A DNA stretch of 64,000 nucleotides. It comes from an uncultured Bacteroidota bacterium (GTDB lineage Bacteria > Bacteroidota > Bacteroidia > AKYH767-A > JABDAW01). Of this stretch, positions 1 to 64,000 are shown piece by piece; positions within the stretch are counted from its first letter, which is position 1; the number at the start of each line of letters is the position of its first letter. Made by a program: the position numbers and the translations under genes. The stretch spans positions 32,612-96,611 of the forward strand of contig CAIMUP010000008.1 of NCBI GenBank assembly GCA_903844645.1, in the 5' to 3' direction. The notes beneath the pieces are model-generated. The model made no database searches. It was given only the letters and a program-made list of their open reading frames with translations, and was not told the origin of the DNA.

Positions 1-22
1 CGGTCTTTTACTACTTCACTCA
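1..22 (-). CDS. 5' end of a CDS running off the left edge (MSEVVKDR...)
   Basis: ATG on minus strand at 20-22, open to the window edge; too short to identify. Confidence 0.3.
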
Positions 23-120
23 TAGTTTTTATTATTTATTAGGGTTTATTATTTAATTATATCATTTTTTTGGTAAGGCATAATATCATTTTTTGATAAA
101 ATGTTTCCGAAAACCGAGCA

Positions 121-295
121 AGGATCGGGGACTTTTTTTAAAAACTCCCCGATCTTAGTTCCAAGATCGGGGTATTTTTTTGAGAATGACCGACCATAGT
201 CCGAGGATCGGGGTGTGTAATTTATACTGACCAATCCTTTTCCTAACATCGGGGTATTTCCCAGAATCTGACCAATTATAGTCCCCTTTGTTGCC
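121..295. repeat. degenerate ~42-bp tandem repeat (GATCGGGG recurring at 123, 165, 206, 247)
   Basis: spacing 42/41/41 counted by eye. Confidence 0.6.
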
Positions 296-357
296 ATCCC
301 GAAAGGCATCCCACCACCAGAGAAAACCGAACTTTTAGCAAAGGCAAGATGTCCAAG

Positions 358-403
358 CATCCTGACAGGGAATCGCGTAGGGGCGATTGCCTGTCAGGAT
401 GCT
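358..403. repeat. hairpin element GCATCCTGACAGG..AATCGC..GCGATT..CCTGTCAGGATGC
   Basis: near-perfect inverted repeat; related copies near 50.6 and 50.7 kb. Confidence 0.7.
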
Positions 404-433
404 TATCGTGATTATGGACTGGGTCGTTTGCAA

Positions 434-577
434 GCGCGAGGGATGGGAGGGGCTTGGTTACCGCCTTTTGGGTGGGACTTTTCCTGGGGCAGGCGGGAAC
501 GGAACCCCCGGACAGCCTGACCGCTGCTGCCTGTTGGTGGGGTCTTTTGGGTGGGAGGCAGCAGGGGACGCGCCATA
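434..577 (+). repeat. GC-rich dispersed element copy 1, possible structured RNA
   Basis: shares GCGAGGGATGGGAGGGGCTTGGT, GGAACCCCCGGACAGCC and TTTTGGGTGGGAGGC..GGGGACGC with 29736-29873; two stems with compensatory changes. Confidence 0.65.
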
Positions 578-669
578 ACGAGAATTATAAATTATGAATT
601 GGTCTATTAATTTAATACCTTCGGAATGGAAACTATCACCGATGAATTATTAGATTTGCGGCGCAATTA

Positions 670-2538
670 ATGAACAAATACGACATGATGCCTCGCACTA
701 CTTTTTTCAGAATATTCCTAATATTATTCCTACTAACAGGTGTTATAAACCGTATTTCGGCACAATCGAAGGAGCATATAGATTCCTTGATTGAGCAAGT
801 GAAACGAACCCCTGACGATACTACCAAACTGCAATATCTTAATGAACTTGTGGACATCGCGCCGGACGGGACTTGGCAGCTATATAACGAACAAATGAGG
901 ACGCTGTCGAATAAATTAATGGGCAATGTTTCAACTAATAAGGCTGCTAAGAAATACCTTGCCGTTTCGGATAATAATTCGGCAACCGATTTAGGCGAAA
1001 AGGGAGATTATAAAAAGGCGTTGAGCTATCTGATTGACTGTATTAAGATTCAGGAGGAGCTGGGAAATAAGAAGGATTTAGCTTTGGCTTTGAATAATAC
1101 GGGGGCTATTTATGATCGGGATGGGGACCATGATAAGGCTCTCGAAAATTATTATCGTGCCATAAAATTAGAGGAAGATACGGCGGTGAATGACTTCACC
1201 GATCTGGTCTCTACGCTGACAAATGTGGGACGGATATTCTTTGATAAAAACAGCTACGATAGTGCCTTGATTTATTTTGAAAAGGGCTTGGTGGTGGTCG
1301 AAAAACATAAGATTAAAAGCCTCGATAATGTTACGGCATTGTATAAGGACTTGGGGAATTTGATGGAGAAAAAAGGCAATCTGGAGCAGGCTTTGGAATA
1401 TTACAGCAAGGGCTTGAAAGTGGCTGACGATGGCGGTTATAAGATAGGGCAGTCCATCAATTTGCTGGGGATGGCGGATGTTTATTTTGATAAGAACGAG
1501 ATTGCCAAGTCGCTTGGATATGCCCAAAAAGCATTTGCATTAGCCATCAAGACGGATAACTTAAAGAACATTATTGGGGCATCGAATTTATTGACTAAGA
1601 TTTATAAAAAGCAGGGCAACTTCAAGGATGCTTTGGGGATGTATGAACTTGCAATAAAGACTCGCGACAGTCTTTTCAGTGCCGACAATCACAAGGCGAG
1701 TGTGCGTACCCAGTTTCAAGTTGAATTCAATAAAAAGCAGGACTCTACCAAGGCGGAACAGGCGAAGATTGATGCCGTGAAGGCTACTGAATTACAGAAC
1801 CGGAAACGGATTCGGAACTTCACGTTGGGGGGCATGGTGATCGTGGTTTTCTTCTTGATTTTGGTGTTTCGGCAACGGAATAAAATTGCGAAAGAGAAGC
1901 ATCGCAGCGAGGAATTATTGCTTAATATTCTTCCTGAAGAAGTAGCTCAAGAGTTGAAGGATACGGGCGGCGCGAAGGTCAAGAGTTTTGAATCGGTAAC
2001 GGTTTTATTCACCGATTTTAAGGGCTTCACGCAGATTAGTGAGAAGCTGACACCGGAAGAATTGGTTGCCGAAATAGACTATTGTTTTCGGGGCTTCGAT
2101 AATATTATTCACAAGCATGGCATCGAGAAGATCAAGACGATTGGCGACAGCTATATGTGTGCCGGTGGGGTTCCGAAAGCCAATTTCACTCATGCCGAAG
2201 ACGTGGTGAATGCTGCCATCGAGATTCGCGATTTTATTCTGAAACACAAGCAAGAGAAGATTGCTCGTGGCGAGATTCCGTTCGAGATTCGGATAGGGGT
2301 ACATACCGGTCCCGTCGTGGCGGGGATTGTCGGGACTAAGAAATTTGCTTACGATATTTGGGGGGATGCCGTGAATACTGCCTCCCGAATGGAAAGTAGT
2401 GGCGAGGCTGGCAAGGTGAATATTTCGGGGATAACTTTTGAGTTGATAAAAGATAAATTCAATTGCCTTCATCGCGGAAAAATCATGGCGAAGGGCAAGG
2501 GCGATATTGATATGTACTTCGTCGAGCTTAAAAGTTAG
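670..2538 (+). CDS. TPR-repeat protein with C-terminal class III adenylate/guanylate cyclase domain
   Basis: N-terminal hydrophobic segment, TPRs, TM segment, then VTVLFTDFKGFTQISEKLTPEELV...IGDSYMCAGG...IRIGVHTGPVVAGIVG. Confidence 0.92.
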   Translation: MNKYDMMPRTTFFRIFLILFLLTGVINRISAQSKEHIDSLIEQVKRTPDDTTKLQYLNELVDIAPDGTWQLYNEQMRTLSNKLMGNVSTNKAAKKYLAVSDNNSATDLGEKGDYKKALSYLIDCIKIQEELGNKKDLALALNNTGAIYDRDGDHDKALENYYRAIKLEEDTAVNDFTDLVSTLTNVGRIFFDKNSYDSALIYFEKGLVVVEKHKIKSLDNVTALYKDLGNLMEKKGNLEQALEYYSKGLKVADDGGYKIGQSINLLGMADVYFDKNEIAKSLGYAQKAFALAIKTDNLKNIIGASNLLTKIYKKQGNFKDALGMYELAIKTRDSLFSADNHKASVRTQFQVEFNKKQDSTKAEQAKIDAVKATELQNRKRIRNFTLGGMVIVVFFLILVFRQRNKIAKEKHRSEELLLNILPEEVAQELKDTGGAKVKSFESVTVLFTDFKGFTQISEKLTPEELVAEIDYCFRGFDNIIHKHGIEKIKTIGDSYMCAGGVPKANFTHAEDVVNAAIEIRDFILKHKQEKIARGEIPFEIRIGVHTGPVVAGIVGTKKFAYDIWGDAVNTASRMESSGEAGKVNISGITFELIKDKFNCLHRGKIMAKGKGDIDMYFVELKS

Positions 2539-2646
2539 GCGAGGAATATCCTCCATTATTTATTCCATCATTCAAGGTACTATTTTATTATTTGGCGATT
2601 GCCGATTGGGGTTTTTAATCCCATTAATACAACGGAATAAAGTGCT

Positions 2647-3688
2647 TCATTCAGCCTTCTTTACCCCGAATAATTCCAGCAAAATATGTTTCGATTTGTC
2701 GGTAAGGACATAGTTCGATGGGGGCTGTTTTTTTACCAAACCATTGCGAATTAAATTAGGCAAATGTTTCGCAAAACCAGCCACCGAGAGTCCGCCAAAA
2801 CCACGCAGTTCTGCTCCGGTAGCTTTGCCGGCATTATGTAAAAGCAGCAATTCATTCGCCACTGTTCTATGCACTCCCTTCCCTGCTCTGCGTGGCAAAT
2901 GTACCCGTAAAGCAATATGCAATCTGTTGATAAAAACTCTTTCAAGAGGTATTGCTACAGGCAGCGAATGTGTATCCTCAAGACTCGCGTTAGCCATTGC
3001 TTCTTTTATTTTTGATGCATCCGAATTTCGCTCCGCAACGGCATCTTCAAAATCGGCATAAAACTTATAGAGCGAGTTCTGAACAGCATCACTATTAATA
3101 TAATGCTCCAGAGCCTTTATAAGCCCCTTCTCGAAAACAGAATACAACAAAGCACCCCCATTTCCATCAACATTTATTTGTGGCAAAGTCTCCAAAACAG
3201 ATTTTATACCAACCTTATTCTCTGTTACATCATTATTTGAATGTTTTATACCATCCTTTATTTCCGTGGTGCTACCCGACAGATTTTTTATACCATCCTT
3301 TATTTCCGTGGTACTACCCGACAGATTTTTTATACCATCCTTTATTTCCGTGGTGCTACCCGGCAGATTTTTTATACCATCCTTTATTTCTGTGGTGCCA
3401 TCAGACAGATTTTTTATACCATCCTTTATTTCCGTGGTGCTATCCGACAGATTTTTTTATACCATCCTTTATTTCCGTGGTGCTATCCGACAGATTTTTT
3501 ATACCAACCAAACTTTCTGGCACACCTTCCGTCAATGGTTTTATGCCAACCAAACTTTCTGGGAGGTCGTTATCATCATTATATAATGCCGCCTTATTCT
3601 TTAGGTATGCAATTTCATTCCGCTGATCCATCAGATGCTTTAACAGGATATGGATGATCTTTTCAGGCTCGATGTTCATTTTTTCCAT
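2647..3688 (-). pseudogene. split gene (frameshifted or phase-variable): N-terminal helix, 14-aa repeats, middle domain, winged-helix-like C-terminus
   Basis: ORFs 3440-3688 and 2647-3195 join through the repeat (IKNLSDSTTEIKDG)n if one base is removed from a T7 run at ~3452-3458; the other repeat copies have T6. Confidence 0.65.
3244..3530. repeat. 42-bp tandem repeat inside the split CDS (14-aa repeat)
   Basis: TTTTATACCATCC starts at 3244, 3286, 3328, 3370, 3412, 3455. Confidence 0.9.
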
Positions 3689-3733
3689 TCGTAATTAATA
3701 ATTCGTAATCGCCCCCTCCTTTTAATGCCACAA

Positions 3734-5002
3734 TCAATTTCTGTATCGGCAACTCAACAGGGAAATATCGTCGAGAAAGGGACGCGAATTATTGAACGAT
3801 TTGAGGGTTTCGATAAGGTTGGAATGAAGCTCCTTCAAGGACTTAACATGAGTGCTTTCGACCATGAATTTCTCCAGCCCTTCGATGCCGAATTGTTGCT
3901 CTTTACTGTTCTCAATTTCGATGACGCCATCGGTATAGCAGAGCAATTTCGTCTGCGGCGTAATCTTGGTATAGCCGAGGCTCAAGAAGGGCAATTCATC
4001 GAACATGCCCAAGCCGGTAGTGCCCGTTTTAAGGAGGTGAATTCCTTTTTCATTGGATAAAATTGGCGGCGGATGACCGGCATTAATGTAGGTCAAAACA
4101 TTGGTCGCGGTATTCACCAAACAGATAAAAAAAGTGATGTGTTTTTCGCCATGCGCACTGTTCATTACGCAAGTGTTCAGCTCCTCAATCAACACCTCTA
4201 AAGTAGTAAAATGCCTGACCAACGCACGAAGGTTCGCCTGGAAATTTGACATTAATAACGCCGCTGAAACACCCTTGCCCGATACATCGGCGATGCAGAG
4301 AATATGCTCGTGTTCGTTGATCACAAAGTAGTCGTAATAATCCCCACCAATGCGGTGATGTGGCAAGTAAGTACCATGAATTTCTATCAACGGATGATCG
4401 GGAAAAGACACCGGAAAGAGCATCGTTTGCATCTTCGCCGCGACCGACATTTCCTTCTTTAATTCGGCTTGTTTGATTTGATCTTTGGCGAACTTCTTGT
4501 TCTCATTTGCTACGAGAATAATGTTGGTAATTAATTGCACGAAGGGAAGGATTTCAGTTCTGTTTTCCGAGTCGCCATGTTTTATATTTCCAATCAATAC
4601 ATACGCAAGCGGCACATCTTTATGAAACACTGGCAACACGAACGCGAAATCGTTCAGGTATCTATTGGAGGGCGAGATAGGTTGTGGGGAATCAATGCCC
4701 TTCAATATCTCGGAAATGTTGGCGGTTTTAAGATTGGGATTGGCTCCGTAGAAGAGGGAACATTTCAAGACTATATTTTCTTCCGAGAAAGAATCATTGG
4801 TGAATAAGGCGAGTTTCCCGACCTTCAATTCGTTCTTCAGAAAGTTCTCGTAGATGCTTAGCAGGTCTTCGATCTTGACATTCCTGTTGATGGATTGTGT
4901 GATGTCAAGCAGGACTTTTAATTGCAATTCCTTCAACTCCAAATCTGCAAGGATTTTGTTTAAAAGAACTTCGCCTTCTGATAATGTTTTGTTGTGTTGC
5001 AT
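3734..5002 (-). CDS. PP2C/SpoIIE-family (RsbU-like) serine phosphatase
   Basis: GGDYYDYFVINEHEHILCIADVSGKGVSAALLMSNFQANLRAL; C-terminal SpoIIE-like motifs. Confidence 0.9.
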   Translation of the reverse strand: MQHNKTLSEGEVLLNKILADLELKELQLKVLLDITQSINRNVKIEDLLSIYENFLKNELKVGKLALFTNDSFSEENIVLKCSLFYGANPNLKTANISEILKGIDSPQPISPSNRYLNDFAFVLPVFHKDVPLAYVLIGNIKHGDSENRTEILPFVQLITNIILVANENKKFAKDQIKQAELKKEMSVAAKMQTMLFPVSFPDHPLIEIHGTYLPHHRIGGDYYDYFVINEHEHILCIADVSGKGVSAALLMSNFQANLRALVRHFTTLEVLIEELNTCVMNSAHGEKHITFFICLVNTATNVLTYINAGHPPPILSNEKGIHLLKTGTTGLGMFDELPFLSLGYTKITPQTKLLCYTDGVIEIENSKEQQFGIEGLEKFMVESTHVKSLKELHSNLIETLKSFNNSRPFLDDISLLSCRYRN

Positions 5003-5033
5003 GATTGATTATGGGTCGGGCTTCTTCTTATTT

Positions 5034-5978
5034 TTATCTCTTATTTTGATTAAGATATTCCATTACTTCCGGTAGTTTTTTAATCATGGCTAATTCTTTC
5101 ATCTTAGCCTTCGCTTCGCGAGTAGGACTGCCGAAGTAAACCTTATTTCCTTCTAACGATTTTGCAATACCTGATTGCCCAAGAACGACTGCGCCATCGC
5201 CGATTGTTAAATCTTTCTGAACGCCTACTTGTCCCCAAAGAATAACATTGTCGCCAATTGTTACAACGCCTGATATTCCCACCTGTGCAGCGAACAAACA
5301 GTTCTTTCCGATGATGGTATCGTGCCCGACATGGACATGATTATCGAGCTTACTTCCCTCGCCTATGATTGTTTCGGCAGATACTCCTTTATCTATGGTG
5401 CAACAAGCTCCGATTTCGACATTGTCATGAATAATGACCGTGCCGCAGGAGTGCATTTTGAGGATGCCTTCCAAAGTTCTTTGGTAGTAAAATGCATCGC
5501 CGCCAATGACTGAATTTGAATGGATAATTACGTTGTTTCCTATCTCGACATTATCATAAATGCTGACATTGGAATGGATGATGCAGTTGTTTCCTATCTT
5601 AACTGAATTACCAATGAAAACGCCCGGCTGGATGACAGTATCGGTGCCGATAATTACATTGTCGCTAATGGAATTCGCGGAGGTAACGAAGGGGCGGAAG
5701 TGACGAGTGAGGATATTATAATCGCGGAAAGGATTATCGGAAAAGATGACGCACTTGCCCTCGGGGCATGGGACCTGGCGATTGATTATAATCACCGAAG
5801 CGGGTGAGCCGAGAGCCTTATCGTAATACTTTGGGTGGTCGACGAAGGTGAGATCGCCGGTTCCGACTTTATGGATTTCATTGATGCCTGTAACGAGGAA
5901 GTCTTCGCTGCCGATGAAGGCGGCATTGTTGATTAAGGCGACTACGCTTTTGAGTTTTTGGGGAGGATTTAATTTCAT
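5034..5978 (-). CDS. lpxD: UDP-3-O-acylglucosamine N-acyltransferase-like (LpxD family, left-handed beta-helix)
   Basis: hexapeptide repeats (IGNNCIIHSNVSIYDNVEIGNNVIIHSNSVIGGDAFYY), LpxD-like N-terminal domain. Confidence 0.8.
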   Translation of the reverse strand: MKLNPPQKLKSVVALINNAAFIGSEDFLVTGINEIHKVGTGDLTFVDHPKYYDKALGSPASVIIINRQVPCPEGKCVIFSDNPFRDYNILTRHFRPFVTSANSISDNVIIGTDTVIQPGVFIGNSVKIGNNCIIHSNVSIYDNVEIGNNVIIHSNSVIGGDAFYYQRTLEGILKMHSCGTVIIHDNVEIGACCTIDKGVSAETIIGEGSKLDNHVHVGHDTIIGKNCLFAAQVGISGVVTIGDNVILWGQVGVQKDLTIGDGAVVLGQSGIAKSLEGNKVYFGSPTREAKAKMKELAMIKKLPEVMEYLNQNKR

Positions 5979-6038
5979 TTTATGCTATTATTGTATGAAT
6001 TAATTGCTGTTTTGGTGGGGCAAAAGTATTAAAATTTT

Positions 6039-6430
6039 GGTTTATGGGTGGTGGGATTGGATTTGAGGGTAGAGATTTGGGATTTGACGGTGGAGAAATA
6101 GTATTCGACGGTAGAGGAATTGGATTTGGCGGTAGAGATTTGCGATTGAACGGTAGAGGAATTGGATTTGAGGGTGGAGATTTGGGATTCGGCGGTAGAG
6201 AAATGGGATTTGAAGGGATTTTTGTTCTATTCAACGGGAGACAATTGCGATTCGGGCATGTACATTTGCGATTTGACGGTTAACAAATGCGATTTGACGG
6301 TTCACTTTTCCGATTTGACGGTTCACTTTTCCGATTCGACGGTTCACTTTTCCGATTCGGCGGTTCACTTTTCCGATTTGACGGTTCACAAATGCGATTT
6401 GACGGTTCACTTTTCCGATTTGACGGTATT
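6039..6430. repeat. 21-bp imperfect tandem array, ~18 units (core GATTTGACGGT)
   Basis: unit starts at 6060, 6081, 6102, 6123, 6144, 6165, 6186, 6207, 6228, 6249, 6270, 6291, 6312, 6333, 6354, 6375, 6396, 6417. Confidence 0.95.
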
Positions 6431-6558
6431 TTAGGTGTAGAATTCTTGGGGAGGGGAAATTTTATTAGCTCAAAAATTGGGAATCTTTCCTTATTCAAAA
6501 GAAAAATTAACCGCAAGTTTTGTAGTTTTGGCGGGATGAGGAAGAATAGAATTTAGAA

Positions 6559-7512
6559 ATGAAAAGGATTAGTTTAAGACTTTATTTATCTATTGGAATA
6601 ACCGCGACTTTTGGTTGGGCAATCACTTTTTTGGCAATGAATGTTTTCCGAAATTATGCCGTTGGATTGTTTCTTTGGTTACCATTTGTCATGGGTATTT
6701 CATCAACGATTATATATGCTTATAAAAATCGAGTGACCAAACGATTGTGTATGCAACTTTCTTTTGTAACGCTTACTATTTTTAGCATCGGTCTTTTATT
6801 TTTTGCTCTTGAAGGTGTTATTTGTATCGTGATGGCTGCCCCAATTGCTTTTGTTTTAAATTGGCTTGGGTATATGTTAGGGTATGATATTGTAAAGACA
6901 AAAATTATTGGAAGCCCGCCGACAATCTTAATTGTATTTCTTCTTTCAGTACCTTCTCTAATGGGCTTTGAATATGCAATAAAAGATAATGAAGTCGAAA
7001 TAAAAACTATCATCACAGCTATTGAAATCAATGCCCCCGCAGAAACAGTTTGGAAAAATGTAATTGAATTCCCACAATTAGATGAACCAAAAGAACTGCT
7101 TTTTAAAACAGGAATTGCCTATCCTATTAATGCTAAAATTGACGGGGAAGGAGTAGGCGCAATCAGGCATTGTAATTTTTCGACAGGAAGTTTTGTTGAG
7201 CCAATAACAGTTTGGGATGAACCACATCTTTTGAAATTCAATGTAACAGAACAACCGGAGGCGATGAAAGAATTGAGTATTTATGATATTCATCCTGCTC
7301 ATCTTCATGGATATTTTGTTTCTAAACAAGGGCAATTCAAATTAACAACATTACCAAACGGACATACATTGCTTGAAGGAACTACATGGTATTTCAATAA
7401 AATTAAACCAGCATTTTATTGGACACTTTGGAGCGATTATATAGTTCATAAAATTCATGAAAGAGTTTTGAAACATATAAAAGCACAATCAGAAAAACAA
7501 GGAATTTCCTAA
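6559..7512 (+). CDS. membrane protein with SRPBCC/polyketide-cyclase-like soluble domain
   Basis: N-terminal TM segments, then ITAIEINAPAETVWKNVIEFPQL typical of SRPBCC. Confidence 0.65.
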   Translation: MKRISLRLYLSIGITATFGWAITFLAMNVFRNYAVGLFLWLPFVMGISSTIIYAYKNRVTKRLCMQLSFVTLTIFSIGLLFFALEGVICIVMAAPIAFVLNWLGYMLGYDIVKTKIIGSPPTILIVFLLSVPSLMGFEYAIKDNEVEIKTIITAIEINAPAETVWKNVIEFPQLDEPKELLFKTGIAYPINAKIDGEGVGAIRHCNFSTGSFVEPITVWDEPHLLKFNVTEQPEAMKELSIYDIHPAHLHGYFVSKQGQFKLTTLPNGHTLLEGTTWYFNKIKPAFYWTLWSDYIVHKIHERVLKHIKAQSEKQGIS

Positions 7513-7611
7513 TCCTTTGGAAAATCATTAGGCATGTTAATTTTTTCTTTTTATGACATTCCCTTTGGGGGTAATGCAATAAAAGGATGAATAGTGTTAT
7601 AAAAATCATTC

Positions 7612-7649
7612 TCAAAAAAAATCCCCTTCCGGTTATCGAAAGGGGATTG
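7612..7649 (-). terminator. rho-independent terminator of rpoD
   Basis: AATCCCCTTYCG hairpin with T-run on minus strand, just past the rpoD stop. Confidence 0.75.
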
Positions 7650-7669
7650 GTTATAATAATGGATAAGAT

Positions 7670-8533
7670 TTATCCTAAATAAGGTTTTAATAATTTGCTT
7701 CTGGAGGTATGACGTAACCTTCTTAAAGCTTTTTCCTTTATCTGACGAACTCTTTCGCGAGTTAAATCGTACTTGGCTGCAATCTCTTCTAAGGTTAGAC
7801 CGTGTGTTCCTCCGATACCGTAGAATAATTTGATGACATCCCTTTCTCTGTCTGTCAAGGTCGAAAGCGACCGACAAATTTCTTGGTGCAATGATTCATT
7901 CATCAGATAATTATCTGCTAATGGGGCATCGGCATTTTCGAGAACGTCCAACAAACTGTGATCCTCGCCTTGAACAAAAGGGGCATCTACAGAAATATGA
8001 CGGCTGGAAACTCTCATGGCATCGGAAACTTTATCGGGTGTCATTTCTAATATCTCTGACAATTCATCAATGGTTGGTTCGCGTTCAAATTCTTGCTCTA
8101 ATCTTGAGGAAGCTTTTCTGATTTTACTCATGGAACCGACCTGATTTAAAGGAAGGCGGATGATTCTTGATTGATCGGCAACGGCGGAAATAATTGATTG
8201 GCGAATCCACCATACGGCATAAGAGATAAATTTAAAACCTCTTGTTTCATCGAACCTTTTTCCGGCTTTAATCAAACCAAGGTTTCCTTCATTGATCAAG
8301 TCAGGAAGACTCAACCCTTGATTTTGGTATTGTTTGGCGACAGAAACCACGAATCGTAAGTTAGCTCTAGTCAGTTTATCTAATGCTGCCTGATCGCCTT
8401 CACGAATTTTTTTCGCTAAAATTGCTTCCTCTTCTGCTGTTACGAAACCTTCCTTACCTATCTCTTGTAAGTATTTCTCAAGGGACGCACTTTCCCTGTT
8501 GGTGATTGATTTGGTGATCTTTAACTGTCTCAT
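7670..8533 (-). CDS. rpoD: RNA polymerase primary sigma-70 factor (short Bacteroidota type)
   Basis: [29 protein letters not shown]...[40 protein letters not shown]-terminal region 4. Confidence 0.97.
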
Positions 8534-8754
8534 TTATTAATTTTTATTCGTTATAATTAGTCTTATTTTTTCTGATTCGATGAATCTTTATCCTTTTTCG
8601 CGGTGCAAAGATAGATAAAATTTTTGAATCTACAAAGTTTTTTTTGAATCTTATTGTTAATATTTACTTAAACCCTATTTTATATCCTTACTATGAATCT
8701 CGATTTTCATCTTTTATTCATAGTGTAATGATGAATTTTGCAGCGGGATTTTAT

Positions 8755-8762
8755 TATCTTTG
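8755..8762 (+). promoter_or_regulatory. Bacteroidota-type -7 box TATCTTTG
   Basis: TATCTTTG with an upstream TTTTG about 20 bp away, 42 bp before the ATG at 8804. Confidence 0.6.
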
Positions 8763-8803
8763 CCGCCCGATTGAAACAAAGTAACATATAATATATTATA
8801 ATT

Positions 8804-10300
8804 ATGAGAACTCTTAAATTGAAAGTTTTTTTATTCGTTTTTTGTGCGATGACCATCGCATCCATTGCTGGTACTGAACCGGCATACAGTGTTAAAATCA
8901 AGGTTGTCGGTGTGAAGGATAGCATGTGCTACCTTGCAAATTATTACGGCGACAAGCAGTACATTCACGACTCGGCGAGGTCGGATGCCAATGGCAGGTA
9001 TGTATTTGAAGGCAAGGAAAAGCTGCCTGGGGGTATCTATTTATTTGTATTGCCGACGAGGAAGTATTTCGAGGTATTGATTGACCATGACCAGTTCTTT
9101 ACTATGGAAACAGACACTGCCGACATGGTCAAGAACATGAAAATTACCGGCTCGAAGGACAACAAGTTGTTCTACGAATACCTTAACTTTGTGAGCGGCA
9201 AGGGCAAGGAGGTAGAAGGTCTGAAAACCCGAATGAATGCCTTCAAGGACATCAACAAAGATTCTTCAAAATTCTATCGCGAGAAGATATTAAAGGTGGA
9301 TACTTTGGTGGTGAATTATAAAGCCAATTACATCAAGATGAATCCTGAATCATTCTTATCGAAAGTATTCAATCTTTCTGATGAGCCGAAGATACCCGAA
9401 GCCCCTCTTTTACCGAATGGTAGAAAGGATTCGACCTTCGCTTATCATTACTACAAAGGTCATTACTTTGATAAGATTGACTTCACGGACGACCGCCTTT
9501 TGCGTACCCCTGTTTTCCATGATAAAATCTCTCGATACATGAAGGATTTGGTCTTACAAATGCCCGATTCAGTGAACAAAGAAGCCGATATGTTGGTGGA
9601 GCGTGCGAAGGTCAATAAAGACATGTTCAAATATGTGGTATGGTGGGTTACGAATAATTATGAAACCTCCAACATTATGGGCATGGATGCCGTGTTTGTA
9701 CACATGGCGAAGACCTATTATACCAAAGAATTAGCTACTTGGGTGGACTCTACGCAGCTCTTCAAAATACAAGACAGAGCCAGGACTTTAGACCCTATAT
9801 TGGTGGGCAAGCCCGCCCCTTATATGATCCTCCAAGATACCGCCGGAATGTGGCATTCATTGTACGATTTGAAGAAAAAATATACCGTCCTCGTATTCTG
9901 GGATCCTGATTGCGGTCATTGCCAAAAAGCAATTCCGAAGCTCGTGAAATGGTATGCCATCGCGAAGGATTATAACATAGAAATCTACGCCGCCAATTCT
10001 GCCGTCGAAGAAGAAAAATGGAAGAAATTTATCCGCGAAAAAGGATTGAATTGGATTAACGTAGCCGACATTAATCTCCACAACAATTTCCGTCACGAGT
10101 GGGACATTGTAACCACCCCGCAGATATATGTGCTGGATGAGAACAAAAAGATTATTGCCAAACGGCTCGACCCCGAAACCCTCGCTGACTTCATGAAAAG
10201 AAAACTTCACGAAGACGGCAAAGAGATTAATTACAACGACCTCGAATTCTTAAAGAACAAGAAAGACAAAGAAGATATTTACGCTCCTGAAAAGGAGTAA
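8804..10300 (+). CDS. thioredoxin-like/TlpA-family protein with DUF4369-like N-terminus
   Basis: KKKYTVLVFWDPDCGHCQKAIPKLVKWY (CGHC active site), signal peptide. Confidence 0.88.
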   Translation: MRTLKLKVFLFVFCAMTIASIAGTEPAYSVKIKVVGVKDSMCYLANYYGDKQYIHDSARSDANGRYVFEGKEKLPGGIYLFVLPTRKYFEVLIDHDQFFTMETDTADMVKNMKITGSKDNKLFYEYLNFVSGKGKEVEGLKTRMNAFKDINKDSSKFYREKILKVDTLVVNYKANYIKMNPESFLSKVFNLSDEPKIPEAPLLPNGRKDSTFAYHYYKGHYFDKIDFTDDRLLRTPVFHDKISRYMKDLVLQMPDSVNKEADMLVERAKVNKDMFKYVVWWVTNNYETSNIMGMDAVFVHMAKTYYTKELATWVDSTQLFKIQDRARTLDPILVGKPAPYMILQDTAGMWHSLYDLKKKYTVLVFWDPDCGHCQKAIPKLVKWYAIAKDYNIEIYAANSAVEEEKWKKFIREKGLNWINVADINLHNNFRHEWDIVTTPQIYVLDENKKIIAKRLDPETLADFMKRKLHEDGKEINYNDLEFLKNKKDKEDIYAPEKE

Positions 10301-10327
10301 TCATTCGTGAATGATTCTATAAAAAGA

Positions 10328-10358
10328 AAGCCTCCCGACATTACATCGGGAGGCTTTT
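10328..10358 (+). terminator. rho-independent terminator
   Basis: GCCTCCCGA..TCGGGAGGCTTTT. Confidence 0.85.
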
Positions 10359-10389
10359 CGTTTATCAAAGAAACCTTAAAGCTCCTCTT

Positions 10390-11160
10390 TTACAACGCCA
10401 CTATTGGGATGCAATAGATCCATGCCAACGAACCATCGGGCTTGATGACGGCAAAACGAAACCAATACTTCGTCAGCGGTGTCAAGCCGGTGATCGTTAC
10501 TCTGCCTTTCTTGATGGCTTTGCAGAAGGTGTAGGTGATGCCATCGGTAGAAATTTCAAAAATGTAGGACGGATTCCTTCCTATCGCTTTCACGATTAAT
10601 TCGATCTCTCCAGTAAGCCTCCGAATCGCCTCAATAGCGGGTTTATCGGCTTTGGTACGAACTACCAAGTGCATGTTTGCTCCGACCGCGATAGAATTTG
10701 CATTCAGCGGTTTTGCATTGACCAATCCTTGTACATACGCAAGGGCACCTTCCAGATCCAATTCCACAGCATTCATCAAAGTGGTACGAGCGGCTACTGC
10801 CCCTTTCACTTCGTTTTCGACATCCAATACCGCCAGCGCAAGGTTAGCAAGATTGGTGCCATAGAGGGCAAGCTCGACCATCGGCACGGTGAACCAGCCG
10901 CCAATATTATCAATAAAAGCTTTGCGGATACCAGTCGCTTTCGCGATCCAGTCGTTGATACCATCGGGCATATCCAATGCCACGATGTTTCTCTTCGCCA
11001 TCGCGAGGAGGATAATCAGATGTCCCTGTTTCTCAAAAAGGACTTCCACTTTACGATTCATGCGAGCATTCGCATTGCGGTTTCTTCTTTTGTTTTCCCA
11101 ATACCAGGGGCATTTGCTGAACATCTCGTGTTCAAAATGCTTTACATAATTGTACTTCAT
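10390..11160 (-). CDS. unassigned protein (orphan A): helical N-terminus, fibronectin-III-like C-terminal strand pattern
   Basis: long ORF with coding-like composition; PSYIFEISTDGITYTFCKAIKKGRVTITGLTPLTKYWFRFAVI. Confidence 0.75.
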   Translation of the reverse strand: MKYNYVKHFEHEMFSKCPWYWENKRRNRNANARMNRKVEVLFEKQGHLIILLAMAKRNIVALDMPDGINDWIAKATGIRKAFIDNIGGWFTVPMVELALYGTNLANLALAVLDVENEVKGAVAARTTLMNAVELDLEGALAYVQGLVNAKPLNANSIAVGANMHLVVRTKADKPAIEAIRRLTGEIELIVKAIGRNPSYIFEISTDGITYTFCKAIKKGRVTITGLTPLTKYWFRFAVIKPDGSLAWIYCIPIVAL

Positions 11161-11259
11161 TTTCTTTAATTTTTAGTTGTTTAATTTTATTTATTTTTAT
11201 TCGATATTATTTAATTCATTAGCCCAAAACCGGCTTTCATCACCCCAAAATTGGAGAAA

Positions 11260-11556
11260 GTACACAGACCAAGCGAGGTGCTACACACAAGTCGCGACTT
11301 GCTACACACAACTCGCGACTTGCTACACACAACTCGCGACTTGCTACACACAACTGGCGAGGTGCTACACACAACTCGCGAGGTGCTACACACAACTCGC
11401 GACTTACTACACACAACTCCCGACTTACTACACACAACTCCCGACTTACTACACACAACTCCCGACTTACTACACACAACTCCCGACTTACTACACACAA
11501 CTCGCGAGATGCTACATACAACTCGCGAGATGCTACACACAACTCGCGAGATGCTA
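11260..11556. repeat. 21-bp tandem array, ~14 units (CTACACACAACTCGCGACTTG)
   Basis: CTAC at 11281, 11302, 11323, 11344, 11365, 11386, 11407, 11428 and onward, every 21 bp. Confidence 0.97.
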
Positions 11557-11756
11557 CATAAAAGAAGCCTGTACCGCTGAATTATTGACATTTCAGCAGG
11601 GAAAACCTTTTTAGGAAGCGGAAAAATTACGGGATCAGCAACCATGTTTCGGGGCATAAGCAGCAAGTCGAGGACTGGCGAAGGTTGTTATGCTCCGGAA
11701 GAAGTTGGTTCGTAAGATTTATATGATTCGGGGTATTCATTTCTTTGTTTGAAGCG

Positions 11757-11764
11757 GCAAAGAT
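11757..11764 (-). promoter_or_regulatory. possible minus-strand -7 box (TATCTTTG) for orphan A
   Basis: CAAAGATA on plus strand; would place the array in the 5' leader. Confidence 0.35.
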
Positions 11765-11932
11765 AAACAATATTATTAATATGCAATAGGGCGGTGAAAA
11801 AAACTTCGTTTTCCATTGTCGGGATAATACTTAGTTTTGCCCCATGAATAATAATAGAATGATGAACTAAAAAAGGAACTATAAGGAAATTGCGTTAAGC
11901 TGATTCTTGATGTAGAAAACTGGTAATTTATT

Positions 11933-11993
11933 ACGGTCAAGGAAGAAGCAAAAACGCTCATGCAATGCGTGAGCTTTTGTTTATTCTGACCGT
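11933..11993. other. nested hairpin ACGGTCA..AACGCTCAtgcaatgcgTGAGCTT..TGACCGT
   Basis: outer 7-bp and inner ~5-bp inverted repeats, T-rich flank. Confidence 0.45.
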
Positions 11994-12296
11994 TGGTATA
12001 CCAGTACCTCTACATCGGATAAATTTTAAAGTCTCACGCAGTTTGTTTTTATAACAAAAAGCAAATGTACACACGACCACACCCCCGATTAGGATTAATA
12101 ATTCTGTTACTAAACTGGATTTATAAACTATTGAAAAAAACAGGCAAATGGATTTACAACAAACTGGCATAAAAAATGTATAAAGAAAACAACGATTCAC
12201 GAGCACCGTAACGGTTAGTTAATGATCTTTTATGTAATTTTACACCCAAATCTAAATTTAATAATTCTAAAACAAACAATTTTAATAATAAATAAA

Positions 12297-14858
12297 ATGA
12301 AAAAAATAACAGTAATCTTAATAGTAATAGCCCTGCTTTGCAGGGTAGGCGCAATGGCGCAACAATATGATATCAAAGGTGACAAAAAAACAATGAAACA
12401 AATGATTGAAAAATCTACAACAATCATTGAAGGAAAAGTTGTAGACGGAAAACGAATTTATAAAAGCATTCATGGTACAAATGATAGTACTGAAATTTAT
12501 GCTTTGATTCTTGTGAAACCTATAGCCGTTTTAAAAGGAAGTACCGATTCATCAAAGGTTTATGAATATTTAGTCCTTCGTGGAAATTATTTTGGATCTC
12601 CAGGAGAAAGAATAATTGCAGGATTAAATGATCCAACTAATGATCCCCAAAACGGAATTTTCTTTTTGTCAGATTCAATACCATCGCCGGATTATAATCA
12701 TCCTTTTCCAAATGCTGTTCATGTAGATTATAATTATGGTTTAGGCTATAATAATACGAATCGTGAGCGCACTTTGAAAGATCTTGAGGAGAATTATGGA
12801 TTGAAACCTATCGCAGTTTTTGATTCGCCAATAGTGAAAAAAAAAAGTCTAAACGACAGTAAAGTAAGACCAAGAACAAAACCTGAAAAGATTTTAAAGC
12901 ATACGTCTGTAACCAATAAAAAATCTTTTAATAATTCTCTTTCTAATTATATAGTTCTGGATCGTAAAAAGTCTATTGCTACAAACGACACAGAATTTAT
13001 TTCATTCGAATTACAGGATTTGACTTGTACAACTTTTAATCCTTCTTATTTTGAGTTTGATATAAACATAAATGCAGATTTAGATAGTAATAGTTTTTTT
13101 GATCATTATATTTTTACCCTCCAATACAATACTTTAGCATTTGGGCATAATATTGTTTCCGGACATAATATTTCTATAACTAAAGGTATTTCGTATTTAG
13201 ACAGTACTTATTATAATCCAATGTTATATGCCTATGACTACGATACCAACATTATAGCCTTCCCTTTCGGTGTTGATACTACAAGGCTTTTATTTAATAG
13301 AACGCGTGTAGTAACAAATACGGTAACAATATTCCATGTCAAGATGCTTATTCAAGATTGCAGTCAGGATGTTGCGAGTGGCTGGGGACCGATAATAAGC
13401 CAATGTTGGTTTACTCGGAATAGTGGGGATGCACCTAATTTAGATTCTCTCTATCAAAATATAGGTTTTTCAGATACCTTAATAGGCAAGTATTGTATGA
13501 ATGACTCTTTCCCTTACATAACCCATTTTACCGATACGGTTTACCCTGGTTCTCACTTCCCTATGGAACCAGTTAATCTTGCAAAAATGGTTATTTATGG
13601 ACATAATTTTTTAGATTCTATTGGTCAATTATACTTTCATATTTCAGACGATGGTGGACAAACTTTGGAGCCTCTTAATAACTACGATATTAATTTGTGG
13701 ACAAATGATTCAATTATTGTAACCTTACCATCTGTGATTGATTCTTTTCCTAATTTGGTGAACGCGACATTCCATTGCGTAGGAAGCGGTTCATTTCTCG
13801 TTGTCACCGCAGGAGGTGATACAGCACGAAGTTCTACTGCTGCTTTTCAAGATAGTAGTGTTTTCTGCCCTTACGCTATTATAAGTGCCATTTGGCCTGC
13901 ATCATGGCCTTTGTATAGAAAAGTTAAATATGACTTAGTAAATGTGTTTGACACTATTGGTTATACTTTTCGATTCGATTCAAGCATTCATAATTTTGCC
14001 CTACCATTGAAACCATTTATTAAAAGAGCAATGAAGGATTGGGTTTGTGCTACAGGTGTAAATTTTGTTGCTGGCACAGATACAATGCTTGATCACTATA
14101 ATGATACCGATAAAGTATGTAATATATTCCTAGTAAATACGCTTCCTGATAGCGCATTAATGTCCACTCAGGTAACACCATTTAAATGTAACGATCAGTT
14201 TGGAAATGTTATTTTTATTGTGAAAGATATTGATATAGGGATTTTGAGGAATCCAACTATGATTACTTCTGGTAAAGTATGGTGGGTAGATACTTTACAA
14301 AATGACTTAAAACTTGATAGTTTAGATTTTTTTGAAAGTATTTTACATGAATTCGGGCATGCGAGCTGTTTAAAACATGTCAATCAAAAAGAACTAATGT
14401 ACCTTGCTGCTCAACATGGTCCTATACCAGGAGGGCAAAGAAGATTAATTGACATTTATGATATGAACGGAGGATTAAATGTTAATTTCACAAGTTCATT
14501 AGCAACTACGGTTCTGCCCTCATGTCAAGTTTATCACCCGATGATTATGATTAATAATAACTGTGTTTGGTTTGGCGATGTAAACGAACTAAACCATAAT
14601 GTTCTTAGTCTAAAAGTGTACCCTAATCCGGTTCACAATACTTTATTGAACATTGCTTATGATTTAAAAGAAGATGCCCCCGTTAATTTTATTTTACTAA
14701 ATAGTGTTGGCAAGGAGATTTATTCAATGAATGCAAACAGGAGTTCAGGAAAGAATGTTGATCAAATTAACATGGATGACTTAGCAACTGGGATATATTA
14801 TTTGGAAGTCATCATCAATAAAATTGGAGATACAATGACATTAGTAAAGATTAAATAA
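12297..14858 (+). CDS. secreted matrixin-like metalloprotease with T9SS C-terminal sorting domain
   Basis: signal peptide MKKITVILIVIALLCRVGAMAQ; zinc motif ILHEFGHASCLKH; C-terminal VYPNPVHNTLLNIAY...LATGIYYLEV. Confidence 0.85.
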   Translation: MKKITVILIVIALLCRVGAMAQQYDIKGDKKTMKQMIEKSTTIIEGKVVDGKRIYKSIHGTNDSTEIYALILVKPIAVLKGSTDSSKVYEYLVLRGNYFGSPGERIIAGLNDPTNDPQNGIFFLSDSIPSPDYNHPFPNAVHVDYNYGLGYNNTNRERTLKDLEENYGLKPIAVFDSPIVKKKSLNDSKVRPRTKPEKILKHTSVTNKKSFNNSLSNYIVLDRKKSIATNDTEFISFELQDLTCTTFNPSYFEFDININADLDSNSFFDHYIFTLQYNTLAFGHNIVSGHNISITKGISYLDSTYYNPMLYAYDYDTNIIAFPFGVDTTRLLFNRTRVVTNTVTIFHVKMLIQDCSQDVASGWGPIISQCWFTRNSGDAPNLDSLYQNIGFSDTLIGKYCMNDSFPYITHFTDTVYPGSHFPMEPVNLAKMVIYGHNFLDSIGQLYFHISDDGGQTLEPLNNYDINLWTNDSIIVTLPSVIDSFPNLVNATFHCVGSGSFLVVTAGGDTARSSTAAFQDSSVFCPYAIISAIWPASWPLYRKVKYDLVNVFDTIGYTFRFDSSIHNFALPLKPFIKRAMKDWVCATGVNFVAGTDTMLDHYNDTDKVCNIFLVNTLPDSALMSTQVTPFKCNDQFGNVIFIVKDIDIGILRNPTMITSGKVWWVDTLQNDLKLDSLDFFESILHEFGHASCLKHVNQKELMYLAAQHGPIPGGQRRLIDIYDMNGGLNVNFTSSLATTVLPSCQVYHPMIMINNNCVWFGDVNELNHNVLSLKVYPNPVHNTLLNIAYDLKEDAPVNFILLNSVGKEIYSMNANRSSGKNVDQINMDDLATGIYYLEVIINKIGDTMTLVKIK

Positions 14859-14877
14859 GAGGAGAATAATTTCAAAA

Positions 14878-14908
14878 GAAAAGCGGCATAGAACATGCCG
14901 CTTTTTTT
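14878..14908 (+). terminator. rho-independent terminator
   Basis: AAAAGCGGCATagaacATGCCGCTTTTTTT. Confidence 0.9.
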
Positions 14909-14970
14909 ATTTCTATAAACTGATAGAAGATAATAAAGAGGTTTTAGGCATCGGGAAACTATTAGTTGAA

Positions 14971-15041
14971 TAGTTTAAAGTTTAAGGTTTAAGGTTTAAG
15001 GTCGTACACAACTTTAAACCTTAAACTTCAAACCTTAACTC
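14971..15041. repeat. heptamer repeat GTTTAAG/TTTAAGG with inverted copy
   Basis: AGTTTAAAGTTTAAGGTTTAAGGTTTAAGG..ACTTTAAACCTTAAACTTCAAACCTTAACT. Confidence 0.7.
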
Positions 15042-15044
15042 CAC

Positions 15045-15075
15045 CAAAAGCGGTACACAGCGTACCGCTTTTTTT
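15045..15075. terminator. hairpin terminator
   Basis: AAAAGCGGTACacagcGTACCGCTTTTTTT. Confidence 0.8.
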
Positions 15076-15153
15076 GTTCTTAATTAATTTCCTACTTTTG
15101 CAATTCATTAGACCTCTTTCATAAAGCTTTTATTGCCCAATTACGAAAGAGGT

Positions 15154-17094
15154 CTAATCAAAAAATTGCCAGATAATGCCAAACTTAATTCCGAAAACAG
15201 GCATCGCATAATTCGGCACCAAATAGTAGCTCTCGGCAGGATGAAAATTATTCAACACGTTCTCGCCCCTCAAATAAATCCGCGCCGTACGGATCTTGAT
15301 ATTCAAGAAAATATCCAACAACGGATAGTCGCCAATCGCATACTTATCTTGCAGATAAAACTGCCCCGTTACCGGCATGTACGCATCGCCAAAGTAGTGA
15401 GAATGGTAGCGGAAATCCACCCCGAATTGAGTCTGTAAAGCATGATGAAAAAAAGCATGATCAATAAAAAGAGAGTTTGAAAATGTGAATTCCGGCAACC
15501 GGATTTTATCGGTATGCAATGCCTTTTGATACAGAATATTATTATCGAAATGCAGATGATGCCATTGAAAGTTTTTACTTAATTCTATTTGAGTAATCAC
15601 CACCGAATCCCGCGCCTGAACGGGCATTGAAGCCGTATCGTAATAAATATAGTTAGAGATATTGATCAACCGAAAATCCAATTTGTTGTTTCTCTTTTTC
15701 CCATTAATCTCAAAAGTAACCGCCTGAAAATTGATTGGATTAAAATGGTTGTTCCACGAATAATTATTGCCCTCATATCTATTCTGCATCAAGGTCGGCG
15801 CAACAGAATTGATGGAAAATAAAAACGCAGTCGGCACCTTCGCAGAATCCTTCGCATACTCTTTAAACAACGCGGAATAAGAACCCTTGTTAGCCCCATA
15901 AAAACAATAATTGCCCGACAATTTAAGATGTAAGAAACCCTTAAAATGTATCGCCCCACCAGCAATTCCATTCTGCAAACTGCTATCAATAATTCGTTGA
16001 TGATACCAAATTATTTCATGCGACAAATCGAACAAATACCCAAAGTACCGCAGCGAATCATCGCCCTTATTTTTATTATCCAAAGTACCCCACGAAATCT
16101 TGTTCGTCAGCTTCGAATAATACGTCGTATCAGACGTATGCGCCGAATCGGGATAGAAATTTCGATAAAAACCAGGTATCTCCAAGCTGTCCTCGAAAGT
16201 ATAAGAATTCGTTTCATAAGTGATGGAATGAGCAACGCGTTGTGTAGGCTTAAACCGTTGGATAGTGATGGTATCATTGATTTTCACCTCAGAATGAAAA
16301 CCGAAATCATAGCTCTGTTTGACATAGAAAATACGGTTGTTATACCGCGTATTCGCATTCTGCAAACTAACCAAGTTCAGGTTCTGCGCAATATCGTTTA
16401 AGCCACTATTCGTCGAGTCGTTGTTGCTTTTTAATCCGCCATTTTCCTGATTCTTCACCACATTCCAAATCCCCGTAGCAAGGGCATTGTAGCGAAGATT
16501 TTTAGAATTATACCAAGAGAAGAAATCGAAGTTCGTAACGCTAGTATTCTGATGCGGCAACGACCCATCCGACCCGATACGATTGTAGTTAAAACCAAAA
16601 TTAAACTGCTCATTCATGTTCTGCGTGTGGGTAACCTTTATATATCCCTCGCTCTTCGACCCTAACCCGAATTGCAGTTCGGTGAACGGTTTATTCGTTC
16701 GATAATATTTGATGCTGTCAAGGGAAAAGAAGAATAAATCGTAATTATGGAAACCAATATTCATCCCCAAACGATTGTTGATAGCAAAAAGATTGGGAAA
16801 CGCCGCCGTTCCGAGGTTGCCGAGGTATTTATATGAATGTTTGAAGGCGGGATTAAAAACTTCTATCATATCCAAAACAGTATCAATTTTTTGAAGTTCG
16901 GTAGCAGGAATGGTCTTTTCCAAAGAAATCTCATTAAAATACTTTACCACCGGGATTATTCTCGGAGTTTTCTTCTTTGTGGAGTCCGCAGGGATAGCAA
17001 AAGAGGCAATCGGAAACAGACAAAATATACTATATATCAGGCATTTGGCAACCTTGGCACGAATCTGAAACAGCTCCTTGTTTATCTTAATCAT
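15154..17094 (-). CDS. putative porin (Porin_10-like outer membrane beta-barrel)
   Basis: LGSKSEGYIKVTHTQNMNEQFNFGFNYNRIGSDGSLPHQNTSVTNFDFFSWYNSKNLRYNALATGIWN; terminal strand GIKFGIIWQFFD. Confidence 0.8.
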   Translation of the reverse strand: MIKINKELFQIRAKVAKCLIYSIFCLFPIASFAIPADSTKKKTPRIIPVVKYFNEISLEKTIPATELQKIDTVLDMIEVFNPAFKHSYKYLGNLGTAAFPNLFAINNRLGMNIGFHNYDLFFFSLDSIKYYRTNKPFTELQFGLGSKSEGYIKVTHTQNMNEQFNFGFNYNRIGSDGSLPHQNTSVTNFDFFSWYNSKNLRYNALATGIWNVVKNQENGGLKSNNDSTNSGLNDIAQNLNLVSLQNANTRYNNRIFYVKQSYDFGFHSEVKINDTITIQRFKPTQRVAHSITYETNSYTFEDSLEIPGFYRNFYPDSAHTSDTTYYSKLTNKISWGTLDNKNKGDDSLRYFGYLFDLSHEIIWYHQRIIDSSLQNGIAGGAIHFKGFLHLKLSGNYCFYGANKGSYSALFKEYAKDSAKVPTAFLFSINSVAPTLMQNRYEGNNYSWNNHFNPINFQAVTFEINGKKRNNKLDFRLINISNYIYYDTASMPVQARDSVVITQIELSKNFQWHHLHFDNNILYQKALHTDKIRLPEFTFSNSLFIDHAFFHHALQTQFGVDFRYHSHYFGDAYMPVTGQFYLQDKYAIGDYPLLDIFLNIKIRTARIYLRGENVLNNFHPAESYYLVPNYAMPVFGIKFGIIWQFFD

Positions 17095-17210
17095 GGCGGC
17101 AAAAATAGCTTAAATTTGGATGAAAAAGGTAAATAATGCAGAAAAAATTTGGTTTATGTTAAATGAAATTATTATTTTTGTTGCCTCAAAAAAATTAAAC
17201 AGTCTTAAAC

Positions 17211-17858
17211 ATGGCAAAAAAACTAACCAAAAAACCTGCCCCAAAAGGGAAACCTGCGGCATCATCTTCATCAACCAAAAAGGCAACGCCGAATAAAAAA
17301 GCAGCGGCAAAAGGAAAGCCTAAAGTAGCAACAAAGAAAGTTGTTGCGAAATCAACTCCACCAAAAAAGGCAACAAGCACAAAGAAAGTTGTTGCTAAGA
17401 AAACAGTTGCGGCAAAGCCTAAGCCGTCTTCGGTAAAGAAGAAAGTAGTGGCTAAACCAATAGCCAAAAAGGTGGTGAAGAAACCAGCATCTTCTGCAAA
17501 AAAGGTAGTTAAGAAATCAACTCCTTCTGTAAAAAAGGTTACGAAAAAAGTAACTACAGTTGTGAAGAAAGTTACCCCTCCGGCAAAGAAGAAGTTAGTT
17601 GCCAAACCTGTTGTAAAAAAAGCAACTCCTAAGAAAGAAGTTAAGACAAAACCTGTAGCCGTAGCCCCTCCCAAATCAAGTGTTAAGATCATTCCGGCAA
17701 AGAAAATGGATTTTAAAGATGAGCAAACAAAGACTTTGGAAAGCTCGATTATCAAACCTACAATAGTCTCTGATATTGACTATGAAGTAACAATTGATGA
17801 GGATTTCAAAGGCTTTGATGACCCATTTAATTTGGAGGATGACGACGACGATTATTAG
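17211..17858 (+). CDS. histone H1-like lysine/alanine-rich protein with acidic C-terminus
   Basis: KKA/KKVV-rich low-complexity repeats for ~150 aa, then DEDFKGFDDPFNLEDDDDDY. Confidence 0.85.
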   Translation: MAKKLTKKPAPKGKPAASSSSTKKATPNKKAAAKGKPKVATKKVVAKSTPPKKATSTKKVVAKKTVAAKPKPSSVKKKVVAKPIAKKVVKKPASSAKKVVKKSTPSVKKVTKKVTTVVKKVTPPAKKKLVAKPVVKKATPKKEVKTKPVAVAPPKSSVKIIPAKKMDFKDEQTKTLESSIIKPTIVSDIDYEVTIDEDFKGFDDPFNLEDDDDDY

Positions 17859-17890
17859 TCTGTCGGGGATTACTTTTAATCCTTGATAGA

Positions 17891-18973
17891 TTAAAGATAA
17901 ATCGCTCCACCGACCGAATCTCGCGATGCTCCAGTAACCGATTTCAGGCAGTTTATCTCGCCGCGAAGTCGTAACACGCCGAGCAATCCAAAGATGATGG
18001 CTTCTTTATAATTAACCAGATTTTCGTCTGGGATAACGACCTCGACGGGGCACTGTTTTTGAAGTAATTCTACCAACAATTTATTAAACGCACCGCCACC
18101 GGTTACCAGCATTTTGGTATAGTCGGGATTCTTTTTCTTATCCTCGAGAATGACTTTGGAAATCTGTTGGGCTATGTGTTCATTCACGGTGCGAAGTTTA
18201 TCTTCTATTCCGATTTTACTTGATACCAATTCAACGATATGCTGTTCGGTAATTAATTCTTTGCCTAACGACTTCGGGAAGGGCTGTGAATAGTATTTTA
18301 ATTTATTAAGCGAAAGCAACAGCTCTGTATCCACGTTGCCTTTCCGAGCGATGGTTCCTTCATTATCGTACTCCATTCCGAGCTTCTCGGCAAGATGATT
18401 TAAGATTATATTACACGGAACAATATCTCCTGCAATGCGTTCTTTTATTTGAGAACTTTTCTCAAACGATATGTTCGCGATGCCGCCTAAATTGAGGCAA
18501 TAATCGTACTCCTGATATAAGTACCGATCGCCTATGGGTACGAGGGGAGCGCCTTGTCCTCCCAAAGCAACATCTGTAGTACGGAAGTTGCAGGCTACAG
18601 GCGTGTTGCAAAACGCTGCGATAGCTGCTCCGTTGCCTATTTGCACGGTGAGGCGATTCTGCGGTTGATGAAAGATGGTATGCCCATGGGAGGCAATCAA
18701 ATCAGGCTTCAGGTCTTTGGTATAAATAAAATACTTTATTAATTTGCCTAAGAAACGACCGAAATCAGAATGCAAAATCGCGAATCCGTTAGCGCGTTTC
18801 TTCTCTGCGGTAATCAGCATTTCTTTCATCTGATCGTTGTACGGAATCGTTCTGAAATCAAGGAGTTCATACGTCCAGGTGCCATCCCGCTCTGTAAACT
18901 TTACATACACTATATCTACCCCATCCAAAGATGTGCCTGACATAACTCCGATTACATTATAGTTGTTTATCAT
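17891..18973 (-). CDS. anmK: anhydro-N-acetylmuramic acid kinase
   Basis: VIGVMSGTSLDGVDIVYVKF...ASHGHTIFHQP...LNLGGIANIS...VTGGGAFN. Confidence 0.95.
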   Translation of the reverse strand: MINNYNVIGVMSGTSLDGVDIVYVKFTERDGTWTYELLDFRTIPYNDQMKEMLITAEKKRANGFAILHSDFGRFLGKLIKYFIYTKDLKPDLIASHGHTIFHQPQNRLTVQIGNGAAIAAFCNTPVACNFRTTDVALGGQGAPLVPIGDRYLYQEYDYCLNLGGIANISFEKSSQIKERIAGDIVPCNIILNHLAEKLGMEYDNEGTIARKGNVDTELLLSLNKLKYYSQPFPKSLGKELITEQHIVELVSSKIGIEDKLRTVNEHIAQQISKVILEDKKKNPDYTKMLVTGGGAFNKLLVELLQKQCPVEVVIPDENLVNYKEAIIFGLLGVLRLRGEINCLKSVTGASRDSVGGAIYL

Positions 18974-19071
18974 TTGGCAAAATTACTAAAACTTTTGGGT
19001 AAAGGAATAAACTTCCAAATATTTTCTTTTCTTTGCCGCGTCAAACGATTTGGCAAACACCTTAATTCAGA

Positions 19072-20100
19072 ATGTTGGTAGGGCTGATAAAAAAAGGTTT
19101 TAATATTCCGCCCGTGAGAACAGTAAAGTTTAACCAACAAATTAAGAAAATGGAGATAATATTTAATGATCAGCCGGACCCTGTAAAGCGTCAGTTAGCC
19201 GGTATTAAGGTGTTCACAGATGCCGATGGGACGACCGGTATTTTTTACACGATGATGCAGAATAAAAGCATTAACTATGCTGCGAGAATTGCGGATTGCG
19301 ATGCGGCAACTGTCTATATGATCAGTCGCGAAGCGAAGCTCGGGCAGGCGAAAGGGAAAACTGATCAGGCTGGGAGGATCATCAAACAAGTAAAAAAGGA
19401 GATGCGGAATGTGGTCGCGAATGGCAAGTCGGTATTGCCGGAATTCGGCGATCTGACGGGGTATGGCTTCGATATAGAAGATGGTACTCGGTTAAAATTG
19501 CAGACCAAAGCGCCGCAGCTAAAGATCGTCGCGTTGGCGGTAGGTACCAAGATTGCGAGCTTCACGAGTTCGGTTTGCCCATTGACTCCTTTTATTACTT
19601 TAAAGGGGTACGATATTCCGGGATGGGCGACGAAGTTAGCACTCGTTGTGACGCTCCGTGCTGATGCTGCGGATCTGCGCCAATCAGCGAAGGGCGACAA
19701 CAATAATTTTCATCTGAAAATGGAACATGCCGAGATTGATCTGCGCGATTTCGCGGCTGTTATTCACGAAGTAAGTGGCGACGATCCGGCGGCTTATGCG
19801 AAGTATTATTTTTTGACGAGGAACACCCCGACGGTAGAGAAAAATCAGGTTTCGAAGATACTGCCGACCGAATATAAAGGGCTTGAACGGCTTGCTAAAC
19901 TGACCTTATTGCATAATCGTACGGGTCACGATTTGTGGGTTCGGAAGGGCAAGAGACGGACAGGGGCTTTCGTGATACTGCTTGCGAATGGGACGATGTT
20001 AGTAACGTATGGATATGGAACATGCACGATTCAAAATCCATCCGATACGGCTCCTGCCGAAGTATCGGCAACTGTTAATAGAAAAGCAAAGAAGGCATAA
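19072..20100 (+). CDS. unassigned protein (orphan B); start could be the downstream ATG (MEIIFNDQPD)
   Basis: 342-aa ORF, coding-like composition, strong terminator downstream. Confidence 0.75.
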   Translation: MLVGLIKKGFNIPPVRTVKFNQQIKKMEIIFNDQPDPVKRQLAGIKVFTDADGTTGIFYTMMQNKSINYAARIADCDAATVYMISREAKLGQAKGKTDQAGRIIKQVKKEMRNVVANGKSVLPEFGDLTGYGFDIEDGTRLKLQTKAPQLKIVALAVGTKIASFTSSVCPLTPFITLKGYDIPGWATKLALVVTLRADAADLRQSAKGDNNNFHLKMEHAEIDLRDFAAVIHEVSGDDPAAYAKYYFLTRNTPTVEKNQVSKILPTEYKGLERLAKLTLLHNRTGHDLWVRKGKRRTGAFVILLANGTMLVTYGYGTCTIQNPSDTAPAEVSATVNRKAKKA

Positions 20101-20114
20101 GAACAAGGTCATCA

Positions 20115-20172
20115 GAAGCCGCGAATTTCAGAAATCAATTCATTTGATTTTAGGATTTCGCGGCTTTTTTTT
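20115..20172 (+). terminator. rho-independent terminator
   Basis: AAGCCGCGAA...TTCGCGGCTTTTTTTT. Confidence 0.8.
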
Positions 20173-20271
20173 ATGTCATTTTTTACCCCTCCTCTGTATC
20201 GCACTTTTAGAACTATGTATTTTCATTAAAAAACTCTGTAAACGAGGATTAATATCCTGTAATCCCAGCCA

Positions 20272-20329
20272 CGAACTCTGTACATTTTGCCACGAAACAC
20301 GTGTTTTATGGCAAAATGTACAGAGTTCG
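20272..20329. repeat. 58-bp near-palindrome at the array head
   Basis: arms CGAACTCTGTACATTTTGCC / GGCAAAATGTACAGAGTTCG perfect over 20 bp, inner AAACACGTGTTT palindrome. Confidence 0.95.
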
Positions 20330-20460
20330 AACCGAAGTTTACAGAGTTCGAACAGAAGTTTACAGAGTTCAAACAGAAGTTTACAGAGTTGATGAAGAAG
20401 TTTACATAGTTAATGAAGAAGTTTACATAGTTAATGAAGAAGTTTACATAGTTTATCCAT
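20320..20460. repeat. 21-bp tandem array, 7 units (ACAGAGTTCGAACAGAAGTTT)
   Basis: ACAGAGTT/ACATAGTT at 20320, 20341, 20362, 20383, 20404, 20425, 20446. Confidence 0.97.
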
Positions 20461-20528
20461 CGCGATGTTGCGGAATCTCCCAAGAAAACCAAGCCCTCGC
20501 CAGCCGCCACTTTCGTCGCTGAATAAAA

Positions 20529-20536
20529 GTATCTTT
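20529..20536 (+). promoter_or_regulatory. -7 box TATCTTTG upstream of 20555 CDS
   Basis: AGTATCTTTGCCGCC. Confidence 0.5.
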
Positions 20537-20554
20537 GCCGCCAAATAAAATAGT

Positions 20555-21922
20555 ATGACAACCATAAAAAAGGATAAAGAACTTCGGACAATATATTTAA
20601 TGTACGAAGGAGTAGGCAAAGTGAATGCCTTCGAGGATAAATTGATTAAAAGATACGAAAATTTGCACGACTTAGTATGGGATATTTCTAAAAATATAGA
20701 CCTTTATACCGAGAAAATGGAGGATATGAAGGCACATCAGGAGGAATGGTCAGCCTGGGTTATTAAAGCCGACAAGCTGATAGAAAAAGCAGTTCGGACA
20801 GGCAAAGTAACGAAAGATGGGAATAATTTTAATATCGAATTAAACAGCATTTATATGCCTTCGGGAGAGGTTTTCGGAAAAATGATGCAAGATTATTACG
20901 CCTTAATAAATAAGAATAACGAGATAGGACAGGAGATGAATACGCTGCAACTGGGCATCAACGAAGCGTTTCAGGACGAGTACCAACTTTACATGGATTT
21001 TCGTACAGAATACACCTCCGACGAAGCTCAACTTCATTTTGAAGAACTGAATTTTCTAAGGTTTTGCGACGATCTGTCAGATTTCGTAGCATGTACCAGC
21101 AATATTCACGAAAATTGGTTTAATAACTCGATCGAATTTAAGGAATACGTAGTAGGAACATTCAATCCCTTCGCGCAGTATATCGGCGAGTTCTCCGAAC
21201 GCCTCCAGAAGCTGCATCAAGATGCTATCGAGCGGTCAGAAATTATTAATGATCCCAAAATAATTCGCGTAAAAAACTACGAACTTCCCGCCAACAGCGA
21301 ACAAATGACCAAATACGCCACCATGTTAGACGAAGCCGGTGTAAGAGGCAACGGCATCTACCTCGATATGTCCTGGGCAGCCATCGAAAGGAATGATACG
21401 AACGCCATAATGGATATAATCCGCGTCGCACAACATAAAACAGAGGCACTTCGGAATATTATTTACGGCATTCAGCTTAAGTTCAGCGACATCCCCCTTA
21501 GCGAGCCGATGGGAAGTCGCGAGAACATCTTTCTAAGTCCGAAAATATTAGCGTGGTTTGCCCATCTTGGCGAGATACCTATGATATACTTCTTCATTCG
21601 CGACCCGGGGTCGGGCGGTCATAGTCTGTTTGCCGATATGATACTGGACGGGTCTCTCGAGGTTATTCAGAAGCCCGCCGAAGGACTTACTTACTACGGA
21701 TTTGAGAGTCCAAACATCAACATAATATTTAATAGGTTGTTTGAAGGGTCGGTACACTTTCTGGAGTTCTGTTACGGCACCGGAGTAGATCCCCGTCCGC
21801 ATGTAGAATATGCCGTACAGAACTTCCGAACCGGCTTTCAGTTAGATGAAATGTTTCCACGCCCCACCACGTTTCATTATAGTGAAGTAGAAGTAGAATG
21901 GAAACGGATGTATAATCGCTAA
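20555..21922 (+). CDS. unassigned protein (orphan G, 455 aa)
   Basis: long coding ORF; no family recognised. Confidence 0.85.
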   Translation: MTTIKKDKELRTIYLMYEGVGKVNAFEDKLIKRYENLHDLVWDISKNIDLYTEKMEDMKAHQEEWSAWVIKADKLIEKAVRTGKVTKDGNNFNIELNSIYMPSGEVFGKMMQDYYALINKNNEIGQEMNTLQLGINEAFQDEYQLYMDFRTEYTSDEAQLHFEELNFLRFCDDLSDFVACTSNIHENWFNNSIEFKEYVVGTFNPFAQYIGEFSERLQKLHQDAIERSEIINDPKIIRVKNYELPANSEQMTKYATMLDEAGVRGNGIYLDMSWAAIERNDTNAIMDIIRVAQHKTEALRNIIYGIQLKFSDIPLSEPMGSRENIFLSPKILAWFAHLGEIPMIYFFIRDPGSGGHSLFADMILDGSLEVIQKPAEGLTYYGFESPNINIIFNRLFEGSVHFLEFCYGTGVDPRPHVEYAVQNFRTGFQLDEMFPRPTTFHYSEVEVEWKRMYNR

Positions 21923-21958
21923 TAGTTCTATCAGAATAGAATAATACCGAATAAATAG

Positions 21959-23470
<1,512 letters not shown>

Positions 23471-23527
23471 AACCGATTCCTTTTTAAAGTTCAACGATTC
23501 CTGACGGCTACTATTCCGTTCAGGAGA

Positions 23528-23640
23528 GATGTTATTTTATTCTTTTTGAATATTATAAAATTCACCATGAATGTTATAAAATTCCCTATGGGAATTCTTT
23601 TATTCGTTGTGGGAAAGTCCCGTAGGGACAGGCTTATGGT
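23528..23640. repeat. 21-bp-periodic degenerate array, block 1
   Basis: units at 23528, 23549, 23570, 23591, 23612. Confidence 0.75.
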
Positions 23641-23795
23641 AGTAAATGTTAATGAAAAAAGCCCATAAGTCCCGGAGGGACGACCTTTTGGTAGGTATTA
23701 TTGGAAATTAACCAAAGGGTCGTCCCTACAGGACTTAGGTAATATCCTGCGTTTCTTAGCTACCAAAAGATTGTCCCTACGGGACTTATGAACCT
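23640..23795. repeat. inverted repeat with GTCCCGTAGGGAC-type palindromes
   Basis: CATAAGTCCCGGAGGGACGACCTTTTGGTAG versus CTACCAAAAGATTGTCCCTACGGGACTTATG. Confidence 0.85.
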
Positions 23796-23863
23796 CCAAA
23801 AGAGGTCTAATTATGATAGAGGCAAATAGTATAAACCGGACGGTAACTAATCCGTTCAGGAGG

Positions 23864-24262
23864 GATGTTATTTTATTAATCGTGGATGTTATCATAATAT
23901 CATTGAAGAAAAACATGCTCCCCAAGGTGATTTTTTATTTCCCTATGGAGATCAATCAGTTCTCCTCGGGGAAATCAGTTTTCCCCGTGAGGAAAAAGAT
24001 TTTATCCACAGTGAAAAAGGTTTTCTATGTGATGAAAAAGGTTTTCTCTTTGGGGAATTTGTTTTTCATCACAAGGAAAAATAAATTCGTTATCGGGAAG
24101 GAAGATTTCCCTACGGGGAGTGCGTTTTTTATCAAATATAATGCGAAAACCTCCCTCCTGAATCGTATAACATCCTTTATTAATAAGATAATCTCCCCTG
24201 CAAATTTTATAACATCCTTTATTAATATCATAACATCCACAAGGAATAAAATAACATTCCCC
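23864..24262. repeat. 21-bp-periodic, strongly diverged array, 19 in-register units
   Basis: units at 23864, 23885, 23906, 23927, 23948, 23969, 23990, 24011, 24032, 24053, 24074, 24095, 24116, 24137, 24158, 24179, 24200, 24221, 24242. Confidence 0.85.
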
Positions 24263-24267
24263 GATAC

Positions 24268-24316
24268 TTCGCAACCTTACAGGAAGGCTGAAGGAGCCTA
24301 CCTGTCAGGTTGCTGA
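24268..24316. repeat. hairpin GCAACCTTACAGG..GGCT..AGCC..CCTGTCAGGTTGC
   Basis: inverted repeat related to 358-403 element, different inner stem. Confidence 0.75.
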
Positions 24317-24493
24317 ATAACTATGAGAATTTTTATAACATTCACGGTGAATAAACCAACATTCACGGTGAATAAAATACTTGTTTTGGAGATTTGTTTA
24401 GGATGTACGGAAATTTTGTTATATTTGCCGAATCCGATTTGGATTTCCTTAGATAATAATTGAACTCTTATAAACATTAAATAATAAGCCATT

Positions 24494-25186
24494 ATGAAAA
24501 GAATAATCCGCCAGATTATCATCGTACTTTTCTTGAAAGATAAGACAAATGCCCAGGTTCGTGCCTTCGGAAGGAAGACTGCTGCGCTGGCAGCGACGCA
24601 TTCTGGCGACTATCCCGCGATGGTTCCGCCAACATCCGACATGGTTACGCTTTGCGACGAGGGGGATGCGATAGCAAAGGAGAAAGCGGCGGTAAAATCG
24701 ACGCTGAAAACGCTAAATGTTATGGAAAATGACAACAGAGACAAGATTGCGAAGACACTTTCCTTGTGGGTTTTGATCGTTCAGGGGATGGTTGGGCTGA
24801 CAACCGCGTTGGTTACGCAAATAGGCTGGAAAATTAAGTCGCAAGGCACGGATAATCGCGATGAAATGAACAATTCTACGCCAGTTGTCAGCAAAGCGAA
24901 CCAAAATACCAGTAAGAAAATATCGCTTGGCTTGTTGAATTCCAAGACTCGCAAGAAAGGTAAGCCGTATGGCGTGAGGGGTTTCATTCCCTTCTTCCAG
25001 ATTGGCGGAATGAAGCCGACTTCTCACGAAACGATGACGATGGGGATGCCAACAGGCGCGATGATTTTCTCAAAAACCTTCGCTGCCGCGGATTTAGGCA
25101 AGCAGATTTTTATATGCTTCGTGTGGTATGACGGAAATGAGGCGATTGGTCCGGATAGCCCCATGTATTCTTTCACATTAATCTAA
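24494..25186 (+). CDS. unassigned protein (orphan C): helical N-terminus and beta/Fn3-like C-terminus
   Basis: 230-aa ORF; KQIFICFVWYDGNEAIGPDSPMYSFTLI; -7-like TATATTTG at 24420. Confidence 0.75.
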   Translation: MKRIIRQIIIVLFLKDKTNAQVRAFGRKTAALAATHSGDYPAMVPPTSDMVTLCDEGDAIAKEKAAVKSTLKTLNVMENDNRDKIAKTLSLWVLIVQGMVGLTTALVTQIGWKIKSQGTDNRDEMNNSTPVVSKANQNTSKKISLGLLNSKTRKKGKPYGVRGFIPFFQIGGMKPTSHETMTMGMPTGAMIFSKTFAAADLGKQIFICFVWYDGNEAIGPDSPMYSFTLI

Positions 25187-25191
25187 GGGAA

Positions 25192-25941
25192 TCAGATAAC
25201 TTCGAGGGATTCTGCGCGAATCCACCCTTCATTATTGTTCATTAGCCTGATTTTTTTCCAACTTCCTACGGTGTCTAAGATCATCACCTTGGTTCCTTCG
25301 TGAAGAATAAAGAGGTCTGTGCTTTTTTCCTTGGGTTCGCTCTTAACATAGACGGCTGGCGCGAAGATAATGCCCGCTGTGGAGGCATTTATCAAGGTAT
25401 TTCGGGAATTGGCTATCATAAAAAACGCAATGGACGAGAGGAATAAAAGAACTCCCAAATAGAAGAACGCTTTCTTCAGGATTGTGCTCCAAGAAATCAC
25501 GAAAAAGGCGAGGATAATCAGGGCTGCCCACATAAAAATCAGGGTGAATGCGGCGGCAGCGTTGAGGGAGAAGAAATTTGAGATGGATTCTAACCAACGT
25601 TTGAAGAAAATTTGGTCAACAGCCTGCATTTTGTCAATAACTTTCAGGTTCGCGAGCTTCAAATTGAAGAGAATATCTTCATCTCGCGGGGCTAATTTGA
25701 GGGCTTTCTCGTAATTTAAAATAGAAGCCGGGGTATTGTTGGTTTTATAGAAGCAATTTCCGAGATTGTAGAAGACTTCTGGAGCTTCATTGCCGGATTT
25801 CAGGATGCGATTGTAGGCTTCTATGGCAGTCTTGTAGTCTCCCTTCTGATAATTCAGGTTCGCGGACTCAAAGTCCGTCGCTGCCAGGGAAATCACCGCG
25901 GAGAAGGAAAGGAAAACGAGTATTAAAATGTATTTTCTCAT
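25192..25941 (-). CDS. batE: BatE-like TPR plus SH3 protein
   Basis: TPR motifs, C-terminal SH3-like GTKVMILDTVGSWKKIRLMNNNEGWIRAESLEVI; position in bat operon. Confidence 0.85.
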   Translation of the reverse strand: MRKYILILVFLSFSAVISLAATDFESANLNYQKGDYKTAIEAYNRILKSGNEAPEVFYNLGNCFYKTNNTPASILNYEKALKLAPRDEDILFNLKLANLKVIDKMQAVDQIFFKRWLESISNFFSLNAAAAFTLIFMWAALIILAFFVISWSTILKKAFFYLGVLLFLSSIAFFMIANSRNTLINASTAGIIFAPAVYVKSEPKEKSTDLFILHEGTKVMILDTVGSWKKIRLMNNNEGWIRAESLEVI

Positions 25942-27680
25942 GACTTTAGCTCCTCTTCCATCTTAGAAATTGAATTTATCGCTGCATTATATACCTCTTG
26001 CATGTGTCCTTCGGAATTTGTTGGCGCAAAACGCGCGAACTCGCACTGATTAATGATGTTTACGAACTGTGATAATAGTATTTCGCTCACACCTCGGGAT
26101 AAAAGCACCTCGGAAATGGTGTCTTTCGACAGGTTTGATAAGGGGATGCTTAGCTTATCGCCCATATATCCCCATATTGCTTTCGATACCTCCTCATAAA
26201 ATAGTTCTCTGCTGTTCTTTGTTAATAAAACCTGCGCAGTGGAGAGCCTTTTCCGCGCAAGTTTGGTTGCTTTCTTGCTCTTTAAGAGGATTGTATCCCG
26301 CTGTAGCTCCTTGTTCTTCCGATAATAAACCAAGAACCCGATAAACAGAAACATTGGCGACACAAACAGGGAATAAAACCCTGCTGAGCCGTAGAATTCG
26401 TCTCCCTTTTTATGGAGATTCAGGGCGTTATTGGTCTTTATATACCGAATATCCTTGCCCAACAACTGAACATCCTCTTTGTTCACGCCATTAATAGTAA
26501 TACTCTCCGGTCCGCTGCCTTTTGCCACCTTCAAATTGAACTCCGGCGAGGACAAAGTAACGTATTTCTTCTTATCTAAATCAAAATAGCTGAACTCAAC
26601 GGGCGGTATCTTGTAATCCCCGGAATGTCTCGGGATAAGAAGGTACTCAAACGTCTTGTTTCCGCTCACTCCTCCCTCGGTAACGGAGGTATTGTCCGCA
26701 ATCTTGGGATCATACGCCTCAATATCCTGCGGAAACTCCAAAGGAAGCGGATCAACGAGCTTTAAATTACCATTTCCCGCAAGCTTTACCTTGAGGCTTA
26801 CAGGATCATTCGCCTTTGTTTCCGGTTTATCAAGGAAGGCATCCATTTTATATCTACCAACCGCCCCTTTAAAGCTCGCAGGCGCGTCAGGAGGTAATTC
26901 TTTCACAGTTATCTTAACCGAATTGCTCGCTCTTTCAGCCTTTGCCTGCGAAAACATATTGCCTACTATTATAGTTACATTCAAAGGATCCAGTTCAAGA
27001 GTTCCTACCTGCTGCGGATATAAAACAACCTTCTTAAATGTTCCAACCAAGTAAGTAGCGCCATTAATATTCTCCCTTGTATATTGAGTTTGACGAGGCG
27101 CATCAATATCCAATGAATAAAAACCATTGTTAGATGGAGTCTTGTCACAAAGGTTTTCCATCACACTGTACTTTGAATAAACCTTATAAGTCGCCACAAC
27201 CGCCTCTCCCAGATAAACCGAGGTTTTATCAACCGAAAGCCTCACGTATATATTATCTTCTCCCAAATTATCCTTCGCTTTTCCCCTCGCTTGCCCGCCT
27301 TGCCCACCCTTATTATTCCCTTGGTTTTGTGAAGCGGTTCTTGTAACTTCAACACTAATGTTTCCTGACTGATAAGACTTGCCACCAGATGTAAGTGTAG
27401 CAGGTCCTACAGTGAACTTACCCACTTTCTTCGGGGTTAATATAAATGAAAACACAGTAACTCCGGTACCTTGATCAGATTGCTGATACCCGAATGAATT
27501 AAAATCATTAAATGCCGGCTGCGTGATATTCCCGTTTCCAATTATTTCATAGCTCGCCTGAAATTGTTCCCCTAATCCAACTTTTATGTGATCCGTCGTA
27601 GCCTTAATACTTGGTTGGGATACTGCATTGCCAACAAAGGCAATCAACAAAATAAATAATATACCTGCAATCCTTTTCAT
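25938..27680 (-). CDS. batD: BatD, oxygen-tolerance family
   Basis: signal peptide, IKATTDHIKVGLGEQFQASYEIIG...YVRLSVDKTSVYLGEAVVATYKVYSK, C-terminal TM. Confidence 0.92.
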   Translation of the reverse strand: MKRIAGILFILLIAFVGNAVSQPSIKATTDHIKVGLGEQFQASYEIIGNGNITQPAFNDFNSFGYQQSDQGTGVTVFSFILTPKKVGKFTVGPATLTSGGKSYQSGNISVEVTRTASQNQGNNKGGQGGQARGKAKDNLGEDNIYVRLSVDKTSVYLGEAVVATYKVYSKYSVMENLCDKTPSNNGFYSLDIDAPRQTQYTRENINGATYLVGTFKKVVLYPQQVGTLELDPLNVTIIVGNMFSQAKAERASNSVKITVKELPPDAPASFKGAVGRYKMDAFLDKPETKANDPVSLKVKLAGNGNLKLVDPLPLEFPQDIEAYDPKIADNTSVTEGGVSGNKTFEYLLIPRHSGDYKIPPVEFSYFDLDKKKYVTLSSPEFNLKVAKGSGPESITINGVNKEDVQLLGKDIRYIKTNNALNLHKKGDEFYGSAGFYSLFVSPMFLFIGFLVYYRKNKELQRDTILLKSKKATKLARKRLSTAQVLLTKNSRELFYEEVSKAIWGYMGDKLSIPLSNLSKDTISEVLLSRGVSEILLSQFVNIINQCEFARFAPTNSEGHMQEVYNAAINSISKMEEELKS

Positions 27681-28430
27681 CTACCAGTCTTTATCAATAA
27701 TAACACCACTTGCCGGCACTTTCTTTCCTAACTTCTTCTGCAAATCCTTTTCCTGATTATTCAATGCCTGCAACATCCGTTCTGCATCTTCCTTACTCAT
27801 CTTTTTCTGTTCTTTTTTCCCGGCTTGTGCATCTTTTTTTTCATCATCTTTCTTCTCACCTTGCTTTTGTTCTTGCTTCTGCTGATCCTTTTTATCGTCT
27901 TTTTTATCTCCTTCTTTCGGTTGTTGTTTCTTATCGTCTTTTTTGTCGCCCTTCTTATCTTTATCGTCTTTTTGTTGCTGTTGTTGCTGTTGTTTTTGAA
28001 GCATGGATTGAGCATACGCCAAGTTATATTTCGTCTCATCATCCTTCGGGTTATTCTTCAGGGAATTCTTAAAAGCTTCTATACTCTCATCATACTTTTT
28101 ATCTTGCAATAAAGCATTCCCAATGTTGTGATAAGCCTTTGATATCAAGGATTTATCAGTAGTCATACCGGCAGCGGCATTAAAATGGCTGGCTGCAGAA
28201 TCATACTTCTTCTGTTGATAATAAACATCTCCAAGATTGAAATTTCCTTCTACAGAATTAGGGTTTTTATCCAATGATTTCTGGTAATTTTTCTTCGCAA
28301 GATTATATTGATTCGTATCCTTGCGTCCTAAATCATAAAACTTGTTTCCCTCTCTGATAGAAGCGCGATCCGTCTGCCCATGAACAGAAATCACAGCTAC
28401 CAAAAATAATATTATTATAAGATATCTCAT
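27681..28430 (-). CDS. batC: BatC TPR protein with K/Q/D-rich tail
   Basis: TPRs followed by QQQQKDDKDKKGDKKDDKKQQ. Confidence 0.88.
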   Translation of the reverse strand: MRYLIIILFLVAVISVHGQTDRASIREGNKFYDLGRKDTNQYNLAKKNYQKSLDKNPNSVEGNFNLGDVYYQQKKYDSAASHFNAAAGMTTDKSLISKAYHNIGNALLQDKKYDESIEAFKNSLKNNPKDDETKYNLAYAQSMLQKQQQQQQQKDDKDKKGDKKDDKKQQPKEGDKKDDKKDQQKQEQKQGEKKDDEKKDAQAGKKEQKKMSKEDAERMLQALNNQEKDLQKKLGKKVPASGVIIDKDW

Positions 28431-29468
28431 TTATTTATTCTCTCCAAAAAGATTAATCTTAGCTACCCATTTATTGCGTCGTTCGGACATCAGAAATTCT
28501 ATCAGCAAAAGAATAAAAGCCGCGCTAAAAAACAGCTGGAATCGGTCCTCATATTGCGAATATTCCTTCTCTCCATATTTCTTTTTTTCCATACGGTTTA
28601 TTTCTTTCATGATGGTAGATAATGCATCATCGGAATTGGAAGCGCGAACGAATGTTCCGTTGCCTGCTGCAGCTAATTGTTGCATCATCGAAGCATCTAA
28701 TTTCGTACCTACAACGTGCCCTTCATTATCCTTTCTGAAACCAGTTCTGACTCCTCCCTGATACACCGGAATCGGTCCGCCTTCAACCGTTCCCATACCT
28801 ACTGTGTGAATAACGATTCCCTCTTCTGTAGCGGCTTTAGCTGCAGTGATAGCATCGTCTTCATGATTCTCTCCATCGGTGATTAATATCAAACATTTGT
28901 ATTTCTTTTCTTTCTCTACAAGCGATTTTTGGGCTAATTCTATTGCGTTTCCGATGGCTGTTCCCTGCGTTGGAATCAAGTCGCAATCTACAGTTGATAA
29001 AAGCAATTTGGCTGCTGCAAAATCTGTTGTCAATGGTAATTGAACATATGCTTTTCCGGCAAATACTATCAGACCGATTCTATCATTTTGCAACTTATCA
29101 ATCAATCGCGAAACCGATTGTTTTGCGCGCTCAATGCGTGAGGGTTTTATGTCCTCGCACTTCATACTATTCGATACATCAATGGCAATGATAATGTCAA
29201 TTCCACTGCGTTTCACTTCCTCTAATTTTGTGCCCACCTGCGGGTCAGCGATACCGATAACTACCATTGCATAAGCCAATGAAAAAATGATCATCTTCCA
29301 TGCAATTTTTGTGTTGGAAACATCGGGGAAGAGTTTATTCAGGATTAATGTATCGCCAAAAGTTCGTAATGCTCGTTTTTTCCAGAATTTCATCAAAAGG
29401 AAAAGGAGTATGATAATCGGGATGGCGATTAATCCATATAAATATAGTATGTGGGCGAAACGGATCAT
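28431..29468 (-). CDS. batB: BatB, VWA-domain membrane protein
   Basis: IDIIIAIDVSNSMKCEDIKPSRIERAKQ MIDAS; TM segments. Confidence 0.92.
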   Translation of the reverse strand: MIRFAHILYLYGLIAIPIIILLFLLMKFWKKRALRTFGDTLILNKLFPDVSNTKIAWKMIIFSLAYAMVVIGIADPQVGTKLEEVKRSGIDIIIAIDVSNSMKCEDIKPSRIERAKQSVSRLIDKLQNDRIGLIVFAGKAYVQLPLTTDFAAAKLLLSTVDCDLIPTQGTAIGNAIELAQKSLVEKEKKYKCLILITDGENHEDDAITAAKAATEEGIVIHTVGMGTVEGGPIPVYQGGVRTGFRKDNEGHVVGTKLDASMMQQLAAAGNGTFVRASNSDDALSTIMKEINRMEKKKYGEKEYSQYEDRFQLFFSAAFILLLIEFLMSERRNKWVAKINLFGENK

Positions 29469-29544
29469 GAAAAAAATTGAGTTTTATATGGGAAGCAGGA
29501 AAATTGTATTGAAATATAGATAGTTATAGGGTAGTGGAGTAGAT

Positions 29545-29620
29545 TTTTACTGTAGTGATATTGATGTTTACTGTAGTGATATTGACTTTTACTGTAGTGA
29601 TATTGATTTGGAGCATCGTG
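29545..29620. repeat. short 21-bp array (TTTACTGTAGTGATATTGATG)x3-4
   Basis: TACTG at 29548, 29569, 29590. Confidence 0.9.
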
Positions 29621-29735
29621 ATATTTTTGTGTTTGCTGAATTTTAATGTTGGGTTGGGAAAATAGGATGGTTGTCGAATCTACAAAAATGTCAGATGCGA
29701 ATCCAATGATTGATGGGCGCAATCGCGGTGAGTGG

Positions 29736-29873
29736 GCGAGGGATGGGAGGGGCTTGGTCACTGCCTGTGCGATGGCATTGTGCGGTGGCAGAGGCAGGGA
29801 CGGAACCCCCGGACAGCCCGACCCCAGCAGCGTTGGACTTTTTTGGGTGGGAGGCTGCTGGGGACGCCCCATA
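29736..29873 (+). repeat. GC-rich dispersed element copy 2, possible structured RNA
   Basis: homologous to 434-577; stem CCCCAGCAGC/GCTGCTGGGG. Confidence 0.65.
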
Positions 29874-29916
29874 ATCATCATTATATTAGTATTATATGTT
29901 GGAATATTGATGTTCA

Positions 29917-30909
29917 TTATGGGAGGCTTCTTAGTAAGGTATATCGTAACACGATTTCGGAAAGTAATAACAGGGCTGCGAATAATGCATAAGGTAAAAA
30001 GCATTCGGAGTAGCTGCGGAATTCGGTGAGTTCGACTTTTGTTTTTTCTAATTTATCGATCTCTTTGTAGATGGCTGTGAGCTTTGTGTTGTCGGTGGCG
30101 CGGAAATATTTGCCGCCTGTTTCGGTGGCGATTTCTTTTAATAGGGCTTCGTCAATTTGCACTTCCATTTGCTGATATTGAATACCAAAAGGAGTTTTGA
30201 AAGGATAAGGCGCAGTGCCGTTTGTTCCTATACCAATAGTATAAACACGTATGCCAAAAGTATTAGCTATTACGCCAGCATCAGCAGGAGATATTTTGCC
30301 CATATTATTCACGCCATCAGTCATTAAGATGATGACTTTTGATTTTGTTTTGGAGTCTTTGATGCGGCTGACGGCGGTTGCGAGTCCTTCGCCGATGGCT
30401 GTTCCGTCGTCGAGCATGCCGGGTTCAACTTTTGCGAAGAGATTCTTGAGAACCGCGTGGTCAGTGGTCATTGGGCACATGGAGAATCCTTCGGCAGAGA
30501 AGATGACTAAGCCGATGCGGTCGTTTGGGCGACCATCTATGAATTCTGTTGCGACTTTTTTGGCGGCGCCGATTCTATTTGGCGTGAAATCTTCAGAACG
30601 CATGGAACCGGAGATGTCGAGGGCTAACATAATATCTATGCCTTCGGTGGTGACGTTTTGTCCGGTGGCGGATGATTGCGGTCGTACTAAAACTATGATG
30701 ATGGCACTGAATGCAAGGATTCGGAAGATGAACGGAACGTGGCGTAAATACTGGCGAAAGGATGGTTTAATACCTCGAAATCCGACGAAGGATGAGATGA
30801 CGATATTGTTCTGGATTTTTCTCTGGCGAAGGATATACCATGCGATGAAAATCGGGATGAGAATGAAGAGGAAGAAGAAGCCTTTATGTGCGAATGTGAT
30901 GTCTTGCAT
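29917..30909 (-). CDS. batA: BatA, VWA-domain membrane protein
   Basis: IDIMLALDISGSMRSEDFTPNRIGAAKK MIDAS; TM segments. Confidence 0.93.
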   Translation of the reverse strand: MQDITFAHKGFFFLFILIPIFIAWYILRQRKIQNNIVISSFVGFRGIKPSFRQYLRHVPFIFRILAFSAIIIVLVRPQSSATGQNVTTEGIDIMLALDISGSMRSEDFTPNRIGAAKKVATEFIDGRPNDRIGLVIFSAEGFSMCPMTTDHAVLKNLFAKVEPGMLDDGTAIGEGLATAVSRIKDSKTKSKVIILMTDGVNNMGKISPADAGVIANTFGIRVYTIGIGTNGTAPYPFKTPFGIQYQQMEVQIDEALLKEIATETGGKYFRATDNTKLTAIYKEIDKLEKTKVELTEFRSYSECFLPYALFAALLLLSEIVLRYTLLRSLP

Positions 30910-31913
30910 TAGTTTTCTGGTGTCGGTTCTTCGATTGGTTTAATATCTTCTTCGTTTGATCTTGTGATTTCAACGAATGAGTAGGCATCGGTGAGGCACA
31001 GGTCGTGTTCGTTTGGCAATGGCTGGACTTTGGCAAATTTCACGAGATCGGCGAGCTTAAGGAGATGGGTTAATTTGTCTTTTGCTTCTGTATTTATTTG
31101 TCCGCGGTTGAAGTGGAAGAGGATTTCATCTGTTGTCAATTCCATTGCTATTACATTGTAGCGATTCTCGATATATGTTCTGATGATATCGGAGAGGGAA
31201 CTGTAATATTGTTTGACGAAACCGTTTTGCCAGAGCTTCTCCTTTTCCACTGCTTGCAGGGATTCTAATGCTATCTCATGTGCAGGGCGTTTTACAATTT
31301 TCTCTACGAATATTGGAACGACTTTCTTGCGTCTTAGGAAATAAATAAGTATTCCTGCTATAAGTATTATTAATCCTAATCCACCGAATACATAGTTCTT
31401 ATTAGATTGCCAAAATTCAGTGAATGTAAAAGGTGCATCAAGAGGAGGTTTAATTCCTTTAATATCCTTTGCTAAATCAATTTGAATACCGTTTACGGTT
31501 AATAAAAGTGTTTGAGTTTCGATTGTATAATCATTAGTGTCTTTATCTTTTTTATAATGGAAAACGAAAGGAGGAATGGGGTAATATCCTGTATCAAACG
31601 AAGTAATAGTTAGCGTTTGAACTTCTGTCATAACAACACTATCTTTATTTCCAATTGTATCTACTTTGGATGATTCAACAATCTCGATTCCATTGAGTGA
31701 ATCTGGTGGTGTTGCCCAGGAGAAGACGATATTTGATGGACGTTGGACAGTTAAGTGAAGCTTAACTTGATCACCTATTTTGATTGTTGTGGCATCGAGT
31801 TTTGCAGTGGCTTGGATGTTTTGAGAAACAACATTGTTGACATAAATGAATAGGAATATTGAGGATATGGTAAGAGCCTTCTTCAATAATTTTATGTCTA
31901 TAAGTTTATTCAT
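30909..31913 (-). CDS. Bat-operon membrane protein (BatD-like/DUF4381-like)
   Basis: signal peptide, beta-rich region, single TM, operon position. Confidence 0.75.
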   Translation of the reverse strand: MNKLIDIKLLKKALTISSIFLFIYVNNVVSQNIQATAKLDATTIKIGDQVKLHLTVQRPSNIVFSWATPPDSLNGIEIVESSKVDTIGNKDSVVMTEVQTLTITSFDTGYYPIPPFVFHYKKDKDTNDYTIETQTLLLTVNGIQIDLAKDIKGIKPPLDAPFTFTEFWQSNKNYVFGGLGLIILIAGILIYFLRRKKVVPIFVEKIVKRPAHEIALESLQAVEKEKLWQNGFVKQYYSSLSDIIRTYIENRYNVIAMELTTDEILFHFNRGQINTEAKDKLTHLLKLADLVKFAKVQPLPNEHDLCLTDAYSFVEITRSNEEDIKPIEEPTPEN

Positions 31914-31922
31914 TACTTGTAT

Positions 31923-32798
31923 TTATCTCTTGCTACCTCGTTTCTTAAACAGTTTCATCAATGCCGGCACATAGTTTTCATCTGCCCGAATCATTGTGGA
32001 ATCAACACCGCACTTTGTGAAGGTATCATCAATGTATTCTTGTTTCTTTTCCCACCATTGCTCGTAATTCTCACGAGTCTTCCTGTCGGATGTATCAATC
32101 ATAATCATCTTTCCTGTCTCTGCATCCTGGAAGTGAATCAAGCCTATCTTGGGCAATTCAGCTTCTCGCTTATCATAGATTTGGAGTGCGACTATATCGT
32201 GTTTCTTGTTCGATATTTTTAGCGCATCATGGAAGTTCTCATCAATAAAATCGGATAAGATAAACGCCGTACACCTTTTCTTAATTACATTAGAGAAATA
32301 CCGCAAAACCATCGCAATATTTGTCTTTTTATGCACGGGCTGAAACTCGATTAACTCTCTGATGATGCGTAGTATATGTGACTTCCCTTTCTTGGGTGGA
32401 ATAAACTTCTCTATCTGATCGGAGAAGAAGATAATCCCTACCTTATCATTATTCTGAATCGCCGAAAAGGCAAGCACAGCGCACATCTCCGTTACTTGAT
32501 CTTTCTTAAATTGTTTGAGCGTACCAAACTCTCCCGAAGCACTGACATCAACTAATAACATAAAAGTCAACTCGCGTTCTTCTTCAAAAACTTTGATGTA
32601 TGGATGATTGAATCGCGCCGTAACATTCCAGTCTATAGCACGAATATCATCGCCAGGAATATATTCACGCACCTCGCTGAATGCCATCCCGCGACCTTTG
32701 AAAGCAGAATGATATTCACCAGAGAAGATCTGCTTGGAAAGTCCGCGCGTCTTTATTTCAATGGCTCTGACTTTCTTTAAGAGTTCAGTCGTTTCCAT
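31923..32798 (-). CDS. DUF58-domain protein
   Basis: FSEVREYIPGDDIRAIDWNVTARFNHPYIKVFEEERELTFMLLVDVSASG. Confidence 0.93.
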   Translation of the reverse strand: METTELLKKVRAIEIKTRGLSKQIFSGEYHSAFKGRGMAFSEVREYIPGDDIRAIDWNVTARFNHPYIKVFEEERELTFMLLVDVSASGEFGTLKQFKKDQVTEMCAVLAFSAIQNNDKVGIIFFSDQIEKFIPPKKGKSHILRIIRELIEFQPVHKKTNIAMVLRYFSNVIKKRCTAFILSDFIDENFHDALKISNKKHDIVALQIYDKREAELPKIGLIHFQDAETGKMIMIDTSDRKTRENYEQWWEKKQEYIDDTFTKCGVDSTMIRADENYVPALMKLFKKRGSKR

Positions 32799-32843
32799 TT
32801 CGGTTATTTAATTTTATGAAAAGATAAACTATCGTGTCCTCGA

Positions 32844-33830
32844 TTAAGGAACTTCGATAGCGTTTAATATCTCATTAATGATTTCTTCTGAAGTGATATT
32901 CTCGGCTTCGGCTTCATAAGTCAAGCCGATACGATGACGCAATACATCATGACAAATCGCACGAACATCTTCCGGAATAACATAGCCTCTTCGTTTCACA
33001 AATGCATACGCTTTCGCCGCCAATGCAAGGTTTATCGTAGCACGTGGAGAGCCACCGAAGCTAATCAATTGTGTTAATTTATTCAGTTTATATTCCTTCG
33101 GAAAACGTGTCGCGAAGACAATATCAATAATATACTTTTCGATCTTCTCATCCATATAAACTTCGCGAACCACTCCACGAGCTTTGAGGATTGCTTCGGG
33201 TCGCACCACAGGATTAATGGTTGGATAAGTATTCGCGATATTCTGACGCATAATCATTCGTTCGTCTTCTTGATTTGGATAGCCAATTACAACCTTTAGC
33301 ATGAACCTATCAACCTGCGCTTCAGGCAGAGGATAAGTACCTTCCTGTTCAATCGGATTCTGTGTTGCGAGAACCAAGAAAGGTTCTGGCAAAGAAAACG
33401 TTTCATCGCCAATGGTTACCTGACGTTCCTGCATTGCCTCAAGCAACGCACTTTGCACTTTTGCCGGAGCACGATTGATTTCATCTGCCAAAATCAGATT
33501 AGAAAACAAAGGTCCTTTACGCACAGTAAATTCCTCTTTTCTTTGATTATAAATCATCGTTCCAACCAAATCTGCGGGAAGCAAATCGGGAGTAAACTGA
33601 ATGCGGCTAAACTTCGCATGAATAGCCGATGAAAGACTCTTAATAGCCAGTGTTTTCGCCAAGCCGGGAATACCTTCGAGGAGAATGTGACCATTAGAAA
33701 GGAGTCCGATAATTAATCTTTCGGTCATGTATTTCTGACCGATAATAACTTTGCTCATCTCCATCTGGAGGAGATCCACGAATGAACTTTCGCGTTGGAT
33801 TCGTTCGTTTAATTCTTGAATATCTGTCAT
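32844..33830 (-). CDS. moxR: MoxR-family AAA+ ATPase
   Basis: GHILLEGIPGLAKTLAIKSLSSAI...LILADEINRAPAKVQSALLEAMQERQVTIGDE. Confidence 0.95.
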   Translation of the reverse strand: MTDIQELNERIQRESSFVDLLQMEMSKVIIGQKYMTERLIIGLLSNGHILLEGIPGLAKTLAIKSLSSAIHAKFSRIQFTPDLLPADLVGTMIYNQRKEEFTVRKGPLFSNLILADEINRAPAKVQSALLEAMQERQVTIGDETFSLPEPFLVLATQNPIEQEGTYPLPEAQVDRFMLKVVIGYPNQEDERMIMRQNIANTYPTINPVVRPEAILKARGVVREVYMDEKIEKYIIDIVFATRFPKEYKLNKLTQLISFGGSPRATINLALAAKAYAFVKRRGYVIPEDVRAICHDVLRHRIGLTYEAEAENITSEEIINEILNAIEVP

Positions 33831-33943
33831 AACTATTTATTGTTTTTCGGGGTGCAAATTTATTAAATGAAAAGTGAAAAAAAAATGAAGGCATAAGGGT
33901 TTGAGGTTTAAAGTTTAAAGTTGGCGCGCAAGCTCAAACCATA

Positions 33944-34942
33944 TTACGCATCATGAAAATCCAATTCCCAGGGACTTCCATCGGTTAAATTATCTATTAT
34001 TAATTTGATAAAATGATTATCTATGGCATCAATATCTTGCGGAGTTGTGTTGCCATGCTTGCCGGGATCCACCCATTTAATTTTCGTCAATGGTCCTGGA
34101 ACGCCCTCCAGAGTAGCGGTTGCAAAAACTCCTACCCGGGCTACCGTCCCTTTATTCCACAAGCCAATCCTGTTAAATTTATCCAGTAAAATCTGTTTAC
34201 CAAGGCTGCAAGAATTCTTCAAAGTTTCGCCATCAACTTTAAGATGTGCTATCTCGCGAAGGCGATACAATAATGGATAATTAAAAAATGCCACAGCCTC
34301 GATTTCGCTAAGCCGGTTATTATAAGCAACGATTCCATGACCGGCAACCAAGGCTCCAATCAAGGAAGTTTTGCCATTAATAATCACATTAATATCGTCA
34401 TCAACATTACCAAAAGTTTCTTGCTGCTCTTCGCGATGCAGATTAAATTTTATAACCTGATTGGCAAACCACAAGACGATTTCATCATCGAAACTTGCTG
34501 AATGACGGTCCATCGCATTGCTGAAAAAAGTCATTAATACCAAGGCATTTTCCTTGGCGATGTTATTATATTCTGATAAATCATTAGGAAAGAATTCAGG
34601 TACAATATCAGGCGAATTACGGGAGACATACAGGATTAAATGATAGACTTCGTGAACCTTATCGGAGAAATCTACGATGTCTTTATCGGTCAAAATAGTA
34701 TCACCATATTGCAAAGAAAGATCGGTCACTTTTCCTTCAATCGCAGTGGCAAAAGCTAAGATTGCGGCATCCAGCAGCACGAGATATTCGGTATAAATTC
34801 CTGTAGTATTTTTGTTATTCACAAACGCCCTGTGTGCCCTCGCATGGTTCAGCAATCGTAGGCGCGAGATGATATTGCTCCAATAGAATCGGTATAGATC
34901 CTGCATCGGATTTCCTTGTCTTATATGGTGATTTCTTGGCAT
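33944..34942 (-). CDS. unassigned protein (orphan D)
   Basis: 332-aa ORF; possible -7 box (CAAAACTA on plus) at ~34961. Confidence 0.78.
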   Translation of the reverse strand: MPRNHHIRQGNPMQDLYRFYWSNIISRLRLLNHARAHRAFVNNKNTTGIYTEYLVLLDAAILAFATAIEGKVTDLSLQYGDTILTDKDIVDFSDKVHEVYHLILYVSRNSPDIVPEFFPNDLSEYNNIAKENALVLMTFFSNAMDRHSASFDDEIVLWFANQVIKFNLHREEQQETFGNVDDDINVIINGKTSLIGALVAGHGIVAYNNRLSEIEAVAFFNYPLLYRLREIAHLKVDGETLKNSCSLGKQILLDKFNRIGLWNKGTVARVGVFATATLEGVPGPLTKIKWVDPGKHGNTTPQDIDAIDNHFIKLIIDNLTDGSPWELDFHDA

Positions 34943-35027
34943 CGTAATTAATTAAGTTGCGCAAAACTACTTTAATATTCGGCATTGGGATTCAAAAATG
35001 ACCTTCCACACAAATAATATCATACTT

Positions 35028-35300
35028 GGGCATGCCCCAACGAGGTAGAATTTCTGTTGGCTGGCACTTGGGCATGCCCCATCAGGGTAAAATAAGTATT
35101 GGCTGGCATTTGGGCGTGCCCAAGTAGGGTAAAATACAAATTGGGAGCTTCTGGGGCGTGCCCAAGTAGGATAAAATAAGTATTGGAAAAGACTGGGGCA
35201 TGCCCAAGTAGGATAAAATAATTGTTGGGAAGCCTTGGGGCGTGCCCATGTATCATAAAATAGTTATTTTAACTTGCTGGGGCATGCCCATGTTGGATAA
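35028..35300. repeat. 42-bp tandem array, 7 units, each with palindrome GGGC[A/G]TGCCC
   Basis: GGGCRTGCCC at 35028, 35070, 35112, 35154, 35196, 35238, 35280. Confidence 0.97.
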
Positions 35301-35413
35301 AATAGTTTTTGAGAGGAGTTTGGGAATTTTGGAGGAGGGTGAAAAGGTATTTTTGGCTTGTTGATACTCCTTATATTATAGTGGTGGTTTTGGAGGGGAA
35401 GGATTCTGACTAA

Positions 35414-35971
35414 TCAATTGTCTCTAATGATTTCAATTCTCCTTACCTTTTTTGTTGTATCAATGACTTTTGAAGGGCTTTCTATATCATTATAAATTCC
35501 AACCTTAGTAGTGTCCGATGAAATGAATACATACATAATATCTTTATCTACAAAAAACTCTTCTTCTGGATAGTCAATACTCTCACTAACCGTCATACTT
35601 GGAAAATGGCGATTAAGTTCTCCCGCAGTCATGGTTGTTTTATATCCTTCCTTTGTATTGAATTTATTGGACAAAGCATTAATGCATTTTATTTTATTAC
35701 TTCCTTCCAAAGTCCAAACATAAAGTAAGTCTTCATGATTTTTTGAAACTTTAATACCCTTTCCTTCGCCATCAACACCATAAAGAAAAACTGGTTCTTG
35801 GGTGAATTAACAATCCTTATAATTGTTTTTAAACTCTTCAATTGACTGACCAAGTTTTGCTTTGCCAATTGAAGTTGAGGTTATTAAATACTCTTTAGAA
35901 TCTTGCTTAGGGTCATTCATACAGGACTGCAAGAGAATTAATAAAAGAAGAATGCACTTGAATGATTTCAT
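35414..35971 (-). pseudogene. small lipoprotein gene interrupted by an in-frame TAA
   Basis: MKSFKCILLLLLILLQSCMNDPK...FKNNYKDC* FTQEPVFLYGVDGEGKGIKV... continues in the same frame; stop codon at 35807-35809. Confidence 0.7.
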
Positions 35972-36085
35972 CCTGCAAATTTATAAATCGCTTTGCAAAA
36001 GGGAAACGTGCCTCATATATCTTTCCTACCTTTAGCATCTAATAAAATAAAAAAAGGAGAGCGATGCTGCTCCCCTTGTAATTCG

Positions 36086-36160
36086 TGATCCCAACAAGAC
36101 TCGAACTTGTAACCGTCAGTTTAGAAAACTGATGCTCTATCCGGTTGAGCTATGGGACCT
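36086..36160 (-). tRNA. tRNA-Arg(TCT)
   Basis: GGTCCCA..TGGGATC acceptor, anticodon loop TTTCTAA, TPsiC GGTTACAAGTTCGAGTCTTG. Confidence 0.93.
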
Positions 36161-36255
36161 CTTTAAATAAGAAATTATGAACGCTAAATTATAAATTGCT
36201 GGTGAAAACTTTACTTCATTCATAATTTATAATTCAACATTCATAATTCAATCAG

Positions 36256-36331
36256 TCGGGGTGGCAGGATTCGAACCTGCGACCTCCTGGTCCCAAACCA
36301 GGCGCGATGAGCCGGGCTACGCTACACCCCG
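36256..36331 (-). tRNA. tRNA-Pro(TGG)
   Basis: CGGGGTG..CACCCCG acceptor, anticodon loop TTTGGGA, GGTTCGAATCC. Confidence 0.95.
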
Positions 36332-36394
36332 ATTTTATTATTTTCTATTTAACTTTTAAAGAACTTTCAACATTTCAACCTCCACTTTGCCTTG

Positions 36395-36481
36395 CGGAGA
36401 GGGAGGGATTCGAACCCTCGGTACCGTTACCAGTACGACAGTTTAGCAAACTGTTCCTTTCGGCCTCTCAGGCACCTCTCC
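36395..36481 (-). tRNA. tRNA-Ser(GCT)
   Basis: GGAGAGG..CCTCTCC acceptor, loop TTGCTAA, long variable arm, GGTTCGAATCC. Confidence 0.93.
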
Positions 36482-36592
36482 TCTTTTGAGGGGCGCAAAA
36501 TTAGTAAAATAAAATGTAATAAAAAATTTATGTGCAAATAAATCCACTTATTTCTCAAAAACCTTGAAACATTTGTCAGGAAAAATTTACTT

Positions 36593-38491
36593 TTGTCGCT
36601 CTTAATAATTAATAATATGCTTATGAAATCTCTCCTGTCATTTGGAAATAGGAACTCGAATGTTCTGTTCCTCTCGTTCGTCTTACTGTGTATTTGCTTG
36701 TATAGTTGCAATGGAAAGCACAATACCAAAGGTGATTCTCCGGATAACATAACTGTTTCGGATTCGATGAAGTTTATCAGAAAGGCAGATGCCAAGGAGT
36801 TTCTTCCATCTTGGTCAAAAAAGAATGTGATAATTTATCAGATTCCTTCTGAACCTAATAGTTTGCATCCTACAAATGGTACTGCGGCATTGAGAACAGA
36901 GATAAATCTTTGGTCGCAGGGCTTCATTATGCAAGAAGATTTGCAGCATCTGGATGTAATGCCCGGTGTGGTGAAGTCAATGCCCGAAGTGTCTTCTGAT
37001 AAATTGAATTATACCTTTGAGTTGCGCGACGAGCCTAAGTGGGATGACGGAAAGCAGCTATCTGTCGAAGATATTATCTTCACTTTCAAAGCCAATAAAT
37101 GCCCGTTGATGGAAAATCCTGATACAAGGGAATCATTGATGAATATTAAAGACATCATTAAGGATAAAAACAACAACCGAAAGTTCACTATGGTGATGAA
37201 AAAAATCTTCAATCAAAACAAATCTATGACGGTTGATATTCCTTTGATGGAGCGGACTTTCGTGGATGGCAAAGATATTTTATCCAAGTATTCATTTGTA
37301 CAATTTGATGATGAAAAATTCAAGGCTGATAAGGAAAAGGAATTGAACGATTGGGCTAATGATTTCAATAGTGCTAAGTTTGGTCGCGACCCTAAGTATT
37401 TTAATGGGCTTGGTATGTATAAAATTACTAAGTGGGATGAAGGGCAGGCAATCACTTTGGAGAAGAAACAGAATCATTGGACGAAAGGTAGCAAAAACAT
37501 ATTCGAGGCGGCGTATGCTGATAAAATTATCCTGAAAATAAACCGCGACCCCAATTCCTTATTGTTGGAATTCAAGTCGCAGGACATAGATGCCTCCACC
37601 AGTATTTCTACGAAGGTTTTGTTGGAGTTGCAGAAGGATTCTTCGTTCAATGCGAACTACAATTCTCAAATCGTGAGCACCTTTAATTATGCTTTTATTG
37701 ATATTAATATGAAGCCGGATGCAAAGCATCAGAAATTGTTTACCGACAAGAGGGTGCGTCGCGCAATGGCTCTGTTAACGCCTGTTGACGAGATGAATAA
37801 AATATTAAACTACAATGTAAACAAAAGAATCGCCGGTCCGGTGTCGCCCATGAAGAAGGAATATAATACTGATCTTAAACTACTTCCTTTTGATGTAGAA
37901 CAGGCTAAGAAATTATTGGATGAAGCGGGATGGAAAGATACCGATGGCGACAACATCAGAGATAAAATTATTGATGGAAAGAAGGTACAATTCAGCTTCG
38001 AGATGAGCTTTCCGAATGTCGCGGTAGAATATAATAACGCCATTCAACTCATTGCCGATGCCATGTACAAAGCTGGCGTAAAATGCAACCCAAACCCTGT
38101 CGAGCCTAACATATATCACCAAAATTTGGTGAAGCATAACTTCGATATGATCATGTCGAGCTGGCAACTGAACTACGCTCCCGAAGATTATTCCCAAATT
38201 TGGCATACCAAGGCATGGTCAGAGAATGGCGGCAACTATGGCGGCTTCGGAACGCCCCAAACGGATGCTTTGATAGACTCAATAAAATATTCCATTGACC
38301 CTGAAAAATACATTCCTATGGTGCGTCGGTTCCAGACAATAGTATATGACGAGCAGCCCTACATTTTTACCTTCGCCTCCATGAAAAGAATCATTGTCCA
38401 CAAGCGTTTTGGCAACTGCGAAATGTACTTCGACCGCCCGGAGGTGTTATTAAACAATCTCAAGTTATTACAGAGCGGGAATTCCAAGTAA
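36593..38491 (+). CDS. ABC-transporter extracellular solute-binding lipoprotein, family 5 (peptide-binding)
   Basis: lipobox LYSCNG; RDEPKWDDGKQLSVEDIIFTFK; SBP_bac_5-like; true start may be 36623. Confidence 0.88.
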   Translation: MSLLIINNMLMKSLLSFGNRNSNVLFLSFVLLCICLYSCNGKHNTKGDSPDNITVSDSMKFIRKADAKEFLPSWSKKNVIIYQIPSEPNSLHPTNGTAALRTEINLWSQGFIMQEDLQHLDVMPGVVKSMPEVSSDKLNYTFELRDEPKWDDGKQLSVEDIIFTFKANKCPLMENPDTRESLMNIKDIIKDKNNNRKFTMVMKKIFNQNKSMTVDIPLMERTFVDGKDILSKYSFVQFDDEKFKADKEKELNDWANDFNSAKFGRDPKYFNGLGMYKITKWDEGQAITLEKKQNHWTKGSKNIFEAAYADKIILKINRDPNSLLLEFKSQDIDASTSISTKVLLELQKDSSFNANYNSQIVSTFNYAFIDINMKPDAKHQKLFTDKRVRRAMALLTPVDEMNKILNYNVNKRIAGPVSPMKKEYNTDLKLLPFDVEQAKKLLDEAGWKDTDGDNIRDKIIDGKKVQFSFEMSFPNVAVEYNNAIQLIADAMYKAGVKCNPNPVEPNIYHQNLVKHNFDMIMSSWQLNYAPEDYSQIWHTKAWSENGGNYGGFGTPQTDALIDSIKYSIDPEKYIPMVRRFQTIVYDEQPYIFTFASMKRIIVHKRFGNCEMYFDRPEVLLNNLKLLQSGNSK

Positions 38492-38759
38492 AATCCCTGA
38501 TAAACAACATCAAGCAATTCCCGAAAAAGGATGTTTGAAACCAATGGTTTCATAGTGCCCTTATTTTTCAATATTACTGGGGGAATAAAGTCCATTATAG
38601 TCATCATTGATATCATAAAAGTTGCCAAGCGGATGGCGATTGCGATAATTATTTCCTCTCTAAGCAGCAGCGAAATAGAAATAAGGAGAGGAGAGTATGG
38701 AATAATAAGGATTGCATAGTGAATAATAGCTTTATTAATGGTGTTTGGAATCATTACAT

Positions 38760-39115
38760 ACAGGATAATAGTCGTCGCTATCATAATAACCCGTCATCAT
38801 ATATGAAAACGTGTCATCGTGATAACAATTATTACTTTCGTGATAACGATAACCACTTTTGTTATCATGAAAACTACTTTTATGATAGCGATGGTAACAA
38901 TTACACGTTTTCATATATGACGACGAGTTATTATGATAGCGAAAGTAGTTTTTACTATAGTGAAAGTAGTTTTTACTATAACGAAAGTAGTTTTTACTAT
39001 AGCGAAAGTAGTTTTTACTATAGTGAAGGTAGTATTTATGATAGTGAAGGTAGTATTTATGATAGTGAACGTGGTGTTCACGATAGCGATTATGATATTC
39101 ACGATAGTGAGGACC
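38760..39115. repeat. 21-bp array with internal long inverted repeat
   Basis: GAAAGTAG-type unit starts at 38941, 38962, 38983, 39004, 39025, 39046, 39067, 39088; inverted repeat AACCCGTCATCATATATGAAAACGTGT / ACACGTTTTCATATATGACGACGAGTT. Confidence 0.93.
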
Positions 39116-39276
39116 CAATTTAGAAACCCATTTTGGCTTTGAGTAATTAAAATTCAAGGGCAAAATATCATGCCCAAATAAAATTAAATACCAGCCCCCT
39201 TTTCTATTAATATTTTTATCTGCATCTTTGCAGGCTCAATGAAAAGTAATATCCATCTAACAACGATTTTTATAAG

Positions 39277-41271
39277 ATGAGAAAAAAATTATACAGTATA
39301 TTATTACTAACAATTACCTTGTTGATGTATGCCCCTCTTTCGGCTCAAGATAGCAATGCAAAATGTGGAAAATCAGAAAATAAAAAGGCTGCGAAGCTTC
39401 TCGAAGATGCCAAACATCAAGCCCGAAGCGGCGTAGGGTATCCTGTTCTGAAAGCCACAGTAGATAAGGCTTTGGCAGAGGATGCCGATTATATTTTATG
39501 TTATCTTTTTCTGGGCGATATAGCTTATGAAAAACATAAATGGAAAGATATGAATGAGAATTATACCAAAGTCGTTACCGAATGTCCTGATCTCGATGCC
39601 CGTGCATGGTATTACTTAGGGAAATATAATTATGATAACAATCGCTTTGAAGAAGCCACCAAATATTTGAAAGGTTTTTTGAAGTTTGAGAAGAAGCAAA
39701 ACGCCCCAGATACTGCCCTCGACAAACTTTTTACTGATGCCGAAAGTATTGTTAATTCATCTGACTTCTTTGCTACTGCCAAGAAGAATCCCGTACCCTT
39801 CGACCCACATCCCATGCCTAATATCAGCACCAATGAAGATGAATATTTGCCGCTCCTATCTCCCGACAACGATTATTTATATTTCATTCAGAAATCAATC
39901 AAACAAAGGATGGGAGATTTGATACCGACTACCATAGAAGAGTTCACGGTGAGCAAAAAAAAGGATGGCGAATTCACAAAAGGAGAGCCCATGCCGCGTC
40001 CTTTCAATACGTTCGATAACCAAGGTGCTGCAACCATTTCGATAGATAATAAACACATGATTCTTACGATCTGCAAACAAGAAAAACATAAGATAAGCGG
40101 CGTGATACAGACTATTATGAACTGTGATTTATATTATTCTGATTATGAAAATGGTAAATGGTCGGAGATAAAGAATCTCGGAAGCAACGTGAATGACAGT
40201 ATCCAGTGGGATTCACAGCCTTCCCTCTCGCCTGATGGCAACACGTTATACTTCTCAAGTGCAAGGAATGAGGCTACCGGTTTAGACATTTATAAATCCG
40301 TAAAAGATGCCTCCGGAAGATGGGGAAAGCCCGTGCCTTTAGGTCCTAATATCAACACCCGAGGCAATGAAAAGTCGCCCTTCATTCATCCCGATGGCAA
40401 GACATTATATTTCTCCTCCGACACACGGCAAGGCATGGGCGGCTTCGATATTTTCTTCAGCAAAATGGATGAAAAAGGCAACTGGGGTCCCGCAAAAAAC
40501 ATCGGTTATCCTATCAATTCTTCAGAAGACGATCTCGGCTTCTTCGTCAGCACTGATGGGAAAACCGGATACTTTGCCTCCAACAAATTAAAAGGAAAAG
40601 GAGGCTACGATATTTACTATTTTCCGCTTTATGAAGGTGCACAGCCCGATAAAGTTTTATTTCTGAAAGGAGATTTAAAAGACGAAGGAACCGATGCTGC
40701 AGTAAGTGCCAAAATAGAATTAAAAAATGTCAAGACCAATGAAGTAACCGAAGTAAAAGTAGATACCATTACCGGTAAATATGCTGGAGTCGTTCGGCGC
40801 GACAACGATTATATTATGACCGTTAAGAAAAAAGATTTCGGCTTCACCTCCACCTTCATCGCCAAGACAGATACCACTTTCGACCACCCTAAGACCGTGG
40901 ATTTAAGCATCAAGAAAATCGAAGTAGGCACACAATTCAAATTAAACGATATTTATTATGCCACCAATTCTGCCGAATTGACCGAGAATTCCAAACTCGT
41001 GATAGACGAATTTGTTGAATACCTCAAAGAAAATCCAGACCTCAAAATAGAAGTCCGAGGACACACCGACAACCGCGGTGGCGATGCCCAAAACCTTGCA
41101 TTATCAACCGACAGAGCCTTCACCGTCCGCCAATATATCAATGAAAAAGGCATCGTAGGAAGCAGACTTTCGCACCGCGGATTAGGCTCCACCATGCCCC
41201 TCGTCTCCAATGATTTCGAAGACGGAAGAGCAAAGAATCGCCGAACCGAATTCGTCATTATTTCCAAGTAA
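39277..41271 (+). CDS. OmpA-family protein with TPR and PD40 (WD40-like) repeats
   Basis: PSLSPDGNTLYFSSARNEATGLDIYKS; C-terminal OmpA EVRGHTDNRGGDAQNLALSTDRA. Confidence 0.93.
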   Translation: MRKKLYSILLLTITLLMYAPLSAQDSNAKCGKSENKKAAKLLEDAKHQARSGVGYPVLKATVDKALAEDADYILCYLFLGDIAYEKHKWKDMNENYTKVVTECPDLDARAWYYLGKYNYDNNRFEEATKYLKGFLKFEKKQNAPDTALDKLFTDAESIVNSSDFFATAKKNPVPFDPHPMPNISTNEDEYLPLLSPDNDYLYFIQKSIKQRMGDLIPTTIEEFTVSKKKDGEFTKGEPMPRPFNTFDNQGAATISIDNKHMILTICKQEKHKISGVIQTIMNCDLYYSDYENGKWSEIKNLGSNVNDSIQWDSQPSLSPDGNTLYFSSARNEATGLDIYKSVKDASGRWGKPVPLGPNINTRGNEKSPFIHPDGKTLYFSSDTRQGMGGFDIFFSKMDEKGNWGPAKNIGYPINSSEDDLGFFVSTDGKTGYFASNKLKGKGGYDIYYFPLYEGAQPDKVLFLKGDLKDEGTDAAVSAKIELKNVKTNEVTEVKVDTITGKYAGVVRRDNDYIMTVKKKDFGFTSTFIAKTDTTFDHPKTVDLSIKKIEVGTQFKLNDIYYATNSAELTENSKLVIDEFVEYLKENPDLKIEVRGHTDNRGGDAQNLALSTDRAFTVRQYINEKGIVGSRLSHRGLGSTMPLVSNDFEDGRAKNRRTEFVIISK

Positions 41272-41530
41272 ATCCCTCCAAAAAAACCTTAATAAACCAT
41301 CGGAATAAAACTACACAACGAGATTTCAGTAAGCCACCCCCATCAATCAATAATAGAATAAAATTATAATTAAACCCCTTTCATCCCAACCCCCATTTTC
41401 CTAAAATCCCCGTTCAGACCGCCAGAAAAATAGCAACACAACCCTGCGTAACTTCCCAAAGATCCTGCGTAACCCTCGTAGGTCGAGATTTACAATCCCA
41501 ACCCCATTTTTCACTATTCACGAAGGAAAC

Positions 41531-42220
41531 CTACCTTTCGTTCTTGATATAACTATTCAACTCCTCAATGCTGCTGCTATAAGTGAAGGCATCATTGACA
41601 AGGTAGTAATTATTTTTGTCAATGGCGTAACGATAGGCATGTTTCGCTAAATCCAATTTGCCAGACTCAAAGGAAAGTAAATCCATCAACTCGATAATCT
41701 GATGGGTAGAGGTTCCATTGGCTTCGATGGCTTGCTTTGCTATGGCTAATTTGGTATCGTCAAAAGGCTTTGAATTAATGGAATGTTTCAACTCGCGGAA
41801 TTGCTCTTCGCTCATGCAAGGCGGCAACGGAATTTCATCCCAGTTATGGCGTTCGCGATGATGCACCATAAACAATGGAACGGTGGAAACCACTTCATAT
41901 CTGTTGCGCTCATCAATCAACGCAGTGATGTTTGCATTCTCCGGAATCTCCACCATTGCGGAGAAAATAATTTCAAATTTCTCTTTCCAAATTCCTTCAT
42001 AATTCCGGTATTTTTCCACCTTGAAAACTTGCATACTATGGCTGCCCGGAACAATATCCAATATCCTGAAATTATTGCTCGGCTTGCCATAGATGTAGGC
42101 ATCGAAGATCATCGTGAACTCGCGGTTGTCGAACATGCTCATGTTCAATTCCGACTTCATTTGTTGAGCAGATACCTGAATACTCAACCCGATTAAAATT
42201 GCTAAGATTATTCGTTTCAT
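41531..42220 (-). CDS. DUF4476-like protein
   Basis: signal peptide; DDTKLAIAKQAIEANGTSTHQIIELMDLLSFESGKLDLAKHAYRYAID. Confidence 0.75.
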   Translation of the reverse strand: MKRIILAILIGLSIQVSAQQMKSELNMSMFDNREFTMIFDAYIYGKPSNNFRILDIVPGSHSMQVFKVEKYRNYEGIWKEKFEIIFSAMVEIPENANITALIDERNRYEVVSTVPLFMVHHRERHNWDEIPLPPCMSEEQFRELKHSINSKPFDDTKLAIAKQAIEANGTSTHQIIELMDLLSFESGKLDLAKHAYRYAIDKNNYYLVNDAFTYSSSIEELNSYIKNER

Positions 42221-42235
42221 AATACCTATTTTGAT

Positions 42236-43585
42236 TTACTTTATTCTATCCAAAATCTCCCCGTAAAGCTCGCTGTACTTCCGCAATACCCGGTTCCATG
42301 CTTCGAAACATTCATCTTGATTGGCGGTGGGAGAAACACAATTTTGTTTCGAGAAATCATCCGATACTTTAGACATTTCGCTCTGGACTTTTACATTAAT
42401 CTTTAATGGATTGAAGCCGCCATTCGTTACAACAATTCGGGTTCTGACCATCGAAGGAAATGGCGTGTTCTTGTTGTATATCGCCCCGACCCAGCTTGTT
42501 CGCAGATAATTGGTGGAGGCATCTATGGTTTGTATTTCATCGAACTTAGAGGAGATTATACTCACCAATATTTGCCATGCTTGCTTGGCGTCGCCATTGA
42601 TTTGGAGCGTGAAGGCTTTGTTTGCCTGGTCGCTTTGTTCGGATTGATCATACGCTTCATCCTTATCCATTTTGAAAGAATATTTGGTGTCCGGAAGTAC
42701 GCCATCTGGCTTGTTGCACCATTCATATCGTTGCGAAACATAACCGGCTTTCTTAACCACAACGCTTGCACATTTCCCTTCCGAAACTTTTACTTTGGCA
42801 GTCTTTTTCCCGAGCTCTTTTCCATCCACAAAAATCGAGGCATCATCAGGATCTACGGTAACTTCTGATAGGCGGTCTTTCATTTTTATCAGATCACTAT
42901 TGGGCGGAACTTCTTCGGCATCCATGTTGCAATATTTCTTTTCTTCATTGGCAAAACCAACCTTGACGACCTTCACCGTTACGCAAGAATTATTCGGTAT
43001 GGCAACCTCGGCACTGCCCTTGGTTTCTTGTTTTTTATTATCAATAAAAATATCGGCATCGGGAGGCGAAGTCTTTAAATAAACGATGCGGTCATTCATC
43101 TTAAACACCTGTTCGGTAACCGGTTCGGGCTTGCCTTCGATGTTATAATATGTTGCTGATTTTACACCGTAGCCGGGTTTCTTGACCTCCACCAAAACGC
43201 TTTTTCCTTTAGCGATAATAATGTCTTGCGGAGTAGAGCCTTTATCAATTCCATCCACAAAAATATGGGCATCCAATGGCGAAACAGATACCTTTACCAC
43301 CCGTGTTACGAGGGTAATTTTCAGAATTGGTTCGGCATCTTTCTTCCGGAAATAGGTGGTATCAATACTTAAATATCCTTCCTTCCGAATGCGGAACGTA
43401 TAGGGCGTATTTTTTTCTAATTCCTTGGTAACGGCTCCCTTTACATAATTTAATTCCTTACCATTTTGCATAAAAGCAACGGTGGCATCGGCGGGAACAG
43501 GCTGGACGGTGAGCACTTTTTGTGCTGCCATATTCATCGTTAATACTATCAACAAAATTACGGGTACAATTTTTTTCATTTCCAT
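42236..43585 (-). CDS. PEGA-domain protein
   Basis: start MEMKKIVPVILLIVLTMNMAAQ; repeated DAHIFVDGIDKGSTPQDIIIAKGKSVLVEVKKPGY units. Confidence 0.82.
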   Translation of the reverse strand: MEMKKIVPVILLIVLTMNMAAQKVLTVQPVPADATVAFMQNGKELNYVKGAVTKELEKNTPYTFRIRKEGYLSIDTTYFRKKDAEPILKITLVTRVVKVSVSPLDAHIFVDGIDKGSTPQDIIIAKGKSVLVEVKKPGYGVKSATYYNIEGKPEPVTEQVFKMNDRIVYLKTSPPDADIFIDNKKQETKGSAEVAIPNNSCVTVKVVKVGFANEEKKYCNMDAEEVPPNSDLIKMKDRLSEVTVDPDDASIFVDGKELGKKTAKVKVSEGKCASVVVKKAGYVSQRYEWCNKPDGVLPDTKYSFKMDKDEAYDQSEQSDQANKAFTLQINGDAKQAWQILVSIISSKFDEIQTIDASTNYLRTSWVGAIYNKNTPFPSMVRTRIVVTNGGFNPLKINVKVQSEMSKVSDDFSKQNCVSPTANQDECFEAWNRVLRKYSELYGEILDRIK

Positions 43586-43699
43586 GAGTCTTATTTTATA
43601 ATTAATGGGGCGAAAATACAAAATATATCTTTTCTGCAATCGGCACATTGAAAAAAGGAGGATTTTAAGCCTTGGAACATTCAAAACACGAATCGGTCG

Positions 43700-43880
43700 A
43701 ATGATTGAGGCAAATACAGTTGTATTTGCTCGAATCACTCGAGTGATTGCCGCCAATACAGTTACTTTGTCCGAAACACTCGAATGATTGCCTCCGATTC
43801 AGTTGTATTTGCCTGAATCATTCGAGTGATTGCCTCCAATACAGTTGTATTTGCCTGAATCGAACGTTCGATTCGATAAA
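43700..43880. repeat. array of alternating palindromes, 21 bp between dyad centres (42-bp composite)
   Basis: dyad centres ~43719.5, 43740.5, 43761.5, 43781.5, 43802.5, 43823.5, 43844.5, 43865.5. Confidence 0.93.
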
Positions 43881-44031
43881 AGCAAGTATTTTTCCCAAAC
43901 TCCCACCCAATGATTCATCAATAAATAGGTGGTTTCAGCTTAAAACACTCCTTATATATAGGCAAGATTTTATGGGGATTTGTTTTATCACCAAAATTTT
44001 TCCTATTTTTACACCTCCAAATAAAAATCGT

Positions 44032-46119
44032 ATGACGAAAATTAAAAATTATTTCCTGCTCCTTGCCGCCATCGGATTCCTGTTTATTACGGCTTGCAAG
44101 AAGAACCCGAACGAGGAACGCTGGGATACGAATATCCTTGCGCCGTTGGTGAATTCGACACTGACGCTGAAGAATCTGATCAACGATACGTTGATGAAAA
44201 CGAATAGTGCAGGCGAAGTGAGCTTGGTTTATCGCAGCGGCTTGTACGATTTTTCTATTGATTCATTATTTAAGATTCCGGATACGACGATGACGAATAG
44301 TTATGGTTTGACTTCGCTGAATATCGCAAATCAGAATGTGGTGTATAAACTTTCTTTGGGGCAAATGTTGATACAAGGCGGCTTGGGAACTTTTGCGGGG
44401 TTGGATAGTACTTATCAGGTGATTCCTCCGATTCCGCAAGGGCAAATTACGACAACCTATCCTATTAATGTGGATACTATTTTCCAAAGCATGACTTTGA
44501 TTGATGGACAGATGGTTATTTCGATTCAAAATCAGTTTCCGATAGCGATTTATAGCGTTCATTTTTTGTTAAAGAATACCAGCAATCAAGCCATAATTGT
44601 TGACCACACTTTTGATTCTATTCCGGCACATAGCACCCGTTCTTTTACTGGATCATTGGCAGGTAAAACAGTTAATGGCGCAATGACCGCTTCTATTGAT
44701 GGTATCTGGAGTCCCGGGTCGAATGGTAACTTGGTTTATATTGATACTACGAATCAATTAATCACAACGCTTTCGGTCATTAATCTTGTTCCCGATTCAG
44801 CTACGGCGAAGTTTCCCGGTCAGGATTTGATAAAGAAAACAACCGTTATCCCGATGAATTTAAAAGGTGTACAATTGACAAAGATTATTGCACAATCAGG
44901 AAATGTGGTGATAGATGCGTATAATACTTTGCCCGATACGTTGCGGTTTCAGTATGTAATTCCCGGCGCGAGATTGAATGGTGTAATCTTTAAAGCGATT
45001 GAAAATATGCCGCCTTCCGTGAATCATGTTGCGTCGCATGTGCATAAAGAATATAAACTCGATGGCTACACGATTGACTTGAAAGGACCGCATGAAGATA
45101 CCGTAAATACCTACTATTTCAATATCATCGGCACAATAGATTCGACAGGACAAATCCAGACGCTTACGCGGAATGATAGCATCAAACTGACGACTTCTTT
45201 CACGGGATTGGTTCCGTATTATGCCAAAGGATATTTGGGACAACAGATGTTTGAATTAGGTCCGGGTTCGGTGCCGGTTGATTTATTTAAGAACATCATT
45301 GGAGATTCAATTCGTCTTGCGAATGTCATCATGAATCTCTCGGTTCAAAATGGTATCGGTGCGAATGCGAGATTAGTTATTGATACCATCGAAGCCGAGA
45401 ATTCAAGAACGAAGGGCAAAGGATTTTTGAAAGGAAAAAATAATACGAACCTTCCACCTTTCGCCATCGCAAGAGCTACCGAAACAGGCAATTCGATGAA
45501 CCCTGTAAACATTGCATACAGTAGTCTTCACCTCGATTCAAGTAATTCTACCGCACCTTTAATGTTGAGTGTGATGCCAACGCAACTCGATTATAAATTG
45601 AGATTATTCCTTGATACCGCCGGTAATTCCTCCAACTTTAATGACTTTATTTATTATGGAAACGGCTTGAAGGCGAATGTAGATTTTGAGATTCCGATGA
45701 ACTTTATGTGCTATCAATTAATGCTGATTGATACCACCGCTTTCAACATAGGGAATACGAAGCAGTCAGGTAAAATTAAGTCGGGAACTTTCACGCTTAA
45801 TGTCGGAAATGGCTTCCCGCTTGGTGGTACTATCCAGATGTTTTTATTGGATCAATATGGCAACCAAGCCGATTCGTTGTTTGCAACGAATACCTTTGTT
45901 GCCGCGCCACTCGGAACAGATAGTATCGTTCACGCTCCGAAATATTCTGCCCTCTCCATGCCAATTTCAGAGGCTAAGATGCAGAATGTTTTGAAGGCTA
46001 CCAAGGCGATCATTAAAATAAAATTCTCTACTCAACCAGCCGGCACCAAGGTGAAGATTTATAGTGATTATAATATTGCCTTGAAGCTCGTTGGTAATTT
46101 TGTTTATAAAGTTGAATAA
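44032..46119 (+). CDS. large lipoprotein, unassigned
   Basis: MTKIKNYFLLLAAIGFLFITACKKN lipobox; long coding ORF. Confidence 0.85.
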   Translation: MTKIKNYFLLLAAIGFLFITACKKNPNEERWDTNILAPLVNSTLTLKNLINDTLMKTNSAGEVSLVYRSGLYDFSIDSLFKIPDTTMTNSYGLTSLNIANQNVVYKLSLGQMLIQGGLGTFAGLDSTYQVIPPIPQGQITTTYPINVDTIFQSMTLIDGQMVISIQNQFPIAIYSVHFLLKNTSNQAIIVDHTFDSIPAHSTRSFTGSLAGKTVNGAMTASIDGIWSPGSNGNLVYIDTTNQLITTLSVINLVPDSATAKFPGQDLIKKTTVIPMNLKGVQLTKIIAQSGNVVIDAYNTLPDTLRFQYVIPGARLNGVIFKAIENMPPSVNHVASHVHKEYKLDGYTIDLKGPHEDTVNTYYFNIIGTIDSTGQIQTLTRNDSIKLTTSFTGLVPYYAKGYLGQQMFELGPGSVPVDLFKNIIGDSIRLANVIMNLSVQNGIGANARLVIDTIEAENSRTKGKGFLKGKNNTNLPPFAIARATETGNSMNPVNIAYSSLHLDSSNSTAPLMLSVMPTQLDYKLRLFLDTAGNSSNFNDFIYYGNGLKANVDFEIPMNFMCYQLMLIDTTAFNIGNTKQSGKIKSGTFTLNVGNGFPLGGTIQMFLLDQYGNQADSLFATNTFVAAPLGTDSIVHAPKYSALSMPISEAKMQNVLKATKAIIKIKFSTQPAGTKVKIYSDYNIALKLVGNFVYKVE

Positions 46120-46136
46120 CGATTAAAAATATTTTT

Positions 46137-47432
46137 GTGCATAAATACAAACACCTGCTCCCCGCATTGATCCTTTTCTTTTTCTCTTTTAAATCATTCA
46201 GCCAAACTTCCGGTATCATGGCTTGGGATGCTTATGGAATGGAGGAAAAGTATGATACCATGAAGTCTTACATCGGCATCAGTGGTAACTTTATGTTCGC
46301 ATCCAATTGTATCACGGCGCAGTTTGCGAATTATTATCAGGGCAAATATTTCATTGATTCCACGATGAGCAAACAAGTGACTTCACAGTTTAATAAGAAG
46401 AATTATCTGGGCTTTGATTTCGATAATGGCATTACGTTCGTTCATCGAAAGGATACTTTATTTCACATTCCCATTAGTGGTTATTTCTTTGCGCTTCGCG
46501 ATAGGAATCATGCCGATGCACAGTTCCCAGGCGATCTTTTCAATTTGATATTTCGTGGCAATGCCATGTATGCCGGGCAGTTTGCTCACCTCGATAATTT
46601 AAGTACAAACATTTTGCATTACCAGCAATTAGAATTCGGGTTATCGAAAGTCTATCATAATTACAAAGGAAGTTACACCGTGGGCGTGGCGTTATCGGTA
46701 TTAAAAGGGCAGAATAATTTATCTATAACTACTGCCAATACTCGTTTAGGAACGGAGACTAATGGCGATTCATTAACTATCGATTTATCCGCTAATATCA
46801 AGCAAAGTGATACTACTAATTCCGGTTATTCTGCCTTCAATGGATGGGGATTATCTACCGATTTCTTTGTGCAATATTACGACAGCACTTCCGAAATTAT
46901 TGTGCGATTGGATGTGAAGGATTTAGGGTTTATCAGTTGGAATAATCGCTCTCTTCATAATAACCTAGATACTTCTTTTATTTTCAGTGGTATCAATGTG
47001 GACAACCTTCTTTTCGGTCCTGATTCGTTATCCAATATCTCGCAAGACAGTGTTTATCGGAATGCGTATTATGCCCATCAGATACGTAAATCATACAATA
47101 CTTTTCTGCCTGCTTCCATCAATCTTTCGTACCGGATGTACCTCGATGGCGAGTATCAAGTGCCGCTCGATGCGGGGATTAATTATCGCCTTGGGGCAAA
47201 TTCAATCCCATTTGTTTATGGGGGTGTTTCAGCTTTTATTACTAAGAATATGATTCTCGGCGGAAGCGTTTCTTATGGTGGTTATCGCAAGTTAGGTTTC
47301 GGATTAAACTTCGGAGAGAACTTCGGGAAGGGGTATCTATTATCTCTCCAAACTCAAAACATAGAGAGCCTTATTCTACCAAATAAAATAACGGGCGAAG
47401 CGGCTTTCTTGACCTTCAAGAAGTTTTTCTAA
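46137..47432 (+). CDS. outer membrane beta-barrel protein (DUF5723-like)
   Basis: GTG start with signal peptide; repeated amphipathic strands; Bacteroidota barrel-like C-terminus. Confidence 0.75.
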   Translation: MHKYKHLLPALILFFFSFKSFSQTSGIMAWDAYGMEEKYDTMKSYIGISGNFMFASNCITAQFANYYQGKYFIDSTMSKQVTSQFNKKNYLGFDFDNGITFVHRKDTLFHIPISGYFFALRDRNHADAQFPGDLFNLIFRGNAMYAGQFAHLDNLSTNILHYQQLEFGLSKVYHNYKGSYTVGVALSVLKGQNNLSITTANTRLGTETNGDSLTIDLSANIKQSDTTNSGYSAFNGWGLSTDFFVQYYDSTSEIIVRLDVKDLGFISWNNRSLHNNLDTSFIFSGINVDNLLFGPDSLSNISQDSVYRNAYYAHQIRKSYNTFLPASINLSYRMYLDGEYQVPLDAGINYRLGANSIPFVYGGVSAFITKNMILGGSVSYGGYRKLGFGLNFGENFGKGYLLSLQTQNIESLILPNKITGEAAFLTFKKFF

Positions 47433-47486
47433 AGAATTAATTCTGCAACCAAACAATAGTTGAAACGCAGCTGTCCGGTTGTTTCC

Positions 47487-47912
47487 TCAATGCTCCGCCT
47501 CAATCCCATATCGTATTGCTGCTTCCAGTATATCAATGTTTATATCTTTCAGCGTTTTAAACTTAATGCAATACCCGCTCACGCTTGCTTTGCCTAATGT
47601 CTTTCCATACGTCTCGGCTAAGTATTTCTTATCTTCGATACCCATGATATAGACCGAGATTCCGGTTGTGTTTGCACTTAAACCAATTTGATAAAACTCT
47701 CTGGTTTTTCCATCAGCGTATTTCATGTTTTGACTTCCATAGCCTATATTAGGATTAGAAACAATCTTACCTTCACTGTTTTTACCATCCAAGAACCATA
47801 ATTTACATCCCGGCATTATGCGTAGAATGATGCCGTGCAAGGCTTCCATCTCACTACGTTTTGCTTCAGGTTGGCTACTAATATACGCTGTGATTTCTTC
47901 TTGTGTGTTCAT
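47487..47912 (-). CDS. DUF1801-domain protein
   Basis: MNTQEEITAYISSQPEAKRSEMEALHGIILRIMPGCKLWFLDG...IGYGSQNMKYADGKTREFYQIGLSANTTGISVYIMG. Confidence 0.8.
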   Translation of the reverse strand: MNTQEEITAYISSQPEAKRSEMEALHGIILRIMPGCKLWFLDGKNSEGKIVSNPNIGYGSQNMKYADGKTREFYQIGLSANTTGISVYIMGIEDKKYLAETYGKTLGKASVSGYCIKFKTLKDINIDILEAAIRYGIEAEH

Positions 47913-47926
47913 ATAGTTCGAGCCCT

Positions 47927-48499
47927 TTAATTGCGTTTTGTTTTGTAATGAACCGCAATGACTCCGCAAGAAAATGTTTTGCTCTCGACAAGTTCCAAGA
48001 TAATTCTTTCAGATACTTCTTTGAATAGCGGCATTCCTTGTCCTACTATAATTGGATTAACAAACAACCAGAACTCATCAATCAGTCCTAAATTAAGAAG
48101 AGAAAGCGATGCGGATGGACTTCCGAAGATCAAAATGTTCTTCCCTTCTCGCTGTTTTATTTCATTGATTCTTTCCGAGAGATTATCGCTGATAACTGTG
48201 GTGTTGATGAGACCTGTTTCGTTCATGGTCGTTGATAATACAACCTTTGAAACATTGTTATACCACCTCGAATGTTCTATGTCGTGTTTCGTTGCGTTGG
48301 GTTTTTCGCCGGCAGTGGTCCAATAACTTTGCATCATCTCATAAGTTATCCGTCCATACAGTGCGGTGTCGACTTGGTCGGTCATGGTGGCAACAAAGTC
48401 AAATAGTTCCTCGTCAACTTTTATCCAGTTCAGTTCTCCGTTAAGTCCTGCCACAAAACCGTCAAGGGATGTGTGCATAAAGAATATTAAATTTCTCAT
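47927..48499 (-). CDS. dihydrofolate reductase-family protein (RibD C-terminal)
   Basis: MRNLIFFMHTSLDGFVAGLNGELNWI...YGRITYEMMQSYW. Confidence 0.9.
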   Translation of the reverse strand: MRNLIFFMHTSLDGFVAGLNGELNWIKVDEELFDFVATMTDQVDTALYGRITYEMMQSYWTTAGEKPNATKHDIEHSRWYNNVSKVVLSTTMNETGLINTTVISDNLSERINEIKQREGKNILIFGSPSASLSLLNLGLIDEFWLFVNPIIVGQGMPLFKEVSERIILELVESKTFSCGVIAVHYKTKRN

Positions 48500-48550
48500 T
48501 GTAATTTGATAATTGTTTGTTTTATTGTCTGGTTGTTTACTAAGATTATT

Positions 48551-49459
48551 TTAGAATACTTTCTTGCCTTTGCCTGTTGTTATCAAACTGAATAAACTTT
48601 GCTCCACAAGCATTCCCCATGCCCCTGAACAATCACCGTAACATTGGAACTTTGGAACTAAACCAAGGTGAGTGAAACGCAATTGTGTCTTGCCATTTAT
48701 TTCAGTAATTTCAAAAATTATTTTTGTTCCGTTCCATTCTTGCTTGTCTTTAAAAGAACTCAAGTTACCATCTGTAACAAGCCACACTACTTTTTCATTC
48801 GGAATAATTTCAACTAATTTTTGTTTTGAATAATGGATGTCTAACATACGATACTCAAACTCGTCATTCAATTTTTTTGAACTGCCTTTTATTTCTCCTT
48901 GCCACCAGCCACTTACATTATTGATAGCATTGAATACTTCTTCGGGAGTTTGATTTACAAAAAAAGTAGTGGTGAAATTTGCTGTCAATTCCTTTTCATC
49001 TTCTGTTTGTGGTTTGTCTTTGCCGTTGGGTTGTCCGCTACCGGTGGTTATCAAACTGTGCAAACTCTTTTGTATGTATGTATTCCATGCACCTTGACAA
49101 ATATCATAGCATTCATATTCGGGAACTAAACCTACTTGTGTGAATTGAAGTTGTGTTTGATTATTTTTTTCAGTTATCTCAAAAACAATTTTGTTGCCGT
49201 TCCATTCGCTTTTGTCTTTTGTGAAACTAAAATAGTTGTCCATCACCAACCAAACTACTTTCTTGTTTGGAATGAACTCCACTATTTTCATTTTGCAGCG
49301 GTGCACATCTTGATAATGATAACTCCATTCATCATTGAGTTTGTTTGTGCTGCCTTCAATTTCTTCACTCCACCAACCACGAACATTGTTGATGGCATTG
49401 AACACTTCTTCGGGAGAATTGTCAACTAAAATAGTTGTTGTAAAATCTGTTGTTGTCAT
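48551..49459 (-). CDS. tandem-duplicated SRPBCC (AHSA1-like) protein
   Basis: two homologous halves: SPEEVFNAINNVRGWWSEEIEGSTNKLNDEW and TPEEVFNAINNVSGWWQGEIKGSSKKLNDEF. Confidence 0.9.
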   Translation of the reverse strand: MTTTDFTTTILVDNSPEEVFNAINNVRGWWSEEIEGSTNKLNDEWSYHYQDVHRCKMKIVEFIPNKKVVWLVMDNYFSFTKDKSEWNGNKIVFEITEKNNQTQLQFTQVGLVPEYECYDICQGAWNTYIQKSLHSLITTGSGQPNGKDKPQTEDEKELTANFTTTFFVNQTPEEVFNAINNVSGWWQGEIKGSSKKLNDEFEYRMLDIHYSKQKLVEIIPNEKVVWLVTDGNLSSFKDKQEWNGTKIIFEITEINGKTQLRFTHLGLVPKFQCYGDCSGAWGMLVEQSLFSLITTGKGKKVF

Positions 49460-49548
49460 TTGTCTGTTAGTTTTAATTGTTAGTTTTATTGTCTATTTGT
49501 TATTACAAAAGGGACATGGGCATGATTACCTTTCGGGTGTTAGGGTCA

Positions 49549-49815
49549 TTAAGGAAAGACTTTATAAATATCTTTCCGATGTACCATCCTTGCAAACTCA
49601 ATGGTGTTTCCTTTCACAAAGATTCCTATTCTATAATCCCCTATTCTAATTCTAAAGGCAGACTTATATCCTTCCAATTTCTTCACATTGGGAAGGTCAT
49701 GAATGTCCTTGGAAAGTTCTGCTTTGTGGATAAGAAGCTGCAATGATTTCAGTACTGTTTTATCTTTTATCTTGTCTAAGTCCTTATTGAATTTATCAAG
49801 AAACGTAACCTCCAT
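49549..49815 (-). CDS. RelE/ParE-like toxin
   Basis: LDKFNKDLDKIKDKTVLKSLQLLIHKAELSKDIHDLPNVKKLEGYKSAFRIRIGDYRIGIFVKGNTIEFARMVHRKDIYK. Confidence 0.88.
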   Translation of the reverse strand: MEVTFLDKFNKDLDKIKDKTVLKSLQLLIHKAELSKDIHDLPNVKKLEGYKSAFRIRIGDYRIGIFVKGNTIEFARMVHRKDIYKVFP

Positions 49816-50012
49816 CAGGCTTTGAGCTTCTTCATGATTACTTCCTTGCTGACCTTTTTAGATCTGTCCACATCTTTCATTAGCAATGACAAGCCTGCAT
49901 CTTCAATCTCTTCTTCTGTCAAGGCTTTGGTTGCAACACCTAATTTGTTTAGCAAGGATTCAACAAACTTCAGTTCCTCTTTACTCTTTGGGGATATAAT
50001 TAATGACTTCAT
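49815..50012 (-). CDS. cognate antitoxin-like protein
   Basis: 65 aa, 1-bp overlap with the toxin ORF, upstream in the same direction. Confidence 0.75.
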   Translation of the reverse strand: MKSLIISPKSKEELKFVESLLNKLGVATKALTEEEIEDAGLSLLMKDVDRSKKVSKEVIMKKLKA

Positions 50013-50063
50013 AATTTAATTTATTAGGGCGCAAAAATACGAATCAATTAGGAATACCAATTA

Positions 50064-50098
50064 TCAAAACCTGTCAGGAGAAAAACCTGACAGGAGAT
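50064..50098. repeat. CCTGTCAGG...CCTGACAGG inverted repeat
   Basis: AACCTGTCAGGAGAAAAACCTGACAGGAG. Confidence 0.7.
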
Positions 50099-50101
50099 TG
50101 G

Positions 50102-50584
50102 TTAGTTCACCTTTCGGGTGTTATGGTCATTACCAGTCTTAGGTTCATCCGGTAATTTATCGTGTAAAGAGAAAGTAGGAACATAAGTTGTAAAGTTAAA
50201 ATGAAAAGGTCTTTCTGGCATAGTTCCTTTTACGTTTATTTTGGCAAGTAATGAATCATCAGTATAACTTATTATTCCAGCCTTTGATAGTTTTTTAATA
50301 TCAGACCAATTACTTGGTTCAGGAAAAACCATGTTTGTATCCTTTAAATTTGAATCTAACCAAATTTTATAATAATTAATTATATCATAAGCTGTCTTTA
50401 AATCATCTGATGCATATACATCCAATATTGAATCAGTTAGATTATTTTTTTCATAAATATAGCAATATTGATATTTAATTATGTGAATTTCAGTATCAAA
50501 ACAACCAGCCGATTTCAAAAGCCCAATAATTCCACCTATAGCCATTAGCCCTACAACTAAATAGAATTTATGGAAATTGTTCAT
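50102..50584 (-). CDS. hypothetical membrane-anchored protein
   Basis: MNNFHKFYLVVGLMAIGGIIGLLKSAGCF N-terminal hydrophobic segment. Confidence 0.55.
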   Translation of the reverse strand: MNNFHKFYLVVGLMAIGGIIGLLKSAGCFDTEIHIIKYQYCYIYEKNNLTDSILDVYASDDLKTAYDIINYYKIWLDSNLKDTNMVFPEPSNWSDIKKLSKAGIISYTDDSLLAKINVKGTMPERPFHFNFTTYVPTFSLHDKLPDEPKTGNDHNTRKVN

Positions 50585-50617
50585 TTTAATTTCCGTTATT
50601 GCGTGTCCATCCATACA

Positions 50618-50765
50618 CCCAATCGCCCCTTCGCGATTTCCTGTCAGGTTGTTTGTTATTGGTGTATTTAGATTTCATTTGGCGGCAAATTTAGATTATT
50701 TATTATTAAAAACAAATTGCAGCCTTACAGGAAATCGCAAAGGGGCGATTGCCTGTCAGGATGCT
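50618..50765. repeat. two CCTGACAGG/AATCGC..GCGATT elements in opposite orientation
   Basis: AATCGCCCCTTCGCGATTTCCTGTCAGG and CCTTACAGGAAATCGCAAAGGGGCGATTGCCTGTCAGGATGC. Confidence 0.75.
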
Positions 50766-50833
50766 TGGCCGTAAAATCCGTGAATTATGTAACTCTTTCC
50801 TAAAATTATGTAAGTCGTAGATGGGAAAGGGGC

Positions 50834-50841
50834 TGTAATTT
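50834..50841 (+). promoter_or_regulatory. -7 box TAATTTTG immediately before ATG 50848
   Basis: TGTAATTTTGCCGCATGAAA; the array lies downstream of it. Confidence 0.45.
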
Positions 50842-50847
50842 TGCCGC

Positions 50848-51303
50848 ATGAAATTAAAGATAATGGGCGCGGAGGTATTTGATAGTAGCATGGTGATGAA
50901 TGATACCATATATATAGGAGTGGAAAAGATGAACTTTTATATTGAAATACCCCTGAATAATGTCGTTCGAGGCAACATTTTGATGGTGTATCCTAATAGC
51001 GTAACACTATATCCTAATAGCGTAACACTATATCCTTATAGTGTAACACTATATCCTTATAGTGTAACACTATATCCTTATAGCGTTGCACTATATCCTT
51101 ATAACGTTACACTATATCCTTATAACGTTGCACTATATCCTTATAACGTTGCACTATATCCTTATAACGCTGCACTATATCCTTATAACGTTGCACTATA
51201 TCCTTATAACGTTGCACTATATCTTTTTTCAGGTAAAATATCGAAAATTAAGAGTAATTTAATAAGAAAAAGTAGTTTAATCAAACAATTAAAAGATGAG
51301 TAA
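50848..51303 (+). CDS. possible small ORF containing translated heptad repeats (LYPYNVA)n, overlapping the next start (ATGAGTAA)
   Basis: 151-aa ORF between a -7-like box and an overlapping ATG; could be chance given a 21-bp period. Confidence 0.35.
   Translation: MKLKIMGAEVFDSSMVMNDTIYIGVEKMNFYIEIPLNNVVRGNILMVYPNSVTLYPNSVTLYPYSVTLYPYSVTLYPYSVALYPYNVTLYPYNVALYPYNVALYPYNAALYPYNVALYPYNVALYLFSGKISKIKSNLIRKSSLIKQLKDE
50989..51228. repeat. 21-bp tandem array, ~12 units (TATCCTTATAGTGTAACACTA)
   Basis: TATCC/TATCT at 50989, 51010, 51031 ... 51220. Confidence 0.97.
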
Positions 51304-52492
51304 TTTAAAAAAAGAACAGGCGGTTCCCTTCATTAAGGTCGAGCCAAGAGTAAAAGATGAAGCTTTGGTAGAAATAGCTTCGGAAGGTGTAACCATAGCG
51401 GGTGTGGAAGAAGTAGTTTCTTCGCCAGCTACTATAGGGGAGAAAAAGGCTCCTCTGAAAAAGAAGAAAGCTCTCGGAAAAAGGGCTTCGGTAAAGAAAA
51501 AAGTTGACAAAGAAAAAAAGAATGTCAAGGCTAAGAAAGCGGTAAACAAAGAAAACGGAGTTGTGAAAGTAAAGCGTAAAAAAGTGGTTGCCGTGGTGCA
51601 GCAAGTAGTCGTGGTGAAGAGGAAAGTGGGTCGTCCGAGATTGACCGCCAAGCAGAAATCCATCAATAAAATTATCAGAGACGGGTTGAAAATGGGGGAT
51701 GTTATTTCTGCGAAACAGGCGAGTGTTGTTCATTATAAAATAAAACAGGGCGCAAGGATAAAAGGTATAGCGGAGGCTCGTTTTTGGCTTCAATCTGTGA
51801 AACAAATGCCTGATGGTGTAAGTAAAAAAATGATTATTATGATGGCGGTAATTGCCATAATCAGAGGCAAGTTAGGGATGCCCACAAATGTTACACTGTA
51901 TAAGGAACGGTCGGTAGCGATGTATAATGTGATGAGTGAGAATCCGCATGGATATTATACTGTTGCCTTTGCCGGACTTGCCCAGTGGCTCACTCGGAAT
52001 ACGGCTTTGGATACCGCTATCAAGAATAATGAAAAGAATGACGGCAGCGGCAGTGCGACCATCGTAAAGGCATGTAGGGCGGATGTGAAAACGTCGTTGA
52101 ATTTGTTTATGACATATATCAATTTGCTCGCATTTTCGAATCAAACATTGGCGGTTTCGATCATCGAAACTGCTTTGTGCGTAGTGATTGTAAGGGGAGC
52201 AAAAACAGTGAAGGATTTTGAATATAAAATGGGTCCTGGCACTGGTAAAATCAGGCTGAAATCTGCGGGAGCAAAGATTGCCGGCAAGCGTGTTCCGGCA
52301 AATTATGAATTTCAATATGGATACATGGTTGCAGGAGCTATCGTGTGGGGAACGATCATCGGTCAGCCCCGATGTAAAATTCTTTTGTCAGCCATGGCAA
52401 CAGGCGTGCTGACTTATTTCCGCAAACGTGTTACCACCACCGCAGGCGGCATGAGCGGATGGAGTGCTGTACTCGAGACGAGTGTTTTGTAG
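51296..52492 (+). CDS. unassigned protein (orphan E): Lys-rich N-terminus with AT-hook-like KRKVGRPRL, Fn3-like C-terminus
   Basis: KKKKALGKRASVKKKVDKEKKNVKAKKAV...VVKRKVGRPRLTAKQK; C-terminal YFRKRVTTTAGGMSGWSAVLETSVL. Confidence 0.8.
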   Translation: MSNLKKEQAVPFIKVEPRVKDEALVEIASEGVTIAGVEEVVSSPATIGEKKAPLKKKKALGKRASVKKKVDKEKKNVKAKKAVNKENGVVKVKRKKVVAVVQQVVVVKRKVGRPRLTAKQKSINKIIRDGLKMGDVISAKQASVVHYKIKQGARIKGIAEARFWLQSVKQMPDGVSKKMIIMMAVIAIIRGKLGMPTNVTLYKERSVAMYNVMSENPHGYYTVAFAGLAQWLTRNTALDTAIKNNEKNDGSGSATIVKACRADVKTSLNLFMTYINLLAFSNQTLAVSIIETALCVVIVRGAKTVKDFEYKMGPGTGKIRLKSAGAKIAGKRVPANYEFQYGYMVAGAIVWGTIIGQPRCKILLSAMATGVLTYFRKRVTTTAGGMSGWSAVLETSVL

Positions 52493-52523
52493 TTAATAAA
52501 ATGTTTAAAGTTTGAGGATTAAG

Positions 52524-52557
52524 GTTTAAGGTTGTGTAACGGCACACAACCTTAAAC
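52524..52557. repeat. inverted repeat GTTTAAGGTTGTGT / ACACAACCTTAAAC preceded by heptamer-like TTTAAAG/TTTAAGG
   Basis: 14-bp perfect arms. Confidence 0.9.
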
Positions 52558-52629
52558 TTTTTCCTATTTTTGCAGCCTCTAATGGAATAATATTTGTGAG
52601 TGCAAAGGCGTTAAAATAATTATTAATAA

Positions 52630-53190
52630 ATGAAAAAATCAAAGACAAATGGGAATCGGAAGTTCATCGCTGTTTTCGCGTTGCTATCGTTATTCCTTTT
52701 ATTGAATCATCAAGGCTTTGCCCAATTCCAGAACGTTTGTCCTGATACCACCTTGATTCGCCAAGGCTTCGGTTGCGACACCTCGAACCTGAAAGATTCC
52801 TATCAACCCGTATGCAGTTGCGATAAAAAGACGACCTATTTTAATCAGTGTGCGGCATTGAATTATGGCGGCGTAACGAATCCCGATCAAGGACCTTGCG
52901 AGGCATTTGGCTTTGTATTGTGGCCCGTACCCTGCAACACCTCTTTGAATATTGTTTTGGCAGTAAAGCAGTTAAGCACCATCGTCCATGTAACGATTTA
53001 TGGCGTGGCGAATTATCAGTTTTGTTATGAGAATTATTACGATTTATCGAGCTTTCCATCCGGCGTTAATTCTTATCAGATAGATGTTTCGACCTTTCCG
53101 CGAGGCGTGTATTTAGTGCTTGCCCAGACGTTAGATGGGTCGTATCATACCTACCGAAGGTTCGTACAGTTGCCCGTCATCAAGCAATAA
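52630..53190 (+). CDS. secreted Kazal-like protein with T9SS-tail-like C-terminus
   Basis: YQPVCSCDKKTTYFNQCAALNYGGVTNPDQGPC; FVLWPVPCNTSLNI...FPRGVYLVLAQ. Confidence 0.65.
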   Translation: MKKSKTNGNRKFIAVFALLSLFLLLNHQGFAQFQNVCPDTTLIRQGFGCDTSNLKDSYQPVCSCDKKTTYFNQCAALNYGGVTNPDQGPCEAFGFVLWPVPCNTSLNIVLAVKQLSTIVHVTIYGVANYQFCYENYYDLSSFPSGVNSYQIDVSTFPRGVYLVLAQTLDGSYHTYRRFVQLPVIKQ

Positions 53191-53240
53191 TTATTAACTT
53201 GGAATTTTGTACACTTGCACCACATAAAAAATAATATATC

Positions 53241-53804
53241 ATGGAAGTAGAAGTAAAGAAATTATTAGACGAAACAGGGATTCACATGGAAATGGCAATC
53301 ACGCATCTGGAATCTGAATTATTAAAAATAAGAGCCGGCAAAGCCTCCCCCGCAATGTTGGAAGGGATTTATGTGGATTATTATGGAACCAATACGCCGC
53401 TGAATCAAGTAGCAAATGTAAGCACTCCCGATGCTCGTACCCTGATGATTCAGCCCTGGGAAAAGACGATGATTCATCCTATCGAAAAAGCAATTACCAA
53501 TGCTAATCTTGGCTTAAATCCACAGAATGACGGCATCGTAGTGAGGATAACCGTCCCAGCATTAACCGAAGACAGAAGGAAAGATTTGGTGAAGAAAACA
53601 AAGGCAGAAGGCGAACATGCAAAGGTTACTATTCGCAATGCAAGGCGCGATACGATGGAGTTATTTAAGGGCTTAATCAAGCAAGGGCTTCCAGAGGATA
53701 TTGGCAAAGATGCCGAGAATAAAGTTCAGTTAATCACGAATAATTATATTGCTAAAGTGGATAAACATTTAGCCACCAAAGAACAAGAAATAATGACGGT
53801 TTGA
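53241..53804 (+). CDS. frr: ribosome recycling factor
   Basis: MAITHLESELLKIRAGKASPAMLEGIYVDYYGTNTPLNQVANVSTPDARTLMIQPWEK. Confidence 0.98.
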   Translation: MEVEVKKLLDETGIHMEMAITHLESELLKIRAGKASPAMLEGIYVDYYGTNTPLNQVANVSTPDARTLMIQPWEKTMIHPIEKAITNANLGLNPQNDGIVVRITVPALTEDRRKDLVKKTKAEGEHAKVTIRNARRDTMELFKGLIKQGLPEDIGKDAENKVQLITNNYIAKVDKHLATKEQEIMTV

Positions 53805-53818
53805 TACCGTTTGATAAA

Positions 53819-54982
53819 TCAGATTTTCACTTTCAAAGCATTGTAATCGAAAATCTCACCGAGTTTTTTATCAACCTTGCTTTGGGGCGTATATTTAAGA
53901 ATCAGGTTTCGGATTCTTATGGCGAAAGATTTCTTTAAATGTCCCTTTCTAACTATCTCTAAAACATCTTGGGTAATGGTTTGCGTTCTATTAATACGAG
54001 CATCTTCGTAATACAACAAAGCATCTTCAATGGTATGATATTTATCGAGGCATCTGGCAATAATAGCTGCATCTTCAATAGCAAGAGAAACGCCAAGACC
54101 GAGATTTGGAGAGATAGAATGAGCAGCCTCGCCAAGTAACGTAACCAACTCTTCGGACCAGACTTTAGCAGGTATTCGGGCATAACATCCGGCTTTAATT
54201 ATCAAATGATCATCCGTAGCTTTTATTAATTCAGGAACGGGATAAGACCAGTTTCTAAAGTATTTATAAACCTTCTTTTTACGGTCGGCATTCATGTGAT
54301 TGATGCGATGAATAGACTCCTTTGATGCAGCCCACCATGCAATTTTATTATCTTCTAAAGGCATAAAGCCGAACCGCTTTCCTCTTCCCCAAAACTGCAT
54401 TGTTCCTTTCTCTAAAATATCTGGAAAAGGAGAATCAATTACCCCTCGCCAAACCTGATAACCTTGATAAACGGGGTCATCATCTCGTAACATTAAACCC
54501 CGTACTTTAGAGCTGAATCCGTCGGCACCAATCAGTAAATCGCTTTTGATTTGTTTCTCGTTCGTAAAGACAATACTCACCATGTCATCAAAGATTTCAT
54601 AATCTCGTAAAGTATATCCGTAATTAACGATGCCTTCAGGTAATCTTTTGAGCAAAATGGAATATAAATGCTCTCGCATAATAGTAACCGGATGAAATTC
54701 TTCTTCAGCAAAATCCAGTGTACGGAGAACATTATTTTTGCTGGTAGCTAAGGTAAATTGACCTACCTCTTTCCCCATTGAATAAACTTCTTCGCTCATG
54801 CCGAAATGATGTAAGACTCGTAGCGCATTTGGAAATAAAGTAATAGCAGCATTAGATTCTTTCAACTCTTCTGATCGTTCATATATCTGAACCTTGAAAC
54901 CTCTTTGAAGTAAAGTAATTGCGGCAGTTAAGCCACCGATACCAGCACCGATAATTGCGATATTAAGTTCAGCTTTTTTCAT
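53819..54982 (-). CDS. FAD-dependent monooxygenase (UbiH/salicylate hydroxylase-like)
   Basis: IAIIGAGIGGLTAAITLLQRGFKVQIYERS...LIGADGFSSKVR...LLGEAAHSISPNLGLGVSLAIEDA. Confidence 0.93.
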   Translation of the reverse strand: MKKAELNIAIIGAGIGGLTAAITLLQRGFKVQIYERSEELKESNAAITLFPNALRVLHHFGMSEEVYSMGKEVGQFTLATSKNNVLRTLDFAEEEFHPVTIMREHLYSILLKRLPEGIVNYGYTLRDYEIFDDMVSIVFTNEKQIKSDLLIGADGFSSKVRGLMLRDDDPVYQGYQVWRGVIDSPFPDILEKGTMQFWGRGKRFGFMPLEDNKIAWWAASKESIHRINHMNADRKKKVYKYFRNWSYPVPELIKATDDHLIIKAGCYARIPAKVWSEELVTLLGEAAHSISPNLGLGVSLAIEDAAIIARCLDKYHTIEDALLYYEDARINRTQTITQDVLEIVRKGHLKKSFAIRIRNLILKYTPQSKVDKKLGEIFDYNALKVKI

Positions 54983-55002
54983 TTAAAGTAAGGTGAGAAA
55001 AC

Positions 55003-56337
55003 TTAGTGAAGTATGTGCTTCCAAATATCATTTCCGAAGATAAACGCCATCAAGGTTAATAGGATTACCATACCTACCAGTTGCGTAGTTTCCATAAATT
55101 TATCACTGAATTTCCTGCGGGTAACCATCTCAATCAACAAGAATAAAACATGCCCACCATCCAAAGCAGGTATCGGTAATATATTCATAAAAGCTAATAC
55201 CATAGATAGCAAAGCCGTCAATCCCCAAAACTTCTTCCATATCCAAACACCCCCGTAAATGGTGGCAATTCCGATAGGTCCTTGCATAGAATCCGTTGCT
55301 TTTTCTTTTCCGGTAAATATTTGTTTCAATCCTTTGATATTAGAGACCATTGCTTCGATGCCATCAGAGATTCCATACTTGATGGAAGAAAAAATGCTGT
55401 AGCTTTTATAAGTATAAAAGTCTCTAAAATCTGAATAAGATGCGTGATAAACTCCAATCGTAGAATCAGCATCCACAGTTAACTTCAGCTTCATTTGTTC
55501 TTTATTTCTCAAGACTGTTAATTCAATTTCTTTGCCGGCGTTCTTTCTTACATCTTCCCTGAATTGCCCACCATTAAATATCTTTTCATCGTTTACAGCA
55601 AGTATTTTATCTTCCTTAACTAGCCCTGCTTTTGCCGCTGTATGATTAGGAGGAACACTATCCAAAACAAATGGTGCTTGCATTGGGCTTATGAAATGTC
55701 CGCGACCTCCTTTGATAACTTTTTTATAAAAATCATCAGGGATAATAATATCAACATTCTTCCCATCTCTCAAGACTGTTACCGTCGCGCCAAACATAAT
55801 TCGTGTAGATAATAAATCCTCAAATCGTTCAAAAGATTTTCCATCAATAGCAACGACTTTATCACCTGTTACAAAGCCGGCATCACGTCCTAATTCATAG
55901 GCATAGATACCATCTTTCACGTTTTCATTGGGGAGATAAGTCTTGTCATAATGCAATAAAATAAAAGAGAATAATCCGATGCCAAGAATGATATTCATCG
56001 TTACGCCGCCGACCATAACTATCAGTCTTTGCCATACTGGTTTGGAGCGGAATTCCCAGGATTGTGGTGGTAATTTCATCGCTTCTTTGTCCATTGATTC
56101 ATCAACCATTCCGGCTATTTTGACATACCCACCAAGTGGCAACCATCCGATTCCGTACTCTGTTTCTCCTTTTGTGTATTTGAATAATTTGAAGCCCCAG
56201 GCATCAAAGAAAAGATAGAATTTTTCCACCTTTATTCCGAATGCTCGAGCCGCGAGGAAATGCCCCAGTTCGTGCAGTGTTACTAAAATTGCCAAGGCAG
56301 TGATCAACTGCGCCGTCATTACTAATCCGTTCATCAT
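55003..56337 (-). CDS. rseP: RIP site-2 metalloprotease
   Basis: LHELGHFLAARAFGIKV, PDZ-like segment, NILPIPALDGGH. Confidence 0.95.
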   Translation of the reverse strand: MMNGLVMTAQLITALAILVTLHELGHFLAARAFGIKVEKFYLFFDAWGFKLFKYTKGETEYGIGWLPLGGYVKIAGMVDESMDKEAMKLPPQSWEFRSKPVWQRLIVMVGGVTMNIILGIGLFSFILLHYDKTYLPNENVKDGIYAYELGRDAGFVTGDKVVAIDGKSFERFEDLLSTRIMFGATVTVLRDGKNVDIIIPDDFYKKVIKGGRGHFISPMQAPFVLDSVPPNHTAAKAGLVKEDKILAVNDEKIFNGGQFREDVRKNAGKEIELTVLRNKEQMKLKLTVDADSTIGVYHASYSDFRDFYTYKSYSIFSSIKYGISDGIEAMVSNIKGLKQIFTGKEKATDSMQGPIGIATIYGGVWIWKKFWGLTALLSMVLAFMNILPIPALDGGHVLFLLIEMVTRRKFSDKFMETTQLVGMVILLTLMAFIFGNDIWKHILH

Positions 56338-56339
56338 AT

Positions 56340-57518
56340 TTATATAGTTTTTACTCTTTGTTTACTTATTATTTCTTTCGCAATTCGTCGCGTCATCGCA
56401 TCAATATTTTCATAATCCTCCAGCGTCGGTTTGGCAATGAAATCAACCTTTTGCATACATGCTTCAATCACTTCTGACATTCCAAGGAAGCTAATTTTAT
56501 CTTCCAGAAAACTCTGCACCGCAACTTCATTTGCTGCATTCAAAACGCAAGGCATGGTGCCTCCTTTTTTCATGGCTTCCATTGCCAGAGAAAGGTTGCG
56601 GAAGGTCTTCAAATCAGCTTGTTCAAAGGTTAGTTGGGGATAATCCATGAAGCTGAAACGTGGGAAATCGGATTTTAATCTTTCGGGATAAGCAATTGCA
56701 TATTGAATCGGCAGCTTCATATCGGGCAATCCCATCTGTGCTTTCATGCTTCCGTCCTGGAACTGGACGATGGAATGAATGATGGATTGCGGATGCACAA
56801 TGACATCAATTTGTTCCGCCGTAAGATTAAACAACCACTTCGCCTCGATCATCTCCAAGCCTTTATTCATCAGCGAAGCCGAGTCTATGGTAATCTTATT
56901 TCCCATCTCCCAATTCGGATGTTTGAGAGCTTGTTCTTTGGTGATATATCTTAATTCTTCGATCGTTTTATTGCGGAAAGGACCACCCGATGCGGTCAGA
57001 TAAATCTTCTCAATCTTATTATGCCATTCGCCGGCAAGGCATTGAAATATCGCGGAATGTTCGGAGTCCACAGGGAGGATATTCACAGCCTTTTCCTTCG
57101 CCAAAGCCGTCACCAATTCACCGGCAACCACCAGCGTTTCCTTATTCGCCAAAGCAATACTCTTCCCATGTTTGATAGCACTCATGGTGGGCTTCAATCC
57201 AGAGAATCCTACCATCGCTGTCAAGATCAAATCAATAGAATCCATCTGCATAATATCCACGATAGATTGGGCACCTGAATAAACTTTAATATCCTCTTTC
57301 AACAAGACATCGGCGACTTCGCGATACTTCTTTTCATCCCCAATGATGACGGCATTAGGCTTGAATTCGAGGGCTTGTTTGATTAATAAATCAACATTAG
57401 TATTCGCCACCAACACCTCCACCACAAAGCGATCGGGATGCGCCTTGATAACCTCCAGTGCCTGCGTTCCGATAGAACCCGTACTGCCGAGAATCGCTAT
57501 ATTTCTTTTATCTTCCAT
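56340..57518 (-). CDS. dxr: 1-deoxy-D-xylulose 5-phosphate reductoisomerase
   Basis: NIAILGSTGSIGTQALEVI...DSEHSAIFQCL...TASGGPFRNK. Confidence 0.97.
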   Translation of the reverse strand: MEDKRNIAILGSTGSIGTQALEVIKAHPDRFVVEVLVANTNVDLLIKQALEFKPNAVIIGDEKKYREVADVLLKEDIKVYSGAQSIVDIMQMDSIDLILTAMVGFSGLKPTMSAIKHGKSIALANKETLVVAGELVTALAKEKAVNILPVDSEHSAIFQCLAGEWHNKIEKIYLTASGGPFRNKTIEELRYITKEQALKHPNWEMGNKITIDSASLMNKGLEMIEAKWLFNLTAEQIDVIVHPQSIIHSIVQFQDGSMKAQMGLPDMKLPIQYAIAYPERLKSDFPRFSFMDYPQLTFEQADLKTFRNLSLAMEAMKKGGTMPCVLNAANEVAVQSFLEDKISFLGMSEVIEACMQKVDFIAKPTLEDYENIDAMTRRIAKEIISKQRVKTI

Positions 57519-57617
57519 TTTATTCAAGGGCGCAAAGATAGGAAGGGGAGGGTAATTATAAATTATGAATGCTAAATTATGAATTTGGAATTGCAAAGGG
57601 ATTTATAAATTTGCCGA

Positions 57618-58109
57618 ATGAAAGTTGAATACATATTGGCTTTTGCCTTTTTAATTGGATGCTCTACAAATTCGGGTAATAAAAAGATTATTGATGCAAA
57701 TTCAGCAAGTGATCGTTCAAAAGAAATTTCCATTGATAAAATTAATATCCCTACCAAATGGACTGAGATAACTCAACAAAATAATGAATGGATTTATTAC
57801 AAACCGTGTCCTAATATTAGGGGTTTGTTTACAATTGATATTACAAAAATTAACAATCAAGATGCAATTTTGGATTATACTGGATTAGAAGGACAATGGT
57901 ATGCTATCAAGAAAGTAATAAAGCAAGGCGATAGCTTAATTTTTAGAACAGTTTTACCGTATGATACATTATCCACAGTTATTTTTTCAATTACCTTTAT
58001 AGATAGGACAAAAAATATTGTAAGGTGGAATCGTGACCGGAGAACTTACGATTATATTCCTACCAAGGATTCTATTAAATATAAACATTTTTCTCAGCTC
58101 TGTTTATAG
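57618..58109 (+). CDS. small hypothetical lipoprotein
   Basis: MKVEYILAFAFLIGCSTNSGN lipobox; -7-like TAAATTTG upstream. Confidence 0.6.
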   Translation: MKVEYILAFAFLIGCSTNSGNKKIIDANSASDRSKEISIDKINIPTKWTEITQQNNEWIYYKPCPNIRGLFTIDITKINNQDAILDYTGLEGQWYAIKKVIKQGDSLIFRTVLPYDTLSTVIFSITFIDRTKNIVRWNRDRRTYDYIPTKDSIKYKHFSQLCL

Positions 58110-58170
58110 AATCCAACCCCCTCCCTATTATATAAGGAGTGGTTATTCAATAAAAATCGTGTGGCGGCGT

Positions 58171-58410
58171 GGTACGCGTTGGTGTACCGTACCAAATGTT
58201 TCCCTTTGGAATGGTACGCGTTGGTGTACCGTACCAAATGTTTCCCTTTGGAATGGTACGCGTTGGTGTACCGTACCAAATGTTTCCCTTTGGAATGGTA
58301 CGCGTTGGTGTACCGTACCAAATGTCTCCCTTTGGAATGGTACGCGTTGGTGTACTGTACCAAATGTCTCCCTTTGGAATGGTACGCGTTGGTGTACCAG
58401 AGCAAATGTA
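58171..58410. repeat. 42-bp tandem array, 6 units (GGTACGCGTTGGTGTACCGTACCAAATGTTTCCCTTTGGAAT)
   Basis: GGTACGCG at 58171, 58213, 58255, 58297, 58339, 58381. Confidence 0.98.
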
Positions 58411-58561
58411 TGATGAATTATCAATTTATAAAAGGATAATATCTTATATTTAAGATTTTGGAAAAGTAGGTTTTATAAAATCTGATACTAATTATTTGAA
58501 AATCGAGGGTTCAAATTTTGGATAAATAAAAAAGTTTATTTGGTTCATTCATTTGGATTTC

Positions 58562-58569
58562 CTATTTTT
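58562..58569 (+). promoter_or_regulatory. -7 box TATTTTTG upstream of 58616 CDS
   Basis: TTTCCTATTTTTGCCCC. Confidence 0.45.
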
Positions 58570-58615
58570 GCCCCGATGAACAAAAATAGTACGATACGTT
58601 TTATTAAATAATTCA

Positions 58616-59569
58616 ATGGGCAGATTCCTTCCTTTTCTAAATTTCTTCCTGACCTCCACTCGCAAAAACAACCGCAAGCTGGCACGCATCGGCAAGTACA
58701 TGTACGATGCTTTGACCGAAAATGCAGGAGATACTTTTATCGCCTCCTGCCTCGCCGATTTGTCCACACCCCATGCCAGTTGGGTAGGCAAAGTAGCCGG
58801 AAAAGCCGCTGCCGCAGGTCCTCAACATGGAGCCGTTTCCGCCAAAGATGGCGTGATGGCAATCATCCACGGCACCGATTTGAGAGTATGGGATCGCAAC
58901 ATTCAGAATTTCTACGATGAAACCACCGATATTTATAAAACGATATTCCCGAACGGACATACCAAGCTCCACGAAGGCGGCACGGACGACCAATTAATAG
59001 AACTCGATGCCATCATCACGAATATGATTCCCTACTCTTTGCTGAACACAATACGAGCCACCATGACCACTCGGTATAACGAAGCATTCGTCAAAGAAAC
59101 CGCCGTAGCGCAAAAGAAAGCCGGCAAAACGACTGCCAAGACTACCCTCACCGCCGAACGCCCCATCTACGGCGACGTGCTGTTCAAGCTCTATTGCAAA
59201 TTAGGCAACCATTACGGAGCCGATGCCGATATACTCGCCATCTACATTGATGTCGCCGAAATACAACGCACCGCCAAGGATAATATATTCGATAAAATTG
59301 CCGTCAAACATTCTATCGCCCAAATCGCCATCCGCACCTACCTTCCCGATGAGGAAATAGAGATTAATAACAGCATGGGTACAAAAGATTTGAAGTTCTA
59401 CGTCATCCGCCGTCCAGGCGAACCCAAAGGCATCTTCGTTACCGTACCAGCCGGGCAGACCCTGTCCTTTGCCCGTCATCTTTTCGGTAATATGTTGTGG
59501 CGGTATTTTATGGTCGAGAACGATGATCTGACGACCGATTGTCATTACATCCTCACCTTCCCGAATTAA
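58616..59569 (+). CDS. unassigned protein (orphan F)
   Basis: 317-aa ORF with coding-like composition and terminator downstream. Confidence 0.78.
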
Positions 59570-59595
59570 GAATAACAGTATTTGAAACCTATTAC

Positions 59596-59627
59596 AAGCC
59601 CTCGAAGAACCATCATCGAGGGCTTTT
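59596..59627 (+). terminator. rho-independent terminator
   Basis: AAGCCCTCGA...TCGAGGGCTTTTT. Confidence 0.8.
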
Positions 59628-59685
59628 TCGTTGCAGAAAGAGTCCGAATAATTCAATCCCCCTTTCCCTATCTTTGCCCCCGATT

Positions 59686-60564
59686 ATGGAAATATTAGAC
59701 GGTAAAAAAGCAGCCTTGTTTTATAAGAATAAAATCGCTGCGGAAGTAATTAAGATGAAAGAGAAGGGCATGAAAGCCCCACATCTCGCCGCCATCTTAA
59801 TAGGGAATAACGGGGCATCCGAAACTTATGTAGCCGCCAAAGTGAAGGCTTGCGAAGAAGTAGGATTTCATTCCTCTTTAATAAGATTTCAGGACACGGT
59901 TACCGAAAAAGAACTGCTCGACAAGATACATGAAATCAATAATAATGAAGATATAGACGGGTACATCGTGCAGCTACCATTGCCGAATCATATTGCCGAA
60001 AACAAGGTAATCAATGCCATCAACCCCAAGAAAGATGTGGATGGATTCCATCCCGAAAATACCGGCAGAATGGTCAAGAACCTCCCCTGCTATATTGCCG
60101 CCACACCCTTCGGCATCCTGAAGTTAATGCAATATTATAACCTCGAATCCACGGGCAAACATTGTGTCGTATTGGGGCGCAGTAATATTGTCGGATCGCC
60201 CATCAGCATCCTCATGGCTCGCGATGGAAACCCGGGAAACTGCACCGTAACCTTATGCCATTCCAAGACCCAGAATTTGAAGGAAATTACCCTCCAAGCC
60301 GACATCCTGATCGTCGCCTTAGGCAAACCCGAATTCATTACTGGAAACATGGTAAAAGAAGGCGTGGTCGTGATAGATGTGGGGCTGACGCGAGTGGTGA
60401 ATGAATCGAAAAAATCAGGCTTTGAATTAAAAGGCGATGTACTGTTTGAGGAAGTATCCTCAAAATGTTCCTTTATTACTCCAGTGCCTGGTGGCGTTGG
60501 TCCTATGACGATTGTTGCCCTCCTCGAAAACACCCTCAAAGCAGCCCGAAAAGAAATTTATTAA
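59686..60564 (+). CDS. folD: bifunctional methylenetetrahydrofolate dehydrogenase/cyclohydrolase
   Basis: [11 protein letters not shown]...[14 protein letters not shown]...[17 protein letters not shown]...[20 protein letters not shown]. Confidence 0.98.
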
Positions 60565-61187
60565 TGAGTAAATCTGCAACAACAAACGGCAAGAAACTTC
60601 CCTTGATGGAAGCCTTTTATTCCATCCAAGGCGAAGGAGCGAATGCAGGTCAGGCAGCGTATTTTATTCGCTTGGCAGGCTGCGATGTAGGCTGTGTTTG
60701 GTGCGATGTAAAAGATTCTTGGGATGTGTCGAAGCATCCATTAGTAAGCGTCAAAGCGATGGTAAAAGAGGCTCTGAAATATCCTTCCTCGAAAGTAATT
60801 ATCACGGGTGGCGAGCCTTTGCAACACAACCTGGATGACTTGTGTGAGGAATTATTGATGCACGATTTTGAAATTTGGTTAGAGACTTCAGGGGCGTTTC
60901 CTTTGCGTGGCGGCTTCGATTGGGTTTGCTTCTCTCCTAAGAAATTTAAAGCACCGTTTGAAGAAATTTATGAGTACGCTAACGAATTAAAAATAGTTGT
61001 TTTTAATAAATCCGACTTTAAATGGGCAGAGGAACAGGCAGGGAAAGTGAATGATGGTTGTTTGTTGTATCTACAACCGGAGTGGGATAAAAGAGAAGTG
61101 GTATTGCCTTTGATCATTGATTACGTAAAGAAGAATCCAGAGTGGAGTATCTCCCTGCAAACACATAAATATATCAACGTCCCTTAA
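60564..61187 (+). CDS. queE: 7-carboxy-7-deazaguanine synthase (radical SAM)
   Basis: MEAFYSIQGEGANAGQAAYFIRLAGCDVGCVWCDVKDSWD...VIITGGEPL. Confidence 0.95.
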   Translation: MSKSATTNGKKLPLMEAFYSIQGEGANAGQAAYFIRLAGCDVGCVWCDVKDSWDVSKHPLVSVKAMVKEALKYPSSKVIITGGEPLQHNLDDLCEELLMHDFEIWLETSGAFPLRGGFDWVCFSPKKFKAPFEEIYEYANELKIVVFNKSDFKWAEEQAGKVNDGCLLYLQPEWDKREVVLPLIIDYVKKNPEWSISLQTHKYINVP

Positions 61188-61189
61188 AT

Positions 61190-63133
61190 ATGAATACGAG
61201 AAAATTCAACATACTGCTGCTGCTGTTTTTTATTTCAATAGGTCTTTGCGCACAAGATAAATCCTATTATACCTCCAAGTCTTCCAAGGCAATAAAGGCT
61301 TTGGAGAAAGGGATGCACCTGCACGATAATCATCAGGAATGGGATGCCAAGGATGAGTTGTTGAAGGCAATAAAAGCAGATGCTAAATTCATAGAAGCAC
61401 ATCTTATTCTCGCGGAAGTAGAAGTTGATTTGATGGAGTATAAGGAAGCTATTGATGAATATAAAAAAGCCATCACCATCAACCCAGACTTTGAACCGAG
61501 AGCCTTTTACGGATTGGCAAAAACACAGATGCGTATCGGGAATTATGAGGATGCGAAAGAGAATCTTAAAACATTCCTTCAGGCTGCGAAGATCAGTAAG
61601 GTAATGAAAGAAAATGCGCAAGCCTTTCTGGATAATTGCGACTATGCTATGTGGGCTGTCAAGCATCCGGTGCCTTTTAATCCCGTGAATCTTGGGGATA
61701 GCATTAACTCTCGACATGATGAATATTTCCCTTCCATTACTGCCGATAACCAATCGTTTTTCTTCACGCGGCAGATACCTCGAAAATCAAACTCACCTTT
61801 GGTGGATACTATCTACGATGAAGATATTTATGTTAGCGAAAAACACGACAACACTTGGGGCATGGCAAAGAGTCTCGGCGCACCTATTAACACCTACCGA
61901 AATGAAGGCGCAGTATGTATTTCTGCTGATGGACAGACCATGGTTTTTGTTGCTTGCGATCGCATTGAAGCCCAGCAAAGTTGCGATCTTTATATCTCTT
62001 GGAAATTAGGAACTACCTGGAGTAATCCACTCAATATGGGTCCTCCGATAAATACAAAATATGGTGAATCGCAACCCTGTCTTTCTGCGGATGGAAGGAC
62101 TATTTATTTTGTGAGCGACAGACCGGGTGGCATTGGTGGACATGATATTTGGAAAAGTACTCTTGGCAATGACGGTTACTGGACAAACCCCGTGAACATG
62201 GGTCCTAAAATTAATAGTGCAAAAGGTGAGTCCTGTCCTTTTATTCATGAGGATAACCAGACCTTTTATTTCTCGTCCAATGGTCGGCAAGGGATGGGCG
62301 ATTATGATATTTACATGAGCCGTTTGGATGCAAAAGGAGAGTGGGGCGACCCTGTTAATTTGGGTTATCCTATCAACACTTTCGGTTTGGAAAACAGCTT
62401 GATTGTGGCGGCAGATGGCAAGACGGCATACATAGCCTCGAACCGCAAGAATGGCAAAGGAGGCTTAGACTTTTACTCCTTTGAGTTATATCCCGATGCC
62501 CGTCCGTTCAAGGTATCGTATGTGAAGGGAAAGGTATTTGATAAAGAAACTTCCAAGCCCCTGGAAGTTCGTTTTGAGTTGCTTGATGTCTCCACCGGCA
62601 AGATTATTATGGATGCTGTTTCCAATAAAGTGTCAGGCGATTTCTTAGTCTGTTTGCCGGCAGGGAAGGAGTACGCCTTGCATGCTTCCAAGGATGGGTA
62701 TTTGTTCTATTCCGAGAGCTTTGATTTGAAAACTACGGGAACTAAAATTGATTCCGTTACGAAGAATGTCGCCATGCAACCGATTAAGATTGGGGAGAAG
62801 GTGATTCTTAAAAACATCTTCTTCGAGACGAATAAATATGACCTTAAAGATGAATCGAAAGCAGAGCTGAAGAAGCTGATTTCGTTCCTCTCTACCAACA
62901 AATCATTGCACATCGAGATCAGTGGGCATACCGACAATGTGGGCAGCAAAGAACTCAATCAAACCTTATCCGAGAACCGAGCCAAGACGGTGATGAATTT
63001 TATTATTGCCGGAGGAATAGATGCTGCCCGTATGTCTTCCAAAGGCTATGGCGATACGCAGCCGATAGTAGCGAATGATACCGATGAACACCGAGCCATG
63101 AATAGAAGGACGGAGTTCAAGATAGTGCAGTAA
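61190..63133 (+). CDS. OmpA-family protein with TPR and PD40 repeats (paralogue of 39277-41271)
   Basis: PCLSADGRTIYFVSDRPGGIGGHDIWKS; ISGHTDNVGSKELNQTLSENRAKTV. Confidence 0.93.
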   Translation: MNTRKFNILLLLFFISIGLCAQDKSYYTSKSSKAIKALEKGMHLHDNHQEWDAKDELLKAIKADAKFIEAHLILAEVEVDLMEYKEAIDEYKKAITINPDFEPRAFYGLAKTQMRIGNYEDAKENLKTFLQAAKISKVMKENAQAFLDNCDYAMWAVKHPVPFNPVNLGDSINSRHDEYFPSITADNQSFFFTRQIPRKSNSPLVDTIYDEDIYVSEKHDNTWGMAKSLGAPINTYRNEGAVCISADGQTMVFVACDRIEAQQSCDLYISWKLGTTWSNPLNMGPPINTKYGESQPCLSADGRTIYFVSDRPGGIGGHDIWKSTLGNDGYWTNPVNMGPKINSAKGESCPFIHEDNQTFYFSSNGRQGMGDYDIYMSRLDAKGEWGDPVNLGYPINTFGLENSLIVAADGKTAYIASNRKNGKGGLDFYSFELYPDARPFKVSYVKGKVFDKETSKPLEVRFELLDVSTGKIIMDAVSNKVSGDFLVCLPAGKEYALHASKDGYLFYSESFDLKTTGTKIDSVTKNVAMQPIKIGEKVILKNIFFETNKYDLKDESKAELKKLISFLSTNKSLHIEISGHTDNVGSKELNQTLSENRAKTVMNFIIAGGIDAARMSSKGYGDTQPIVANDTDEHRAMNRRTEFKIVQ

Positions 63134-63142
63134 TCAAATCTT

Positions 63143-63694
63143 TCAAGTTTTTTTCCTTACCGCATTCTTCACCATTTCTTTTATTATTAAAGAGATACCA
63201 AACTGCCATATGAAGTAAAATAAATACAATTTCATTTCTCCATTATCCCCTCCAGGAAGAAGATATGTCATGATATATCCACCTCCAATACCATGCAGGA
63301 TAGCTAAAATATAATAAATATTCCACCTACGAATATTCAGTCTAAAATTAACAAAAGATACCAAGAGAATTGCCCCAACGATGCTTGGGAAAACAGCAGC
63401 ACTTGAATCACTATTACTGTGTGATGCAGCTCCGAATATCATTGCAATAAAAAAAGCTATACCAGATGCTATTACCCAATAAAAAAAGTTTATTCTATTC
63501 TCCTTGAACAAACAATAATAGGAAATAATTCCATAAGGAACTCCCATTAGAAACATGGCATCATCATGAAATCCAGGAGGAACCCAGACTAATAAGTTTG
63601 CAGTAATGTACCCTGAAAAATTACAACAAAAGAACAGTATATAATTCTCCAAAACTATTCGCTTTATTATATCATAAATTTTTCGTGCCTTCAT
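63143..63694 (-). CDS. hypothetical multi-TM membrane protein
   Basis: several hydrophobic helices, 183 aa. Confidence 0.65.
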   Translation of the reverse strand: MKARKIYDIIKRIVLENYILFFCCNFSGYITANLLVWVPPGFHDDAMFLMGVPYGIISYYCLFKENRINFFYWVIASGIAFFIAMIFGAASHSNSDSSAAVFPSIVGAILLVSFVNFRLNIRRWNIYYILAILHGIGGGYIMTYLLPGGDNGEMKLYLFYFIWQFGISLIIKEMVKNAVRKKT

Positions 63695-63840
63695 CTTAGC
63701 AAATCTTCATTTTCTTTTTCATGATATTAGATTTAGAATTAAAGGACAAAATTAGCAAAAAAGGAAATCATTCCCGCAAATGTCATTTTGAGAAAGATTC
63801 CGGTTTTACGTCTAAAAACCGCCTTTTTACAGCTAAAAAA

Positions 63841-64000
63841 GTTCACGGTAGCAATTAGTCTGACCACAATAGCTATTGTCTTGACCACAATAGCTATTGT
63901 CTTGACCACGGTAGCTATTGTCATGACCACAATAGCTATTGGTATGAGACGGTAGCTATTGTCATGACCACAATAGCTATTGTCATGACCACAGTAGCTA
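63841..64000. repeat. 21-bp tandem array, >=8 units (GACCACAATAGCTATTGTCTT), cut by window edge
   Basis: AGCT (or AGCA) centre at 63851.5, 63872.5, 63893.5, 63914.5, 63935.5, 63955.5, 63976.5, 63997.5; ACAATAGCTATTGT is a perfect palindrome. Confidence 0.97.

Follow-up and report, generated by a model that had tools for sequence, protein, structure and literature searches.

A palindromic 21-bp array in an uncultured Bacteroidota bacterium is one of many intergenic arrays that share a period and mostly not a sequence

Why should different palindromes follow one another at steps of 21 bp, changing in sequence while both arms stay matched? The question was raised by an intergenic locus in a 64-kb stretch of DNA (hereafter the window) from an uncultured Bacteroidota bacterium, lying between divergent genes at 42236–43585 (minus strand) and 44032–46119 (plus strand). 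The palindromes were confirmed as a real feature, one array among an estimated eight hundred intergenic ones. Their 21-bp period and paired arms point to a DNA-level process or a binding platform, as yet undescribed, by which spacing and symmetry are kept and sequence is not.

Dyads and paired arm changes in the focal array

The locus comprises the following features, in window coordinates:

42236 to 43585, minus strand: PEGA-domain protein gene with ATG at 43585, divergent neighbour of the focal array
43689 to 43876, unstranded: focal array, nine dyad-bearing 21-bp units with one 20-bp step and two related palindrome types alternating
43710 to 43729, unstranded: type A palindrome GCAAATACAGTTGTATTTGC, dyad centre 43719.5
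43731 to 43750, unstranded: type B palindrome unit, core AATCACTCGAGTGATT, dyad centre 43740.5
43857 to 43874, unstranded: terminal perfect 18-bp palindrome GAATCGAACGTTCGATTC, dyad centre 43865.5, a symmetric type B variant
44032 to 46119, plus strand: gene for a 695-aa predicted lipoprotein without Pfam match

A TTG-started open reading frame reaching 43756 enters the focal array, and its start is probably overextended. The array itself was called by TRF at 43689–43861, with a period of 42 and 4.1 copies. Bond-centred dyads, scored as matches out of 8, were located at 43698.5 (6/8), 43719.5 (7/8), 43740.5 (8/8), 43761.5 (4/8, decayed), 43781.5 (6/8, after the sole 20-bp step), 43802.5 (4/8), 43823.5 (7/8), 43844.5 (6/8) and 43865.5 (8/8). 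Scores of at least 6/8 are rare, being reached at 0.53% of the bond centres in the window. For the focal array, a 21-bp comb applied to the dyad scores gave 39, compared with 25.2 ± 2.1 after shuffling (maximum 34 in 1000 shuffles), and 21 was the best comb period when periods from 17 to 26 were compared. The scored centres and the comb test both bear out the original prediction of dyads every 21 bp with one 20-bp step. The dyads that it listed are real, but the first one, at 43698.5, had been missed.

The alternation of two palindrome types that had been proposed was also recovered, with arms (separated here by a slash) GAATCACTC/GAGTGATTG and CAAATACAG/TTGTATTTG. Moreover, the two types are related to each other: they have a common axis, and offsets 2, 5 and 6 are changed symmetrically. 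The last unit, GAATCGAAC/GTTCGATTC, which had been described as a perfect 18-bp palindrome altered symmetrically on both arms, is exactly that: it has symmetric changes at offsets 2, 3 and 4 and represents a third symmetric variant.

Pairing was found in 86.1% of cells in the focal array (8 units, 9 pairs). Double-change cells numbered 16, compared with 7.2 in shuffled data (reached in 0 of 500 shuffles) and only 0–5 in slid registers, although these cell counts are non-independent events because the units of one array share kinship. Under a column-permutation null in which the best axis was re-chosen each time, the observed double changes were reached in 4 of 2000 permutations and the observed pairing in 0 of 2000. 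The count of paired- against single-arm changes had been proposed beforehand as a check, and independent arm change was not seen.

No copy of the focal array was found elsewhere in the source genome, except for one 23-bp match. In a congeneric genome (G001), the orthologue of the gene at 44032 also has a palindromic array with a 21-bp step upstream, of other sequence: CTTGTCGC-AAAC-GCGACAAG.

A period-defined family of intergenic arrays

The original prediction had treated the array as a single locus. The locus is real, but it belongs to a family that is spread through the genus and is defined by a common period. In the 64-kb window, TRF returned more than 12 intergenic arrays whose unrelated units repeat with a period of 21, 42 or 63, among them:

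3202 to 3548, unstranded: sister array, period 42
6056 to 6427, unstranded: two adjoining sister arrays, period 21/63, with relatives at C75, C92 and C141 and in the congener at G002:C27
11273 to 11558, unstranded: sister array, period 21/63
20319 to 20453, unstranded: sister array, period 21/42
23978 to 24376, unstranded: decayed sister arrays, period 21/42
29542 to 29625, unstranded: sister array, period 21
35024 to 35304, unstranded: sister array with GGGCATGCCC palindromes, period 42/126, its pairing matched by 0 of 1000 column permutations
38817 to 39089, unstranded: sister arrays, period 21
50989 to 51223, unstranded: sister array, period 21
58170 to 58409, unstranded: sister array, period 42, with an 86% relative at C65
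63849 to 64000, unstranded: sister array with palindrome ACAATAGCTATTGT, period 21, with relatives at C51 (100% over 86 bp), C44, C95, C14 and C122

The census of arrays was extended to 652 kb of the source genome (G000; 3.84 Mb in 143 contigs). In this sample, 139 of 156 arrays had a period that was a multiple of 21; nearly all of them were intergenic, their units were mostly unrelated, and 21-type arrays made up 3.8% of the sequence. Extrapolation from the 652 kb, in place of a direct count, gives an estimate of about 800 arrays in the whole genome. Two congeneric MAGs, G001 and G002 (records Umea1_bin-0439 and BWOrgHeat_Nextera81_MAG6), were analysed as well. Multiples of 21 accounted for 14 of 15 arrays in G001 and for 52 of 87 in G002, whose assembly is only 58% complete. 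Outside the genus the numbers were smaller: a genome of the same family held 3 such arrays in 118 kb, more distant relatives held 5 in about 0.68 Mb, and 20 other Bacteroidota held 1 in 387 kb.

The period is strict. Only 23 register shifts were counted in 1640 units, and lags of 21, 42 and 63 were prominent, whereas lags of 20 and 22 were not. Higher-order periods of 42, 63, 84 and 126 were found, and periods of 18, 24 and 30 were nearly absent in G000. The sequences, by contrast, are mostly unrelated, with 158 of 216 arrays from the three genomes showing no match to any other sampled array. Because hundreds of arrays of the same period differ in this way, a sequence-specific regulator is an unlikely explanation. 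Furthermore, among gaps longer than 60 bp, the share that contained arrays was 43% for convergent, 57% for divergent and 38% for tandem gaps, percentages that rest on crude gene calls. Since arrays are common in all gap orientations, terminators or promoters alone fit badly.

Draft assemblies break in these arrays: 19 of 44 G000 contig ends examined lay inside 21-bp arrays (e.g. L045, L046, L053 and L105), so that array lengths and copies may be understated, and the arrays at contig ends may be longer than they appear.

Several further repeats were recorded during the census. A 53-copy heptamer array (GAATAGT) lies beside 21-bp arrays at G002 L065:3578-3951, and heptamers are present also in other genomes of the order. 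Isolated arrays with 42/84-bp periods were seen in two more distant relatives, at G027 L091:17985-18181 (with palindrome AATCACGTCGTGATT) and at G003 L158:17531-17891; possibly, they are traces of the same phenomenon beyond the genus. A repeat of period 126, a multiple of 21, at L049:14873-15544 falls within a very long open frame (10979–19999) and probably represents ordinary coding repeats.

Symmetry, copying and candidate explanations

Dyads are common among the arrays and not universal. A consensus stem with 6 or more pairs was present in 18% of 21-bp units, compared with 2% of shuffled units, and one-axis pairing at P ≤ 0.05 was detected in 68 of 191 arrays, with about 10 expected. About two thirds of the arrays lack a significant dyad, and hairpins therefore cannot be required for array upkeep. 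Covarying pairs exceeded the column-permuted expectation in G000 (163 vs. 118.8 ± 7.0) and, more weakly, in G002 (61 vs. 47.5 ± 4.2), and no excess was found in G001, which contributed only 14 arrays (12 vs. 15.1).

An array pair from two congeneric species bears evidence of stepwise arm change. The arrays at G000 L099:5887-6171 and G002 L068:10137-10366 have orthologous genes on both flanks (56% and 45% amino acid identity) and are homologous but inverted relative to those flanks, which establishes one in-place inversion between species. Their palindromes, CCTGAAACTTCAGG and TTCCAGAATTCTGGAA, have a common axis and lie four symmetric double changes apart, and the edge units of the G000 array hold a one-arm intermediate, CCTGAAACTTCTGG; this stepwise cross-species evidence comes from one orthologous array. 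The maintenance of symmetry despite sequence turnover, which had been predicted for the focal array, was thus observed there, in the pooled G000 arrays and in this orthologous array.

Arrays are also homogenised locally and found in near-identical copies at other loci. In 53 of 63 arrays, similarity was higher between neighbouring units than between distant ones, and end units were slightly more divergent than middle units. A 222-bp stretch of array recurs with 96% similarity at two G000 loci whose flanks are unrelated, and relatives at other sites of the genome were found for 5 of the 14 window arrays. The closest of these matches, 100% over 86 bp, suggests recent copying between loci. In the copied arrays examined, the array alone was common, with up to about 50 bp more in some pairs, and no common ends were found. 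About six related arrays occupy separate loci (window 63849–64000, G000 C51:14917-15150, C44, C95, C14 and C122), and the arrays at window 6056–6427 and G002:C27:12350-12490 are 80–84% alike across two species.

The reading towards which we lean, tentatively, is a helically phased family of DNA-level arrays that would undergo homogenisation and copying as DNA and regain their symmetry through template switching at hairpins. Slippage or unequal recombination would amplify and homogenise the arrays in whole 21-bp (or 42/63-bp) steps, and arrays would occasionally be copied into other intergenic sites. Single-stranded units with a dyad could fold back, and a polymerase switching templates would copy arm onto arm, turning a single-arm change into a symmetric change in both arms. 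In E. coli, template switching converts quasipalindromes to perfect palindromes (PMC7202029), and it can produce multibase compensatory changes, as proposed for RNA genes (PMC8794818). In the present arrays, symmetric changes that preserve pairing exceed the expectation for independent arms, as quasipalindrome template switching would require. Template switching leaves the period of 21 unexplained, and slippage or recombination does likewise. The 21-bp step may be retained because whole double turns place every unit on the same helix face, and other periods are probably filtered out by a factor that reads shape or phase and not sequence; this is the least certain step. At 10.5 bp per turn, no whole number of base pairs below 21 completes an exact number of helical turns, which makes such a factor our best guess.

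It is also possible that the arrays form a geometry-defined repeat system, in which a dedicated putative process or protein would make, copy and maintain hundreds of two-turn intergenic arrays and renew their dyads, possibly as a phased chromatin-like scaffold. To our knowledge, the known bacterial repeat families are all sequence-defined. Several percent of this genome consists of arrays that have only their period, two DNA turns, in common. It thereby becomes testable whether selection or a copying machine can act on DNA geometry without sequence, and many parallel loci are available for watching compensation between arms where no RNA cause is evident. No published account of such 21-bp arrays was found in the open-licence literature, which is not proof of novelty.

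The main rival, which we consider rather doubtful, is a phased protein platform, in which a dimeric nucleoid-type or structure-reading protein would bind dyads or bends on one helix face every two turns and selection for this binding would keep period and symmetry while sequence drifts. The exact 21-bp step, the paired changes, the same-face dyads and the presence of arrays in about half of the convergent and divergent gaps are all consistent with it, but the loci have no common sequence motif, a significant dyad is missing from most arrays, and A/T phasing at 10 bp is absent from the units. Curvature predicted by a wedge model was 0.68 deg/bp in arrays and 0.37 in array-free gaps; nearly all of it arises automatically whenever the repeat has 21 bp (shuffled columns still gave 0.62; P = 0.018), and selected intrinsic curvature was rejected for this reason. 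HU-family gene number is ordinary, with two in G000, and HU gene counts gave no lead to an array-linked factor. Symmetry kept through change, on which the original prediction had based its choice of dimer binding sites or hairpin-templated copying, holds and is compatible with either.

Plain minisatellites, generated by slippage and recombination alone, with the period of 21 as an accident of the lineage and the dyads as a by-product, are unlikely. The greater likeness of neighbouring units, the slightly more divergent end units and the higher-order periods would be expected of them. However, a single period across many loci of unrelated sequence, with few exceptions, is not expected of independent slippage, and the excess of dyads and covariation also argues against this explanation.

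Selection for pairing in transcribed RNA hairpins (terminators, stability elements or small RNAs) is very unlikely. Arm changes are paired, and the focal strand folded with a z of −6.8 with DNA parameters. Nevertheless, divergent gaps hold arrays as often as convergent ones, no terminator-like site was found at the focal array, and Rfam gave chance matches only, none near the gathering score. Moreover, one-arm changes on the sense strand were A-C in 16 cases and G-U in 5, opposite to RNA selection, and sense-strand hairpins were rejected on this wobble asymmetry.

Coding seven-residue repeats (21 = 7 codons) have next to no likelihood: open frames are frequent (4.4 of 6 vs. 3.9 shuffled), but changes show no codon-position bias (maximum phase share 0.468 vs. 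0.485 in the null). A 3 × 7 heptad origin was likewise rejected, with a lag-7 identity of 0.247 against a null of 0.254. Without a 7-bp sub-period or codon bias, and with so few periods of 18, 24 or 30 bp, heptads and coding both fail to explain 21. An assembly artefact is scarcely credible: k = 21 is often used in de Bruijn assembly, every genome is a draft, mostly MAGs, and many contigs end in arrays, but the units are diverged, ordered, type-alternating and covarying, and three genomes of the genus (two from known separate projects) have arrays whereas other Bacteroidota drafts do not.

Candidate drivers were also sought among gene families. A REP transposase was rejected, with one partial, weak PF01797 match in G000 and more and stronger matches in array-free relatives. 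Cas1 was rejected, being found in neither G000 nor G001, and reverse transcriptase and tyrosine recombinase were rejected as their gene numbers do not follow the arrays.

Comparison with known repeat systems

REPs have a common sequence and a Y1 transposase (TnpA_REP). The present arrays resemble REP/BIME elements (PMC3733652, REP families) in being many-copy intergenic palindromes, but they have no common sequence, as the 158 of 216 unmatched arrays show, and in the genus the transposase family is only weakly or fragmentarily represented. CRISPR also places partly palindromic direct repeats in arrays, whereas the units described here are contiguous, without spacers, and no Cas1 was found in G000 or G001.

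The TAACTGA heptamers of Beggiatoaceae (PMC4679880) are similar in that many intergenic direct repeats occur per genome; 21 equals 3 × 7, and heptamer repeats occur in some relatives of the present genus. They are, however, one conserved 7-mer near start codons, and the present units show no lag-7 similarity. BrickBuilt of Porphyromonas gingivalis (PMC4596501) is likewise a spacer-less tandem array at several loci in a member of the Bacteroidota, but it consists of one 23-nt sequence in a MITE with leader and tail, whereas the present arrays are of many sequences and have nothing but the 21-bp period in common. A conserved leader and tail with terminal inverted repeats was not found in the copied arrays examined.

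Quasipalindrome template switching (PMC7202029, PMC8794818) corresponds in its imperfect inverted repeats, perfected by the copying of one arm from the other, and in its symmetric multibase changes; its known events are at single hairpins, and it sets no 21-bp step, arrays or genome-wide spread. In form, the arrays agree with minisatellites or VNTRs, being spacer-less tandem units within the range of about 10–100 bp.
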